NCBI RefSeq assembly: GCF_008728835.1
Contig: NZ_CP042582.1
Location: 1,612,001-1,676,000 of the forward strand
From: Hypericibacter adhaerens
GTDB lineage: Bacteria > Pseudomonadota > Alphaproteobacteria > Dongiales > Dongiaceae
Direction: 5' to 3'
Length of the DNA stretch: 64,000 bases
Part shown: positions 1-64,000 of the stretch, in pieces
Layout of the letters: each line of letters opens with the position of its first letter
Numbering within the stretch: the first letter of the stretch is position 1
The notes under the pieces: generated by a model
What the model saw: the letters and a program-made list of their open reading frames with translations, nothing else
The model's database searches: none
Told to the model about the DNA's origin: nothing
Position numbers and translations under genes: made by a program

Positions 1-12
1 TTGACCTGAATC

Positions 13-45
13 AAAAGGGCCCGCGACGCGGTGACGCGCGGGCCC
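13..45 (-). terminator. Rho-independent terminator of the DsbA-like gene
   Basis: Arms GGGCCCGCG (17-25) and CGCGGGCCC (37-45) pair perfectly around an 11-nt loop. Read on the minus strand the hairpin is followed by TTTT (complement of 13-16). It lies just downstream of the stop of the minus-strand DsbA-like gene. A 13-bp tandem duplication (AAGGCGGAAACGG, twice, about 48-73) sits between hairpin and gene. Confidence 0.7.
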
Positions 46-90
46 GGAAGGCGGAAACGGAAGGCGGAAACGGATCGGTGGGCGCGCGGC

Positions 91-843
91 TCAGCCTTGC
101 TGGCGCGCCTGCTCGATGAGCTGCTTCATCTGGTCGACCGAGATGGCGCCGCCGACGAAGTGGGCGCCGAAGAAGAAGGCCGGCGTGCCGTCGATGTTGA
201 GTGTCTGGGCCAGGTTATGCACCTGCTGGAGCTGCTCCATGACGGCCGGATCGTCCATGTCCGTCTTGAGCCGCTCGATGTCGAGGCCGACGGATTGCGC
301 CGTGGCCATGATCTCTTCGTCGGTCAGCTCGCCCTTCTGCGCGATCAGGGCCTCGTGCATCTCGCGATACTTGCCTTGCCGTTGCGCGGCCAGCGCCGCG
401 CGCGACGCCACCAGCGATTCCGGCCCCAGGATCGGGAACTCCTTGTAGACGATCCTCAGATCGGGATCGCCCGCCAGCAGGCTGGCGATGTCGGGTGCCA
501 CGCGCTTGCAGTAGGGGCAGCGATAGTCGAAGAACTCGACGATGGTGACGCTGGCATTCGCCGGCCCCACGCTGGGGCTGTTCGGGTCGGCATAGATCGC
601 GTCCTTGTTGGCGGCTACCGCCGCCATCCGGGCGCTGTCGCTGGCGGCCTGGCGCTGCTGGTCGAGCGCCTGGAGCGCGCCGACGACGAGCTGAGGCTCG
701 GCCGTCAGCGTGTCGCGGACGATCTGGCGAAGGGCCGCCTCGTCGGGCAGCGCGCCGCCGTGGAGCCCCAGCCCCAGCACGACCGCCAGGGCGGCGGCGG
801 CACCGATCGCGGCAGACAGAATGGCCAAGCCAACCAGACGCAT
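91..843 (-). CDS. DsbA-family thiol:disulfide oxidoreductase, membrane-anchored or secreted
   Basis: A 250-residue protein with an N-terminal hydrophobic segment (about residues 3-27) and a C-terminal thioredoxin-like DsbA domain. The redox motif CPYC (C109, C112) follows a typical 'VEFFDYRCPYCK' context, and the cis-proline loop appears as 'IDGTPAFFF'. Members of this BdbD/Com1-like group oxidise or isomerise disulfides of exported proteins. The start at 843 is chosen because TTTGGAG lies 9 nt upstream; an ATG 36 nt further upstream is in frame but has no such site. It lies downstream of, and co-oriented with, the M48 protease, so both may belong to one envelope quality-control unit. The physiological partner is unknown. 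Confidence 0.9.
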   Translation of the reverse strand: MRLVGLAILSAAIGAAAALAVVLGLGLHGGALPDEAALRQIVRDTLTAEPQLVVGALQALDQQRQAASDSARMAAVAANKDAIYADPNSPSVGPANASVTIVEFFDYRCPYCKRVAPDIASLLAGDPDLRIVYKEFPILGPESLVASRAALAAQRQGKYREMHEALIAQKGELTDEEIMATAQSVGLDIERLKTDMDDPAVMEQLQQVHNLAQTLNIDGTPAFFFGAHFVGGAISVDQMKQLIEQARQQG

Positions 844-994
844 CGACGGCGAACTCCAAAGCGGTGAAACGGGAAGCAAGGGGGAAGGCGGCGGATTATC
901 GGCGGTGCGCCGATCTCAAGGCAACCCCGAAGCGTTCCGGAGACGATCACGGTCCTGCGAGAACGGGATCGTTCCCTGGGGCCGGCCCTGGCGG

Positions 995-2338
995 TCAGTC
1001 ATCGTCCTGCCCGATCTGGAACAGGATATCCTCGGCCCGAAGCGCGCCCGGGGATCCCGGGGACAGGCCGTCCTGCGCGCGGCGCGCATATTCCTTGGCC
1101 TTCTTGTTGTCGCCCTGCAGCATCGCGATCTCGGCCTGGGCCAGCGCCACCATCGGCAGCTGGTCGTTGCGTCCGTAGGCGACCGTCAGGAACCGCCAGC
1201 CCTGGATATTGCGGGGCTCGAGACCGGTCGCGACCTCGAGATGCTGGATGGCCTCGGCATTGTCGTCCTTCTGATTCATCTCGATCAGGCTCTGCGCCAG
1301 GCCGATCCGGAGCAGGGGCGAATCCGGCCTGAGCTTGACCGCCAGCCGATAGGCGGCGATCGAATCGGCGGTGCGGCCGTTCTCGAACAGCATCTGGCCC
1401 TTGAGCTCCTTGAGGAAGGCGTTGTCGGGCTCTTCCTGGATGAGGAGATCGATCGCCGGCACGGCCTTGGTCATGTCGGCGGCACGATACCAGGCGATGG
1501 CGCGCGCATAGCGCGCGGCGAAGCTGTTGTCGCTGTCCGGATAGGCCTTCAGCACCTGCTCGAGTGGCGTGGTGAACCCCAGGATCTTGGCGCGGATGCG
1601 GCGCTGCTCCTCCTCGAGCTGCGGGTTGAGCGGCGCGTTGGTGTAAGGCGACGTCGCCATGTATTGCTGGATGTGGGCCATGCGCTGCTGCGTCAGCGGA
1701 TGGGTCTGCAGGAACGGATTGGGGTTACCCAGCCCCGTCAGCACCGAATCCTTCTGCAGGATGTCGAACATCTCGTACATGCCGCGCGCCGACTGGCCGG
1801 TGGCATCGAGGAATCCGAGGCCGGCCGCATCGGCCGACGCTTCCTGGGTGCGCGTGAACTGCAGCATCTGGGTCGCCGCCAGCGCGGGGCCGGTGGCGAC
1901 GCCGGCGCCGGCCACACCCGGCTGGCCGGACGCGATGCCGGCACCGATGCCGAGCACCATGGCGACGATGGCCTCGATCGTGGCGGCCCGCTGCACGTCC
2001 TTCGTTCGCACCAGATGGCCGCCGGCGATATGGCCGGTCTCGTGCGCGATCACCCCGATCACCTGGTTGGCGGTCTGGGCCCGCATCAGGAGGCCGGTAT
2101 GGAGAAAAAGATTCATGCCGCCCGCGACGAACGCGTTGATGCGCGGGTCATTGACGATATAGATATGGACGGATGCAGGGTCGATGCCGGCCGCCTGGAA
2201 GATGGGCGCGGTATAATCATGCAGATAGGATTCGATCTCGGCGTCGCGGATCAGGCCTGGACCCGCGGCTGCCGCCACGGCCGGCGCGAATGCGAGCCAG
2301 GCCGCCGCCAGTATCGCTAACGATCTCGGGAACCGCAT
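995..2338 (-). CDS. M48 family metalloprotease with C-terminal TPR region (BepA/YfgC-like)
   Basis: About 447 residues: a Sec signal peptide (residues 1-25), an M48 peptidase domain with the zinc motif HETGH (H99, E100, H103), then a helical TPR-like C-terminal half with repeated 'A-x-Y-x-A-x-x-L' patterns. Family knowledge: BepA-type proteins are periplasmic proteases/chaperones acting on outer-membrane proteins such as LptD. Two ATGs (2338 and 2347) are possible; AAGG 11 nt before 2338 favours that start. The 5' end lies within 50 bp of the divergent gamma-glutamyltransferase-like gene, so the two share a very compact promoter region. Confidence 0.9.
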   Translation of the reverse strand: MRFPRSLAILAAAWLAFAPAVAAAAGPGLIRDAEIESYLHDYTAPIFQAAGIDPASVHIYIVNDPRINAFVAGGMNLFLHTGLLMRAQTANQVIGVIAHETGHIAGGHLVRTKDVQRAATIEAIVAMVLGIGAGIASGQPGVAGAGVATGPALAATQMLQFTRTQEASADAAGLGFLDATGQSARGMYEMFDILQKDSVLTGLGNPNPFLQTHPLTQQRMAHIQQYMATSPYTNAPLNPQLEEEQRRIRAKILGFTTPLEQVLKAYPDSDNSFAARYARAIAWYRAADMTKAVPAIDLLIQEEPDNAFLKELKGQMLFENGRTADSIAAYRLAVKLRPDSPLLRIGLAQSLIEMNQKDDNAEAIQHLEVATGLEPRNIQGWRFLTVAYGRNDQLPMVALAQAEIAMLQGDNKKAKEYARRAQDGLSPGSPGALRAEDILFQIGQDDD

Positions 2339-2387
2339 GATGCGCATGACCTTATCTGACGGAGCGGCAAATGGGAACCTCCGGGCC

Positions 2388-3998
2388 GTGCGGCAACGGG
2401 TCCTGAAAAGTGCCGGAAATGTGGCGATTGCGGCCATCGCGGCCCTTTCGCTCGCGGCCTGCGAGCCGGACAAGCCGCTGGGGACGATCGGCAATGTCAC
2501 CGGCTTTGCGGGGGCCGCGGTCGCCGACGAGCCGCGCGCGGCGGTGGTGGCCCGTGACGTGCTTTCGGCCGGCGGCAGTGCCGCCGATGCCGCGGTTGCG
2601 CTCTATTTCGCCCTGTCCGTAACCATGCCGTCGACGGCGGCGATTGGCGGGGGCGGGATCTGCATCGTGCACGATGCCGGGAAGAAGACCACGGAGGTTC
2701 TCGATTTCCTGCCGCGGGCCGCACCCGACGGCCGCGTGGCGGTGCCGCTCGCCGTGCGCGGCATGGCGGCGCTGCAGGCGCGTTATGGAAAGCTGCGCTG
2801 GGAGCAGTTGCTGGGGCCGGCGGAGCAGATGGCGCGCCTCGGCACGCCCACCAGCCGGGCGCTGGCGCGCGAGCTGGTGACGGCGGCGGATCGGCTGAGC
2901 CAGGACCCCGAGATGGCGCGCATCTTCCTGCGCGCGGACGGGACGCCGCTGCAGGAAGGCGATCCTTTGCGCCAGGAGCAGCTGGGCGCCGTGCTGACGC
3001 AGCTGCGCATCAAGGGAGCCGGCGAGTTCTATACGGGCCCGCTCGCTCACATAATCGCCGACGCGGCGCAATCGCTGGGTGCGCCCCTGACCGTCGAGAC
3101 GCTGCGCAACGCGAAGCCGGAGTTCAAGCCCGCGCTGGAGATCCCGTTCGGCAATCAGACGATTTACCTGGCGCCGCCCCCGGCGGCGGGCGGTGTCGTC
3201 TTCGGGCAGCTGGTCGAAATGATGACCGACGTGCATGACTTCGCCGACACGCCCGAGAGCGAACGGCCGCATCTGGTCGCCGAGGCGACCGAGCGCGCCT
3301 TCATCGACCGGGCGAGCTGGATGCAGCCGGACGGCAGCACCGAGGCCGACGCCGCCAGCCTCGTCAGCGAGGACCACGCGGAGAAGCTGATGCAGGGCTA
3401 CGACAAGGCCCATGCGACACCGGCCGCGTCGCTGGGCGCGTTCACGCCCGTTCCGGAGAATCCCTGGGCTGCGGGCTTCGTCACGGCCGATGCCGACGGC
3501 AACGCGGTCGCCTGCAACGTGACGATGAACAATCTCTTCGGCGCGGGACGCATGGCGCCCGGCACCGGCATTCTCCTGGCACCGGCGCCCAACGACCGCG
3601 GTGCCGGTTATCGGGCGCTGGGGCCCGTCCTGATGGCCAACAAGGCGAATGGCGGGTTCCTGTTTGCCGGCGCCGCTTCGGGGGGCGAGACGGCGCCGAG
3701 CGCCCTGGCGCAGGTCTTCGTCCGCGCGGCCGATGCCCAGCAGTCGCTCGCCGACGCGGTCGCCGCGCCGCGTTTCCACCACAACGGCGCGCCGGACGTC
3801 GTCTATACCGAATCGCTGGATCGGGGCAGCGGTCCCGCCGCCCTGACCCAGCGCGGCCATGAGACGAAGGAGATCGACATCATCGGGCGCGTCAACGCGA
3901 TCTGGTGCCCGAAATCGATGCAGTCGGATTCGTCGAGCTGCAGCGCCGTTGCCGATCCGCGCGCCTATGGCCTGGCGGTGGTCCAGACCGGAAAGTGA
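2388..3998 (+). CDS. Gamma-glutamyltransferase-like lipoprotein lacking the catalytic threonine
   Basis: A GGT-fold Ntn-hydrolase homologue (about 536 residues) beginning with a lipoprotein signal (lipobox LAAC, Cys about residue 25). Family landmarks are present: 'GGSAADAAVA' and 'IGGGG' near the N-terminus, 'DGNAV', 'GTGILL', 'APRFHH' and a C-terminal 'ADPR'. In active GGTs the autoprocessing and catalytic site reads Thr-Thr-His before 'xxVVDxDGNAV'; here it reads Ala361-Ala362-Gly363 (3468-3476). It therefore probably neither self-cleaves nor transfers glutamyl groups and may act as a binding or scaffolding protein. A GTG start at 2388 gives a normal signal length; in-frame ATGs at 2337 and 2346 would add up to 17 residues and overlap the divergent gene. 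Confidence 0.8.
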   Translation: MRQRVLKSAGNVAIAAIAALSLAACEPDKPLGTIGNVTGFAGAAVADEPRAAVVARDVLSAGGSAADAAVALYFALSVTMPSTAAIGGGGICIVHDAGKKTTEVLDFLPRAAPDGRVAVPLAVRGMAALQARYGKLRWEQLLGPAEQMARLGTPTSRALARELVTAADRLSQDPEMARIFLRADGTPLQEGDPLRQEQLGAVLTQLRIKGAGEFYTGPLAHIIADAAQSLGAPLTVETLRNAKPEFKPALEIPFGNQTIYLAPPPAAGGVVFGQLVEMMTDVHDFADTPESERPHLVAEATERAFIDRASWMQPDGSTEADAASLVSEDHAEKLMQGYDKAHATPAASLGAFTPVPENPWAAGFVTADADGNAVACNVTMNNLFGAGRMAPGTGILLAPAPNDRGAGYRALGPVLMANKANGGFLFAGAASGGETAPSALAQVFVRAADAQQSLADAVAAPRFHHNGAPDVVYTESLDRGSGPAALTQRGHETKEIDIIGRVNAIWCPKSMQSDSSSCSAVADPRAYGLAVVQTGK

Positions 3999-4010
3999 CG
4001 AGGGCGGACC

Positions 4011-5159
4011 ATGGCCTACAAGGTTGCGCATCGCGGAAAGGTGCCGCCCTTCATCGCCATGGAAGTGCTGCGCCATGCCAACGAGCGCGCCGCGGCGGGG
4101 CATGACGTCCTCCATCTCGAGATCGGGCAGCCGGGCTCGGGCGCGCCGCGCACGGTAATCGAGGCCGCGCACCGGGCTCTCGACCAGGAGACCCTGGGCT
4201 ATACCGAGGCGCTGGGCCTGCCGGTCTTGCGCCAGCGCATCGCGCGGCATTATGCCGAGGCCTACCGTGCCGCCCTCGATTGGAAACGCGTCGTCATCAC
4301 CACCGGGTCGTCGGGCGGCTTCCTGCTGGCCTTCCTCTCGGCCTTCGATGCGGGCGACCGCATCGCGCTGGCCAGCCCCGGCTATCCGGCCTATCGCAAC
4401 ATCCTGACCGCCCTCGGGCTCGAGCCGGTCGAGCTCGAGGTGGGGCCCGAGCATCGCTTCCAGCCGACGCCGGAACTGCTGTCGCGGCTGAAGCACCCGC
4501 CGGACGGGCTGATCGTGGCGAGCCCCTCCAATCCCTGCGGCACCATGCTCGACCGCGCGCATTTCGAGGCGCTGTTGCGCTATTGCCGCGCCCACGGCAT
4601 CCGCGTGGTGTCCGACGAGATCTATCACGGCATCACCTACGGCACGGCCGCCACCTCGGCGACCGAGCTCGAGCCCGAGGCCATCGTCATCAACAGCTTC
4701 TCGAAATATTACGCCATGACCGGCTGGCGCCTGGGCTGGATGGTGGTGCCGGCGAGCCTGCTGCGCTCGGTCGAGAGCCTGGCGCAGAATCTCTTCGTCT
4801 CGCCCCAGGCCCTGCCGCAGCATGCGGCGCGCGTGGCGTTCGACGCCAAGCCCGAGCTCGATGCCAAGGTGGCGCATTATGCGGAGAACCGCGCGCTCCT
4901 GCTGCGCGAGCTGCCCAAGGCGGGCTTCGACCGGCTGGCGCCCGCCGACGGCGCCTTCTACCTCTTCGCCGATATCGGCCATCTGACCAACGACAGCACC
5001 AGCTTCTGCGAGCAGATGCTGGATCAGACCGGCGTGGCCGCCACGCCCGGCGTCGATTTCGATCCGGCGCGCGGCCACCGCTTCCTGCGCTTCTCCTTCG
5101 CCGGCAGCAGCGAGCACATCGCCGCGGCCGCCCGCCGGCTCGTCGCCTGGCGGCGATAA
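4011..5159 (+). CDS. Class I/II pyridoxal-phosphate aminotransferase
   Basis: 382 residues with the fold-type I landmarks: 'SPSNPCGT' (PLP/substrate contact), 'SDEIYHGI' (Asp and Tyr contacting the cofactor) and 'SFSKYYAMTGWRLGW', whose Ser-x-x-Lys carries the Schiff-base lysine and whose Arg contacts phosphate. The sequence resembles AspC/AatA-type aspartate or aromatic aminotransferases of subgroup I-gamma. The exact amino-donor specificity cannot be read from sequence. The gene starts 12 bp after the GGT-like lipoprotein and is followed 21 bp later by the SDR-DoxX gene, so these are probably co-transcribed. The ATG at 4011 is preceded by a purine-rich GAGGGCGGA. Confidence 0.92.
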   Translation: MAYKVAHRGKVPPFIAMEVLRHANERAAAGHDVLHLEIGQPGSGAPRTVIEAAHRALDQETLGYTEALGLPVLRQRIARHYAEAYRAALDWKRVVITTGSSGGFLLAFLSAFDAGDRIALASPGYPAYRNILTALGLEPVELEVGPEHRFQPTPELLSRLKHPPDGLIVASPSNPCGTMLDRAHFEALLRYCRAHGIRVVSDEIYHGITYGTAATSATELEPEAIVINSFSKYYAMTGWRLGWMVVPASLLRSVESLAQNLFVSPQALPQHAARVAFDAKPELDAKVAHYAENRALLLRELPKAGFDRLAPADGAFYLFADIGHLTNDSTSFCEQMLDQTGVAATPGVDFDPARGHRFLRFSFAGSSEHIAAAARRLVAWRR

Positions 5160-5180
5160 CGGGGGCGGTGCCGGAGCCCG

Positions 5181-6473
5181 ATGCGCGTCCTCGTCCTCGG
5201 TGCTTACGGATTGATCGGAACCTACGTATCGCTCCGCCTGGTGGCGGACGGGCACGAGGTGGCGGGACTGGGACGGCGTACGGCCCAGGCGGCCCGGCGG
5301 CTGCCGGGGCTTCGTTGGATCGCGGGCGATCTCCGCGCCATGACCCGGGTGGAAAGCTGGGTCGAGCCGCTGCGCGGTATCGATGCGGTGATCAATTGTG
5401 CCGGCGTTCTCCAGGACGGGCCGAACGACAAGGTCGCCGCTGTCCAGACCGACGCCGCCCTGGCCTTGTTTCGGGCCTGCGAGGAGAGCGGTGTTCGGCG
5501 TGTCGTCCATTTCTCGGCACCGCCTTCGGGCTCGGGAACGCCGTTCGAAACGACAAAACGACAAGCCGATCGGGCCTTGGCGGACTCGAGCCTGGATTGG
5601 CTGATCTTGCGGCCGGCATTGGTGCTGGCACCCCAGGCTTATGGCGGCACGGCCTTGCTGCGTGGCCTGGCCGCTTTGCCTTTCTGGCGACCCCGCATCG
5701 CGGGTGCCGGGCTGCTTCACGTCGTCAGCGTCTTCGACCTCGCCGAGACGGTCTCTCGCGCGATCGCCACGCCGGCCCTGACCCGGCGGGCCTATGACCT
5801 CGCCCATCCCGCGTCAATCTCGCTCGACGATCTCACGCGTGCCTTTCGCGGCTGGTTGGGCCTGGCGCCCGTCGCCAGCGGGCGGCTGCCGGGATGGCTC
5901 ACGGCGGCGGTCGGCCGGCTTGCCGATCTTGCCGGATGGCTCGGCTGGCGCAGCCCGGCGCGAACGACGGCACTCGGCGAATTGCGGCAGGGCATCGCCG
6001 TGAAGCCGGAGCCTTGGATAGCGGATATCCTGTCTCACCCGGTTTCGCTGGAGCAGTTCCTCATCGCCCATCCCGCCACCGTGCAGGAACGACGGTTTGC
6101 GGCCGGCTATTTCCTGAAGCCGCTGGGCTTGGTGGCGCTGGCTTTCTTCTGGGTGGCGACGGGCGTTCTCGGGCTCACGGCCGCTCGCGGCGAGGCGGTC
6201 GAGGCGCTGTTGCGGGGTGGGCTGCCGGACGGATTGGCGCCGGCGGCGGTCGTGGCCGGCAGCGTCATCGATATCGCGCTTGGCTGCGCCCTGCTGGTCG
6301 CGCGCACGGCGCGGCCGGCCCTGATCGGCATGATCCTGGTGAGCGCGATCTATCTGGTCGTCGCGACGGTCCTGATGCCGGGGCTCTGGCTCGATCCTTT
6401 CGGCGCGCTGCTCAAGATCGTCCCCTCGATCGTCGCCGCCCTGGCCATGCTGGCCTTGCTGCCTGACCGATGA
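5181..6473 (+). CDS. SDR-family NAD(P)-binding protein fused to a DoxX-like membrane domain
   Basis: 430 residues in two parts. Residues 1 to about 300 form a Rossmann fold of the atypical SDR/NmrA type with the dinucleotide motif GAYGLIG at residues 7-13. Residues about 310-430 contain four hydrophobic helices resembling DoxX-like proteins ('FFWVATGVLGL', 'SVIDIALGCALL', and others). Such fusions are annotated as SDR plus DoxX-like, substrate unknown. The stop overlaps the start of the downstream DUF2269 gene (ATGA), indicating translational coupling, and both products are predicted to be in the membrane. A nucleotide-dependent quinone or lipid reductase is possible, but that is inference. 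Confidence 0.88.
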   Translation: MRVLVLGAYGLIGTYVSLRLVADGHEVAGLGRRTAQAARRLPGLRWIAGDLRAMTRVESWVEPLRGIDAVINCAGVLQDGPNDKVAAVQTDAALALFRACEESGVRRVVHFSAPPSGSGTPFETTKRQADRALADSSLDWLILRPALVLAPQAYGGTALLRGLAALPFWRPRIAGAGLLHVVSVFDLAETVSRAIATPALTRRAYDLAHPASISLDDLTRAFRGWLGLAPVASGRLPGWLTAAVGRLADLAGWLGWRSPARTTALGELRQGIAVKPEPWIADILSHPVSLEQFLIAHPATVQERRFAAGYFLKPLGLVALAFFWVATGVLGLTAARGEAVEALLRGGLPDGLAPAAVVAGSVIDIALGCALLVARTARPALIGMILVSAIYLVVATVLMPGLWLDPFGALLKIVPSIVAALAMLALLPDR

Positions 6474-6955
6474 TGGAGCCCCTGATCATCCTGAAGCTCC
6501 TGCATGTCGTGGGGGCGGCGGTCATCCTGGGGACGGGGGCGGGGATCGCCTTCTTCATGGTGATGGCCGACCGGAGCGGCGATACGCGAACCGTCGCGCA
6601 TGTCGCCGGCACCGTCGTGGTTGCGGATTTCGTCTTCACGGCGTCCGCCGTGCTGCTGCAGCCCGTGACCGGCCTTCTGCTGGCGAGAGAGAGCGGCTAT
6701 CCGCTCGACCAGGGCTGGATCCTGGTGTCGGTCGCGCTTTATCTGCTGGTCGGCGCCTGCTGGCTGCCCGTCGTTTGGATCCAGATCCGGCTGCGCCGCA
6801 TCGCGCGGAAAGCCGCCGCCGAAGGGACGCCGCTCCCGCCGCGCTATCGCCGGCTCTACAGGCTCTGGTTCTGCCTGGGTTTCCCGGCCTTCGCCGGCGT
6901 CGTCGCCATCATCTGGCTCATGTTGGCGAAACCGGATTTTGCCGGCTCCCTCTAA
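6470..6955 (+). CDS. DUF2269 family integral membrane protein
   Basis: 161 residues with four predicted transmembrane segments. The features 'LKLLHVVGAAVILGTGAGIA', a central 'VVVADFVFT' segment and 'CWLPVVWIQIRLR' match the DUF2269 family, whose function is unknown. It overlaps the upstream SDR-DoxX gene by 4 bp (start 6470, upstream stop ends 6473), so the two are likely translated together. A second ATG directly follows the first. The gene ends 18 bp before a strong hairpin shared with the convergent RNase E gene. Confidence 0.88.
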   Translation: MMEPLIILKLLHVVGAAVILGTGAGIAFFMVMADRSGDTRTVAHVAGTVVVADFVFTASAVLLQPVTGLLLARESGYPLDQGWILVSVALYLLVGACWLPVVWIQIRLRRIARKAAAEGTPLPPRYRRLYRLWFCLGFPAFAGVVAIIWLMLAKPDFAGSL

Positions 6956-6973
6956 ACCAACGCCGCAAATGAA

Positions 6974-7007
6974 ATCCCCGATCCGGCCGATGGGCCGGAT
7001 CGGGGAT
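6974..7007. terminator. Bidirectional terminator between DUF2269 and rne
   Basis: A perfect 15-bp stem: ATCCCCGATCCGGCC at 6974-6988 pairs with 6993-7007 around a GATG loop. It lies between two convergent genes. The plus side continues with GTTT and the minus side with TTTC, so it can serve both, although neither T tract is long. Confidence 0.75.
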
Positions 7008-7039
7008 GTTTCAACCTCCCGGGATGTCGCCGGAAGCGC

Positions 7040-10000
7040 TCAGGAGCCGCGGCGCCACCAGCCGCGCTTGGCAGGCTGCGGCTCGGCTTTCGGCTCCGGC
7101 CGCGCGACGCTCGCCGTCGTCTCGACGCGGGGAGCGGGGGCCGGCTCTTCAGACCTTCCCACGACAGGGGGCGATTCCGCCGCCGCGGCCGGGATGGGTG
7201 CCGGTTCCTCGTGGCGGTTGCGGGCGCCCGTATCGTCACCGCGGCTTTCAGACCGGCTTTCGGGCGCGGCCTCGTCGAGGTCGGCCTCGTCGCTCTCCGC
7301 CGCCTCGGTCTCGGCATCCGCCTCGTCGTCCGCGTCTTCGGGCTCGAACTCGCCTTCGGCCTCGTCGGCCTCGTCGCCCGGCTCGTTATAGGGCCAGTCG
7401 CGATCGAAATCGGCCGGGGTCACCAGCGGCCGGGGGCCGCGCGGACGGTCCTGCTCATGCTCCGGCTCCTGGCCGGGCTGCGGTGCTCCCGCTTCGAGTG
7501 CGCCCGCTTCCTGCTGGCGGCGGCGCGAACGGCGGCGCCCGCCGCGGCGGCCCCGCCGGCGCCGGCGCCGGCTTTCGCCCGCCCCCGGCTGCTGCGATTC
7601 CGGCTGGCCCGCACGGTCCTCGGCGCCCGCAGCGCCTTCGGGCGCTTCCAGGGCCGAGGCATCGTCGGCCCCTGCATCCTGAGACGGCTCTTCCTCGAAC
7701 GGCCGTTCCGATGCCTGCATCGGTGCGGGCCCTTCGCGGCGCGGTTCCGTCTCGCGGCGATGATCCTCGCCGTCGCGGCCCCGTCCGCCGCGCCGGCGAC
7801 GCCGCCGCCGCCGCCGCCCGCCGCGTTCATTGTCGCCGTCCTGCTCGAACCGCTCGCCGCGATCTTCACGCGGACCGCGCGGCTCTGCGACGGCGTCCTC
7901 GGCCTCCTCGGGCTCGACGCCTTCCTCGGCCTCGATTTCCTCCTCGGGCTCGACCTCGTCCTCCGGTTCCTCGATCGCGGCGGGTGCGGGCAGGGGGGCC
8001 GCCGGCACCGGCAGCTCCTCGCCCGGCGCCAGCGCGCGCAGCCGCTCGAGCCGATATTCGGGCGGGATCAGGTGATCGTCGCCCGCGAGATAGACGCGGA
8101 AGCCGTAGCGCATCTCGACCTCGGCCAGCGCCCGGCGCTTCTGGTTGAGGATGAAGAGCGCGACCGCCGTCGGCACCGTGACGGTGATGCCGGGGCTGCG
8201 ATGGCGCGTGCCTTCCTCCTCGATCCCGCGCAGCACATGGAGCGCCGTCGATTCGGTGGAGCGCACGCGGCCCATGCCGCGGCAATAGCGGCAGATCTCG
8301 GTCGAGGCCTCGACCAGGCTCGGCCGCAGGCGCTGGCGCGAGAGCTCGAGGAGCCCGAAGGGGCTGATGCGCCCGATCTGGATGCGCGCCCGGTCGGTGC
8401 GCATCGCCTCCTTGAGGCGCCGCTCGACCTGCCCGTTGTGGCGCTGCTCCTCCATATCGATGAAGTCGATCACGATGAGGCCGGCCAGGTCGCGCAAGCG
8501 GAGCTGGCGCGCGATCTCCTCGGCCGCTTCCAGGTTGGTGCGCAGCGCCGTGTCCTCGATGTTGCGCTCGCGCGTGGCGCGGCCCGAGTTCACGTCGATC
8601 GCCACCAGCGCCTCGGTCTGGTTGATGACGATGTAGCCGCCCGAGCGAAGCTGGACCACCGGGTTGTGCAGCGCGTCGAGCTGGGTCTCGACCTGGAAGC
8701 GCTGGAGCAGCGGCATGCCGGTGTCGCGGTAATGGATGACGCGCCGCGCATGGCTCGGCGTCAGCATCTTCATGAAGGCCTTGGCGGCCTTGTAGCCTTC
8801 CTCGCCCTCGACCTGGATGTCCTCGATGTCGCGCGTATAGAGATCGCGGATCGAGCGCTTGATCAGGTTGGCTTCCTCGTAGATCAGCGCCGGCGCGGTC
8901 GAGCGCAGCGTCAGGTCGCGGATCTCGCCCCAGAGCCGCAGCAGATATTCATAGTCGCGCTTGATCTCGGTGCGGTTGCGCTCGCTGCCGGCGGTGCGCA
9001 CGATCACGGCCATCCCCTTGGGGATCTCCAGATCGCCGATCACCGACTTGAGGCGCTTGCGGTCGTTGGCGCTGGTGATCTTGCGCGAGACGCCGCCGCC
9101 GCGCGCGGTGTTGGGCATCAACACGCAATAGCGGCCGGCGAGCGAGAGATAGGTCGTGAGCGCCGCGCCCTTGTTGCCGCGCTCCTCCTTGGTCACCTGC
9201 ACCAGCATGATCTGGCGGCGCTTGACGACCTCCTGGATCTTGTAGCGGCGCAGCAGGCGGGGCCGGCGCGGCTGGTCCTCTTCCTCGGCCTCGTCGCCGC
9301 CCACCACATCGACCGGGGCGGCCGCGACGGGCGCGCGTTCCTCGATCCCGCCACCCACCGGCGCTGCCGGCAGTTCGTCGGGCCGGGTCTCGGCAGTGGC
9401 CGCGCTGGAATCGCCGCCATCCGCCGCCATGCCCTCGGCCGCGTCGCGGTCGCCGATCTCGTCGTCGGCCCCGCTCTCGGTTTCATAGACCGGGCCTTCG
9501 AGTCGGGCTTCCGGATCGCCGCTCTGGCGCAGCGCCATCGCCTCGCCGTCCTCGGCGCGATCCTCGTCGTCGACCCGGTCCTCGCGGGCCGATTCCTCGG
9601 TCTCGTTGTCGAAGTCGGGGCCGGCACGCTCGCCGATATCCTCGCCTTCCTCCGAGGCCTCGCCCTCGCCGGAGAATTCCGGCATGGCGTAGGAGGCCGA
9701 GGACTCCGGCGGGACCGGGGCGTCTTCGCTCTCGGCCTCGCGTTCCGCCTCGCTCTCGGTGGAATCGATCAGGTCGGCATCGTCGGCCACCGGCTCGGAT
9801 TCGACGCGCTCGGCCCCCTCGGTCTTGGCATGGACCGAATCCTCGGCCTCGTCGTCATCCTCCTCGGCGCGCTCGTTCGCGGCCGCTTCGGCCTCGAGCT
9901 CGGCCTGCAGCGCCTCCCGGTCGGCGATCGGAATCCGGTAATAGTCCGGATGGATCTCGTTGAAGGCCAGGAAGCCGTGGCGGTTGCCGCCGTAATCGAC

Positions 10001-10174
10001 GAAAGCCGCCTGCAGCGAAGGTTCGACCCGGACGACCTTGGCGAGATAGATGTTGCCCTTCAGGGGCTTCTTGCTGGCGATCTCGGCGTCGAATTCTTCA
10101 AGGCGTTTCCCGGAAACCACCACGACCCGCGTTTCTTCCGGGTGGGTGGCATCGATCAGCATATGCTTGGTCAT
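7040..10174 (-). CDS. rne: Ribonuclease E
   Basis: 1044 residues. The start 'MTKHMLIDAT' is typical of alphaproteobacterial RNase E. Layout: first half of the S1 domain (about 35-87), a highly acidic Glu/Asp-rich insertion (about 88-305), the second half of S1 starting 'RRYKIQEVVKRRQIMLVQV', the RNase H-like and DNase I-like catalytic core with 'VAIDVNSGRAT' and 'GLIVIDFIDM', a Zn-link (CRYC), then a low-complexity Arg-rich and acidic C-terminal scaffold ending in a conserved 'GWWRRG' tail. It is the central endonuclease of mRNA turnover and rRNA/tRNA processing. The 5' side has a very long untranslated gap, as expected for a self-regulated rne transcript. The acidic insert is unusually long. 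Confidence 0.95.
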   Translation of the reverse strand: MTKHMLIDATHPEETRVVVVSGKRLEEFDAEIASKKPLKGNIYLAKVVRVEPSLQAAFVDYGGNRHGFLAFNEIHPDYYRIPIADREALQAELEAEAAANERAEEDDDEAEDSVHAKTEGAERVESEPVADDADLIDSTESEAEREAESEDAPVPPESSASYAMPEFSGEGEASEEGEDIGERAGPDFDNETEESAREDRVDDEDRAEDGEAMALRQSGDPEARLEGPVYETESGADDEIGDRDAAEGMAADGGDSSAATAETRPDELPAAPVGGGIEERAPVAAAPVDVVGGDEAEEEDQPRRPRLLRRYKIQEVVKRRQIMLVQVTKEERGNKGAALTTYLSLAGRYCVLMPNTARGGGVSRKITSANDRKRLKSVIGDLEIPKGMAVIVRTAGSERNRTEIKRDYEYLLRLWGEIRDLTLRSTAPALIYEEANLIKRSIRDLYTRDIEDIQVEGEEGYKAAKAFMKMLTPSHARRVIHYRDTGMPLLQRFQVETQLDALHNPVVQLRSGGYIVINQTEALVAIDVNSGRATRERNIEDTALRTNLEAAEEIARQLRLRDLAGLIVIDFIDMEEQRHNGQVERRLKEAMRTDRARIQIGRISPFGLLELSRQRLRPSLVEASTEICRYCRGMGRVRSTESTALHVLRGIEEEGTRHRSPGITVTVPTAVALFILNQKRRALAEVEMRYGFRVYLAGDDHLIPPEYRLERLRALAPGEELPVPAAPLPAPAAIEEPEDEVEPEEEIEAEEGVEPEEAEDAVAEPRGPREDRGERFEQDGDNERGGRRRRRRRRRGGRGRDGEDHRRETEPRREGPAPMQASERPFEEEPSQDAGADDASALEAPEGAAGAEDRAGQPESQQPGAGESRRRRRRGRRGGRRRSRRRQQEAGALEAGAPQPGQEPEHEQDRPRGPRPLVTPADFDRDWPYNEPGDEADEAEGEFEPEDADDEADAETEAAESDEADLDEAAPESRSESRGDDTGARNRHEEPAPIPAAAAESPPVVGRSEEPAPAPRVETTASVARPEPKAEPQPAKRGWWRRGS

Positions 10175-10733
10175 TAGACATGAACTCCATGGCGCGTCCG
10201 GCACGGCCGGCGCAAGGCGCGGGCGGCGGCGCGACGTCTAGTCGGTGGATAGGGCAGGTGCGAGTCATGGCAACCTGTTGCGAGCAAGCGCCCGCGCTTC
10301 CCAATGGGAGAAAGCGCCAGCGCGTTACCGGAACCCTTGGGGCGAGCCACCCGCTATCGAGGGCGGCTGCTGGTCAAGAGCGCGGAAGCGACCGTCGGAC
10401 CCGCCCGGCTCGCGGTTTGAAACGCGAACCTTTCGCCGGTAGGCGTCCGCCCGCGCGCCTGTTGGAAGCGCGCCCGCGGTCTGCCGTTCCCGGCGGTCCC
10501 GGCCGCGGCCATCGAGGCCGGACACGAGGACCCTGGGGCGAACCCTGGGACGGGTTTCACCATAACGACGGGAGTGTTTTTCCACAACGAAGATTACCGG
10601 CCCGGCTAAGAACGGCCGGCAATCTCGGAATTCAGGGTAATATCCCTATAGCCAGCTCGGGGTTGTAGCGTCGCGACTCGGCCGCGTATATGTTGTGGCC
10701 AAGAACCGATATACCTCTAGACTCAGTGTGCCT
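10175..10733. other. Long intergenic region between rne and the amidase; probable rne 5' leader
   Basis: About 560 bp without a supported gene between the divergent rne and amidase starts. Short frames here show no recognisable protein. On the minus strand a weak promoter-like pair, TTGTGG (complement of 10582-10587) and TTATGG (complement of 10560-10565), 16 bp apart, would give an rne leader of nearly 400 nt. Long rne leaders mediate autoregulation in other bacteria; that this one does so is inference. Several GC-rich inverted segments suggest strong RNA structure. Confidence 0.4.
10663..10692 (+). promoter_or_regulatory. Candidate sigma70-type promoter for the amidase
   Basis: TTGTAG (10663-10668) and TATATG (10687-10692) are 18 bp apart, which would place transcription start near 10699. 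That favours the ATG at 10734 over the upstream GTG at 10695 for the amidase. Confidence 0.3.
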
Positions 10734-12140
10734 ATGCAGGGTGGCTATCGTCCTGTCCTGGTTTTCATCGTGTTGGCGGCGCTGGCCCTGCTGGGCGGCC
10801 TGTCGGCGCCGGCGCTGGCCGCTGTCGATGTGCTGGGCATCCGCCTGGGCGTCCATCCCGACAAGACCCGGGTGGTACTGGACCTCTCCGGCGGCGCCAC
10901 CTACCGGACCCTGCTGCTGGCCGACCCCTACCGGCTGGTGGTCGATCTTGAGGGTATCGAATGGCAGTTCGGGCCCGAGGGCCCGCCCCTCGGCAAGGGA
11001 CTGGTCTCGGGCCTGCGCTATGGTACCTATTCGGGCGGTACCCAGCGCCTGGTGCTGGACCTGTCGGGCCCGGTCGCCCTGCAGCAGAGCGCCCTCATCC
11101 CCGGGTCGGGCACGGTCGCCGCTCGGCTCGTTCTCGACCTCGTGCCGACCGGCGCCGGCCAGTTCCAGGCGGGGGCTACGGGCGGGGCGGGGCCGACGCT
11201 GACCGCCTTGCCCGACCTCACCGGCGGCACCGGGTCGGACCCCGCCGCCGGGACGCAGCTCGCGGCAGCCGTCGACCCGGGCGACGACCCGCCGACCCCG
11301 GGCCTCAAGCCCGATGCCGATGACGCAGCCGACCCGGCAAGCGCCGTCGCCGATCCCTCGCCGCTGCCGGCGGCCGGCGGCGCCAGCACCGTGGCTCTCC
11401 TGGGGTTTCCGCCGCCGGTCAAGCCGGCGTCGCCCGGCCTTTCGCAGCGCCCGCTGGTGGTGCTGGATCCCGGCCATGGCGGGGTCGATCCCGGCACGGT
11501 CGGCAGCTCGGGCTATTTCGAGAAGAGTCTGACGCTCGCCATGGCGCTCGAGATCAAGCGGCAGATCGAGGCGGATGGGCGCTTCCGTGTTCAGCTCACC
11601 CGCGACACCGACATCTTCATCCCCTTGCGCGACCGCATCGCCATCTCGCGGGCCGCCCATGCCGACATCTTCATCTCGCTCCATGCGGATTCGAACTTCA
11701 ACGCCGCCCATCGCGGCGCCACCGTCTATACCTTGTCGGAGACCGCCTCCGACGCGGAGGCCGAGGCGCTCGCGACCAAGGAGAACAAGGCCGACCTGAT
11801 CGCCGGCGTCGATCTCACCAACGAGAACCAGATGGTGACCTCGATCCTGATCGACCTGGCCCAGCGCGAGACCAAGAACCAGTCGGTCCGGCTGGCGGAC
11901 TACATGGTCCAGGAGCTGGCGAGCGGCACGCTGCTGAACCGCAATACCCACCGCTTCGCGGGTTTCGCGGTGCTGAAGGCGCCGGACGTGCCGTCGGTCC
12001 TGCTGGAGCTCGGCTATCTCTCCAACAAGCAGGACGAGAAGCTGCTGCAGACCAAGGCCTATCGGCGCAAGATGGCGACCGCGATCCTCAAGGCGATCGC
12101 CGACTATTTCCAATGGCAGCGGACGTTAACGCAGGGTTGA
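10734..12140 (+). CDS. N-acetylmuramoyl-L-alanine amidase with AMIN domain (AmiC-like)
   Basis: About 468 residues: a signal peptide ending 'SAPALA', an AMIN domain (about 30-130, 'VLGIRLGVHPDKTRVVLDL') that targets septal peptidoglycan or envelope structures, a Pro/Gly/Asp-rich linker, and a C-terminal Amidase_3 zinc domain beginning 'VVLDPGHGGVDPG' (first zinc His) with a conserved Glu in 'EKSLTLAMALEIK' and a second His in 'SLHADSNF'. It cleaves the amide between MurNAc and the stem peptide in the periplasm, mainly during daughter-cell separation. A GTG at 10695 is an alternative start adding 13 residues. It is followed by penicillin-binding protein 1A, so a synthase and a hydrolase are adjacent. 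Confidence 0.93.
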   Translation: MQGGYRPVLVFIVLAALALLGGLSAPALAAVDVLGIRLGVHPDKTRVVLDLSGGATYRTLLLADPYRLVVDLEGIEWQFGPEGPPLGKGLVSGLRYGTYSGGTQRLVLDLSGPVALQQSALIPGSGTVAARLVLDLVPTGAGQFQAGATGGAGPTLTALPDLTGGTGSDPAAGTQLAAAVDPGDDPPTPGLKPDADDAADPASAVADPSPLPAAGGASTVALLGFPPPVKPASPGLSQRPLVVLDPGHGGVDPGTVGSSGYFEKSLTLAMALEIKRQIEADGRFRVQLTRDTDIFIPLRDRIAISRAAHADIFISLHADSNFNAAHRGATVYTLSETASDAEAEALATKENKADLIAGVDLTNENQMVTSILIDLAQRETKNQSVRLADYMVQELASGTLLNRNTHRFAGFAVLKAPDVPSVLLELGYLSNKQDEKLLQTKAYRRKMATAILKAIADYFQWQRTLTQG

Positions 12141-12291
12141 CGTTCTTAACCGGCCGTCAACGGCTTGCGCCACATATCCGCCAGGATCTTGAGCGTCAAA
12201 TGAAGTCTCGACCGCAGGACACCGGCAGGGCAGAGTGGAGTGCCCCGCGCCGGTGCGGCCGCGGCGCCTTCCAGGAACGGTTCGACGGGAC

Positions 12292-14766
12292 GTGAAGCGA
12301 GTCATTCTCGGTCTTCTGGGTTTGCTGCTTGGCTTGGGTATCGCGGGCTTGGCGGGCCTCTATCTCGTGTTCCAGCATTATGCGGCCACGCTGCCCGAGG
12401 TCTCGGAGCTCGCGGTCTATGACCCGCCGGTGGTGACCCGCGTCCATGCCGGCGACGGCCGCCTGCTGGCCGAGTTCGCGACCGAGAACCGCGTCTATGT
12501 TCCGATCAGCGCCATCCCGAAGGTGGTCTCGAACGCCTTCATCTCGGCCGAGGACAAGACCTTCTACGAGCATCCGGGCATCGACCTGCCCGGCATCATC
12601 CATGCCGCCTTCACGAACCTGCGCCATATGGGGACCGATCGCCGCCCGATCGGCGCCTCGACCATCACGCAGCAGGTGGCGAAGAACTTCCTTCTGACCA
12701 ACGAGGTCTCGATCGAGCGCAAGATCAAGGAGATGATCCTCGCGCTGCGCATCGAGAAGGCCTACAGCAAGGACCATATCCTCGAGCTCTATCTGAACGA
12801 GATCTATCTGGGATTCAGCTCTTACGGCGTGGCGGCGGCGGCGCTCAACTATTTCGACAAGCCGCTCGACGAGCTGACCGTCGCCGAGGCCGCCTTCCTG
12901 GCCTCGCTGCCCAAGGCGCCCAGCAAATACAATCCCGTCACCCGGACGCAGGATGCGCTCGACCGGCGCAACTGGGTCATAAGCCGCATGCTCGAGGATG
13001 GGCGGATCACGGCCGAGGAAGCGGCCGCCGCCACCGCCGAGCCCCTGACCATCCGCCGGCGCGGCGAGGCCGAGACGGTCTCGGCCGACTATTTCGCCGA
13101 GGAGGTCCGCCGCGAGCTGATTCAGCGTTTCGGCGACAAGAGCCTCTATGAGGGCGGGCTCTCGGTGCGCACGACGCTCGATCCGGTGCTGCAGGGCTAT
13201 GCCGACACCACCCTGCGCGACGGCATGCAGCGGTTCGACCGGAAATATGGCTATCGCGGCCCGGTGACCACGATCGAGCTGGGCGAGGATTGGGCCAAGA
13301 CCCTGGCCGCCCTGCCGCCGCCCAAGGGCTTGCGCAGCTGGCAGCTCGCGGTCGTGCTCGAGGAAGACGCCGCTGTCGCCAAGATCGGCTTCGGCGACGG
13401 CAAGACTGGCCAGATCCCGCTGGCCGAGCTCAAATGGGCGCGCAAGGATCTCGACGACAATCATGTCGGTCCCGCCATCGCCAAGCCCGAGGATGCGATC
13501 AAGCCGGGCGACGTGGTGATGGTCGAGCCGGTGACGCAGGATGCGGACGGCAAGGCCTATCCCGAGGGCAGCTACGGCCTGCGCCAGATCCCCGCCATCG
13601 GCGCCGCCATGGTGGCGATGGATCCGCATACGGGCCGCGTGCTCGCCATGGTCGGCGGGTGGAGCTACGAGATCAGCGAGTTCGACCGCGCCACCCAGGC
13701 GCTGCGTCAGCCCGGCTCCTCCTTCAAGCCCTTCGTCTATATGTCGGCGCTCGAGGCGGGCTACACGCCCTCGACCCTGATCCTCGACGCGCCCATCGTC
13801 ATCGACCAGGGCCCCGGCCTGCCGCTCTGGAAGCCCGAGAACTACGAGGACACCTTCCTCGGTCCCACCACGATGCGCGTCGGGCTCGAGAAGTCGCGCA
13901 ACCTGATGACCGTGCGCCTGGCGCAGGCGGTCGGCATGGACAAGGTGAAGGCGCTGGTCGACCGCTTCGGCGTGGTCGACAACATGCAGCCGCTGCTTTC
14001 CATGTCGCTGGGCGCCGGCGAGACCACGCCGCTGCGCATGGCGACCGCCTATTCGATGATCGTCAATGGCGGCAAGCGCGTGATCCCGCGCTTCATCGAC
14101 CGGGTCCAGGACCGCACCGGCAAGACGATCTTCAACAGCGACACGCGGCCCTGCCCGAATTGCCAGGGTCCCTGGCAGGAGGGGCTGACGCCGCCCGAGA
14201 TTCCGGACGATCGCGAGCAGGTCGTGGATCCGCAGACCGCCTACCAGATGGTGCATATGATGGAAGGCGTGGTGCAGCGCGGCACCGGCCATGTCATCGC
14301 CTCGGTCGGCAAGCCGCTCGCCGGCAAGACCGGCACCACCAACGAGAGCCGCGACGCCTGGTTCGTCGGATTCTCGCCCGACCTCACGGTCGCGGTCTAT
14401 TTCGGCTACGACCAGCCGAAATCGCTGGGCGCCAAGGAGACCGGCGGCGTGGTGGCCGCGCCCGTGTTCCGCGACTTCATGCAGGACGCGCTCAAGGACA
14501 AGCCCGGCACGCCCTTCCGCATCCCGCCCGGGATCCGGCTGGTGCGCGTCGATGTGACGACCGGCCAGCGCGCGACCTCGGCCAGCACGAAGGTGATCTA
14601 CGAAGCCTTCAAGCCCGGCACCGAGCCCAGCGACACGCCGGCAGGCGTGATCGAGGGCATCGGCGTCGCCTCCGCTCCCGACGGCGGCCAGTCCAGCACC
14701 CCCGGCGTGATCGGCGTGCCGAACTCCGGCAGCGGCCAGTCCACGAGCCCCAGCGGGCTCTATTGA
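12292..14766 (+). CDS. mrcA: Penicillin-binding protein 1A (bifunctional transglycosylase/transpeptidase)
   Basis: 824 residues. One N-terminal transmembrane helix (about 3-25) precedes a GT51 glycosyltransferase domain with 'EDKTFYEHPGID' (catalytic Glu) and 'GASTITQQVAKN'. The penicillin-binding transpeptidase domain has SSFK (active serine), an SxN-type 'SRN' and KTGTT. An OB-like insert between the two domains is typical of PBP1A. It polymerises and cross-links peptidoglycan at the inner membrane. The GTG at 12292 is preferred: GGAACGG lies upstream and it places the membrane helix at the N-terminus. The C-terminal tail is Ser/Gly/Pro-rich and disordered. Confidence 0.94.
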   Translation: MKRVILGLLGLLLGLGIAGLAGLYLVFQHYAATLPEVSELAVYDPPVVTRVHAGDGRLLAEFATENRVYVPISAIPKVVSNAFISAEDKTFYEHPGIDLPGIIHAAFTNLRHMGTDRRPIGASTITQQVAKNFLLTNEVSIERKIKEMILALRIEKAYSKDHILELYLNEIYLGFSSYGVAAAALNYFDKPLDELTVAEAAFLASLPKAPSKYNPVTRTQDALDRRNWVISRMLEDGRITAEEAAAATAEPLTIRRRGEAETVSADYFAEEVRRELIQRFGDKSLYEGGLSVRTTLDPVLQGYADTTLRDGMQRFDRKYGYRGPVTTIELGEDWAKTLAALPPPKGLRSWQLAVVLEEDAAVAKIGFGDGKTGQIPLAELKWARKDLDDNHVGPAIAKPEDAIKPGDVVMVEPVTQDADGKAYPEGSYGLRQIPAIGAAMVAMDPHTGRVLAMVGGWSYEISEFDRATQALRQPGSSFKPFVYMSALEAGYTPSTLILDAPIVIDQGPGLPLWKPENYEDTFLGPTTMRVGLEKSRNLMTVRLAQAVGMDKVKALVDRFGVVDNMQPLLSMSLGAGETTPLRMATAYSMIVNGGKRVIPRFIDRVQDRTGKTIFNSDTRPCPNCQGPWQEGLTPPEIPDDREQVVDPQTAYQMVHMMEGVVQRGTGHVIASVGKPLAGKTGTTNESRDAWFVGFSPDLTVAVYFGYDQPKSLGAKETGGVVAAPVFRDFMQDALKDKPGTPFRIPPGIRLVRVDVTTGQRATSASTKVIYEAFKPGTEPSDTPAGVIEGIGVASAPDGGQSSTPGVIGVPNSGSGQSTSPSGLY

Positions 14767-14775
14767 TTTTTCTAT

Positions 14776-14940
14776 CCTCTCCCCACCCTGTGGGGAGAGG
14801 GAGGGGCCCCTTGCAAAGCAAGGGGAGGGTGAGGGGCGCGGTGCCCGCCCTTCGAGAGCACCCTCACCCAGCTCCGGCTAGGTCTCCGCTTCGCTCCGAC
14901 CAAGCCTGCGCATCCCTCGCCCTCACTTCGTGAGGGCGAG
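14776..14940. repeat. GC-rich intergenic inverted-repeat element (copy A)
   Basis: The mrcA-prfB gap holds two adjacent hairpins: CCTCTCCCC/GGGGAGAGG (14776-14784 with 14792-14800) and CCCCTTGC/GCAAGGGG (14807-14814 with 14818-14825). They are followed by a pyrimidine/purine-rich stretch ending in 'CCCTCAC..GTGAGGG' near 14928-14938. Similar CCTCTCCCC-type elements occur near 17745, 41111 and 48230. The first hairpin may also terminate mrcA transcription, but it lacks a T tract. Confidence 0.6.
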
Positions 14941-15034
14941 GAAAGCAACTGAACCCCACCTATTGACGGGCGGGCCGCCTCGGTGCAAGAGAGGCCCTCA
15001 TTTTTGAACCTTGGACTGAAGGCGGAACCAGAGC

Positions 15035-16154
15035 ATGCGCGCTGAGCTGGAAGCGGCCGTCGAGGAGATCCGTTCCTCGCTGGCATTGCTGAGGAGGCAT
15101 CTTTGACTGGGATCACGCGCTGAAAAGGCTCGAGGATCTCAACGCCAAATCCGAGGATCCCAATCTCTGGAACGATTCCCAGGCCGCGCAGAAGCTGATG
15201 CGCGAGCGCAATCACTTGGCCCAGTCGGTCGAGGATTGCCGCGCGCTCGAGCGCGATCTCGACGACGCGCTGACGCTGATCGAGCTGGGCGAGAGCGAGA
15301 AGGACCCGGCCAGCGTTGCCGAGGGCGAGGCGGCCCTCAAGACGCTGCAGAAGCGCGCCCACCAGGTCGAGCTCGAGGCGCTGCTCTCGGGCGAGGCCGA
15401 CGCCAACGATTGCTATCTCGAAGTCAATTCGGGTGCCGGCGGCACCGAGGCCCAGGATTGGACCCAGATGCTGGCGCGCATGTATACGCGCTGGGCCGAG
15501 CAGCATGGCTACAAGGTCGAGTGGCTCGAGGAAAGCCCCGGCGAAGAGGCCGGGCTCAAGTCGGCGACGATCCGCGTCAAGGGCCGCAACGCCTATGGCT
15601 GGCTCAAGACCGAGAGCGGGGTGCATCGCCTGGTGCGCATCTCGCCCTATGACAGCGCGGCGCGCCGCCATACCAGCTTCGCCTCGGTCTGGGTCTATCC
15701 GGTGGTCGACGACAACATCAATGTCGAGATCAAGGATTCGGACCTGCAGGTCGACACCATGCGATCGGGCGGCGCCGGCGGCCAGCATGTGAACAAGACC
15801 GAGAGCGCCATCCGCATCACCCACATCCCGACCGGCATCGTGGTCAAGTGCCAGGAGGACCGCTCGCAGCACCGCAACCGCGCCACCGCCATGTCGATGC
15901 TGAAGGCGCGGCTCTACGAGCTCGAGCTGCAGAAGCGCGAGGCGGCCGCGGCGGCCGACGAGGCCGGCAAGTCCGACATCGGCTGGGGCCACCAGATCCG
16001 CTCCTACGTGCTGCAGCCCTATCAGATGGTGAAGGACCTGCGCACCGAGGTGCAGACATCGGACACGCAGGGCGTGCTCGACGGCGATCTCGACAGCTTC
16101 ATGGCGGCGTCGCTGGCGGCGCGGGTCGGCAGCAAGCGGGCCGGCGTGAATTAA
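15035..16154 (+). CDS. prfB: Peptide chain release factor 2, expressed through a programmed +1 frameshift
   Basis: The reading frame opens with ATG at 15035 and runs 23 codons to an in-frame TGA at 15104-15106; after a +1 shift it continues to 16154, giving about 372 residues, the normal RF2 length. The downstream frame holds the GGQ peptidyl-hydrolase motif in '[15 protein letters not shown]' and a recognition segment '[13 protein letters not shown]', where many RF2 proteins have SPF. RF2 releases peptides at UGA and UAA; low RF2 makes ribosomes pause at the internal UGA and shift, so the gene regulates itself. It should not be annotated as starting at 15198, nor as a pseudogene. Confidence 0.95.
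15091..15107 (+). promoter_or_regulatory. prfB: prfB programmed +1 frameshift site
   Basis: The internal Shine-Dalgarno-like AGGAGG (15092-15097), then CAT, the slippery CTT (15101-15103) and the TGAC stop context (15104-15107) match the classical prfB recoding signal. The shift moves the ribosome from CTT-TGA to CTT-(T)-GAC. Confidence 0.95.
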
Positions 16155-16269
16155 AACCTTTCCAAATCATGACCGGAGGGCCCAGGGCGTTTACGAAGGA
16201 TCGCTCGCCAGGCCCACGGGTTCCCTGCGATAATCCGGCGTCATTCCCCGAGAACTCGAGGCGGTCGCC

Positions 16270-16923
16270 ATGGGCGAAGGGAAGCCGGTCGTTCTCTATG
16301 CCGTCGATTACAGCGTCTATGGGCGCATGGCGGAGCTGACGCTGATCGAGAAGGGCGTCGCCTATCGCGTCGAGACGGTCGACATCTTCAAGGGCGCGCC
16401 GCCCGAGTACCTGAAGCTGCATCCCTTCGCCAAGATCCCGGCGCTGGTCCATGGCGATTTCAAGCTCTACGAGACCGCCGCCATCACCCGCTATGTCGAC
16501 GAGGCCTTCCCCGGCCCGGCCTTGCAGCCCAAGGATCCCGAAGGCCGCGCCCGCCTGGTGCAGATCGTCAACATCGTGGATCACTACGGCTACCGGCCCC
16601 TGATCTGGGACATCATGGTCGAGAGGCTGGTGGCGCCCACCGAGGGCCGCGCGCCGGACGAGGCCAAGATCGCGGCGACCATTCCCTGGGCGCAGACGTT
16701 CCTGCGCGCGCTGTCGGATCTGATGGTCGGACCTTACCTGCAAGGCGAAGCCGTGACGCTCGCCGATCTCCATCTCGCCGCGATCATCGCCTATTTCCGC
16801 CTGGCGCCCGAGGGGCGGCTGCTCCTGGCCCAGGCGCCGAAACTCGCCGACTGGTGGACGCTGATGGCCGAGCGTCCGAGCCTGCAGCACACGCGCTATC
16901 CGCTGGAGAAGCAGGCGGCCTAG
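16270..16923 (+). CDS. Glutathione S-transferase family protein
   Basis: 217 residues with an N-terminal thioredoxin-like GSH-binding domain. The 'YAVDYSVYGRMAELTLIEKGV' opening and 'AKIPALVHGDFKLYETAAITRYVDEAFPG' carry the conserved cis-Pro and the Glu-(Ser/Thr) glutathione-binding turn (here ETAAI). An all-helical C-terminal domain follows. Substrate and physiological role cannot be deduced. The TAG stop (16921-16923) shares a CTAG palindrome with the stop codon of the convergent DUF455 gene, so the two genes overlap by 4 bp tail to tail. Confidence 0.9.
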   Translation: MGEGKPVVLYAVDYSVYGRMAELTLIEKGVAYRVETVDIFKGAPPEYLKLHPFAKIPALVHGDFKLYETAAITRYVDEAFPGPALQPKDPEGRARLVQIVNIVDHYGYRPLIWDIMVERLVAPTEGRAPDEAKIAATIPWAQTFLRALSDLMVGPYLQGEAVTLADLHLAAIIAYFRLAPEGRLLLAQAPKLADWWTLMAERPSLQHTRYPLEKQAA

Positions 16924-17822
16924 GGCCGTTCGGCCAGCCCCGCATATTCCGCCGGCACCAGGCCGGCCGCGATGCGGGCCGCGTCGTTGAAGGGCGGCTT
17001 CAGGCTGCCCTTGAAATGGCGGCGTACCAGCTCGTGCCAGGCTTGCGCCGAATCGAGGCCGCGCCGCTCGCACTCGAAGAGGAACCAGCGCCGGCCGATG
17101 GCGACATGGCCGATCTCCTCCTCATAGATGACCGTCAGCACCGCGGCACTCGCCTCGTCGCCGGCGCGTTTCAGATCCGCGATCATCTTGGGCGTCACAT
17201 CGAGGCCGCGCGCCTCCAGCACCAGCGGCACGATGGCGAGCCGCGCCAGGAGATCGCCCGCCGTCTCCTCGGCCGCCTGCCACAGCCCGTCATGGGCCGG
17301 CAGGTCGCCATAGGCCGATCCCAGCGCCGCCAGCCGGTCCGCGAGCAGGCCGTAATGCTTCGCTTCCTCGTCGGCGACGGAGACCCAGTCGTCATGGAAG
17401 GCACGCGGCATTACCGCATCCGGGAAGCGCGCGAGGATATCGCAGGCGAGATCGATCGCGTTGAGCTCGATATGCGCCAGCGCATGCAGCAGCGCCACGC
17501 GATGCGCGAGGCTGCCGGTGGCGCGGCGCTTGGGCATGTCGCCGGGCCGGCGCAGCTCGGGCCGCTCGGGCCGCGCCGGCCGGTCGGGCGGTATCGTCCG
17601 GCCGAGGGGCAGCGCGCCCTGGCGCCAGGTGGCGGCCATGGCCCGCGCGGCGGCGGCCTTGGCGGCCGGGTCCGGCGTGGCGAGGGTGGCGACGGCGAGG
17701 GCGGCGAGGGAAGGGGACAGCGGAGTCTGAGCAGCAGAAGTGATCCCCTCCCCCCTTGCGGGGGAGGGCAAGGGAGGGGGCTGCGCCGGCGTTTGCAGCT
17801 TGTGTTGATTGCTTATGGTCAT
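16920..17822 (-). CDS. DUF455 family ferritin-like protein
   Basis: About 300 residues. A four-helix ferritin-like domain is indicated by metal-ligand patterns 'ALAHIELNAIDLA', 'SVADEEAKHYGLL' and 'YEEEIGHVAIGRRWF' (Glu and ExxH pairs), as in the DUF455/MiaE-like group. Function is not established. The start is uncertain: the first 40 or so residues are low complexity, and the segment 'PPPLPSPARGEG' is simply a translation of an inverted-repeat element that is intergenic elsewhere in the window. The ATG at 17822 is the most downstream start before the conserved part. Downstream it overlaps the GST gene by 4 bp, convergently. Confidence 0.8.
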   Translation of the reverse strand: MTISNQHKLQTPAQPPPLPSPARGEGITSAAQTPLSPSLAALAVATLATPDPAAKAAAARAMAATWRQGALPLGRTIPPDRPARPERPELRRPGDMPKRRATGSLAHRVALLHALAHIELNAIDLACDILARFPDAVMPRAFHDDWVSVADEEAKHYGLLADRLAALGSAYGDLPAHDGLWQAAEETAGDLLARLAIVPLVLEARGLDVTPKMIADLKRAGDEASAAVLTVIYEEEIGHVAIGRRWFLFECERRGLDSAQAWHELVRRHFKGSLKPPFNDAARIAAGLVPAEYAGLAERP

Positions 17823-17885
17823 CTTGTCGAAGAGCGAGCTTGCCCCCTCCCTGACCCTCCCCCTCGAGGGGGGAGGGGACGACAT
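17745..17885. repeat. GC-rich inverted-repeat element (copy B), partly inside the DUF455 coding region
   Basis: CCCTCCCCC (17746-17754) pairs with GGGGGAGGG (17760-17768). A second G/C block with CCCTCCCCCTC and GAGGGGGGAGGGG follows near 17850-17880. The base composition is starkly asymmetric and resembles the elements near 14776, 41111 and 48230. Its left half is translated as Pro/Arg-rich residues near the N-terminus of the DUF455 protein. Confidence 0.55.
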
Positions 17886-17903
17886 CTCCCTGTCTTTTCC
17901 GCC

Positions 17904-18389
17904 CTACGCCTTCAGCTCCTTCAGCGCCGCCTGCACCTCCTCCGCATGGCCCGGGACCTTCACCTTACGCCAGATCTTGCGGATCACCCCCTTGGGGTCG
18001 ATCAGGAAGGTGGAGCGCTCGATGCCCATATATTTGCGGCCATACATGCTCTTCTCGACCCAAACGCCATAGGCCTCGGTGACCTTGCCGTCCTCGTCCG
18101 ATCCCAGCGTGAAGTCGAGGTCGTACTTCTTCTTGAACTTGTCGTGGCTCGCCACGCTGTCGCGCGAGACGCCGATCACCTCGGCGGCGGTCTTGCCGAA
18201 CCGGGGCGGGTTGTCGCGGAAGGCGCAGGCTTCGGCGGTGCAGCCCGAGGTGTCGTCCTTCGGATAGAAATAGAGCACCACCGGCTTGCCCTTGAGCTTC
18301 GCCAGCGAGACCTTGCCGCCGCCGTCGGTCGGCATCGTGAAGTCGGGAGCCTTGTCGCCTTCCTGAAGTTCGGCCGCCTTGCGCGCCAT
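17904..18389 (-). CDS. bcp: Thioredoxin-dependent peroxiredoxin of the Bcp/PrxQ type
   Basis: 161 residues of the AhpC/TSA fold. 'FYPKDDTSGCTAEACAFRD' contains the peroxidatic Cys50 and the resolving Cys55 five residues later, the arrangement of atypical two-cysteine PrxQ/Bcp enzymes. They reduce hydrogen peroxide and alkyl hydroperoxides in the cytoplasm using thioredoxin. The gene lies between two ferritin-like genes on the same strand, so the three may form a small iron/peroxide group; no regulator is seen next to them. Confidence 0.94.
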   Translation of the reverse strand: MARKAAELQEGDKAPDFTMPTDGGGKVSLAKLKGKPVVLYFYPKDDTSGCTAEACAFRDNPPRFGKTAAEVIGVSRDSVASHDKFKKKYDLDFTLGSDEDGKVTEAYGVWVEKSMYGRKYMGIERSTFLIDPKGVIRKIWRKVKVPGHAEEVQAALKELKA

Positions 18390-18521
18390 TGCCGGTTCCT
18401 TTCCCTGTCATCGGACCCTGAGGCCAAGCGGGTCCGCCCGGGTGATGTGTTCCGGCGGCGCGGCAAAGTCAACGGGGCTGGGAAAGGCTCGAAGGAAGGC
18501 GGCCGGGCCGGGCGACGGCCG

Positions 18522-19697
18522 TCACTCGCTCGCGGGCTCGCCCGCCGACGCGTCGGGCGGCGAATCCGTGCCCTGGGTCAGCGCCTTCAGCGCGCGGCCC
18601 CGACGCACCTCGGCCTGCTTCTTCAAGGCCTCCGGCGAGAAACGCAGCTGCATGAAGTGGCGCGCGACATACTCGTCCTCGGCCAGCATCTTGTCGACAT
18701 CGAGGTCGGCATAGGCGAGCACGCCCATCTTCTCGAAGGCCGCCTGGATCTTCGGGCCCCAGAGGCCGATATACTTGATCGTCGGCACCACGCGCCGGAA
18801 CAGCACGGCGCGGAACTCGCGCATGAGCTGCGACTGGTCGGCGATCTCCACGCACTGCTTCTTGGGCAGGCCGACATGGTCCCAGACGTCGCTCGGCACC
18901 AGCCGCTCGCGCATCAGCCAGCAGGCATCGACCAGGAACTCCTCGCGCTCGGCACGCTCCGCCTCGGTGATCTGCGGATAGAAATCCTTGAGGGCGAGCC
19001 GCCCGAAGGCGACATGGCGCGCCTCGTCCTGCATCACATAGGCGTTGATGGCGACGGAGAGCTTGTTATAGGCCTGATTGCGGATGCGCTGGAAGGCGGC
19101 GAGCGCCAGCCCTTCGATCAGCACCTGCATGCCGAGATAGGTGAAGTCCCAGCGCGAATCGTGGAACACATTCTCGAGCAGCGATTTGAGCGGCATGGTG
19201 ATGGGATAGGCCATGCCGAACTTCTCGCGCAGCAGCCGCGCATAGACCTCGACATGGCGCGCCTCGTCGAAGACCTGCGTCGCCGCATAGAGCTTGGAAT
19301 CGAGCGTGGGAACGAGCTGCACGATCTTGGAGGCGCAGATCAGGGCGCCTTGCTCGCCATGCAGGAACTGCGAGATCTGCCAGGACTGGAGATGCCAGCG
19401 CAGCTCGACCTTCTTCTTCGCGTCGAGCTTGTCCCAGATGGGCGAGCCGAAGATCGGCACCGTATGGTCGCCGATCATCATCGGGTTCTCGGGATGGAGA
19501 TCCTGGCGCCAGTCGATGCGCTCGGTGGCGTTCCACTGCTGGCGCTTGCCCTTCTCATAGAGCCCGAGCAGCTCGCCGCGGCCCTTGTCATAGGCCCAGT
19601 CGAGCGCGGTCTCGACCTCGCCCGGGACCTTCCAGTCCAGGCTGCCGATATCGCCCACATAGTGGAAGGGCGGTGGCTTGGGGGTCTCGTTGCTCAC
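18522..19697 (-). CDS. Ferritin-like di-iron protein (R2-like)
   Basis: About 391 residues. Two DEARH motifs ('FDEARHVEVYARLL' about residue 150 and 'MQDEARHVAFGRLALK' about residue 230), together with upstream Glu residues in 'EQGALICASKIV' and 'LIEGLALAAF', give the carboxylate/histidine set of a dinuclear iron centre in a ribonucleotide-reductase-R2/AurF-like helical bundle. Such proteins act as oxygenases or oxidases, but the substrate is not predictable. The GTG at 19697 is chosen because GAGGAGA lies about 12 nt upstream and the conserved region starts soon after; an ATG at 19760 would add 21 residues. It is co-oriented with bcp, 132 bp upstream of it. Confidence 0.85.
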   Translation of the reverse strand: MSNETPKPPPFHYVGDIGSLDWKVPGEVETALDWAYDKGRGELLGLYEKGKRQQWNATERIDWRQDLHPENPMMIGDHTVPIFGSPIWDKLDAKKKVELRWHLQSWQISQFLHGEQGALICASKIVQLVPTLDSKLYAATQVFDEARHVEVYARLLREKFGMAYPITMPLKSLLENVFHDSRWDFTYLGMQVLIEGLALAAFQRIRNQAYNKLSVAINAYVMQDEARHVAFGRLALKDFYPQITEAERAEREEFLVDACWLMRERLVPSDVWDHVGLPKKQCVEIADQSQLMREFRAVLFRRVVPTIKYIGLWGPKIQAAFEKMGVLAYADLDVDKMLAEDEYVARHFMQLRFSPEALKKQAEVRRGRALKALTQGTDSPPDASAGEPASE

Positions 19698-19908
19698 GGG
19701 CGTCGCACTCTCCTCGAGGGATTGCCGGACTGGGTTCCGCCCTCCCGTCCCGCCGGTCAAACTAGGGGCTGACCGGTTAACGTTTCAATGCCGGGAAGCC
19801 CCGCCTCCCCAAGCCTTTAGGAATAAACACGGGGGAGAGGCCCGGGGGCCAGGATCGCCCGCAGCCCCCAGGGAAGCAAGGATCGATCTGTCGCGGGGCA
19901 GCGCCAAA

Positions 19909-22866
19909 TCACGCGCGGCCCAACAGCCTTTCATGGACGAGGGCGGCCGCCTCGGCACGCTCGGCCATCTGCGATTTGAGGCTGGCGAAATCGGGCAGGT
20001 GCGCGGCGGCGGCGAGCGCGCGTTTGATGCCCTCGGGCAGAGCGGCCTCGTCGAACTCCTGCCCGATGGTGAGGCGCAGGAAGCCCTGGAGCCGGCGCCA
20101 GAGGGTGAGGGCTTCGCCGAGCGCCGCTGCATCGGCCGCCGCCAGAAGCCCCGCCTTCGCCAGGGCCGCGATGGCGGCGGCCGTATTGGCGCTGATCACG
20201 TCCGGATGCTCGGCGGCGTGGCGAAGCTCGAGATACTGCGCCAGGAACTCGATATCGATCAGCCCGCCGCGGCGATATTTGACGTCCCATTCGCGGTCGG
20301 TGCGGTGCTGCTGGGCGATGCGCCGGCGCATATCGACGATATCGGCCTTGAGCTTCTCCGGGTCGCGCGGCCGCGACAGCAGCCCGCGCAGGCCCGCCTC
20401 GATCTCCGCGACGAAGCTGGGCTCGCCCAGGATCACGCGGGCCCGCGTGAGCGCCATATGCTCCCAGGTCCAGGCGTCGAGGCTCTGGTAGCGCAGGAAG
20501 CTCGCGAGGCTGGAGGCGATCGGGCCGGCATTGCCCGAGGGCCGGAGCCGCATATCGACCTCGAACAGCTTGCCTTCGGCGGTCGGCGCGTTGAGCGCGC
20601 CGATATGGCGCTGCGCCAGGCGCGCGAAATAGTGGATCGGCGCGAGCGGCTTCGGCCCGTCGGAAAGGGGCGGGTTGGCTTCCTGATCGGCCGGCAGATC
20701 GTAGAGGAAGATCAGGTCGAGGTCGGAGGTGACGGAGAGCTCGCGCCCGCCCAGCTTGCCGAGCGCCACGGTCGCAAGGCCGCGGCCGGGCATCTTGCCA
20801 TGCTGGTGCTCGAACTCGGCCTCGACATGCGGCGTCAATCCGGCGATCGCCACCTCGGCGATGTCGCTCAGGGTCCGGCCGGCCGCTTCGTCGTCGAGCC
20901 GGTGATGCAGGATCAGGAGGCCCGCCTGGAACTGCCGGTCCTTCGCCCAGCGCCGGGCGATGTCCAGGCGGTCCTGGAGGTCGTTGCCCTGCTCCAGCGC
21001 ATGGGCGAACTCGATGGCGAGATCGGTCTGGGGCGGCAGCGGCTTGAAGAAATCGCGGCTGAGCACCGCGTCGAGCAGGGCCGGCCGCGCGCCCAGCCGC
21101 TCCGCCAGGAGCGGCGCCCCGCCCATGACCTCGGCGATGAGCTGCAGCAGCTCCGGATGGGCATGGAGCAGCGAGAAGAGCTGCACGCCGGCGGGCAGGC
21201 CCGAGAGGAAGGCATCGAAGCGGGTGAAGGCCGCGTCGGGCTGCGGCGTGTGGGCGAGCGCCGTCAGCAGCGCCGGCATCAGTTCGGTCAGGAGCTCGCG
21301 GGCGCGGGTGCTGCGCGTGGCGCGGTAGCGGCCGGTATGCCAGGCGCGGATGACGGTGGCGATCGAAGCGCCGTCGGCGAAGCCCATCTCGCTCAGCGTG
21401 CGCACCGTGTCGGGATCGTTCTTGGCGCCGGTGAAGACCAGGTTGCCGGGACCCGAGAGGGAGGGCGCCTCCTCGAACAGCTCGGCGTAGTGGTCCTCGA
21501 CCAGCCCCAGCTGCTCGAGGAGGCGCGCCTTGAAATCGTCGAGCGAAGCCTCGCCGCAGAAGGCCGCCAGGGCCTCGAGCTCGGGGCCTTCGCCCGGCAG
21601 CGTCTGGGTCTGGCGGTCGTCGACCATCTGCAGGCGATGCTCGACCATGCGCAGATAGCGATAGGCGCCGATCAGGTCTTCCGCGGCCTCGGGTGCCACG
21701 CGACCGGCCGCGGTGAGCGCGCGGATCGCGGGGCAGGTGGCCGCGGCGCGCAGCTCGGGATTGCGCCCGCCCCAGATGAGCTGCTGGGTCTGGGCGAAGA
21801 ACTCGACCTCGCGGATGCCGCCGCGGCCGAGCTTGATGTTGTGCCCGGCCACCGCGATGTCGCGGAACCCCTTGACCGCATGGATCTGGCGCTTGATCGA
21901 ATGGATGTCCTGGATCGCGGCGAAGTCGAGATGCTTGCGCCAGATGAAAGGCTTCAGCGCCTTGAGGAAGAGCCGCCCCGCCTCGAGATCGCCCGCGACC
22001 GCGCGGGCCTTGATCATGGCCGCGCGTTCCCAGTTCTGGCCCATGCCCTCGTAGTAGGTCTCGGCCGCGATGACGGAGAGCGCCAGCGGGGTCGAGCCGG
22101 GATCGGGCCTGAGCCTCAGGTCGGTGCGAAACACATAGCCGATCTCGGTGCGCTCCTGGAGCATGCGCACCAGGTCGCGGGCGATCCGCACGAAGCAGTC
22201 CTGCACCGAGCGCCGGCCGCGATAATCGATGCGATCGCGGTCGAACAGCACAATCAGGTCGATGTCGCTCGAATAGTTGAGCTCGTTGGCGCCGAGCTTG
22301 CCCATGCCCAGGATCACCAGCCCGGAACCGCGCTCCGGCAGCGCGGGATCGGGCAGGACCAGCTCGCCCTGGAGGGCCGCCCGGCGCAGCAGATGGCGCG
22401 CCGCGAGGTTGATCGCCATGTCGGCGAAGCGGCTCAAGGTCATGGTCACGATCTCGAGCGGCCAGTTGCCGGTCATGTCCGCCAGCGCGACCAGCAGGGC
22501 GACCCGCCGCCGGGCCAGACGCAGGGCCTGCATGCAGCGGCCGGTGTCCTCCTCGGCGCCGGCCTCGCGCTCGAGGTCGGCCAGGACCATGTCGATCATC
22601 AGGCCCGGGCCCTTCACGAGAATGCCACGAACGATGCCGGGCTCGGCCAGCGCCAGGTCGCTGAGGAACGGGCTATGGACGAACAGCGCGCCTAGGAGAG
22701 CGCGGCCTGCCGGATCGGCGGCCAGCTCGACCGCGAAGCCCTTGAGCTCGGGGCTGCTGAGCCCGCGCGCTCTCTCCAGCCAGCGCTCGACACCCTGTTC
22801 CGCGCGATGCTTGTCATGAACGCGGGGCAAGGCCGCGAGATCGAAGGAGGTGTCAGAAAGAGGCAT
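19909..22866 (-). CDS. glnE: Bifunctional glutamine synthetase adenylyltransferase/adenylyl-removing enzyme
   Basis: 985 residues with two nucleotidyltransferase domains, each followed by a helical GlnD-like domain. The N-terminal half carries 'SSDIDLIVLFDRDR' (deadenylylation) and the C-terminal half 'VTSDLDLIFLYDLP' (adenylylation), with paired Asp metal ligands. GlnE adds or removes AMP on a tyrosine of glutamine synthetase in response to PII protein and glutamine, setting nitrogen assimilation. Length matches the family. The start at 22866 lies 75 bp from the divergent YhdP-like gene. Confidence 0.95.
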   Translation of the reverse strand: MPLSDTSFDLAALPRVHDKHRAEQGVERWLERARGLSSPELKGFAVELAADPAGRALLGALFVHSPFLSDLALAEPGIVRGILVKGPGLMIDMVLADLEREAGAEEDTGRCMQALRLARRRVALLVALADMTGNWPLEIVTMTLSRFADMAINLAARHLLRRAALQGELVLPDPALPERGSGLVILGMGKLGANELNYSSDIDLIVLFDRDRIDYRGRRSVQDCFVRIARDLVRMLQERTEIGYVFRTDLRLRPDPGSTPLALSVIAAETYYEGMGQNWERAAMIKARAVAGDLEAGRLFLKALKPFIWRKHLDFAAIQDIHSIKRQIHAVKGFRDIAVAGHNIKLGRGGIREVEFFAQTQQLIWGGRNPELRAAATCPAIRALTAAGRVAPEAAEDLIGAYRYLRMVEHRLQMVDDRQTQTLPGEGPELEALAAFCGEASLDDFKARLLEQLGLVEDHYAELFEEAPSLSGPGNLVFTGAKNDPDTVRTLSEMGFADGASIATVIRAWHTGRYRATRSTRARELLTELMPALLTALAHTPQPDAAFTRFDAFLSGLPAGVQLFSLLHAHPELLQLIAEVMGGAPLLAERLGARPALLDAVLSRDFFKPLPPQTDLAIEFAHALEQGNDLQDRLDIARRWAKDRQFQAGLLILHHRLDDEAAGRTLSDIAEVAIAGLTPHVEAEFEHQHGKMPGRGLATVALGKLGGRELSVTSDLDLIFLYDLPADQEANPPLSDGPKPLAPIHYFARLAQRHIGALNAPTAEGKLFEVDMRLRPSGNAGPIASSLASFLRYQSLDAWTWEHMALTRARVILGEPSFVAEIEAGLRGLLSRPRDPEKLKADIVDMRRRIAQQHRTDREWDVKYRRGGLIDIEFLAQYLELRHAAEHPDVISANTAAAIAALAKAGLLAAADAAALGEALTLWRRLQGFLRLTIGQEFDEAALPEGIKRALAAAAHLPDFASLKSQMAERAEAAALVHERLLGRA

Positions 22867-22941
22867 GGCGCCGGACGATGCTTTCCCGCAGACTGCGGGA
22901 ATCGAGCCCCCCGGGTCAAGCGTACGCCATCAAATCGTATC

Positions 22942-25900
22942 GTGGTTCGTCATTCCGCGCGAATTCTCCTGGAAATAGTGGCCGCGGTGGTCGCCGGCAT
23001 CGTGCTGGTCGTGGCGATCGGCGCGTGGCGCCTGTCGCAGCCGGAGCCCTTGCGCCTCTCCTTCCTGACGCCTTATGTCGAACAGGCGCTGACCTTGCCT
23101 GAGCGTTCGATCAAGGTCGCGATCGATGACACGCTCATTACCTGGGCGGGCTGGGGGCGGACGGTCGATCTGCGCGTCCGCGGCGTTCATATCCGCACCA
23201 ATGGCGGGCGCGAGCTGGCCGCCTTGCCGGAGCTGTCCCTGACGCTCAGCGTCCAGGCGCTGCTGCATGGCATCATCGCCCCGACCTCGATCGAGGTGCT
23301 GAACCCGCAGGTCACGCTGCTGCGCGACCATAACGGCCGCTTCCGTTTCGGCCGGGCGCTGGCCCTCACGAGCGACGATACCTCGGACAACGCGGAGCCG
23401 GCGCCGAACGGCGGGACGCCGCTGATCCCCGAGGCGCTGGCCGAGTTCATGACGGCCCCGGATTATGGCAAGCCCTCGGGCTATCTGCGGCGCATCAGCA
23501 TCGTCGACGCCAAGATGGTGCTGGTCGATCGTCGCACCGGCTTGGTCTGGCACGCGCCCGCGGCCGATTTCAGCTTCGAGCGCCATCCCGGCGGGCTGTC
23601 CGGCCATCTGCAGCTTCAGGTGCGGGAGCTGGGCCGGCCGGCCCAGTTCACCGGCGACCTGACCTATGATGCGGGCTCGCAGCAGCTCTCGATCCAGGCC
23701 AGCTTCTCGGGCGTGGATGCCGCCAGCCTCGGCCTGCTGCGCTCCGAGCTGATGGTGCTCCAGGGCGCGGATCTGACGCTCGATGGCCGGGTCGGAACCC
23801 AGCTCAATCTCGACGGGCAGCTCGAGCGCGTCGATTTCGACATGAGCGGCGGACCGGGCAGCCTGACTTTGCCCGACGAGCTCGAGGATCCGATGCCGAT
23901 CCGCAAGCTCGCCGTCACGGGCAAGCTCGACGCCGGGCTCGACCGGCTGGTGATCGATCACGCGCAGCTCGATCTCGGCGACACGCCGACCGACGGCGAG
24001 GCGGTGAAGCCGGGCCCGAGCCTCTCGCTCCAGGGCCAGATCTCGGGGCTCACCACCTATGGCGAGCCGCGCACCGGCGCCCTCCATCTCGCGGCCGACA
24101 TCAAGGGCAAGGACATCCTGGTCGACGAGCTGGCGCGCTATTGGCCGCAGACCATGGCCTTCAAGCCGCGCAAATGGATCCTCGCCAATCTCGGCGCCGG
24201 CCGGATCGACGATCTGAGCGCGACCTTGCGGCTGCGGCTGCCGGGCGGCGATCTCGGTGCCCTGGCGCTCGACAAGGTCGCCGGCACCATGACCGGCAAG
24301 GGCTTCACCATCCACTATCTCAAGCCGATGCCGCCCATCACCGACGCGGCCGCGACCGGCAGCTTCGACGCGGACAGCTTCTCCGCCAGCTTCACCGCCG
24401 GCCATGTCGGCGGCATCGAGATCCAGTCGGGCCGCATCGACATCACGGATTTCGCCAAGCCCGTGCAGACGATCAAGGTCGACGGCACGGTGCAGGCCTC
24501 CATGACGGATGCCCTGAGCCTGCTCGATCATCCGCGGCTGGGCTACATGAAACGGCTCGGGATCGATCCCAAGGCCTCGGCGGGCCAGACCAACACCCAT
24601 CTGAGCGTGACCTTTCCGGCCGACAAGGACCTGGTCTTCGAGCAGGTCGATCTTTCCGCCGAAAGCAGCCTGGTCGGCGCCGGCATCAAGCATGTGATGT
24701 TCGGCAAGGATCTCGATGACGCCAATCTGGAGCTGACGCTCACGCGCAAGGCCATGGCGATCGAGGGCACCGGCCGCTTCGCCGGCGTCGCCAGCGCCAT
24801 CGCCTGGAAGCAGAATTTCGTCGCCGCCGATTTCGACACCAGGATCGCCTTGCAGGGCACGGTCGACGAGGATCAGCGCAAGGCGCTGGGCGTCGATCTC
24901 TCGCCCATCGTGACCGGGCCCGCGGCGTTCGACGTCACCTACACGATCTTCGACGATCATTCGGGCGAGGTGGCGGCCAAGTTCGACCTCGGCCCGACCA
25001 CGCTCTCGATCGGATCCATGGCCTGGACCAAGCCGGCGGGGACCGCGGGCCAGGCCGAGGCGACCGTCTCCCTGCCGGTCGGCCAGCCGCCGGTGATCAA
25101 GAGCTTTTCGGTGAATGCCCTCGACCTGGTCGCGAGCGGCCATGGCAGCCTGACCGACTCCTTCGGCGTGGGCCAGATGGCGCTCGACCGCCTGTCGCTC
25201 GGCAAGACCAACCTGACGGGTGTCAAGCTGGCCTATGTCGGCGGGCGGCCCGAGGTCACGGTCGCGGGCGGCGTGCTCGATGTCGAGCCGCTGCTGACGA
25301 GCAAGATCACGCTGAAGCCCGAGGAGATGGACAAGCCGCAGCAGCCCACGGCGAGCCGCCCCTTCCTGATCCGCGCCGACAAGCTGGACGTGGTGACGCT
25401 GGCGCCCGGCCGGCAGGTGGAGAACGTCCATGTGCTGCTCGACAGCGAGGGCGAATATTGGCACCAGATCGAGATCGACGGCATCCTGCCGGGCGGCACG
25501 CCGCTCACCATGACCTATCTGCCCGTCGAAGGCGGGCGGCATCATCTCTCGATCAAGTCGAACGATGCCGGGGCGGCCTTGCGCGTGCTCGACATCTTCG
25601 ACGATGTGCAGGGCGGCCGGCTCGACGTGTTCGGCGACGCGACGGATTCCGAGCCGAACCGTCCGCTGACCGGCAAGGCGGAGATCCAGGATTTCCGCCT
25701 GATCAACCAGTCGGGCCTGGTGCGCCTTATCTCGCTCACGGGCTTCATCGACGCGATGACGGGCGAGGGCTTCCAGTTCGACCGCTTCACGACCGAGTTC
25801 ACCAAGACCCGCGGCCGCGTCGACATCCCGCTCGCCCGTGCCCACGGGCCGTCGCTGGGCGCCACCGCGACCGGCAATTTCGACGTCGACCAGAACACGA

Positions 25901-26178
25901 TCGACTTGAAGGGCACCATCGTGCCCGCCTATGCGATCAACAGCATCCTCGGTAACATTCCGCTGATCGGCGACCTGATCCAGGGCGGCGAGGGCAAGGG
26001 CCTCTTCGCCGCGACCTACACGGCGACGGGCAAGCTCTCCGAGCCGACCTTCACGGTCAACCCGCTGGCGGCATTGGCGCCGGGATTCCTGCGCGGGCTC
26101 TTCGACATCTTCGACAGCAACGGCCAGCCGACCCCGCCCACCGCCATGCCCCTGCCGCTGGGGCAGCAGAACCGGTAG
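22942..26178 (+). CDS. YhdP-like protein with DUF3971 and AsmA-like C-terminal domain
   Basis: About 1078 residues: one N-terminal membrane anchor (about 8-30, 'IVAAVVAGIVLVVAIGAW'), a long beta-rich central region of the DUF3971 type, and an AsmA-2-like C-terminal region ending 'NPLAALAPGFLRGLFDIF'. Family knowledge: YhdP, TamB and other AsmA-like proteins form bridges across the periplasm that carry phospholipid to the outer membrane. The GTG at 22942 is chosen because it places the anchor directly at the N-terminus and avoids overlap with glnE. The gene ends 10 bp before the convergent tyrS. Confidence 0.85.
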   Translation: MVRHSARILLEIVAAVVAGIVLVVAIGAWRLSQPEPLRLSFLTPYVEQALTLPERSIKVAIDDTLITWAGWGRTVDLRVRGVHIRTNGGRELAALPELSLTLSVQALLHGIIAPTSIEVLNPQVTLLRDHNGRFRFGRALALTSDDTSDNAEPAPNGGTPLIPEALAEFMTAPDYGKPSGYLRRISIVDAKMVLVDRRTGLVWHAPAADFSFERHPGGLSGHLQLQVRELGRPAQFTGDLTYDAGSQQLSIQASFSGVDAASLGLLRSELMVLQGADLTLDGRVGTQLNLDGQLERVDFDMSGGPGSLTLPDELEDPMPIRKLAVTGKLDAGLDRLVIDHAQLDLGDTPTDGEAVKPGPSLSLQGQISGLTTYGEPRTGALHLAADIKGKDILVDELARYWPQTMAFKPRKWILANLGAGRIDDLSATLRLRLPGGDLGALALDKVAGTMTGKGFTIHYLKPMPPITDAAATGSFDADSFSASFTAGHVGGIEIQSGRIDITDFAKPVQTIKVDGTVQASMTDALSLLDHPRLGYMKRLGIDPKASAGQTNTHLSVTFPADKDLVFEQVDLSAESSLVGAGIKHVMFGKDLDDANLELTLTRKAMAIEGTGRFAGVASAIAWKQNFVAADFDTRIALQGTVDEDQRKALGVDLSPIVTGPAAFDVTYTIFDDHSGEVAAKFDLGPTTLSIGSMAWTKPAGTAGQAEATVSLPVGQPPVIKSFSVNALDLVASGHGSLTDSFGVGQMALDRLSLGKTNLTGVKLAYVGGRPEVTVAGGVLDVEPLLTSKITLKPEEMDKPQQPTASRPFLIRADKLDVVTLAPGRQVENVHVLLDSEGEYWHQIEIDGILPGGTPLTMTYLPVEGGRHHLSIKSNDAGAALRVLDIFDDVQGGRLDVFGDATDSEPNRPLTGKAEIQDFRLINQSGLVRLISLTGFIDAMTGEGFQFDRFTTEFTKTRGRVDIPLARAHGPSLGATATGNFDVDQNTIDLKGTIVPAYAINSILGNIPLIGDLIQGGEGKGLFAATYTATGKLSEPTFTVNPLAALAPGFLRGLFDIFDSNGQPTPPTAMPLPLGQQNR

Positions 26179-26188
26179 GAACAGCCGA

Positions 26189-27442
26189 TCAGGCGGGCCG
26201 CACCAGCGCGTGTCGCTTCTTGCCGGCGGAGAGCTTGATATAGCCGTCGCCGGTGAGGTCCTTCAGCGTGATGCGCTGGTTCTCGTCGGCGATGGTGCCG
26301 TCATTGAGCCTCGCCCCGCTGCCCTTGATCAGGCGCCGCGCCTCGCCGTTGGAGCTGGCGAGCCCGGCGCGCCGGAAGAGATCGTAGGCGGCGACGCCGC
26401 TCTCGAGCTCGGCGCGCGGCAGGTCGATCACCGGGAGCTCGTCGCCGATACCGCCTTGCTCGAAGGTGCGCCGCGCCGTCTCGGCCGCGGCCTCGGCCGC
26501 GGCACGGCCATGGGCCAGCGCCGTCGTCTCGGTCGCGAGCACGATCTTCGCCTGGTTGATCTCCGCCCCTTGCAGCGCCTCGAGCTTCGCGATCTCGCCC
26601 AACGGCAGGTCGGTGAAGAGCTTGAGGAAGCGCCCGACATCGGCGTCGTCGGTGTTGCGCCAATATTGCCAGTAGTCATAGGCGGGCAGGCGGTCCTCGT
26701 TGAGCCAGACGGCGCCGGACGCGGTCTTGCCCATCTTGGCGCCGGAGGCCGTGGTGATGAGCGGCGTGGTCAGGCCGAACAGCTCGCGGTCGTCGGCGCG
26801 CCGCCCCAGCTCCACGCCGTTGACGATGTTGCCCCACTGGTCGGAGCCGCCCATCTGCAGGCGGCAGCCATGGCGGCGCGACAGCTCCAGGAAATCGTAG
26901 GCCTGGAGCACCATGTAGTTGAACTCGATGAAGGAGAGCGGCTGCTCGCGCTCGAGCCGGAGCTTCACGGAATCGAAGGCGAGCATGCGGTTGACCGAGA
27001 AGAAGCGGCCATAGTCGCGCAGGAACGACATGTAGTTGAGCGTGTCGAGCCAGTCGGCATTGTCGACCATGACGGCATCGGTCGGGCCGCCGCCAAACTG
27101 CATGAACTTGTCGAAGCAGCGCTGGATGCTGGCCTTGTTGGCGGCGATCTCCGCCTCGCTCAGCATCGGGCGCGCCTCGGTTCGGAAGGAGGGGTCGCCG
27201 ACCTTGGTGGTGCCGCCGCCCATCAGCACGATCGGCTTGTGGCCGGTGCGCTGCAGGAGCCGCAGCAGCATGATGCTGACCAGGCTGCCGATATGGAGGC
27301 TCGAGGCGGTCAGGTCGAAGCCGATATAGGCGGTGATCCGGCCCTTCGCCGCCAGCGCATCCAGCGCGTCCAGATCCGTGCATTGATGCATGTATCCGCG
27401 CGCGATCGCGTCCCGCAGGAATTCGGATTTGGGCTCGGCCAT
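26189..27442 (-). CDS. tyrS: Tyrosyl-tRNA synthetase
   Basis: 417 residues. Class I synthetase signatures are HIGS in '[12 protein letters not shown]' and the KMSKS-like 'KMGKT' in '[14 protein letters not shown]'. Tyrosine-binding residues lie in 'YIGFDLTA' and 'QAYDF', and a C-terminal S4 RNA-binding domain contains '[16 protein letters not shown]'. It charges tRNA-Tyr. The ATG at 27442 ('[11 protein letters not shown]') is the family-typical start; an upstream ATG would add 27 residues of unrelated sequence. The gene is divergent from anmK across 165 bp. Confidence 0.96.
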
Positions 27443-27607
27443 GATCGGGTCCGTGGCAAGAAGCAGCCCTGGCCGACCATGAGCGGCGCCGGGGCTTGTC
27501 AGAGTGGGGCGCCCATGTAACACAGATCGGCCGGGGCCGACAAATCGGCGACAAGTTCCCGGGGCCCCAAGCGATCCTTAACCAGACCCGGTCCAGTCTC
27601 TCCGTCC

Positions 27608-28708
27608 ATGCCCACAGACACCAGCGTCCTGGCCCTCGGCTTGATGAGCGGCACTTCCTGCGACGGCGTCGGCGCCGCCTTGATCGAGACCGACGGGCAG
27701 CGCCAGGTGCGCCCGCTGGGAGCCCTGACCAATCCCTATCCGGACGATTTCCGCCTCCGGCTGCGCCGCTCCCTGGGCGATCCCATGGCCGGCCAGGCGA
27801 TCGCGACCGAGCTCACCGACCGCCATGCCGAGGCGGTGCAGGCCCTGCTGCGCAAGATCGGCCTGGCGCCCGACCGGGTTCGCGTCGCGGGATTCCACGG
27901 CCAGACCATCCTGCATGCGCCGGAGCGCCATTACACGCTCCAGGTCGGCGATGGCGGGCGGCTGGCGCAGGAGACGGGCATCGACGTCGTCTCGGATTTC
28001 CGCAGCCGGGACGTCGCCGAGGGCGGCGAGGGGGCGCCCCTGGCGCCGCTGTTCCACTGGGCGCTGGCGGCGCCGCTGCCGCGGCCTCTGGGCGTGCTCA
28101 ATCTGGGCGGCGTGGGCAACGCCACCTGGGTCGGCGAGGATCTCAAAGGCGAGCCCAATCTTCTGGCTTTCGATACCGGGCCCGGCAACGGCCTGCTCGA
28201 CGATTGGGCCTTCAAGACCACGGGCCAGCATTTCGACAAGAACGGCGCGCTCGCGAGCGCCGGCAAGGTCGACCGCAGCGTGCTGGCCACGCTCATGACC
28301 AATCCCTATTTCGGCCGGCCCGCGCCGAAGTCGCTCGACCGCGAGCATTTCAACGCGAACGCGCGCGCGGCCCTGGCGCCGCTCTCGCCCGCCGACGGGG
28401 CCGCGACGCTGGTGGCCTTCACCGTCGAGGCGGTGGCGCGCGGGCAGGCGCTGTTCCCGTCGCCGGTCAAGCGCTGGATCGTCACCGGTGGCGGCCGCCA
28501 CAACCCGGTCGTGATGGAAGCGTTGCGCGCGCGGCTGGGGCTGCCGGTCGATGCGGTGGAATCCGTCGGCTGGGACGGGGATCATCTGGAGGCCCAGGCC
28601 TTCGCCTATCTCGCCGTGCGCTCGCTCAAGGGGCTGCCCCTGAGCCTGCCCTCCACCACCGGCGTGCCGCGCCCGATGCCGGGCGGAAAGCTCGATCGTC
28701 ACCCATGA
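27608..28708 (+). CDS. anmK: Anhydro-N-acetylmuramic acid kinase
   Basis: 366 residues of the ASKHA sugar-kinase fold. 'GLMSGTSCDGVGAALIETDG' is the N-terminal phosphate-binding/catalytic signature, followed by 'GFHGQTILH', 'LNLGGVGNATW', 'DTGPGNGLLDDW' and the C-terminal 'VTGGGRHNPVVMEAL'. The enzyme hydrates and phosphorylates 1,6-anhydroMurNAc to MurNAc-6-phosphate during cell-wall recycling. No murQ or nagZ is adjacent. It ends at a strong hairpin shared with the convergent hydrolase gene. Confidence 0.95.
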   Translation: MPTDTSVLALGLMSGTSCDGVGAALIETDGQRQVRPLGALTNPYPDDFRLRLRRSLGDPMAGQAIATELTDRHAEAVQALLRKIGLAPDRVRVAGFHGQTILHAPERHYTLQVGDGGRLAQETGIDVVSDFRSRDVAEGGEGAPLAPLFHWALAAPLPRPLGVLNLGGVGNATWVGEDLKGEPNLLAFDTGPGNGLLDDWAFKTTGQHFDKNGALASAGKVDRSVLATLMTNPYFGRPAPKSLDREHFNANARAALAPLSPADGAATLVAFTVEAVARGQALFPSPVKRWIVTGGGRHNPVVMEALRARLGLPVDAVESVGWDGDHLEAQAFAYLAVRSLKGLPLSLPSTTGVPRPMPGGKLDRHP

Positions 28709-28710
28709 AA

Positions 28711-28737
28711 AAGGCCCGCGCGGGCGGCGCGGGCCTT
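28711..28737. terminator. Bidirectional terminator between anmK and the alpha/beta hydrolase
   Basis: An 11-bp perfect stem: AAGGCCCGCGC (28711-28721) with GCGCGGGCCTT (28727-28737), loop GGGCG. It lies 2 bp after the anmK stop, with AAAA on its 5' side (a T run on the minus strand). Confidence 0.75.
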
Positions 28738-28766
28738 GATCGCTTCGAACCCGAGGCTGTGAGCGC

Positions 28767-29444
28767 TCAGCGTGCCGCGGCGCGGGTCTTCGCCTTCGGC
28801 TTGGCGGTCGGGTAGAGCGCCTCGAGATAATCGTCGACGCGCTCGGCCACCTGGTCGAGATGGTCCTGGAAGAAGTGCGTGGCGCCCTTGATCAGCTTGT
28901 AGTCGATCTGGATGTCGCGCTGGTTCGAGAGCTTCTGCACCAGCTTCGCCACCGATTCATGCGGCACCAGCTCGTCCTTCTCGCCATGGATCATCAGGCC
29001 CGAGGAGGGGCAGGGGGCGAGGAAACCGAAATCGTAGATGTTGGCGGGCGGCGCCACCGAGATGAAGCCGGTGATCTCCGGGCGTCGCATCAGGAGCTGC
29101 ATGCCGATCCAGGCGCCGAAGGAATAGCCCGCGATCCAGCAGGCCTTGGCGTTCGGGTTGACCGACTGCAGCCAGTCGAGCGCCGAGGCGGCATCGCTGA
29201 GCTCGCCTTCGCCGCGGTCGAAGGAGCCCTGCGAACGGCCCACGCCGCGGAAATTGAACCGGAGCACCGCGAAGCCGCGCTGCGCGAACACCTGATAGAG
29301 GGTATAGACCACCTTGTTGTTCATCGTTCCGCCATGCTGCGGATGGGGATGCAGCATGAGGGCGATGGGCGCATCGCTGCCTTTGCCAGGCTGGTAGCGC
29401 CCTTCGAGGCGCCCCTCCGGACCGTTCATGATCACTTCAGGCAT
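28767..29444 (-). CDS. Alpha/beta hydrolase (dienelactone-hydrolase-like)
   Basis: 225 residues of the alpha/beta-hydrolase fold. It has 'LMLHPHPQHGGTMNNKV', an oxyanion-region 'RFNFRGVGRSQGSFD', the nucleophile elbow G-Y-S-F-G in 'WIAGYSFGAWIG', an acidic residue in 'IHGEKDELVP' and a C-terminal His in 'GATHFF', so the Ser-Asp-His triad is complete. This subgroup is widespread in Alphaproteobacteria without a known substrate. The C-terminus is Lys/Ala-rich. A 9-bp hairpin lies about 20 nt upstream of the start. Confidence 0.88.
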   Translation of the reverse strand: MPEVIMNGPEGRLEGRYQPGKGSDAPIALMLHPHPQHGGTMNNKVVYTLYQVFAQRGFAVLRFNFRGVGRSQGSFDRGEGELSDAASALDWLQSVNPNAKACWIAGYSFGAWIGMQLLMRRPEITGFISVAPPANIYDFGFLAPCPSSGLMIHGEKDELVPHESVAKLVQKLSNQRDIQIDYKLIKGATHFFQDHLDQVAERVDDYLEALYPTAKPKAKTRAAAR

Positions 29445-29462
29445 GTGACAACTTTCTACGCT

Positions 29463-29483
29463 CGTACCGCCCTCGGCGGTACG
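29463..29483. promoter_or_regulatory. Perfect inverted repeat upstream of the hydrolase gene
   Basis: CGTACCGCC (29463-29471) and GGCGGTACG (29475-29483) flank a CTC loop, 18 bp before the minus-strand hydrolase start. It could be a leader hairpin or a repressor site; nothing in the sequence decides which. Confidence 0.4.
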
Positions 29484-29560
29484 GCTGTGAGCGATCTCTA
29501 AAACCTATGATACCACTCGGCTATGCTAGGCAAGCGCTTCAGCCCGCCTACTTTCTATAC

Positions 29561-29589
29561 TTGACCGAGCTACTTGGTCATCCTATATC
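29561..29589 (+). promoter_or_regulatory. isc operon promoter overlapped by an IscR-like operator
   Basis: TTGACC (29561-29566) and TATATC (29584-29589) are 17 bp apart and read towards cysE-iscR. The near-perfect inverted repeat TGACCGAG-CTA-CTTGGTCA (29562-29580, one mismatch per arm) covers the -35 element and spacer, where a repressor would block RNA polymerase. As the operon encodes IscR, that protein is the obvious candidate, although the arm spacing differs from the E. coli type 1 consensus. Confidence 0.6.
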
Positions 29590-29694
29590 CATCAACGCAG
29601 AATGCTGCGGCGCCGAAGGGATCTGCACCGGCTGACCGGCCGTGATCATACCATGACGCCGCGCGCGACTTTCAAGAATAAAGGGAAAATGTCG

Positions 29695-30468
29695 ATGTTC
29701 CAATCAGTTAAGGACGAACTCGACAGTATCATCGCGCGCGATCCCGCGGCCCGTAGCCGGATTGAGGTCGCCCTGACCTACCCCGGCTTCCATGCCGTCA
29801 TGTTCCATCGAATGTCACATGCCGTCTGGATCCGGGGATGGCGTTTCCTCGGCCGCTTCCTGTCACAAATGGGTCGCCTTTTCACCGGAATCGAGATCCA
29901 TCCCGGTGCGACCGTTGGCCGCCGACTCTTCATCGACCATGGCATGGGCACGGTGGTGGGCGAGACCGCGGAAATCGGCGACGACGTCACCATGTATCAC
30001 GGCGTGACGCTGGGCGGCGTCTCGCCCTCGATCAATTCGGCGGCGCAGGTCAACCACAAGCGCCACCCGACGATCCGCAACGGCGCGATCATCGGCTCGG
30101 GCGCCCAGGTGCTGGGTCCGATCACGGTGGGCGAGCGGGCGCGTGTCGGCGCCAACGCCGTGGTGGTGAAGGATGTGCCGCCCAACGTCGCCGTGGTGGG
30201 AATCCCCGCCAAGCCCGTGACCCGCGAGGTCAGCCCCGACTTCATGGCCTATGGCACGCCCACCCACGATCACCCCGATCCGGCGGCGCGCGCGATCGAG
30301 GCCCTGATGGAGCAGGTGACCGCGCTCAAGACCCGGGTGGAGGAATTGGAGAAGCGGGAGGAGCAGCGCGACGTCGTGGCCACGCTGCCGCTCGCTGGTG
30401 TCGAACGTAGTCCCGCGACCGAAGGCGGCGCCGAGATCCAGCCGCTGCGCCGTCGCGTGGAAAGCTAG
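29695..30468 (+). CDS. cysE: Serine O-acetyltransferase
   Basis: 257 residues: an N-terminal helical domain ('[31 protein letters not shown]') and a left-handed beta-helix of hexapeptide repeats with the catalytic '[17 protein letters not shown]' and 'HKRHPTI'. A charged coiled-coil-like tail follows ('[15 protein letters not shown]'). It makes O-acetylserine for cysteine synthesis. The start at 29695 has GGGA 8 nt upstream; ATG 29689 is an alternative. It is the first gene of the isc operon, so the cysteine supply is co-expressed with the enzymes that strip sulfur from it. Confidence 0.94.
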
Positions 30469-30483
30469 AGAAGGAGAGAGATC

Positions 30484-31038
30484 GTGAAGCTCAGCACGAA
30501 AGGCCGTTATGCCGTCATGGCGCTGGTCGATCTGGCAAGTCATAGCCAGGGCCGTCCCGTCGCGTTGGCCGACATCGCGGAGCGACAGGAGATCTCGCTC
30601 TCCTATCTCGAGCAGCTCTTCGCCAAGCTGCGGCGCGGCGGGCTGGTCAAGAGCGTCCGTGGACCGGGCGGCGGTTATCTGCTCGCCCGCAGCTCGGCCG
30701 AGACCCGCATCTCCGACGCGATCCTGGCGGTGGACGAGCCGATCCGGGCGACGCGCTGTACCCCAGGCTCGCCGACCGGCTGCCGCACCAACAAGAGCCG
30801 CTGCCTCACCCACGATCTGTGGGAGGAGCTGGGCAACCAGATCCATCTCTATCTGAGCTCGGTGTCGCTGGAGGATGTCTGCAATCGCCGGGTGCTCGGC
30901 ACCAGTCACGTGATCCATCACGAGCAGGCGGCCGCTTCGGCGAACGGTCCGGCGGCAAACGGCCCGGCAGGCAGCAACGGCTCCGAGCCGCCGGTCGGAT
31001 CGGTGCCGCCGACGCCTCATCCCGCCGCGGCGCAGTAG
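30484..31038 (+). CDS. iscR: Rrf2-family Fe-S transcriptional regulator IscR
   Basis: 184 residues. An N-terminal winged helix ('MKLSTKGRYAVMALVDLA') is followed by the cluster-binding loop with C92, C100, C107 and H110, the three-Cys/one-His set that holds a [2Fe-2S] cluster in IscR. The spacing is slightly longer than in E. coli (C92, C98, C104, H107). The C-terminal 40 residues are Ala/Gly/Pro-rich and probably disordered. It senses Fe-S sufficiency and represses its own operon. It starts 15 bp after cysE, behind GGAGAGAG. Confidence 0.94.
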   Translation: MKLSTKGRYAVMALVDLASHSQGRPVALADIAERQEISLSYLEQLFAKLRRGGLVKSVRGPGGGYLLARSSAETRISDAILAVDEPIRATRCTPGSPTGCRTNKSRCLTHDLWEELGNQIHLYLSSVSLEDVCNRRVLGTSHVIHHEQAAASANGPAANGPAGSNGSEPPVGSVPPTPHPAAAQ

Positions 31039-31066
31039 CGCCGGGAAACCCAGGCGAAGCCCTGCC

Positions 31067-32191
31067 ATGACCCGCCAGATCTACATGGACTACAACGCGA
31101 CCGCGCCGATGCGCCCCCGGGCCATCGAGGCGGTGGCGGCGGGCTTGGCGCAGGCGGGCAATCCTTCCTCGGTGCATCGCTTCGGCCGCCTGGCGCGCCG
31201 GGCGGTCGAGGCGGCGCGCGAGACGCTGGCCGGCGCCGTCGGCGCCAGGCCGGCCGAGATCCTGTTCGTGAGCGGCGGCAGCGAAGCGAACAATCTGGCG
31301 CTCAAGGGCGCCGGCCGCGCCCGCGTCCTGGCCTCGGCCGTCGAGCATGATTCGGTGCTGGCGGCAGCGGCCGTCGAGCGCATCCCGGTCGATCGCGAGG
31401 GCATCGTCGACCTCACGGCGCTCGAGCGGATGCTGAACATGGATTCAAGACCGGCACTGGTGTCGGTGATGCTGGCCAATAACGAGACCGGAGCCATTCA
31501 GCCGGTCGCCGAGGTCGCCCGCATCGCCCATGCGCGGGGTGCGCTGGTGCATTGCGATGCGGTGCAGGCGTTCGGGCGGATCGTGCTCGATCTCCCTGCG
31601 CTCGACGTGGATTTCGCCAGCCTCTCGGCCCATAAGCTCGGCGGCCCGACGGGCATCGGCGCGCTCTACATGCGCGACGGCCTGGCGCTCACGGCGCAGA
31701 TCGCCGGCGGCGGCCAGGAGCGCGGCCAGCGCGCCGGAACGCCCAATCTGCCGGGCATCGTCGGCTTCGGGGTTGTGGCGCAGCAGGCGAATGCCGACAT
31801 CGAGGACATGAGACGGATTCGGGAATTGCGCGATCGGCTCGAGAGCGGCGTCCGGCGGTTGCAGCCCTCGGTGCGGATCTTCGCCGAGAACGCCGAGCGG
31901 CTTCCCAACACGAGCTGCTTCGCGGTCGCGGGTCTCGATTCCGAGACCCAGGTGATCGCGCTCGACCTCGCCGGCATCGCGGTCAGTGCCGGTGCCGCCT
32001 GTTCCTCGGGGCGGGTCCAGGCCTCGCATGTGCTGCGCGCCATGGGCGCCGATCCGGTGCTGGCCGGCAGCGCCATCCGGGTCAGCCTGGGCTGGCAGAG
32101 CGAGGAGCGGGACATCGACGAGTTTCTGACGGCCTGGCGCGCGCTCCTGGCCCGTCATGCCGGAGCCGCCCAGACCGAGACGGCCGCCTGA
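31067..32191 (+). CDS. Cysteine desulfurase family protein (NifS/IscS-like, first of two)
   Basis: 374 residues of the fold-type V PLP enzymes. It has 'YMDYNATAPMRP', 'SGGSEANNLALKG', 'EHDS', 'NNETGAIQP', the PLP lysine in 'SAHKLGGPTGIG' and the sulfur-carrying active-site cysteine in 'GAACSSGR'. It sits directly upstream of iscS with a 30-bp gap. Tandem desulfurases in isc operons are known in Alphaproteobacteria; whether this copy feeds Fe-S assembly or another sulfur acceptor is not known. Confidence 0.9.
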   Translation: MTRQIYMDYNATAPMRPRAIEAVAAGLAQAGNPSSVHRFGRLARRAVEAARETLAGAVGARPAEILFVSGGSEANNLALKGAGRARVLASAVEHDSVLAAAAVERIPVDREGIVDLTALERMLNMDSRPALVSVMLANNETGAIQPVAEVARIAHARGALVHCDAVQAFGRIVLDLPALDVDFASLSAHKLGGPTGIGALYMRDGLALTAQIAGGGQERGQRAGTPNLPGIVGFGVVAQQANADIEDMRRIRELRDRLESGVRRLQPSVRIFAENAERLPNTSCFAVAGLDSETQVIALDLAGIAVSAGAACSSGRVQASHVLRAMGADPVLAGSAIRVSLGWQSEERDIDEFLTAWRALLARHAGAAQTETAA

Positions 32192-32221
32192 ACCGAACAT
32201 AAAGACCGGATAGGGATTGCG

Positions 32222-33505
32222 ATGAGCCTCGAACTGAAGACCAACTTGCCGGAGCTGAACGGAGAGGGCGCGGCGCCTCGCGGCAGCAACGCGCCGCAGC
32301 TGCCGATCTATCTGGACTATCAGGCGACGACGCCCTGCGATCCGCGGGTGGTTCAGGCGATGCTGCCCTACTTCACGGAGAAGTTCGGCAATCCGCATTC
32401 GCGCAACCACAGCCATGGCTGGGAAGCCGAAGAAGCGGTCGAGACCGCGCGCCGGCAGGTGGCCTCGATCATCGGCGCCGACGAGCGCGAGGTGATCTTC
32501 ACCTCCGGCGCCACCGAGTCCAACAATCTGGCGATCAAGGGCGTGATGCGCTTCCACAAGGACAAGCGCAACCACATGATCACCACGGTGACCGAGCATA
32601 AGTGCGTGCTCGACAGCGCGCGGCATATGGAGATGGAAGGCGTCGAGGTCACCTATCTGCCGGTGCAGCAGAACGGCCTGGTCGACCTGGAGGCGCTCAA
32701 GGCGGCGATCACGCCGAAGACCGCGCTGGTCTCGATCATGGCGGTCAACAACGAGATCGGCGTGATCCAGCCCTTGGCCGAGATCGGCAAGATCTGCCGC
32801 GAGCGCGGCGTCTATTTCCATACCGACGCGGCGCAGGCGGTGGGCAAGATCCCGCTCGATGTCAACGCCATGAACATCGACCTGCTCAGCATCTCGGGCC
32901 ACAAGATCTACGGGCCCAAGGGCATCGGCGCGCTCTATGTCCGCCGCAAGCCGCGCGTGCGCCTCGAGGCGCTGATCCATGGCGGCGGTCAGGAGCGCGG
33001 TTTCCGTTCCGGCACGCTGCCGACGCCGCTCTGCGTCGGGCTGGGCGAGGCTTGCGCCATCGCCGAGCGCGAGATGGGCGCCGAGGCCGAGCGGCTGCGC
33101 TTCCTGCGCGACAAGCTCCTCAAGGGCATCACCAAGGCGCTGCCTGAGGTCTATGTGAACGGCGACCTGGAGCAGCGCATCCCCGGCAACATCAATCTCT
33201 CCTTCGCCTATGTCGAGGGCGAGGGGCTGATGATGGGCATCAAGAATCTGTCGGTCTCCTCGGGCTCGGCCTGCACCTCGGCCTCGCTCGAGCCCTCCTA
33301 TGTGCTGCGCGCGCTGGGCGTGGAGGAGGAACTGGCCCATACCTCGATCCGGTTCGGGCTGGGCCGCTTCACGACCGAGGCGGAAGTCGACTATGCCGTC
33401 GAGCATGTGGTGGGTGCGGTGAAGCGCTTGCGCGAGCTGAGCCCGCTCTGGGAGATGGCGCAGGAAGGCATCGACATCAAATCGATCGAATGGACCGGCC
33501 ACTGA
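32222..33505 (+). CDS. iscS: Cysteine desulfurase IscS
   Basis: 427 residues. It has '[22 protein letters not shown]', '[14 protein letters not shown]', 'EHKCVLDS', the PLP lysine in '[14 protein letters not shown]' and the mobile catalytic-cysteine loop '[21 protein letters not shown]', all as in housekeeping IscS. It converts cysteine to alanine and passes the persulfide to IscU. A 24-residue N-terminal extension precedes the usual start. The order iscS-iscU-iscA-hscB-hscA-fdx-iscX downstream is canonical. Confidence 0.96.
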
Positions 33506-33557
33506 CGGGTCCCGCCGTCAATAAGCTGTTCCGGACCGGAATGAGGAGTGAAGAGAG

Positions 33558-33992
33558 ATGAGCTATAGCGAGAAGTTGCTCGAGCATTACGAGAACCCGC
33601 GCAATGTCGGGACGCTCGACAAATCCGATCAGAGCGTCGGCACGGGCCTGGTGGGCGCGCCCGCCTGCGGCGACGTCATGAAGCTGCAGATCAAGGTCGG
33701 CAAGGACGGCATCATCGAGGATGCGAAGTTCAAGACCTTCGGCTGCGGCTCGGCGATCGCCTCCTCCTCGCTCGCGACCGAGTGGATCAAGGGCAAGAGC
33801 ATCGACGAGGCCGAGACCATCAAGAACACCGACATCGCGCAGCATCTGTCGCTGCCGCCGGTGAAGATCCATTGCTCGGTCCTCGCCGAGGACGCGATCA
33901 AGGCGGCGATCAAGGACTATCGCGAGAAGAACGGCGCGATGGCACCGGAGGCCGCGAAGGCGGCGGCGCCCCAGGTGGCGCAGGCAAAATGA
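33558..33992 (+). CDS. iscU: Fe-S cluster assembly scaffold IscU
   Basis: 144 residues with the three ligand cysteines C37 (in 'APACGDVM'), C63 ('FGCGSAI') and C106 ('IHCSVLAEDA'), Asp39, and the HscA-recognition motif LPPVK at 99-103. It builds [2Fe-2S] and [4Fe-4S] clusters and hands them on through HscA/HscB. A short Ala/Lys-rich tail extends the C-terminus. Its TGA stop overlaps the iscA ATG (ATGA), indicating translational coupling. Confidence 0.97.
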   Translation: MSYSEKLLEHYENPRNVGTLDKSDQSVGTGLVGAPACGDVMKLQIKVGKDGIIEDAKFKTFGCGSAIASSSLATEWIKGKSIDEAETIKNTDIAQHLSLPPVKIHCSVLAEDAIKAAIKDYREKNGAMAPEAAKAAAPQVAQAK

Positions 33993-34414
33993 ACGAGCAG
34001 AGTCCGATCGAGCGGCCGGCGACCGAGGCGGTCGCGGCGCCGGCACCGGCGCCCCGCAGCGAGCGCCGCGCGGCCCGGCCTCGGCCCAAGGCCATGACGC
34101 TGACGGAGCGCGCCGCCGGGCGCGTGCGCGAGCTCCTGGAGGCGCGTGGCAAGCCCTCGGCCGGAATCCGCATCGGCATCCGCACCAAGGGCTGCTCGGG
34201 CCTCTCCTACACGCTCGAATATGCCGACGAGAAGGGCCCGATGGACGAGGTGGTCGAGGAGCATGGCGTCACGCTGCTCATCGATCCGAAGGCGACGATG
34301 TTCATCCTCGGCACCGAGATGGATTACGTGGAGGAGAAGCTGCAGTCCGGCTTCGTCTTCAAGAATCCGAACGAGAAAGGCCGGTGCGGCTGCGGCGAAT
34401 CGTTCCACGTTTGA
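33989..34414 (+). CDS. iscA: Iron-sulfur cluster assembly protein IscA
   Basis: 141 residues. The A-type carrier domain starts near residue 36 ('MTLTERAAGRVRELL') and carries C69 ('TKGCSGLSY') and the C-terminal C133 and C135 ('RCGCGESFHV'). The first 35 residues are a Pro/Ala/Arg-rich extension. The ATG at 33989 is favoured by its 4-bp overlap with iscU; an internal ATG at 34094 would give a standard-length protein. IscA delivers clusters or iron to apoproteins. Confidence 0.95.
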   Translation: MNEQSPIERPATEAVAAPAPAPRSERRAARPRPKAMTLTERAAGRVRELLEARGKPSAGIRIGIRTKGCSGLSYTLEYADEKGPMDEVVEEHGVTLLIDPKATMFILGTEMDYVEEKLQSGFVFKNPNEKGRCGCGESFHV

Positions 34415-34485
34415 CGGGCCGCTGAGGCCCTACAACGAGGGCGCGGGGGCCGGCAGCGGCGTCCGCGCCCGTTTGATGACAGAGG

Positions 34486-35156
34486 ATGGCGCAAGACCCG
34501 ATCATGGCCGACAAGACGACAGCCCCCGAAAGCGGCGGCGCGGCGACCGGCCCGCTGGCCGCCTGCTGGTCCTGCAAGGGGCCGGTGGCTGCGGCCGCGT
34601 TGTTCTGCCATGTCTGCGGCGCGGTCCAGCCGCCGCGCGAGGTCGACGCTTATACGCGTCTCGGCTTCGAGCCGCGCTTCGATATCGATCCGGCCGAGCT
34701 CGACAAGCGCTATCTGGGTTTCCAGCGCAACCTCCATCCCGACCGCTTCGCCCGTAAGAGCCCGCGCGAGAAGGCCATCGCCGAGAGCCAGGCGATGAGC
34801 CTCAACGAGGCCTATGAGACGCTGAAGGACGCGGTCCGGCGCGCGCAGGCGCTGCTCGCCCGCGCCGGCATCGCCTCGCCGGTGGGCGAGAGCCGTACCA
34901 TCGAGGATCGCGAGCTGCTGATGGAGGCGATGGAGGTGCGCGAGGCGCTGGAGGAAGCGGCGGATCTCGACGCCCTGCAACGCCTGGCGTCGCGCGCGCA
35001 GCAGGAGGAGGCGGGCTGCCTGAAGGCGCTGACGGCGGCCTTCGCCGAGCGCGACTGGGACGAGGCGGCGCGCCAGACCACGCGACTCAAATATTGGCGG
35101 AAGTTCGCCGAGGAGCTGCGCGGCAAGCGCGCGGTCCTGGCGGGAGCGTCGTCCTG

Positions 35157-35157
<1 letters not shown>
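34486..35157 (+). CDS. hscB: Fe-S co-chaperone HscB with N-terminal tetracysteine zinc ribbon
   Basis: 223 residues. A CxxC-x10-CxxC motif (C27, C30, C41, C44) precedes the J domain with HPD at 84-86 ('RNLHPDRF') and the helical C-terminal domain that binds IscU. HscB stimulates the HscA ATPase. E. coli HscB lacks the zinc ribbon, whereas human mitochondrial HSCB has one in the same place, followed by a similar 'QPP/QAP' junction. Its stop and the hscA start share one base (TGATG). An ATG at 34504 is an alternative start. Confidence 0.95.
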
Positions 35158-37064
<1,907 letters not shown>

Positions 37065-37150
37065 GGTTGGGGCGCCTGCCGAGACGGCCCCTGTGTGCCG
37101 GGTGCGAGAAGGGCCCCGGCGTGACGAGTTTGGCGACGGAGACGGATTCA

Positions 37151-37489
37151 ATGCCCAAGATGACCTTCATCAAGCCGGACGGCGAGCGCGTGGAAGTCGA
37201 CGCCCCGATCGGCCTGTCGGTGCTGGAGATCGCGCACCGCAACAATATCGATCTCGAGGGGGCCTGCGAGGGCTCGCTCGCCTGCTCGACCTGCCATGTC
37301 ATCGTCGATCCCGAATGGTTCGACGTGCTGAACGAGCCGAGCGAGGACGAGGAGGACATGCTCGATCTCGCCTTCGGCCTGACCCACACCTCGCGGCTGG
37401 GCTGCCAGATCCGCATGACCGAGGAGCTCGACGGCCTGACCGTGTCGCTGCCGGCCGGCACGCGCAACATGATGGTCGGCAAGAGCTGA
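37151..37489 (+). CDS. fdx: Isc-type [2Fe-2S] ferredoxin
   Basis: 112 residues with the adrenodoxin-type ligand set C39-x5-C45-x2-C48 ('[10 protein letters not shown]') and C85 ('RLGCQIRMT'). It supplies electrons for cluster assembly on IscU. The ATG at 37151 ('[12 protein letters not shown]') is the family-typical start. It lies between hscA and iscX in the isc operon. Confidence 0.96.
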
Positions 37490-37515
37490 CGGACGGGTTC
37501 GCGGGAGGCTCCATC

Positions 37516-37716
37516 ATGGCGTTGCGCTGGACCGACGTGCAGGAAATCGCCGCGCAGCTCGAGGAGGCGCATCCCGAGGCCGACGTGGTTAACCTGCGAT
37601 TTACCGATCTGTGGAAATGGGTACAGGAGCTCGAGGAGTTCACGGACGACCCCAAGCGGTCGAACGAGAAGATCCTTGAAGCGATCCAGGCGGCCTGGCT
37701 CGAGGAACGCCGGTAA
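37516..37716 (+). CDS. iscX: Fe-S assembly protein IscX
   Basis: 66 residues, almost all in the IscX domain: 'LRWTDVQEIAAQLEEAHPEADVVNLRFTDLWKWV', then 'DDPKRSNEKILEAIQAAWLEE'. IscX binds IscS and iron and modulates the rate of cluster assembly. GGGAGG lies 7 nt upstream of the ATG. It is the last recognisable isc gene; the next gene begins 40 bp later. Confidence 0.95.
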   Translation: MALRWTDVQEIAAQLEEAHPEADVVNLRFTDLWKWVQELEEFTDDPKRSNEKILEAIQAAWLEERR

Positions 37717-37756
37717 CCCGAGCTGACCGGGCCGAGCCGCCCCCGGAGTCCCTGAC

Positions 37757-39244
37757 ATGTCCGCCCCCGCCGCCCCCACGGCCGGCCAACCAACGCCCGC
37801 CCATCCGACGCCCCCGATATCGAAGGGGCGTCTGGAGGCGCTGCTGGCTTCGCCGCTCGCGACCTTGGTCGCGCGGCCCTGGCTCGACTGGCTGATCCTG
37901 CGCCTGGTGACGCGGCTCTACATGCCGCTTTCCCGTGCCTGGGCCGCGGCGCTCGATTCCGACGGCAGCGTCGAGCGCTTCCGCATGGAGATCGGCTGCG
38001 ATCTTCCGGAACGCGCGGTCCCGACGCGGGCGCTCGCGAAGGTCGCGGCGCTGAAGGCCGATTTCAAGGCCGCCGACGCGGCCTGGCTCGAGGCCTTCTT
38101 CGGCAAGAACGAACCGGGGCAGGCGGCGCTTCTCGAGGCCGAGGGCCGCTGGCGCCGGTCGAGCCACCGGCTCATGAATGCGCGCTGGAAATTCCTGTCG
38201 CTGGCGCTGCGCCACAAGCTGCCGGCCGCGCGTTACCACATCCCCGCCATCGACGAGGTCGAAGCGGCCTATGGGCCGTTGCGCGCCGACCTGGACAAGG
38301 CCTTCGCCTTGCCGGCGCCCCTGCCGAAGATCGAGCGCTCACACGCGATCGAACGCGAATGGGGCCGGGAATACTGGCTGCGCTTCGCCTCGCCCGGGCC
38401 GGACCGGGATCAGGCCTGGGCGCATGTGTTCGAGCCGCGGGCGGCCGAGCATGCGCCCTCGGTCATTCACGGCCACGGCCTCTCGGTCGAGATCGAAGCC
38501 TATGAGGATATGGTCGACGATCTGCTTCAGCTCGTCGCCCGCGGCATCCGCGTCATCCGCCTGGAGGCGCCCTGGCATGTGCGCCGGCGCCAGCAAGGCT
38601 GGTACGGCGGCGAGCGGTTCATCGCGACGCAGCCGCTGGGCGCGCTGGAGCTCCTGACCACGGCGGCCCGCGAGATGGGAATCGTTGCGGGCTGGTGCCG
38701 GCAGCAGAGCGCGCGCCGCGTCGCTTTCGGCGGCGCCAGCATGGGGGCGCTGACCGCGCAACTGGCGGCGGCCCGGGCCCGGGCCTGGCCGGAACGCCAC
38801 CGCCCCGACGTGCTGTTCCTGATCACTACCAGCGACAGCGTGGCGGCGCTCGCGGTCGAGAGCAGCATCTCGCACGGCGTCGGGTTGCCCCAGGCCCTGC
38901 ATCACGGCGGCTGGGGCGATGCCAATCTCGGCGCTTTCGCCGCCTTCACCGATCCGGGTCTCGTGGCGCCGTTGCCGCCTTCGAACATCATCATGGCGCT
39001 GGGCCGGGCGGACGATGTGACCCCCTGCCGGCGCGGCGCCTCGCTCGCCGAGCATTGGAACCTGCCGGGGCGCAACCTCTTCCTCTATGACCGTGGGCAT
39101 TTCACCGTGCCCATCGGCATGTTCCGCGATCGGGAGCCTCTGGAGCGCCTGGTGGAACGGTTGCAGCGCAAAACAACCGTCGGTTTGCGCGAGATTCAGC
39201 TCAAGCTCGCGACCGCACCGCAGCAATCCACAAAAACCCCCTGA
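37757..39244 (+). CDS. Alpha/beta hydrolase family protein
   Basis: 495 residues. After a Pro-rich start and a helical N-terminal region (about 30-180) comes an alpha/beta-hydrolase core with the nucleophile elbow G-A-S-M-G in 'RRVAFGGASMGALTAQL', 'IIMALGRADDVTP' (acid residue) and 'YDRGHFTVPI' (His). 'VIHGHGLSVEIEAYEDMVDDLL' resembles the oxyanion strand. The architecture recalls ABHD18-like hydrolases; the substrate is unknown. It follows iscX by 40 bp and may be read through from the isc operon, but no Fe-S link is apparent. Confidence 0.75.
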   Translation: MSAPAAPTAGQPTPAHPTPPISKGRLEALLASPLATLVARPWLDWLILRLVTRLYMPLSRAWAAALDSDGSVERFRMEIGCDLPERAVPTRALAKVAALKADFKAADAAWLEAFFGKNEPGQAALLEAEGRWRRSSHRLMNARWKFLSLALRHKLPAARYHIPAIDEVEAAYGPLRADLDKAFALPAPLPKIERSHAIEREWGREYWLRFASPGPDRDQAWAHVFEPRAAEHAPSVIHGHGLSVEIEAYEDMVDDLLQLVARGIRVIRLEAPWHVRRRQQGWYGGERFIATQPLGALELLTTAAREMGIVAGWCRQQSARRVAFGGASMGALTAQLAAARARAWPERHRPDVLFLITTSDSVAALAVESSISHGVGLPQALHHGGWGDANLGAFAAFTDPGLVAPLPPSNIIMALGRADDVTPCRRGASLAEHWNLPGRNLFLYDRGHFTVPIGMFRDREPLERLVERLQRKTTVGLREIQLKLATAPQQSTKTP

Positions 39245-39384
39245 TTTTTCGAGACCCGATGTCATCCCGGCTGCCGGAGAGGCGGACCTCGCGGCGGGAA
39301 TCGGTTATGCTTCCGTCTAACAAGGAGCGCCCGATCCCCCGCGTGGGATCAGGGCTACGCCACCCGGAGGGGGACCTGTCAGGC

Positions 39385-40065
39385 ATGCCCGCTGTCGCGC
39401 ACAGCCAGGCGCCGGTCTTCGTCGTCGCGGACGATCATCCGATGGTCCGCGACGCACTCGCTTTGGCACTGCGAGCAGCGTTTCCCGGAACGCAGATCGA
39501 ATTTGCAGGCTCGTTGAACGAGACGCTGGCGGCGCTCGAGCGCCGTCCTCATGCCGATCTGGTGATCCTCGATCTCGACATGCCGGGCATGGCCGGCATG
39601 ACGGGGCTGGCGCAGCTCCGCTCTTCCCATCCGGCGGTGCCAGTTGCGATCGTCTCGGCGGCGAAGAGCCCCGCCCTGATGCGCCAGACGATCGAGATGG
39701 GGGCCTCGGGCTTCATCCCCAAATTCACGCCCTCGCAGGAGATCACCGACGCCATCCGCGAGATCCTGGCGGGCGTCGTCTGGCTGCCGGAAGCGGCGCG
39801 CGACCATCAGCTGGCGCCGAGCGAGGCCGATCTCGCGCTGCGTGCGGCCCAGCTCACGCCGCAGCAGCACCGCGTGCTGGCGCTCATGGCCGAGGGCAAG
39901 CCCAACAAGGTGATCGCCTTCGAGATGCAGATCACCGAGCCCACGGTCAAGTCGCACGTGACCGAGATCCTGCGCCGGCTGGGCGTGCAATCGCGGACCC
40001 AGGCCGTGATCGTCGCGCAGAAGCTGGGCATCGAGCCCTCGAGCCCGACGCCGGCGGGGGGCTGA
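39385..40065 (+). CDS. NarL/LuxR-family response regulator
   Basis: 226 residues: a receiver domain with acidic pocket 'VVADDHP' and phosphoacceptor Asp63 in 'LVILDLDMPGM', then a LuxR-type helix-turn-helix ('LTPQQHRVLALMAEGKPNKVIAFEMQITEPTVKSHVTEILRRLGV'). No kinase is adjacent. The nearest is the SLC5-type hybrid kinase at 42501, and in other proteobacteria (CrbS/CrbR, MxtR/ErdR) such kinases pair with a regulator of exactly this type. The start at 39385 is supported by GGAGG about 14 nt upstream. Confidence 0.92.
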   Translation: MPAVAHSQAPVFVVADDHPMVRDALALALRAAFPGTQIEFAGSLNETLAALERRPHADLVILDLDMPGMAGMTGLAQLRSSHPAVPVAIVSAAKSPALMRQTIEMGASGFIPKFTPSQEITDAIREILAGVVWLPEAARDHQLAPSEADLALRAAQLTPQQHRVLALMAEGKPNKVIAFEMQITEPTVKSHVTEILRRLGVQSRTQAVIVAQKLGIEPSSPTPAGG

Positions 40066-40106
40066 GCTCCCGGCGCACGGGGCCGCCGAATGCTGCGCCG
40101 CCCCGC

Positions 40107-41027
40107 CTATCGGGCCGCAATCACGCCCGCCGTGACAATCAGCGCCGCCCCGCCGAGCAGCCCCCATGTCGGCGTCGCGAGCCCGCCCGCAATCAGGAAC
40201 AATGCGCTCACGAGCGGTGTCGCATAGGCCAGCGTGGCGAGCAGCAGGCGATTGCCCTTTCGCACGCCGTGATCCCAGGCGAGATTGCCGAGCCCCAGCG
40301 GCACGACCCCCACCAGCGCGGTACCCATCAGCGCTTGAGGGGTCGGCGTGACCCAGCCCTCGAGCAGGAGATGGATCGCGAACGCGATGGCGGCCGACAG
40401 CGCGAGCCCCCACGACAATGCGTCGGGCGCGTTCTCGCCTTGCCACAGGCGGAAGACGACGAAAAGCGCCCAGGCCAGCCCGCCGCCTGCGGCAAGCCCG
40501 GCACCCATCCAGGAGAGATCGCCGCCCCCGCCCCCGATAACCAGCGCGGCGCCGGCCAGTCCGATCGCCACGCCGCCGATATGGTGCCTGCGAAGCGCCG
40601 CGAGCCCCAGGGCGGCGGCGAGCAGCACGACGATCACCGGCCAGAGATACAGGATGAGATTGGCCTCCGCCGCCGGGATGTGGCGGAGCGCCATGATGAA
40701 GAGCACGTCCGACAAAAGAAGGCCAACCGCGACCATGACGGCGGCGAGCCCCCTCGACGCTCGCAGACCGGCACCGTCCTTTCGGCCGGCGGCAACCGCC
40801 GCCGCGCCGGAGCCTGGCAGGGCAAAGAGCAAAAGCGCCCCGGTCGCGAAGATGATCGCGAGATACTGGAACAACGGCATCGAAGCGGTGGTCAGCGCCG
40901 CCAGCAACGGCCATGTCGCCCAGAGCGGCACCGCCAATGCGCCGACCAGCGTCCAGAGAAGTTTCGATCCCGATGGAGGCCAAGGGATGGTGTCCGGCAG
41001 CCTCAAGCGGGCGACAAGGGTCGCCAT
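40107..41027 (-). CDS. EamA/DMT-family membrane transporter
   Basis: 306 residues with about ten hydrophobic helices in two EamA repeats ('GLLLSDVLFIMALRHIPAAEANLILYLWPVIVVLLAA' in the first; 'VGVVPLGLGNLAWDHGVRKG' in the second). It resembles the YddG/RhtA-like exporters of amino acids or other small metabolites. The substrate is unassigned. It is co-oriented with, and 135 bp downstream of, rtcB. Confidence 0.88.
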   Translation of the reverse strand: MATLVARLRLPDTIPWPPSGSKLLWTLVGALAVPLWATWPLLAALTTASMPLFQYLAIIFATGALLLFALPGSGAAAVAAGRKDGAGLRASRGLAAVMVAVGLLLSDVLFIMALRHIPAAEANLILYLWPVIVVLLAAALGLAALRRHHIGGVAIGLAGAALVIGGGGGDLSWMGAGLAAGGGLAWALFVVFRLWQGENAPDALSWGLALSAAIAFAIHLLLEGWVTPTPQALMGTALVGVVPLGLGNLAWDHGVRKGNRLLLATLAYATPLVSALFLIAGGLATPTWGLLGGAALIVTAGVIAAR

Positions 41028-41110
41028 GGCGGCATCTCCCCAGCGCAGAGAGCGATACTGATAGGGGATACTGGACGACCGCGCTTGCGAAGGAAAGAGC
41101 CGAGGCCTGC

Positions 41111-41148
41111 TTCCTCTCCCGCTCCCGTCCTGGGGAAGGGGAGAGGAA
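41111..41148. repeat. GC-rich intergenic inverted repeat (copy C)
   Basis: TTCCTCTCCC (41111-41120) pairs with GGGAGAGGAA (41139-41148) in the gap between rtcB and the DMT gene. It resembles the CCTCTCCCC element near 14776. It lies 3' of rtcB and may act as a processing or termination hairpin. Confidence 0.5.
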
Positions 41149-41162
41149 AAGAAACAAGAGCC

Positions 41163-42350
<1,188 letters not shown>

Positions 42351-42500
42351 GGTCCTCGTTCCGCAGGGATCGCCTGCGAAATCCTCATTCTCCTGCGATG
42401 TCGGATCCGGCCCGCGTGAGGATCGCCACATCCGGGCGGCCGGGGCGCGCGTTATAGCAGGGTCTGCAAAGAAGGAAAGAGAATAGAGTCCCTCATGCCG

Positions 42501-45500
42501 TCACGCTGCCCGCGTCGGGCTGTAGCGCGCGACCAGGGCGCGGAGCTGCGCCGGCTTCACTGGCTTCAGCAGCACGTCGAGCCCGAGATTGCGGGCGCGG
42601 GAGAGGTTGGCGGCATCGCGATCGGCGGTGACGAGGGCGGCCGGCAGGCGCGGGCCCCAGGCGCCGCGCAGCCGGCCGATCTCGGCGAAGCCGTCGGGGC
42701 GATCGTCGCCCAGATGCAGGTCGATCAGCACCAGATCGGGCACGCGGCCATTGACCGTGGCCAGCGCCTGATCGGCGTCGCCGACCGCCACGACATCGCA
42801 ACCCCAGCTTCCGAGCAGGGCCGACATCGCCTCGCGCACCGGCGCTTCGTCGTCGATGCAGACCACCATCGCCGCACGGCCGGTCGCCGGTCGCGCCGGC
42901 ACCAGCGGGGGCGTGCGCTCCGCCCGTGCGGCCGGCGACTGCGCGGCTTGCGGCACCTCGATCGAGAAGGCGGCGCCATGGCCCGGCATCGAGACCAGCC
43001 GCAGCGGGTGGCCCAGCATGCGGGCGATGCGATCGACGATGGCGAGGCCCAGGCCCAGGCCGCGCTCGCCTTGCGCTTCGCCGCGATCGAGCCGGATGAA
43101 TTCCTTGAAGACCTCCTGCTGGCTCGCCTTGGGGATGCCGGGCCCGTTGTCGATCACCATGATGCGCAGCGCCCGGCCCGCGCGACGGCAGCCGATCAGC
43201 ACGCGCGCCGGCCGGCCCGGCACATGGCCGTAGCGGATCGCGTTGGCGAGGAAATTCTGCAGCACGCGGCGCAACAGGGCGGGATCGGTCTCGACCACGG
43301 CGTCGCAGGCGACGAGCCGCAGCTCGACGCGGCCTTGGGCCGCCACCGGCGCGAAGGATTCCACCAGCGACTGCAGCAGCGGGCCGACGGGCACCGGCTT
43401 GCGCTCGGGGCGCACCGCGCCGGAGTCGAGCTTCGAGATGTCGAGCAGGGCGTCCAGAAGGTCGTCGACCGCACCGAGGCCGAGCTCGACCTTGGCCACC
43501 AGGTCGTCGCCGGGATGGCGCTCGGCCAGCGCCGCCAGGAACAGCCTTGTCGCATGGAGCGGCTGCAGCAGATCGTGGCTCGCGGCGGCGATGAAGCGGG
43601 TCTTGTCGACATTCGCCTCCTCGGCGCGCGCCCGCGCCGTCTCGAGCTCGGTGGTGCGTTCCGCGACCCGGCGCTCGAGCGATTCGTTGGCGAGACGCAT
43701 GGCTGCTTCCGCGCGCCGGCGATCGGTGGTGTCGACATAGAGCAGGAAGAACCCCAGCACCTCGCCGCGCTCGTCGCGGTGCGGGATATAGGTGCCGTGA
43801 GCGATCTCGATCTTGGCGTCGTTCGCCGGGAACTCGATCTCGAAGCTCTGCGGCCGGCCGGCCAGGGCGGCGTCGATGCGCGGCTTGAGGCGCGCATAGC
43901 GGGCGGGATCCAGGATCTCGGCCACGCGACGGCGGCCCTCGGAATCCTGGGCCGAGAGCTTCATGACGGCCTGGTAAGGCCGGTTGGCGAAGCGGTAGCG
44001 CTCCTCGCGGTCCACATAGGCGATCAGCACCGGCACGTTGTCGGTGATGATGCGGATCCGCCGCTCGCTGTCGCGCAAGGCCTCGGCGGCGCCGACGCGA
44101 TCCGTCACGTCGTTGGCGGTGACGACGATGCCCCGGTCGGAAAGTGGATCGACGCGAAGCTCGGTCACGGCGCCGCTGGCCAGACGGAGTTCCTGGAAGG
44201 CGGCACCCGCCTGGCGCGCCAGCACGCCCAGGGCCGGCACCGCATGGGCGAGGTCGAACTGCGTGACGCCGATGCGCAGGCGGTCCGGATCGAGGCCGGT
44301 CAGGGCCGCGAAACGCTCGTTCCAGACCTCGAGCCGGCCTTCGGCATCGAACACAGCGATGCCGAGGCCCATATGGTCGAGCGTACGGCGCAGCAGGTCG
44401 GCGTTGTAGCGGATGGCCTTGGTCGCCTCATCGAGCATCTCGCGGAAGGTGCCGGGCAGCCAGAGGCCTCGCCGCCGCGCCGCCGACACCACCACGCGCG
44501 CCGAGGCCGAGCCGATCGTTCCCGACAGCAGGCGCTCGGTGAAATCGAGGGCCGCGGCGCCGGAAAGCTTCTGCCCGGCGAAGGCTTGGTCCGCGCGCGC
44601 CGCGCCGATGAAGCGCGCCGCCAGCTCGCGCAGATGGTCGAGCTGAGCGGCCGCGGCCTCCTCGATGGCGTCGCGGCGCTCGATCTCGACGTCGGAGACG
44701 AAGGCGGCGGCCTGGGCGAGATCGCGGGCCGCCGGCTTGGCCCAGAGCGAGCCGATCACGGTCAGGCCCAGATTGATCAGGAACCCGACCACGAAGCCGC
44801 GCGTCAGCGGATCGAGCCAGGCGAGCGGCCCGATCGGCGGGATGGCCGTGGCCGCGTCGGGCTCGATGGTCGGCCAGAGCACGGCCCAGAACCAGACGAC
44901 GAAGCCCGCCGCCATGCCGCCGATGACGCCGTAACGATGGGTGCGTCGCCAATAGAGGCCGAGGACCAGGCCCGGCGCGAAGTTCGAGACGGCGCAGAAC
45001 GAGACCATGCCGATCGTCGCCAGCGGCAGGATGCCGGTGATGATGCGGTAATAGGCGAAGGCGGCGAGCAGGATGGCGACCACGGCGATCCGGCGCACCA
45101 GCAGCGCCAGCTGGCCGATCGTGCCCTCCGTCGGCTGGTGGCGGCGCAGCAGCAGCGGCATCACCAGCTCGTTGCCGATCATGCCGGAGAGCGCCATGCA
45201 GGCGATGGCGACCATGCTGGTGGCGGCCGAGAGCCCGCCGATGAAGACCAGCGACACCAGCCAGTCGGCGCCGGCGCGCAGCGGCAGCAGCAGCACGAAA
45301 AGGTCGGGATCGATCGAGGGGCCCAGGAGCAGCAGGCCGGCCAGCGCGATCGGGATCACGAAGATGTTGATCAGCAGCATGTAGAGCGGGAACAGCAGGC
45401 GCGCGGTCGGCAGGCTGCGAGGATGATGATGCTCGACCACCGCAACATGGAACTGGCGCGGCAGGCAGAGGAAGGCGATGGCCGAGAGGGCGGTCAGCGC

Positions 45501-46256
45501 GACCCAGCTCGCCGTCGGCGCGAAGCTGGTGGGATCGGAGGGCAGGGCGGCGGCATCGAACCGCGCCATGAGATCGTGGGGGCCGTCATAGAGCTGCCAG
45601 ACCACGAAGATGCCGGCCGCCAGCAACGCGCAGAGCTTGACCAGCGATTCGAAGGCGATCGCCATCATCATGCCGCGATGCTGCTCGCTCGCCTGCACAT
45701 GGCGCACGCCGAACAGGATGGTGAAGGCCGCCATCAGCAGCGAGACGATGAGCGCCGTGTCCTGCCAGAGCGGCGTGGCGGCCTTGGCGGCCGCGGCCCC
45801 GGATTCTCCGGCCAAGGCGGCAAAGGTGAAGGAGACCGCCTGGAGCTGCAGCGCGATATAGGGCATGGCGCCCATCACCGCGATCACCGTGGCCAGCACG
45901 GCGACGGCGCGGCTGCGGCCGTAACGGGCGCCCAGGAAATCGGCGATCGAGGTCACGTTCTGGCGCTTGGCGACGCGCACGATCTTGGCCATCAGCGGCT
46001 GGGCGAACAGGATCATCAGGGCCGGGCCGACATAGATGAGCGCGAAGTCGAGGCCGCTGTTCACCGCCCGGCCGACCGCCCCGTAGAAGGTCCAGGAGGT
46101 GCAGTAGATCGCCAGCGACAGCGCGTAGACGATGGGGGCCAGCCGGCTCGACGCCCAGGACCGCGCATGCCGCTCGCCAATATGGGCGATGACGAAGAGC
46201 AGGCCGAGATAGGCCAGCGACAGGCCGAGAATGGGCGTTCCGTGCGACATCGTCAT
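42501..46256 (-). CDS. SLC5-type hybrid sensor histidine kinase (CrbS/MxtR-like)
   Basis: 1251 residues. Residues 1 to about 490 form a sodium:solute-symporter-like module with some 13 helices. A STAC-like cytosolic segment follows ('VEIERRDAIEEAAAAQLDHLRELAARFI'), then two PAS regions (about 625-860), a HisKA domain with the phosphorylated H894 ('AASHDLLQPLHATRL'), an ATPase domain ('DNGPGIP', 'GLGLGLAIVD') and a C-terminal receiver with D1179 ('LIDLHLG'). Such kinases sense external small organic acids or related solutes and, in CrbS/MxtR systems, control acetate metabolism through a NarL-type regulator. It is divergent from the MHS transporter. Confidence 0.92.
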   Translation of the reverse strand: MTMSHGTPILGLSLAYLGLLFVIAHIGERHARSWASSRLAPIVYALSLAIYCTSWTFYGAVGRAVNSGLDFALIYVGPALMILFAQPLMAKIVRVAKRQNVTSIADFLGARYGRSRAVAVLATVIAVMGAMPYIALQLQAVSFTFAALAGESGAAAAKAATPLWQDTALIVSLLMAAFTILFGVRHVQASEQHRGMMMAIAFESLVKLCALLAAGIFVVWQLYDGPHDLMARFDAAALPSDPTSFAPTASWVALTALSAIAFLCLPRQFHVAVVEHHHPRSLPTARLLFPLYMLLINIFVIPIALAGLLLLGPSIDPDLFVLLLPLRAGADWLVSLVFIGGLSAATSMVAIACMALSGMIGNELVMPLLLRRHQPTEGTIGQLALLVRRIAVVAILLAAFAYYRIITGILPLATIGMVSFCAVSNFAPGLVLGLYWRRTHRYGVIGGMAAGFVVWFWAVLWPTIEPDAATAIPPIGPLAWLDPLTRGFVVGFLINLGLTVIGSLWAKPAARDLAQAAAFVSDVEIERRDAIEEAAAAQLDHLRELAARFIGAARADQAFAGQKLSGAAALDFTERLLSGTIGSASARVVVSAARRRGLWLPGTFREMLDEATKAIRYNADLLRRTLDHMGLGIAVFDAEGRLEVWNERFAALTGLDPDRLRIGVTQFDLAHAVPALGVLARQAGAAFQELRLASGAVTELRVDPLSDRGIVVTANDVTDRVGAAEALRDSERRIRIITDNVPVLIAYVDREERYRFANRPYQAVMKLSAQDSEGRRRVAEILDPARYARLKPRIDAALAGRPQSFEIEFPANDAKIEIAHGTYIPHRDERGEVLGFFLLYVDTTDRRRAEAAMRLANESLERRVAERTTELETARARAEEANVDKTRFIAAASHDLLQPLHATRLFLAALAERHPGDDLVAKVELGLGAVDDLLDALLDISKLDSGAVRPERKPVPVGPLLQSLVESFAPVAAQGRVELRLVACDAVVETDPALLRRVLQNFLANAIRYGHVPGRPARVLIGCRRAGRALRIMVIDNGPGIPKASQQEVFKEFIRLDRGEAQGERGLGLGLAIVDRIARMLGHPLRLVSMPGHGAAFSIEVPQAAQSPAARAERTPPLVPARPATGRAAMVVCIDDEAPVREAMSALLGSWGCDVVAVGDADQALATVNGRVPDLVLIDLHLGDDRPDGFAEIGRLRGAWGPRLPAALVTADRDAANLSRARNLGLDVLLKPVKPAQLRALVARYSPTRAA

Positions 46257-46371
46257 GGGAGGCTAGGCCTCGATCCCGGGTCCGGAAAGGCGAACCGGTT
46301 CCGACCAAAGTATAGGGTCAATTTCAGAGCCTGGGACGCTAACAGGAAAGCGGGAAAAAGGGGTGGGTCTG

Positions 46372-46406
46372 GGAGACTCCAGGTGGCTGATAAGCCTGGA
46401 ATCTCC
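46372..46406. promoter_or_regulatory. Long inverted repeat upstream of the MHS transporter gene
   Basis: GGAGACTCCAGG (46372-46383) and CCTGGAATCTCC (46395-46406) pair with one G-T position across an 11-nt spacer (TGGCTGATAAG), about 40 bp before the transporter start in the kinase/transporter divergent region. Size and position fit an operator for a dimeric regulator or a leader hairpin. Confidence 0.5.
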
Positions 46407-46443
46407 GCGAAGAACAACTTCATAACGCCATTGGGGAGAAACC

Positions 46444-48117
46444 ATGAGCGCTCAACAAGGCACGGCCGGCAAGGTCGGTGCGCAGGGTGGCATAACGGAC
46501 AAGCGGCTGGTGGTCTTCGCCTCGTCGCTCGGCACCGTTTTCGAGTGGTACGACTTCTATCTCTACGGCTCGCTGGCGGCGATCATCGCCAAGCAGTTCT
46601 TCTCCGGCGTCAATCCCACGGCGGCCTTCATCTTCGCGCTGCTGGCCTTCGCCGCCGGCTTTGCGGTGCGCCCCTTCGGCGCGCTGGTGTTCGGCCGGCT
46701 GGGCGACTTGGTCGGGCGCAAATACACCTTCCTGATCACGATCGTGATCATGGGCCTTTCGACCTTCATCGTCGGCCTGCTGCCGAGCTATGCCTCGATC
46801 GGCATCCTGGCGCCGGTTGTCCTCATCGCCCTGCGCCTGCTTCAAGGCCTGGCGCTCGGCGGCGAATATGGCGGTGCCGCCACCTACGTGGCCGAGCACG
46901 CGGCGCCGAACCGGCGCGGCTACATGACGAGCTGGATCCAGACCACGGCGACGCTGGGCCTGTTCCTCTCGCTGCTCGTCATTCTCGGCGTGCGCACCTG
47001 GATGGGCGAGGAAGCCTTCGCCGCCTGGGGCTGGCGCATCCCGTTCCTGGTCTCGATCGTCCTGCTCGGGGTCTCGGTCTGGATCCGGCTCCGGCTCAAC
47101 GAGACCCCACTGTTCCAGCAGATGAAAGCCGAGGGCAAGGGCTCGAAGGCCCCGCTGACCGAAGCCTTCGCGCGCTGGTCGAACCTCAAGATCGTGATCC
47201 TGGCCTTGCTCGGCCTCACCGCCGGCCAGGCTGTGGTCTGGTACTGCGGCCAGTTCTACGCGCTGTTCTTCCTGACCCAGACACTCAAGGTGGACGCGGC
47301 CACGGCCAACATCCTGATCGCGTTGGCGCTCTTGATCGGCACGCCCGGCTTCATCTTCTTCGGCTGGCTCTCCGACAAGATCGGCCGGAAATACATCATC
47401 CTCGGCGGCTGCCTCCTGGCCGTGATCACCTATTTCCCGGTGTTCCACGGCCTCACCCACTTCGCCAACCCGGCTCTCTATGCCGCGCAGGCAAGCGCCC
47501 CGGTCACGGTGGTCGCCAACCCGGACGAGTGTTCGTTCCAGTTCAATCCGGTCGGCACCGCGAAGTTCCTGAGCTCCTGCGACATCGCCAAGGGCTTCCT
47601 GGCCCGCAACTCGGTCAACTATGAGAACGAAGCGGCGGCGGCCGGTGCGGTGGCGCAGATCAAGATCGGCGATACCGTGATCGAGAGCTTCGACGCGCAT
47701 GGGCTCGCGGGCGACGATCTCAAGGCCAAGACCGATGCCTTCAACACGGCCGTCGGCGACGCCATCAAGGCGGCGGGCTATCCGGCCAAGGCCGACCCGG
47801 CGCAGATCAACTACGTCGTGGTTGTCCTGCTGCTGATCTATCTCGTGATCCTGGTCACCATGGTCTACGGGCCGATCGCGGCCATGCTGGTCGAGCTGTT
47901 CCCGACCCGCATCCGCTACACCTCGATGTCGCTGCCCTATCACATCGGCAATGGCTGGTTCGGCGGCTTCCTGCCGCCGGTGGCCTTCGCCATGGTGGCG
48001 GCCAAGGGCGACATCTATTACGGCCTCTGGTACCCGATCGTGGTGGCGGCGATGACCTTCGTCATCGGCCTGATCTTCATCCGCGAGACCAAGGATCACC
48101 GGATCGACGTGCTCTAG
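46444..48117 (+). CDS. MFS transporter, metabolite:H+ symporter (MHS) family
   Basis: 557 residues, 12 predicted helices. MHS landmarks are 'GTVFEWYDFYLYGSLAAII', the MFS loop 'GRLGDLVGRKYTF', 'RLLQGLALGGEYGGAATYVAEHA' and 'GWLSDKIGRKYIIL'. The protein is about 110 residues longer than ProP/ShiA-type members because of a hydrophilic loop at about 345-455 with two cysteines, probably periplasmic. Substrates in the family are organic acids, betaines and similar. Its position back to back with an SLC5-type kinase suggests a carboxylate substrate under that kinase's control (inference). Confidence 0.92.
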   Translation: MSAQQGTAGKVGAQGGITDKRLVVFASSLGTVFEWYDFYLYGSLAAIIAKQFFSGVNPTAAFIFALLAFAAGFAVRPFGALVFGRLGDLVGRKYTFLITIVIMGLSTFIVGLLPSYASIGILAPVVLIALRLLQGLALGGEYGGAATYVAEHAAPNRRGYMTSWIQTTATLGLFLSLLVILGVRTWMGEEAFAAWGWRIPFLVSIVLLGVSVWIRLRLNETPLFQQMKAEGKGSKAPLTEAFARWSNLKIVILALLGLTAGQAVVWYCGQFYALFFLTQTLKVDAATANILIALALLIGTPGFIFFGWLSDKIGRKYIILGGCLLAVITYFPVFHGLTHFANPALYAAQASAPVTVVANPDECSFQFNPVGTAKFLSSCDIAKGFLARNSVNYENEAAAAGAVAQIKIGDTVIESFDAHGLAGDDLKAKTDAFNTAVGDAIKAAGYPAKADPAQINYVVVVLLLIYLVILVTMVYGPIAAMLVELFPTRIRYTSMSLPYHIGNGWFGGFLPPVAFAMVAAKGDIYYGLWYPIVVAAMTFVIGLIFIRETKDHRIDVL

Positions 48118-48160
48118 CCGCCGATCCGCAACGGAGCCAACGACGGTACCCCCGTCGTCT

Positions 48161-48194
48161 GGGGCCCTCTCCTCCGGGAGAGGGCCCCTTTTTT
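48161..48194 (+). terminator. Strong Rho-independent terminator after the MHS transporter
   Basis: GGGGCCCTCTCC (48161-48172) pairs with GGAGAGGGCCCC (48177-48188), loop TCCG, followed directly by TTTTTT (48189-48194). It begins 43 bp after the stop codon. Confidence 0.92.
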
Positions 48195-48229
48195 GCGTCG
48201 GGTGACGATCCGCGATGAGGCGCTCGAAT

Positions 48230-48324
48230 CCCCTTCCCCGGAACGGGGGAGGGCCGGGGTGGGGGCTCGGTACCGGAGGCCGTGCAGCCCCCTTCCCAAC
48301 CATCCCCCGTTCCGGGGGAAGGGG
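48230..48324. repeat. GC-rich intergenic inverted-repeat element (copy D)
   Basis: The block at 48230-48253 (CCCCTTCCCCGGAACG, then GGGGAGGG) is nearly the reverse complement of the block at 48300-48324. The 46 bp between them are also G/C-rich, so the whole could fold into one large hairpin. It lies between the transporter terminator and mnmA and resembles the elements near 14776, 17745 and 41111. Confidence 0.6.
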
Positions 48325-48402
48325 CAGAACGGGCCGCCCCACCGAAAAGGCTGCGGCCATCGGCTCCTGACAAGCCGGGCCGGTCCCCCTATATTCCCGG
48401 CC

Positions 48403-49572
48403 ATGCCGAACGGACCCGCCCTCGACGGCCTGACCGCCCCGCTGCGCCTGGAAGGCGTGGCGCCGGGCGCGCGCGTGGTCGCGGCCATGTCGGGTGGCGT
48501 GGACAGTTCCGTGGCGGCCGCGCTCCTCGCCCAGGCGGGCTACGAGGTGGTGGGCATCACGCTCCAGCTCTACGACCATGGTGCCGCGGTCGGCCGCAAG
48601 GGCGCCTGCTGCGCGGGCCAGGATATCTATGACGCCAAGCGCGTCGCCGACCGGCTCGGCATCGATCACTATGTGCTCGATTACGAATCCCGATTCCGTT
48701 CGGCCGTGATCGAGGAGTTCGCCGACAGCTATCTCGCCGGCGAGACGCCGATCCCCTGCGTGCGCTGCAACGAGCGGGTCAAGTTCGGCGATCTCCTGGG
48801 CACGGCGCGCGAGCTGGGGGCCGCGGCGCTCGCGACCGGCCATTATGTGCGCCGTCTCGAGGGATCGGACGGCCCCGAGCTTCATCGCGCGGTCGATCCG
48901 GCCCGCGACCAGAGCTATTTCCTCTTCGCCACCACGGGCGCGCAGCTCGACTATCTGCGCTTCCCCCTGGGCGGCCTCGAGAAGCCCCAGACCCGCGCGA
49001 TCGCCGAGCGCCTCGGCCTCGGCGTCGCGGCCAAGCCGGACAGCCAGGACATCTGCTTCGTGCCCTCGGGCCGCTATGCCGAGGTGGTGGAGAAGCTGCG
49101 TCCCGGAGCGGCCGAGCCCGGCGACATCGTGCATGTCGATGGCCGCCTGCTGGGCCGTCATGGCGGGCTGCTCAATTACACCGTGGGCCAGCGCCGCGGC
49201 ATCGGCATTTCCGAGAGCCAGGTCGATGGCGAGCCGCTCTATGTCGTGCGGCTCGAGCCGGCACGCCGCCGGCTCGTGGTCGGCCCCAAGGCGGCGTTGG
49301 GGATCACTGCGGTCCGGCTGGGTGCGGTCAACTGGCTGGGATCGATCCCGGCTGGCGGCGAAGGCGAGGCGGTCGAGGTCAAGCTGCGCTCCATGAGCGC
49401 ACCCGTCCCGGCGCGGCTGTGGCTCGACGGGCAGGGCGGCGCCCGGGTCGATCTCGACCAGCCGCAGTTGGGTGTGGCGCCAGGCCAGGCTTGCGTGTTC
49501 TATCGCGGGAGCCGGGTGCTGGGCGGCGGATGGATCCGGCGTAACGAACCCCAGGCGGAGGCGGCGGCATGA
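48403..49572 (+). CDS. mnmA: tRNA 2-thiouridine(34) synthase MnmA
   Basis: 389 residues. The PP-loop SGGVDSS ('[13 protein letters not shown]') binds ATP. The catalytic cysteine pair lies in '[13 protein letters not shown]' and in '[13 protein letters not shown]'. The C-terminal barrel domain is complete. It adds sulfur to the wobble uridine of Lys, Glu and Gln tRNAs; the sulfur comes from an IscS-type desulfurase. The stop overlaps the start of the SCP2 gene by 4 bp, suggesting coupled expression. The ATG at 48403 is preferred because upstream sequence is repeat-derived. Confidence 0.95.
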
Positions 49573-49874
49573 GCGAGATCGAGGACCTGACCCGCACCTT
49601 GAACGAGAAGGTGAAGCTCCTGCAGCCTCTGGGCTACAGGCTCAAGATCGAGCTCGACGAGGGCGGGCTCGTGCTCTGGGACGGCACCGGCAGCGCGCCC
49701 GTGATCAGCAACGAGGACGGTGCCGCCGACACCACGCTCAGGATGACAGCCGCCAACGCCAAGGCGCTGATGGAAGGCCGGCTCGATCCCACGCTCGCCT
49801 ACATGACCGGCAAGCTCAAGGTCGAGGGCAAGCTCGGCGTCGCCATGAAGCTGGCGGCGATGCTGGGGGATTGA
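49569..49874 (+). CDS. SCP2 sterol-binding domain protein
   Basis: 101 residues forming a single SCP2-like lipid-binding domain. '[46 protein letters not shown]' is the family signature. These small proteins bind acyl or sterol-like lipids; the bacterial role is mostly unknown. It overlaps mnmA by 4 bp (ATGA). Confidence 0.9.
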
Positions 49875-49940
49875 AAGGCGCCTGGCGGCTGCCAGGCGGG
49901 ATCGCGGCGAACGGATGCCGATCCCGCGGCGGCAAGATGC

Positions 49941-50672
49941 CTAGGAGTGGTGATCGGACGAGGTCGGATCGTCGGCGTCGCCACCCAACCCGAGACCCAT
50001 ACCGACTCCCATGCCCATCCCGCCGGCGGCCATCCCCATGCCGCCGCCTTTGTTGCCGCTTCCTTGCCGGGCTTCTCCCTGTCCGCCGCGCTCGCCTTTG
50101 CTGCGGCCGCTCGAGCTTGACGGCCGCGCGGGGCCTTGCCTCGGAAGGGCAAGGTCGGACGGTGTCGGGGCGAGATCGAGCGCCTTCCGGATGAAATCGC
50201 GCAGCGAGACGACGAGGTCATGGGTGTGGACCGGGCGCCCGGCCACCAGTTCGCGCGCGGCGCGCTCGGCCAGCCGGACCTGTTCCTCGGTTCCCAGCAG
50301 GATGATGTCCGACAGGGCCGCCTCGACGGCATCGCGGATGCGCCGCCGTCGCTCCGATTTCGGAACGCCCTCGATGGCGGGGTCCGGGGCCGTCAGGGAC
50401 TCGCCCTCGGCAGCGGGCTCGCCCAGCCGGCGCAAGTCGCGCCGATGGGTGGGATCGACCATCAGGTCGCCGGTGAAGGAACCGCCCAGGGTCTTGTAGG
50501 CCGCGATCAGCGTGCGCAGGCGCTCGTTGATCTGCCGGTTCACGCGCTCGCGGCGCTGCTGGACCGTGACCATCACCAGCAGGCGGATGCCGACGCCGAT
50601 GAGCGTGAACAGCGCCAGGCCGAGCAGGGTGATGAGCACGCTCTGCCATGAACTGAAATCAATGTTGCGCAA
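49941..50672 (-). CDS. Single-span membrane protein with Gly/Met-rich C-terminal tail, function unknown
   Basis: About 243 residues. One membrane helix near the N-terminus ('SVLITLLGLALFTLIGVGIRLLVMV') is followed by a charged helical region (about 38-180, 'RRERVNRQINERLRTLIAAYKTLGGSF') and a low-complexity tail with 'GGGMGMAAGGMGMGVGMGLGLGG' character ending in Asp/Ser/His. The TTG at 50672 is chosen because a strong GAGGAGG lies 6 nt upstream; the next in-frame ATGs are far upstream and would give an improbable N-terminus. The Met-rich, His-ended tail could bind metal (inference). I do not recognise a named family. Confidence 0.7.
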   Translation of the reverse strand: MRNIDFSSWQSVLITLLGLALFTLIGVGIRLLVMVTVQQRRERVNRQINERLRTLIAAYKTLGGSFTGDLMVDPTHRRDLRRLGEPAAEGESLTAPDPAIEGVPKSERRRRIRDAVEAALSDIILLGTEEQVRLAERAARELVAGRPVHTHDLVVSLRDFIRKALDLAPTPSDLALPRQGPARPSSSSGRSKGERGGQGEARQGSGNKGGGMGMAAGGMGMGVGMGLGLGGDADDPTSSDHHS

Positions 50673-50824
50673 GCGGCGCCTCCTCGGCTGTGCCCTCCAA
50701 CCTGATGATCCATGATCGGCGGGAGCCGGCGCAAACGACAAATCGCGGCCGGTGCCCATGGCGAACGGCCTGGGCGGCCCTATCATCATGGGGCGGACCC
50801 TGGTCCGTCGTAAGGGGAACTCAA

Positions 50825-51763
50825 ATGACGACCCGGCGGATGGCGAAACGGTTGCGCCCCTTTGGCGTCCTGGTCGCGGCCGTCTTCACGATCGCAGCCT
50901 CCTGCACGCCAGGATCCGAAGGGCAGACGGATAACGGGCTGCCGGCGGCCCAGACGCCGGTTTACCTGTCCGTTGCGGTGCCCCACCTCGATGATTCGGG
51001 AAACAAGGGCTGGACGGGGGTCGGCACCTGGCCCGGGAAGCCCGATACCTATGTGGTGCTGCCGCTTACGCTGGCACCCCTGGTGCGGATCTATTTCTCC
51101 GCGCCTTATCCTTCCAAGTTCCACATGACGGCGACGATCGGCATCGCGGAACCGGATACCACCGCCGGGTTCGGGGCCGTGCACGACCAGACGGTAGACC
51201 TCCCCGAATATGTCGGCGACCAGCAGGACCCCACGGCCGGCTATTTCCAGCTTCTCGATGTCGACCCGCAAGCGAACCCGCCGCGCTGGCACTACCAGAT
51301 CAGGCTTCCGGACTCCGTCCTGGCGGCGAACTCGATCGCCATCGCCATTTCCGATCTGTCGGAAAATCCCGCTTACACGGGGCCGCAGCAGGAGAGCGGC
51401 CCGCTTGCCTTCACGCTCGATGACGGCGGCACGGATGTCAGGGTCGTCGTCGATATCCGGCTGGATACCGGCGAGGGCATGGTGACGAGCGACCCGCCCG
51501 GCATCGACTGCCGTCCCACCTGCAAATTCCGGTTCAGGGGCTGGACGACGGTCACGCTGAAGGTGAAGAGGCGGGAGGATTACACCTTCAGCGGCTGGTC
51601 CGGGGCCTGCAGTGGCAGCACGACCGGCAGCTGCACGCTGACGCTGGACGGAACCGGGAAATGGGTGACCGCGACCTTCGGGAGCTTCCTGGGGCCGGAA
51701 TGCAGCGTGCACGATCCCTACTGCACGGAAGGCACGCAGCCCTTCCCGCAGCCCAACCCCTGA
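50825..51763 (+). CDS. Lipoprotein with a C-terminal InlB B-repeat-like domain
   Basis: 312 residues. A lipoprotein signal (lipobox 'IAAS' before Cys, about residue 27) is followed by a beta-rich domain without a clear match. A roughly 70-residue C-terminal module starts 'GEGMVTSDPPGIDCRPTCKFRF' and includes 'TFSGWSGACSGSTTGSCTLTL' and 'VTATF', the pattern of divergent bacterial InlB-type repeats with paired cysteines. It is probably surface or periplasm exposed. GGGGAA lies 8 nt before the ATG. No functional partner is evident nearby. Confidence 0.75.
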   Translation: MTTRRMAKRLRPFGVLVAAVFTIAASCTPGSEGQTDNGLPAAQTPVYLSVAVPHLDDSGNKGWTGVGTWPGKPDTYVVLPLTLAPLVRIYFSAPYPSKFHMTATIGIAEPDTTAGFGAVHDQTVDLPEYVGDQQDPTAGYFQLLDVDPQANPPRWHYQIRLPDSVLAANSIAIAISDLSENPAYTGPQQESGPLAFTLDDGGTDVRVVVDIRLDTGEGMVTSDPPGIDCRPTCKFRFRGWTTVTLKVKRREDYTFSGWSGACSGSTTGSCTLTLDGTGKWVTATFGSFLGPECSVHDPYCTEGTQPFPQPNP

Positions 51764-51844
51764 CCCCGACGGGGCGGGCCTGCCTCGGCGATCCCGCCGG
51801 ATTCCGACGAAAATACATATCTCTAGGGGCGACGTCCGCGCTGG

Positions 51845-51874
51845 TTGACAGGGGTTCGGCCTTCGCCATATACC
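51845..51874 (+). promoter_or_regulatory. Promoter of the tRNA-Met gene
   Basis: TTGACA (51845-51850) and TATACC (51869-51874) are 18 bp apart, about 70 bp before the mature tRNA. The leader contains a GGCCGGCC-rich hairpin. Confidence 0.65.
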
Positions 51875-51946
51875 CTTGCGTCCCGCGGCCGGCCCCCCAG
51901 AGGCCGGCCGATCTTGTTCCGGGGCCTTTGATCCGAGTACCGGTTG

Positions 51947-52022
51947 GGCGGCGTAGCTCAGTCGGTAGAGCAGGGGAATCATAATCCCTGTGTCGGGGGT
52001 TCGAATCCCTCCGCCGCCACCA
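51947..52022 (+). tRNA. tRNA-Met (CAT), elongator type
   Basis: A 76-nt cloverleaf. Acceptor stem GGCGGCG (51947-51953) with CGCCGCC (52012-52018), discriminator A and an encoded CCA (52020-52022). D arm GCTC/GAGC, anticodon stem GGGGA/TCCCT with loop ATCATAA (anticodon CAT at 51980-51982), T arm with TTCGAAT. The perfect first acceptor pair and overall similarity to E. coli elongator tRNA-Met argue against the initiator. A tRNA-Ile2 with a lysidine-modified CAT is less likely. Confidence 0.93.
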
Positions 52023-52379
52023 GTACCCCGGATCTTCTCTGGATCTCCTTCCCGACAGTTTCGCATCTGCATGATCGGCGCCCGGCCGGATCGGCGCAGG
52101 GCGTCGCTCGCCCCGTCTTCATCGCTCGTCGGGTCGAAACGGCGACGGCGTCGACGTCTGTCGTTGGATCAAAACAGAAAACAATAGGTTTCCATAGTTT
52201 CTATTTAAGGCAGCCTCGTTCCCGTTTTACATGGCGGGACTTGGCGGCCTTTCGCACCGGCGTCATATCATTCGACGAGCATCGACCTGCTCGCCCGCCA
52301 CCACGCCGGAACCCTGCGAGCGCTGCCGAACCGAGACGTCCGAAACCTTGCTCATGTCTCATCGACACAGGAGGAACTC
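52023..52379. other. Intergenic region between tRNA-Met and the isochorismatase-like gene
   Basis: 357 bp with no supported gene. The left part is GC-rich and contains a direct repeat of GATCGGCGC. An unusually AT-rich patch at about 52167-52208 contains AATAG (52182-52186) and CTATT (52200-52204) as an inverted pair, plus two ATAG(G)TTTC copies. That is a plausible activator or repressor site for the downstream gene set, but I see no convincing -35/-10 pair. Confidence 0.4.
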
Positions 52380-53066
52380 ATGGCCAATCCCAAGCTCGAA
52401 GTGCTGACCCCCAAGAACTCGCAGCTGATCTTCATCGATCAACAGCCACAGATGGCGTTCGGCGTGCAGTCGATCGACCGCCAGGTGCTGAAGAACAACA
52501 CCGTGGCGCTGGCCAAGGCGGCCAAGATCTTCGGTATCCCGACGACGATCACCACCGTCGAGACCCAGGGCTTCTCCGGCTACACCTATCCGGAGCTGCT
52601 CGACGTGTTCCCAGACAAGAAGCTCCTGGAACGCACCTCGATGAACTCCTGGGACGACCAGAAAGTGCGCGACGCGCTCGCCGCCAACGGCCGCAAGAAG
52701 GTGGTCGTCTCCGGGCTCTGGACCGAGGTCTGCAACTGCACCTTCGCGCTCTCCTGCCTGCATGACACCGACTACGAGATCTACATGGTCTCCGACGCCT
52801 CCGGCGGCACCTCGAAGGAAGCCCACGACATGGCGATGCTGCGCATGATCCAGGCCGGCGTCGTGCCCGTCACCTGGCAGCAGGTCCTGCTCGAATGGCA
52901 GCGCGACTGGGCGCGCAAGGAGAGCTACGACGCCGTCATGGCCGTGGTCCGCGAGCATTCGGGCGCCTATGGCATGGGCGTCGACTACGCCTACACCATG
53001 GTCCACAAGGCGCCGCAGCGGACTCATGCCCCGCATGAGGCGCTGGCGCCGGTGACGGCGCGCTGA
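52380..53066 (+). CDS. Isochorismatase-family cysteine hydrolase (YcaC-like)
   Basis: 228 residues of the isochorismatase-like fold. Asp20 ('LIFIDQQPQMAFG') and Cys118 ('VSGLWTEVCNC') fill the catalytic positions; 'LLERTSMNSWDD' matches YcaC-type members. These hydrolyse amide, ester or thioester bonds of small molecules; the natural substrate of YcaC is unknown. AGGAGG lies 6 nt upstream of the ATG, one of the best ribosome sites in the window, suggesting strong expression. It is the first gene of a five-gene same-strand group with XapX, DoxX, VOC and porin genes. Confidence 0.9.
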   Translation: MANPKLEVLTPKNSQLIFIDQQPQMAFGVQSIDRQVLKNNTVALAKAAKIFGIPTTITTVETQGFSGYTYPELLDVFPDKKLLERTSMNSWDDQKVRDALAANGRKKVVVSGLWTEVCNCTFALSCLHDTDYEIYMVSDASGGTSKEAHDMAMLRMIQAGVVPVTWQQVLLEWQRDWARKESYDAVMAVVREHSGAYGMGVDYAYTMVHKAPQRTHAPHEALAPVTAR

Positions 53067-53189
53067 TCGCAAGGCGGCGATCCTACATCCGCCTTCGGCT
53101 CGACCGTCCGGCCGGGAACGACACCGATCCCGGCCGGCGGGGTTTGCCGGGGCCTGCTGCTCTTTCTCATCGAACGGGGAGGCGATGCC

Positions 53190-53486
53190 ATGAAGATGTA
53201 TCTGCTGTCGCTCGCTGCCGGTCTGCTGGTCGGAATCGTCTACAGCCTGTTGAATGTCCGCTCGCCCGCGCCGCCGCTGGTGGCGCTCGTCGGCCTGCTC
53301 GGAATCCTGGTCGGCGAGCAGATCATCCCCGTCGGCAAGCAGATGATCGCCGGCACGGCGTTCGCCGCGGCCGTGGATGTCTCCAAATGCACCCCCCACA
53401 TTTTCGGGCAGTTGCCGGGCCGCCATGCCAAGTCGGTCGCCGACGCCAAGACCGACCCTGCCGAGCCTCCGGAGGCGCAGTCGTGA
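53190..53486 (+). CDS. XapX domain-containing small membrane protein
   Basis: 98 residues with two transmembrane helices ('YLLSLAAGLLVGIVYSLLNV' and 'LVALVGLLGILVGEQII') matching the XapX domain, a short family of unknown function. A hydrophilic tail follows ('KCTPHIFGQLPGRHAKS'). XapX-type proteins were named for linkage to xanthosine phosphorylase genes, but none is present here. GGGGAGG precedes the ATG. Confidence 0.88.
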   Translation: MKMYLLSLAAGLLVGIVYSLLNVRSPAPPLVALVGLLGILVGEQIIPVGKQMIAGTAFAAAVDVSKCTPHIFGQLPGRHAKSVADAKTDPAEPPEAQS

Positions 53487-53541
53487 AGCGGCTTGCCGTG
53501 GGCGAGGGCCCGATGCCACGGCCTTCGTGGAGCGCCCCGCG

Positions 53542-53991
53542 ATGCGTGATCTGAACGCCGCCGGATCGCAGAGCGGCACGCCCGAGCTCATTGCCCGGCT
53601 GCTCGACAATCCCGCGATGCTGCTCTTCGCGCGGATCTGCCTTGTCTCGCCTTTCCTGGCGGGCGGGCTGATGAAGCTCGTCGATTGGCCGGGCGGCGTG
53701 GCGGAGATGGCGCAGACCGGCCTGGAGCCGGCCTGGCTCTTCAATCTCGCCGTGGTGCTGGTCGAGCTGGGCGGTTCCGTGCTGGTGATCCTCGGCTGGA
53801 AGACCTGGCTCGGCGCGGGCGTGCTCGCTGTCTTCACCCTGTTCGCCACTCTGCTGGCGCACCGGTTCTGGGAGCTCGAGGGACAGGCGCGGGTGATGGC
53901 GCTCAACACCTTCCTCGAGCATGCCGCCATCGCCGCCGCCTTCATTTTCGTCGTGGTTGTCGGACTGCGTCCCCGCCGGCAGGGGCGGTGA
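53542..53991 (+). CDS. DoxX family membrane protein
   Basis: 149 residues with four transmembrane helices. 'ICLVSPFLAGGLMKLVDWPGGVAEM' and 'LVVLVELGGS'-like and 'LLAHRFWE' segments are typical of DoxX. DoxX-like proteins are linked to quinone-dependent redox and thiol stress systems in some bacteria. The ATG at 53542 is the best-supported start; GTG 53527 is possible. It lies 55 bp after the XapX gene. Confidence 0.87.
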   Translation: MRDLNAAGSQSGTPELIARLLDNPAMLLFARICLVSPFLAGGLMKLVDWPGGVAEMAQTGLEPAWLFNLAVVLVELGGSVLVILGWKTWLGAGVLAVFTLFATLLAHRFWELEGQARVMALNTFLEHAAIAAAFIFVVVVGLRPRRQGR

Positions 53992-54034
53992 CGCCAAGAT
54001 CGGGCATGGCCCGGATTTAAAGAAGGAGCTGACG

Positions 54035-54955
54035 ATGCGTCTGCGATCCAGCGACCTCGCTGCAATCTTCGCCATCGGCCTGATGGCCGCGGGCCTGTTG
54101 TCCGCTGTGGCGCCGACGGCGGCAAGCGCCGCCAGCGCGACGCCCGCGGTCGCCGTCGGTCCACAATACGACACGACCCATGTCTATGTGGCGCCCGAGG
54201 ACTTCGACCGGTTCGTCGCAAGCCTGGTCGCGACCTTCGGCGGCACGACCACGCCGCAGGGTGTCTTCACCGTCACGCCGACGCCGAGCCAGACCATGTC
54301 GCAACTCGTGCTGACGCCGGTGGGAAGCCTCTCGGTCTTCGGCTTCAAGACGCCGATCCCGTATCCCTTCGGCGCCGAGCGTACCGGCTATCTGGTGACC
54401 GATCTCGACAAGGGCGTCGAAGCCGCCCGCAAGACCGGCGCCGACGTGCTGGTGACACCCTTCGACGATCCCATCGGCCGCGATGCCGTGATCCAGTGGC
54501 CGGGCGGCATCAATATGCAGCTCTATTGGCACACCAAGCCGCCTTCCTACGCGGTGCTGGCGACCGTGCCGGAGAACCGGGTCTATCTCTCCAAGGACCG
54601 GGCGGCGCCGTTCCTGCGCAGCTTCCTCGCCTTCTCGCATGGCAAGGTCGTCTCCGACGACCCGCATGCGCCGGGTGTCGAGATCGGCCGCCCCGCCGAC
54701 AGCTACCGCCGCATCCGGATCGAATCGAGCTTCGGCAAGATGACGGTGCTCGTGACCGACGGCCATCTGCCCTATCCCTATGGCCGCGAGATGACCGGCT
54801 ATGAGGTGGCGAATCTCGACGAGACGCTCGCCAAGGCCAAGGCGGCCGGCGTGGCCGTGCTGGTGGAACCCTATAAGGCCGCCCATCGTGTCGCGGCGGT
54901 CGTGCAGTTCCCGGGCGGCTATATCGCCGAGATCCACGCGCCGGCCGGTTCCTGA
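54035..54955 (+). CDS. Exported two-domain VOC (glyoxalase-fold) protein
   Basis: 306 residues. A signal peptide (about 1-35, ending 'ASAASA') precedes two glyoxalase/VOC-like halves beginning 'YDTTHVYVAPEDFDRFVASLVATFGG' and 'NRVYLSKDRAAPFLRSFLAFSHGK'. Both halves have a similar 'GYLVTDLDKGVEAARKTGADVLV' / 'GYEVANLDETLAKAKAAGVAVLV' strand. Most VOC proteins are cytoplasmic, so a secreted one is uncommon. AAGGAG lies 8 nt upstream of the ATG. It is followed 18 bp later by the porin gene. Confidence 0.85.
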   Translation: MRLRSSDLAAIFAIGLMAAGLLSAVAPTAASAASATPAVAVGPQYDTTHVYVAPEDFDRFVASLVATFGGTTTPQGVFTVTPTPSQTMSQLVLTPVGSLSVFGFKTPIPYPFGAERTGYLVTDLDKGVEAARKTGADVLVTPFDDPIGRDAVIQWPGGINMQLYWHTKPPSYAVLATVPENRVYLSKDRAAPFLRSFLAFSHGKVVSDDPHAPGVEIGRPADSYRRIRIESSFGKMTVLVTDGHLPYPYGREMTGYEVANLDETLAKAKAAGVAVLVEPYKAAHRVAAVVQFPGGYIAEIHAPAGS

Positions 54956-54973
54956 GCCGGCCTTCGGCCAGAC

Positions 54974-56443
54974 ATGTCAGCCCGACAGGGTATCCTGGTC
55001 ACCGCCCTTTGGCTGGGGGTGACGCTCATGCCCGCGGCAGCGTCCGAGGTATCGGCGGTGGATGCCGTCACGGCGCCGCCGGCACCGCCACCGGAGGATC
55101 TGGGAACGCCATCGAGCGCCGTGCCGCATGAACGGCCCGCGATCAAAAGCAACCGGTGGCAGGAGAACTGGTCGGCTCTCTCCGATCCGGCGCTCAGGAC
55201 CGAGCCGCTCGACGGCTTCAAATATATCCCGATCTCGCCCACCGACCCGCACAGCTATCTCTCCTTCGGCCTCACGCTGCGGGAGCGCTTCGAATCCAAC
55301 CATGCGCCCGCCTTCGGTGTCGGCGAGAGCTCGGGCGACTCTTACCTCCTGCAGCGGCTGCAGTTCCATCTCGATGCGCATTTCGACGAGAACTGGCGCG
55401 CCTTCGTCCAGTTCGAGGATGCGCGCGCCTTCGACAAGGACACGATCACGCCCGCCGATCAGAACGCGCTCGATCTTCGCCTCGCCTTCCTCGAATACAC
55501 ACGGCCCTTCGACGCGGATCTGCTGAAGGCGCGCATCGGCCGGCAGGACTTCGCCTTCGACCTGCAGCGCTTCGTCTCGTCGCGCGACGGGCCCAACCTG
55601 CGCCAGTCCTTCGACGCGATCTGGGCGGACTGGGAGACCCCGCAATGGCGCTTCATCGGCTTCGTCAGCCAGCCGGTGCAGTATCGCGACGGCGAGCCGT
55701 TCGACGACACCTCGAACGAGCATTTCCGCTTCCACACCCTGCGCGTCGAGCGCCATGTGCTCGGTACCAACGAGCTTTCGTCCTACTACTCGTACTACGA
55801 GCGCGACGACGCCCGGTTCCTCGACGCGTCAGGCGACGAGCACCGCCATATCCTCGATGTCCGGTTCGCCGGCGCCGACGGCGGATTCGATTGGGATCTC
55901 GAGGCGATGGGGCAGGTCGGCAGCGTGGGCTCCGACGACATCCTCGCCTGGGGCATGGGTGCCCGCGCCGGCTATACCTTTTCCGATGTGATCTGGCAGC
56001 CGAGGCTGGGCTTCCAGGTCGATGCCGCTTCGGGCGATCACACCCCCGGCGACGGTACGCTCGGGACCTTCAACCCGCTCTTCCCGAACGGGTATTATTT
56101 CAGCCTGGCGGGCTTCACGGGCTACTCGAACCTGATCCATCTGAAGCCCTCGATCACGGTCAAGCCGATCGACAATCTGACCGTGACGGGAGCCGTGGGC
56201 CTGCAATGGCGCGAGACCACCTCGGATGCGGTCTATGTGCAGCCGGCCAATGCCGTGAATGGCACGGCGGGCGAGGGCGGCGCCTGGACCGGCTATTACA
56301 GCCAGCTCCGCGCCGACTATGCCTTCAACGCCAACCTCACCGGCGCCGTCGAGCTCGTCCATTACGTGGTCGGCGACGCGGTGCGCAATGCCGGCGGCCA
56401 TGACAGCGATTATGTCGGCGTCGAGCTCAAGTTCAGCTGGTAG
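54974..56443 (+). CDS. Outer-membrane porin, alginate-export family
   Basis: 489 residues: a signal peptide (about 1-24), a Pro-rich linker, then repeated amphipathic beta strands with aromatic girdles and a C-terminal '..VGVELKFSW' strand ending in Trp, as required for BAM-dependent insertion. 'LSFGLTLRERFESN' and 'FEDARAF' match the AlgE/alginate-export barrel family, whose members mostly serve as specific pores for small organic molecules. No alginate genes are near, so the name should not be taken to mean alginate. It closes the five-gene set. Confidence 0.85.
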   Translation: MSARQGILVTALWLGVTLMPAAASEVSAVDAVTAPPAPPPEDLGTPSSAVPHERPAIKSNRWQENWSALSDPALRTEPLDGFKYIPISPTDPHSYLSFGLTLRERFESNHAPAFGVGESSGDSYLLQRLQFHLDAHFDENWRAFVQFEDARAFDKDTITPADQNALDLRLAFLEYTRPFDADLLKARIGRQDFAFDLQRFVSSRDGPNLRQSFDAIWADWETPQWRFIGFVSQPVQYRDGEPFDDTSNEHFRFHTLRVERHVLGTNELSSYYSYYERDDARFLDASGDEHRHILDVRFAGADGGFDWDLEAMGQVGSVGSDDILAWGMGARAGYTFSDVIWQPRLGFQVDAASGDHTPGDGTLGTFNPLFPNGYYFSLAGFTGYSNLIHLKPSITVKPIDNLTVTGAVGLQWRETTSDAVYVQPANAVNGTAGEGGAWTGYYSQLRADYAFNANLTGAVELVHYVVGDAVRNAGGHDSDYVGVELKFSW

Positions 56444-56471
56444 GGGCCGGTGCCGGAGGCAGGGCGCTCGA

Positions 56472-56996
56472 TCAGCGGGTCCGCTGCACCCACCAGTGAT
56501 GCATGCCGCGCTGATGGGTGGCGACCTTCTTGGGCTTGGTCGCGCCGAAATCCTCGATCGCCAGGCAGCGATCGACCGGGCGGCCTTCCGGGGCCAGGGG
56601 AAAAATGCCGCCGAAAAAGGCCTGGATGCCGCCGCCGACCGTGACCTCGTCCTCACAGAAGACGGGCCGCCGTTCCTCGGCCGCCAGGCGATAGAAGCCG
56701 GCGAGCTCCTCCCTGGCCTTGACGGTGCATTCTTCGATCTCGTCGAGGAAGCGGCCCGTGAGATCGCCGCGGAACAGGCTGGCCTTGGTGCCGACGAGCC
56801 GGTAATAGACGCGGAAGGGCTCCCGGAGAATCTCGACCACGAAGAGGCAGGGCAGCATCCGTTTCATCTCGGCGGGATCGATGTCGCTCCAGCCCGGGAT
56901 ATCCTTGCCGCCGCGCTTCGACCGCCAATAGGCGTCGAGCTCGTGGACAATGCCGGCCCTGACCTCGGCCAGCGGAATGTCATACCTGCACAGCAC
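56472..56996 (-). CDS. PAS-domain protein (PAS_5 type)
   Basis: 174 residues. 'LDAYWRSKRGGKDIPGWSDIDPAEMKRMLPCLFVVEI' and 'YRLVGTKASLFRGDLTGRFLDE' match the PAS_5 family common in Alphaproteobacteria as stand-alone proteins. Ligand and output are unknown. It is convergent with the porin gene (28-bp gap) and lies downstream of selD on the same strand, 173 bp away. Confidence 0.82.
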   Translation of the reverse strand: MLCRYDIPLAEVRAGIVHELDAYWRSKRGGKDIPGWSDIDPAEMKRMLPCLFVVEILREPFRVYYRLVGTKASLFRGDLTGRFLDEIEECTVKAREELAGFYRLAAEERRPVFCEDEVTVGGGIQAFFGGIFPLAPEGRPVDRCLAIEDFGATKPKKVATHQRGMHHWWVQRTR

Positions 56997-57169
56997 CGTG
57001 AAACCCGCTTTACCTCGCCTTGCGTCGGCCCAACCTTATCGCGCCTCCCTCAACCGAAAGTTACCACGACTCGGGAGGCCGGCCAGCCCGCAGGCAGACA
57101 ACGTTGGGCGACAAGCCCGGCACAACGCAAGCGCTTAAAAGTAGGGTCTCCGCTCGCCTCTGTCCGGGA

Positions 57170-58231
57170 TCAGCCCCGCACCTCGACGACCGGTGCGCCG
57201 GTCTGCGCGTGGCCGACGATGCGCGTGCGCGGGTAGCCCGCGGCGGCGATGCGGTCCGCGATGGCCTGGGCCCGATCGGCGGCGCAAGCCACGAGCAATC
57301 CGCCGGAGGTTTGCGGGTCGGCCAGCAGGTGGCGACGCCATTCGGGGAAACCGGCCGGCAGCGTGACGCCGTCGCTGTAGCTGGCCCAGTTCCGCAGCGA
57401 CGCACCCGTGACGAAGCCGCGCCGGGCGAGGCTTTCGGCCTCGGACAGCAGCGGCAGGTCGGGCGCGTTGACGACAAGGGTGAGCTTCGAGCCGCGCGCC
57501 ATCTCGAGCGCATGGCCGAGCAGGCCGAAACCGGTCACGTCCGTGATCGCATGGACGGCCGCGTCCTTGGCCAGATCCGTGCCGATGCGATTGAGGAGCG
57601 TCGTCGAGGCGATCATTTCCGCATAAGCCGGCGGCGAGAGCTCCCCTTTCTTGAAGGCCGCCGAATAGATGCCGACGCCGAGCGCCTTGGTCAGGATCAG
57701 CGCGTCACCGGGCCTGGCGGTCGAGTTGCGGCGGATATCCTGCGGGCGGCCAATGCCGATCACGGCCAATCCATAGATCGGCTCGGGCGCGTCGATCGAG
57801 TGCCCGCCCGCGACGGGGATTCCGGCCGAAGCGCAGGCCTCCGCGCCGCCCTTGAGAATTTCTCGTACCATCTCGGTCGTGATCTTGCCGACCGGCATGC
57901 CCAGGATGGCCAGCGCCATGATCGGCCGACCGCCCATCGCGTAGATGTCGGAGATGGCGTTGGTCGCGGCGATCCGGCCGAAATCGCGCGGATCGTCGAC
58001 CACCGGCATGAAGAAGTCCGTGGTCGCGATCACGCAGGTGTCGCTGTCGATCTGCCACACGGCGGCATCGTCGCCGGTCTCGGTCCCGACCAGCAGCTCC
58101 CGATAAGGCTGGGCGGCGGGCAGCTCGGCCAGGAGCTGCTGCAGCACGGAGGGCGCCAGCTTGCAGCCGCACCCGCCGCCATGGGCGAGGCTGGTCAAGC
58201 GAAGCTGAGGATCGATCATCGGGACATTCAT
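57170..58231 (-). CDS. selD: Selenide, water dikinase
   Basis: 353 residues. The N-terminal '[12 protein letters not shown]' carries the catalytic Cys21 and Lys24 (the Cys form; some SelD have Sec here). '[12 protein letters not shown]', '[32 protein letters not shown]' and '[10 protein letters not shown]' are the ATP and metal sites. It makes selenophosphate from selenide and ATP for selenocysteine tRNA and 2-selenouridine. The neighbouring formate dehydrogenase uses selenocysteine, giving a direct need for this enzyme. selA, selB and selC are not in the window. Confidence 0.96.
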
Positions 58232-58259
58232 GGTCTTTCCCTGATTTGGGCGGCGGGCG

Positions 58260-59363
58260 TCAAGCTGTCAGCTCCGACGCGGTAATGCTGTATTTGAAAT
58301 TGTCCGCGTCGAGGCAATCGAGGCGGGCGGCGGCGGTCTCGGCCTGGGGGTACATCAGGAAGCCCAACCTCGGTCCCCGGGCGCCCGGCAGCGCGACGTC
58401 ATGGGCCATGTTGTAGGCCAGCCAATTGCCCTCCCAGGCGCCGAACAGGGTCGCATGCGCGGCGACCACCTTGGCATCGTCCATGGCGAGGTTCCCGGGC
58501 GGTTCCTCCAGAACGACCTTGCGGACGTCGGCCGGATCGACCGCGACCCAGCCATAATCCGTGAGATAGACCTCCGCCCGGCAATGCTGCGCCTTGGTCA
58601 CGGTCTCGGATTTGGCGCCGAGGCTCTGGTAGCCGAACCGGGAGCGCGCGACGCGGATGCCGTAGATGTCGCGCGCCGGCAGGCCCGAGGCGCGGGCCAG
58701 GCCGACGAACAAGGCGTTGAGGTCGGCACATTTGCCGCCGAGATTACCGGTCTGGAGCATCGAGGCGATGTCGCCGATGCCGCAGCCGCGGACCTTGGGA
58801 TCGCGGAAGGTATTCGCCACGATCCATTCATAGATCGCGCGCGCCTTCTCGACCTCGCTGCCGGCGCCGGCCGTGATCTTGTCGGCCGTTTCCTTCACGA
58901 TGCCGTCGGTCGGGATGAGTGCGGTGGACGAGAGATAGAGCGTGCGCTCGGCGTCGGCAAGCGGCGGGACGCCGCCCGGTTGTGCGAAATCGACCGCGCG
59001 GTCGCGGGTCGTGACCCGGCTCGTGACCTCGACCATCGGCGCCGGTTCGCCCTCCGCCCATTCGAGATGCAGCATCTGCGCGCCATATTTCGGATCGTGC
59101 TCAATCCTGGCCGAGGCCGCATTCGTCTGCCATGCGCTGCTGTCCGACCGGAACCAGCCGGCTTCGTTGACGGACGGCAACGGCACCCAGGCTTGCGTCT
59201 TGCCGGCCGTGCCCGCGATCTCCAGCCGGGTGACGATCTGGAACTTGCGCCAGGCTCCCGGCATCGGCGCGAAGAGGCTTTCGGCGAAGGCGAGCCGGGG
59301 CAGGGCGGCGACAGCCGGCAGCACGGCGCCGAGCTTCAGAAATTCACGCCGATCGAGCGACAT
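58260..59363 (-). CDS. Tat-exported transglutaminase-like protein
   Basis: 367 residues. A Tat-type signal ('[13 protein letters not shown]', residues 2-14) precedes a domain with the transglutaminase/cysteine-protease triad: Cys212 in '[11 protein letters not shown]', His260 in '[14 protein letters not shown]' and Asp about 275 in 'AVDPADV'. Such bacterial proteins are usually proteases or peptide-modifying enzymes rather than true transglutaminases. GAGGAGA lies 5 nt upstream of the ATG at 59363. It is 28 bp upstream of selD on the same strand, so the two may be co-transcribed. Confidence 0.88.
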
Positions 59364-59670
59364 GGATGTCTCCTCTGCGAGCACGGGGGATGAAGAGAAG
59401 GGAACGGCGCGAGCGCAACCGCCGCGCCGGCCGGGCGAGGCGCCGGACCTGACGGCAGCGGAATTCTCGAACGGGGGGAATATCTTGGAGAGGAGCCGGA
59501 GGCGAGGCCGGTCGCGCAAACCACCTCTCCTCGCCCGCATTGCGGGCGAAAGAGTGCCTTCGGCGATCTGTGCCCCGTAACTCGGGAGCCGGTTGCATCG
59601 GCACGCCAAGCATTATGGAACCGGGCCGCGAACTGTCAATCGTGGCGCTGTTCCGACTTAGGTGGGATGT

Positions 59671-59688
59671 CGTCACGAACTTGTGACG
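59671..59688. promoter_or_regulatory. Palindromic candidate operator upstream of fdnG
   Basis: CGTCAC-GAACTT-GTGACG is a perfect 6-bp inverted repeat with a 6-nt spacer, about 75 bp upstream of the promoter-like pair. The size suits a dimeric regulator; it does not match the FNR/CRP consensus. Confidence 0.4.
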
Positions 59689-59709
59689 ATCCGTAACCGA
59701 TATGAAACC

Positions 59710-59733
59710 GCGGTGCCGATGGCTCGGCACCGC
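59710..59733. other. Strong hairpin upstream of fdnG
   Basis: GCGGTGCCGA (59710-59719) pairs perfectly with TCGGCACCGC (59724-59733), loop TGGC. No T run follows on the plus strand. It lies upstream of the promoter-like pair, so it may terminate a minus-strand transcript or lie in a longer leader. Confidence 0.45.
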
Positions 59734-59763
59734 AGCAACCTGCCGGATTCGCGGGCTTTATGC

Positions 59764-59791
59764 TTGACATGGCGCGGCCCTGGCCTACGCT
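59764..59791 (+). promoter_or_regulatory. Candidate promoter of the formate dehydrogenase operon
   Basis: TTGACA (59764-59769, exact -35) and TACGCT (59786-59791, weak -10) with 16-bp spacing, about 90 bp before the fdnG ATG. Confidence 0.4.
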
Positions 59792-59882
59792 TTTTGCGAG
59801 ACGAAATCCCGCCGATCGGGTGGTCGCGATCGCGGAGGGAGTCGAGAGAGGCGTCATGGGTGGGCAACGGGAGGTTGTAACC

Positions 59883-62800
59883 ATGAATGAAATGTCCCTC
59901 AACGGAGAGCTGTCGAGACGCCAGTTCATCAAGCGCACTGGCGCGGGCATCGCGGGAACGACGCTGGGCGCGCTGGGATTCGGCGGCGTGGAGGCCGCCT
60001 ACGCGGCGGCGATCCGGGAGTTCAAGCTCGCGAACACGACGGAGACGCGCAACACCTGTCCCTACTGCTCGGTGGCCTGCGGCGTCATCATGTATTCGAA
60101 GGGCGATCTGAAGAAAGGCGAGACCGCCGAGATCGTCCATATCGAAGGCGACCCGGACCATCCGACCAATCGCGGGACGCTGTGCCCGAAGGGTGCGGCC
60201 CTGCTCGACTTCGTCCATGCCGAGACGCGGCTGAAATATCCGATGGTTCGCAAGCCGGGTTCGGACAAGTTCGAGCGCATCGCCTGGGACGACGCCTTCG
60301 ATCGAATAGCCCGGTTGATGAAGGACGATCGGGACAAGAACTTCATCGCCAGGAACAATGACGGGGTCATCGTCAACCGGTGGCTCACCACCGGGTTCCT
60401 GGCGGCGTCGGCGACCACCAACGAAACGGCGTTCCACACCTACAAGGTGGTGCGAAGCGCCGGGATGCTGGCGTTCGACAACCAGGCGAGGGTTTGACAC
60501 GGCCCCACGGTGTCCAGTTTGGGCCCGACATTTGGCCGTGGTGCGATGACCAACGCATGGACCGACATCAAGAACACCGATCTCGTCGTGATCATGGGCG
60601 GCAACGCCGCCGAGGCCCACCCTTGCGGGTTCAAATGGGTCGTTGAGGCGAAGGCCAACCGCGGCGCCAAGCTGATCGTCGTCGATCCGCGCTTCACGCG
60701 TTCGGCCTCGGTTGCCGATTTCTATGCGCCGATCCGGCAGGGAAGCGACATCGCGTTCCTGCTGGGCGTCATCAACTACTGCATCCAGAACGACAAGGTG
60801 CAGTGGGACTATGTCAAGGCCTTCACCAACGCGACCTATGTGGTGAGGGACGGCTTCGCCTATCAGGACGGCCTGTTCTCGGGCTATGACGAGGCCAAGC
60901 GCTCTTACGACAAATCCACCTGGGAGTACGAGTTCGACGCCGACGGCTTCGCCGTCGTCGACGACACCCTCCAGAACCCGCGCTGCGTCTGGAACCTGCT
61001 GAAAAGCCACGCCGCGGTCTATACGCCCGAGATGGTGGAACGCATCTGCGGTACGCCGAAGGAGAAGTTCCTGAAGGTGGCCGAGATGGTGGCCGAGACC
61101 TCGGCCACCAACAAGACCATGACCTCGATGTATGCGCTCGGCTGGACCCAGCATTCCAAGGGCTCCCAGAACATCCGCGCCATGGCCATGCTCCAGCTCA
61201 TCCTCGGCAATATCGGCGTGCGCGGCGGCGGGATGAATGCCCTGCGCGGTCACTCCAACATCCAGGGGCTGACCGATGTCGGGCTGATGTCGAACCTGAT
61301 CCCGGGCTACCTCACCTTGCCGACCGACAAGGAAGTCGATTTCACCACCTACATGTCGACGCGCGGCTTCAAGCCGTTGCGGCCGAACCAGACCAGCTAC
61401 TGGCAGAACTACAAGAAGTTCTTCGTCAGCTTCCTGAAATCCATGTGGGGGGATGCCGCCACCGCCGAGAACGATTTCGCCTACGACTATCTGCCCAAGA
61501 TGGACGTGCCCAGCTACGACGTGCTGCGCGCCTTCGAGCTGATGAACCAGGGCAAGATGAACGGCTATTTCTGCCAGGGCTTCAATCCGCTGCTGGCCTT
61601 CCCGAACCGACAGAAGGTGACGGAAGCGCTGTCCAAGCTGAAGTTCCTGGTCACCATGGACCCGCTCGAGACCGAGACCTCGCGGTTCTGGGAAAACCAC
61701 GGCGAGCATAACGATGTCGATACCGCTTCGATCCAGACCGAGGTCTTCCAGCTGCCTTCGACCTGCTTTGCCGAGGACGAGGGCTCGCTGACGAACTCGG
61801 GCCGCTGGCTGCAATGGCATTGGCCGGGCGGCACGCCGCCGGGCGAGGCCAGGACCGATGTCTGGATCATGACGCAGATCTATCTGCGCCTGAAGGATCT
61901 CTATGCCAAGGAAGGCGGCGCCTTCCCGGATCCGATCCTCAATCTGCAATGGCCCTACAAGAATCCGGAAGACCCGGCCTCCGAGGAGATCGCGCGGGAG
62001 ATCAACGGCTCCGCCCTGGCGGACGTGCCCGACCCGAACGACCCGACCAAGCTCCTGCTCGAGAAGGGCAAGCAGGTCGTGAGCTTCGCCGCGCTGCGCG
62101 ACGACGGCACCACGGCCTGCGGCTGCTGGATCTATTCCGGCTGCTTCAACGAGGCGGGCAACAACATGGCGCGCCGGGACAATACCGATCCCGACGACAC
62201 CGGCCTGTTCCCGAAATGGACGTTCTCCTGGCCGGTCAATCGCCGCATCCTCTACAACCGGGCCTCCGCCGATCTCAACGGCAAGGCCTGGGATCCGAGC
62301 CGCAAGATCATCGAGTGGAATGGCGAGAAATGGTCGGGCTATGACGTGCCCGACATCGCGCCCACGGCGAAGCCCGATGTGGTCGGTCCCTTCATCATGA
62401 ACCAGGAGGGCATCGCCCGGCTGTTCGTGCGGGGCACCATGGTCGACGGTCCCTTCCCGGCCCATTACGAGCCGTTCGAATCGCCGATCGAGAATCCGGT
62501 GGCGCCGAAGATTCGCGGCAATCCGGCGGCCCGCGTGTTCAAGGACGACATGGAGCAGTTCGGCGACGCGAAGAAGTTCCCCTATGCGGCGACTTCCTAC
62601 CGCCTCACCGAGCATTTCCACTATTGGACCAAGCACAACCGCGTCAACGCGATGCTGCAGCCGGAGTTCTTCGTCGAGATCTCCGAGCAGCTCGCGCAGG
62701 AGAAGGGCATCCAGCCCGGCGGATGGGTCCGTGTCTGGTCGAACCGGGGCTCGGTGAAGGCCAAGGCGGTCGTCACCAAGCGCATCCGCACGCTGATCTG

Positions 62801-62978
62801 CGACGGCAAGCCCGTGCATGTCATCGGCATCCCGCTCCATTGGGGCTTCACGGGTGTGGCGAGAAAGGGCTTCGGGCCGAATTCGCTGTCGCCGTTCGTG
62901 GGCGATGCCAACATCCAGACGCCGGAATACAAGGCGTTCCTGGTCGATATCGAGCCCATTGCCGGGCCGGTGGCATAG
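59883..62978 (+). CDS. fdnG: Formate dehydrogenase-N alpha subunit, selenoprotein
   Basis: 1031 residues when the TGA at 60495-60497 is read as selenocysteine 205. A Tat signal ('LSRRQFIKRTGAG') exports the folded enzyme. C59, C62, C66 and C101 bind a [4Fe-4S] cluster. The segment 'NQARV-Sec-HGPTVSS' then 'FGRGAMTNAW' is the active-site signature of Fdn/Fdo, where Sec ligates molybdenum. The molybdopterin domains and a C-terminal dinucleotide-binding domain continue uninterrupted after the TGA. It oxidises formate to CO2 in the periplasm. A SECIS-like hairpin follows the TGA at once. GGGAGG precedes the ATG. It is neither two genes nor a pseudogene. Confidence 0.95.
60495..60540 (+). promoter_or_regulatory. 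fdnG: Selenocysteine UGA codon with bacterial SECIS hairpin
   Basis: Directly after TGA (60495-60497), CACGGCC (60498-60504) pairs with GGCCGTG (60534-60540). An apical stem GTCC/GGGC (60512-60515 with 60521-60524) closes an AGTTT loop. Position and two-tier shape match SelB-binding SECIS elements of E. coli fdhF and fdnG. Confidence 0.88.
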
Positions 62979-62987
62979 GAGGGAGCG

Positions 62988-63935
62988 ATGGCGTTCGAAT
63001 ACGAGCTACCGCCGCCGCCGACCCACGACATCCATTCGGACCTGGGCGAGGGCGACTGGATCCGGCGGTCGGCCTCCAGCGTACCGGCGCCGGCGCGCCA
63101 GCTGACGCCGGTGGCGAAGCTGATCGACGTCTCCAAATGCATCGGCTGCAAGGCCTGCCAGGCGGCCTGCGTGGAGTGGAACGATCTGCATCAGGAGGTC
63201 GGCTACAACGAGGGCGTCTACGACAATCCGTCGGATCTGACGCCGGACATGTTCACCCTGATGCGGTTCACCGAATGGGAGAACCCGGAGACCCAGAACC
63301 TGGAATGGCTGATCCGCAAGGACGGCTGCATGCATTGCGCCGACCCAGGCTGCCTCAAGGCCTGTCCGGCGCCCGGTGCCATCGTCCAGTATTCCAACGG
63401 CATCGTCGACTTCGTCCACGAGAACTGCATCGGCTGCGGCTACTGCGTGAAGGGTTGCCCCTTCAACATCCCGCGCATCTCCAAGGTCACCAACAAGGCC
63501 TATAAATGCACGCTCTGTTCCGACCGCGTCGCGGTCGGGCAGGGGCCGGCCTGCGCCAAGGCCTGTCCGACCCATGCCATCGTCTTCGGCACCAAGGAGG
63601 AGATGACGAAGCATGCGGAAGGCCGCATCGAGGACCTGAAGTCGCGCGGCTACGCCAATGCCGGCCTCTATGATCCGCCCGGCGTCGGCGGCACGCATGT
63701 CATGTATGTGCTGCATCACGCCGACCGGCCCGAGATCTATGCCGGGCTGCCGAAGGATCCGCATATCAGCGTGCTGGTCGAGCTGTGGAAGGGGGCGAGC
63801 AAATATGCCGGCCTCGCGGTCATCGGCGGCATGGCGCTGTTCGGGCTGGTTCATCACCTGGTGACGGGTGCCAACAAGGTCACGCCCGAGGACGAGCGGG
63901 ATGCCGAGCGGCTGGCCGGGAGCGCCGAGCCATGA
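62988..63935 (+). CDS. fdxH: Formate dehydrogenase beta (iron-sulfur) subunit
   Basis: 315 residues with four [4Fe-4S] ferredoxin-type motifs: '[15 protein letters not shown]' (C51 onward), '[14 protein letters not shown]', '[14 protein letters not shown]' and 'CTLCSDR..CAKACP'. A C-terminal transmembrane helix follows ('[20 protein letters not shown]'), as in FdnH/FdoH. It carries electrons from the alpha subunit to the membrane cytochrome b subunit. It starts 9 bp after fdnG and overlaps the gamma-subunit gene by 4 bp (ATGA). Confidence 0.95.
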
Positions 63936-64000
63936 CGAAAGCGGAAAGAGCGACCGGAACCGAGCCGGGCGACGATGTCCATCCGGGTTCTCCGGTGACG
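63932..64000 (+). CDS. Start of the next gene, probably formate dehydrogenase gamma (cytochrome b556) subunit; partial
   Basis: Only 23 codons are inside the window, encoding a hydrophilic start ('[15 protein letters not shown]'). The assignment rests on the 4-bp overlap with the beta-subunit stop and the fixed alpha-beta-gamma order of formate dehydrogenase-N operons; the sequence itself is too short to identify. Confidence 0.55.

Follow-up and report, generated by a model that had tools for sequence, protein, structure and literature searches.

A formate dehydrogenase gene of Hypericibacter adhaerens with a predicted selenocysteine codon and its adjoining selenium genes

Results and Discussion

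A formate dehydrogenase frame interrupted by a single TGA

The stretch of DNA analyzed here (the window) comprises 64,000 nucleotides, positions 1612001-1676000 of the single-contig genome of Hypericibacter adhaerens. Close to its end a long reading frame for the alpha subunit of a formate dehydrogenase contains an in-frame TGA, which raises the question whether this codon breaks the gene or is read as selenocysteine (Sec), as an earlier note on this DNA had claimed. The frame and the genes following it are listed below; L009 denotes genome positions 1669001-1689000.

59883-62978, plus strand: fdnG/fdoG, predicted Sec-containing alpha subunit of a membrane-bound periplasmic formate dehydrogenase (TIGR01553; phmmer match to 1KQF)
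60495-60497, plus strand: predicted UGA selenocysteine codon, residue 205, corresponding to Sec196 of E. coli FDH-N (alignment to 1KQF; codon conservation)
62988-63935, plus strand: fdnH, iron-sulphur beta subunit (TIGR01582, 482.8 bits, cut-off 334.7)
63932-64000, plus strand: first part of fdnI (gamma subunit, a cytochrome b), which continues beyond the window and in full occupies L009:6932-7645 (PF01292, 94.3 bits)

Reading of the frame confirmed that the TGA is its sole interruption and is the codon of residue 205. The read-through product has 1031 residues, with a Tat-type signal (RRQFIK) and a CxxCxxxC iron-sulphur motif. It matches the model for the alpha subunit of formate dehydrogenase-N (TIGR01553) with 1431.6 bits over residues 10-1024, the cut-off being 814.2 bits, and phmmer aligns it end to end with the E. 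coli FDH-N of 1KQF (E=0). In this alignment residue 205 falls exactly on position 196 of 1KQF (X, that is Sec196) within the identical stretch ARV-U-HGPTV, which bears out the claim that the TGA occupies the molybdenum-ligating position. The genes for the beta and the cytochrome b subunit are likewise present in the operon. As to the name FdnG, an alpha subunit of the FDH-N type is supported by TIGR01553, but FdnG and the paralogous FdoG of FDH-O both come under this model and are not separable by it; for the alphaproteobacterial genes the name fdoGHI has been used (Mukai 2021, PMC8124441).

Under the standard code fdnG yields two open reading frames, 59760-60497 and 60510-62978, and it is plausible that annotation pipelines split the gene accordingly. 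Correct annotation matters here, as two broken halves would be replaced by one gene for a predicted intact selenoenzyme.

The SECIS element downstream of the TGA

A SECIS hairpin is found at the TGA:

60492-60550, plus strand: bacterial SECIS element (Rfam RF01989, SECIS_3), lower stem 60498-60504/60534-60540, apical stem 60509-60516/60520-60526

The search with a SECIS model that the earlier note had proposed gave 80.5 bits over all 59 positions of the SECIS_3 covariance model (E 1.9e-17 for the window), above the curated gathering cut-off of 63 bits. Both stems that had been described before, 60498-60504/60534-60540 and 60512-60515/60521-60524, are pairs of this model. In the whole 5.87-Mb genome SECIS_3 matches at this site alone, in a search that selenoproteins with other SECIS types would escape.

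Folding of the single sequence was tried as proof of the element and dropped, the folding energy of the hairpin being unremarkable against shuffled sequences (z -0.74). We compared the element in 65 distinct relatives with TGA. In the apical helix 99.6% of the cells are paired across the 65 sequences, and double-sided changes occur at the apical pairs 21/33, 22/32 and 24/30 in 8, 26 and 19 sequences, respectively. For the whole structure we counted 56 double-change cells, where shuffling gave 20.2 and sliding of the partners no more than 20; the covariation score is 0.175 and does not exceed 0.065 for slid structures. The lower stem is invariant in part, but pair 8/48 is disrupted in 28 of the 65 relatives and pair 15/42 in 38, and the covariation therefore supports chiefly the apical stem. 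The support for the SECIS element thus consists of covariance model and covariation and not of thermodynamics.

The genes for selenocysteine insertion

The components required for decoding UGA as Sec lie on both sides of fdnG:

57170-58231, minus strand: selD, selenophosphate synthase, cysteine form and not itself a selenoprotein (NF002098, 487.8 bits, and TIGR00476, 422.9 bits, both above cut-off)
outside the window, plus strand, in this order after fdnI: fdhE, selA, selB with nested selC, ORF2 (Pfam matches for FdhE, SelA and SelB)
genome 1681046-1681137 (Rfam) or 1681046-1681141 (ARAGORN): selC, tRNA-Sec (79.7 bits, cut-off 47)

The earlier note had placed selD about 1.6 kb away on the other strand, and indeed it is found 1.65 kb from the start of fdnG on the minus strand; it is the single SelD match over the cut-off in the genome. 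That note had also made its reading depend on selA, selB and a tRNA-Sec occurring in the genome, and all three are present just beyond the window. The tRNA-Sec carries the anticodon TCA (UCA) and an 8-bp acceptor stem when folded. The Sec-decoding set selA, selB, selC and selD is therefore complete, with selA, selB and selC in one gene cluster and all genes for Sec insertion within about 13 kb. In this region selD and a transglutaminase-like gene are on the minus strand and fdnGHI-fdhE-selA-selB/selC-ORF2 on the plus strand; FdhD is present elsewhere in the genome.

The other common user of selenophosphate is MnmH. It was not found in the genome by a search which did detect the E. coli control, and this leaves Sec as the sole known purpose of SelD in this genome. 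Among the 80 named relatives, fdnG is in most cases co-located with sel genes. The gap between selA and selB measures 30 bp in the genome studied here and about 800 bp in many relatives, where there is room for an extra gene.

Conservation of the codon and alternative readings

Only this one stop interrupts the frame, which is what one would also see if the base had been wrongly sequenced or if the gene were dying after a nonsense mutation. However, in a codon comparison of 80 named loci from the genome collection together with loci from class- and order-wide searches, TGA is present at the position of residue 205 in 98 of the 99 relatives, a total that counts the window, although protein identity ranges from 38 to 83%. 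Error or decay would also hardly have struck the catalytic position, left a SECIS element behind it and the remaining frame intact. Among the 81 closest relatives, variation at the third position is seen in 274 of the 280 neighbouring codons outside the SECIS, and therefore the TGA has been kept by selection and not by shared recent ancestry. As judged from these sequences, chance is excluded as the source of the TGA, and codon conservation refutes an error or a dying gene, to which we assign a practically negligible probability. The one deviating relative (L112, 53% identity) has TGC and demonstrates that Cys at this position exists in nature, and Mukai (2021, PMC8124441) cites UGA-to-Cys recoding in other bacteria. 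One could hence suppose that an unusual tRNA or a changed code makes UGA stand for Cys or Trp and not for Sec. Yet a canonical tRNA-Sec with UCA anticodon is present together with SelA, SelB and SelD, and fdnG is the only gene of the region with a read-through UGA, so that we consider such a reading very improbable. Almost certainly, then, fdnG is a selenoprotein gene whose UGA 205 is decoded as Sec via SelB and the SECIS element, giving a quinone-linked formate dehydrogenase.

Codon, SECIS element, genes, conservation and covariation are established at the sequence level, and from them we infer transcription of fdnG as well as Sec insertion, metal binding, export and activity of its product. 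SelA would make Sec on Ser-tRNA(Sec) with selenophosphate from SelD. On the fdnG mRNA the hairpin directly following UGA codon 205 would serve as docking site for SelB-GTP with Sec-tRNA(Sec), and the delivery of Sec would compete with release factor 2 at the UGA. In the mature alpha subunit Sec205 is predicted to ligate the molybdenum or tungsten cofactor; the Tat pathway would export this subunit together with FdnH, and FdnG/FdnH with the FdnI cytochrome would form the quinone-linked enzyme. The organism can thus probably use formate and probably needs selenium for that.

The predicted enzyme resembles the E. coli FDH-N alpha subunit FdnG (1KQF) in its full-length homology, the aligned Sec, the SECIS directly downstream and the accompanying FdnH and FdnI subunits; unlike in E. 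coli, the fdn genes run straight on into fdhE and selA-selB-selC, and selD lies opposite. In Alphaproteobacteria that decode Sec, a selA-selB-selC operon has been described as adjoining fdhA, the single selenoprotein of these bacteria (Zhang et al. 2006, PMC1794560). From this fdhA-selABC cluster there is no basic difference. A Sec-containing formate dehydrogenase with adjoining sel genes is thus the expected, already known alphaproteobacterial arrangement, as in many related soil bacteria.

A tRNA-Sec gene in frame within selB

The tRNA-Sec gene does not follow selB but is part of it:

L009:10081-12162, plus strand: selB, 693 aa (Pfam match)
L009:12046-12141, plus strand: tRNA-Sec, in frame within selB from codon 656
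L009:12046-12162 (genome 1681046-1681162, outside the window): end region of selB with the tRNA-Sec and the start of ORF2

With its 96 nt from GGA to CCA the tRNA-Sec lies wholly in the selB frame, and the selB stop codon TGA overlaps the ATG of ORF2 in an ATGA at L009:12159-12162. SelB would consequently end in translated tRNA sequence, the predicted C-terminal tail reading GREASPVGRPDFKSGWGREPALGGFDSHSLPP... A tRNA-Sec inside selB with the selB stop overlapping the start of a downstream ORF1/ORF2 has been predicted before, along with a proposed model in which tRNA processing lowers the expression of SelB and ORF2 (Mukai 2021, PMC8124441). The locus shares this architecture, both in the 96-nt tRNA kept in frame from GGA to CCA and in the stop codon within the ATGA overlap. 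Beyond that work, we counted frame preservation over many loci and determined the co-occurrence of ORF2 with the Sec-containing dehydrogenase.

In 68 loci having both selB and selC the tRNA is nested in 55; the selB stop precedes the tRNA in 11 and lies inside it in 2. Such nesting could have come about passively when selB lost its stop codon, translation of the tRNA sequence then being under no selection. That 13 of the 68 loci lost or lack nesting, with about 6 changes of state on a SelB tree, tells us that it is not essential, and the spacer sequence is poorly conserved; both agree with an accident. The length of the spacer that separates the tRNA from the SelB core does not. Every one of the 55 nested loci has a spacer divisible by three (18 to 111 nt, 48 nt in the genome studied here), whereas the remainders 0, 1 and 2 occur in 3, 3 and 7 of the 13 non-nested loci. 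Multiples of three are not forced by stop codons, since 51 of 67 tRNAs contain no stop codon in any of the three frames. The tree, a quick tree on which changes were counted as a parsimony minimum, requires at least 24 changes of spacer length among nested loci. If the 6 state changes are taken as frame-breaking, the frame was kept in 24 of 30 changes, where a simple null expects one third (P = 2e-7). Because all 55 spacers remained multiples of three despite this many length changes, selection appears to maintain the reading frame across the tRNA, and a merely passive origin is in our view unlikely.

The spacer comparison therefore suggests that translation through the tRNA-Sec is under selection; the protein tail, the coupling to ORF2 or the balance between SelB and tRNA may be its target. 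We tentatively put forward, as a reading with somewhat less than even chances, that ribosome passage through the tRNA-Sec would be a selected regulatory device by which a transcript yields either tRNA-Sec or full-length SelB with coupled ORF2, thereby setting the ratio of SelB to tRNA-Sec, and that ORF2 would be an unrecognised dedicated partner of the Sec-containing dehydrogenase. The frame-preservation count puts the proposal of Mukai (2021, PMC8124441) on a quantitative footing and opens it to testing.

ORF2 and the transglutaminase-like gene

Two neighbouring genes that have received little study recur at these loci:

L009:12159-12626, plus strand: ORF2, 155 aa, predicted helical protein
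58260-59363, minus strand: transglutaminase-like protein with Tat-type signal (PF01841, 80.2 bits), 28 bp upstream of selD

For ORF2, Pfam yielded nothing and NCBIfam nothing over the cut-off. It follows selB/selC in 36 of 81 loci and occurs in 8 of 385 sampled genomes of the class, all 8 being among the 16 genomes with FdnG (P about 1e-12 by a statistic that ignores relatedness). Its AlphaFold2 model is a confident all-helical bundle (mean pLDDT 90) for which the comparison with solved structures returned no significant match. The residues R50, W84, F127, E128, F139, L142, F143, T150 and D154 are invariant. In 31 of the 70 loci that have selD, the transglutaminase-like gene is its immediate neighbour, with strand and gene order retained, and FdnG is present in 8 of the 12 class genomes possessing it. 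A full-text literature search for transglutaminase-like proteins combined with selD returned an incidental mention only, with no role in selenium or formate metabolism described. We regard ORF2 and the transglutaminase-like gene as candidate accessory genes of the Sec-containing formate dehydrogenase system.

Distribution in the Dongiaceae

The genome adds a further member, from the Dongiaceae, to the known alphaproteobacterial clusters. Within this family the dehydrogenase is found in 3 of 17 genomes, and SelD exceeds the cut-off in 4 of 17, those 3 included. A genome of the same genus (G014) yielded neither an FdnG match nor a SelD over the cut-off; homologues of two flanking genes were searched for there and neither was found, so no empty site can be read in it.

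In three genomes of the family, G010, G009 and G012, SelD is part of open frames of about 765 aa (L117, L118 and L119), which suggests a fusion; SelD of the window is a stand-alone protein of 353 aa. Besides the genes described above, both ARAGORN and Rfam find a tRNA-Met gene (CAT) in the window at 51947-52022 on the plus strand.
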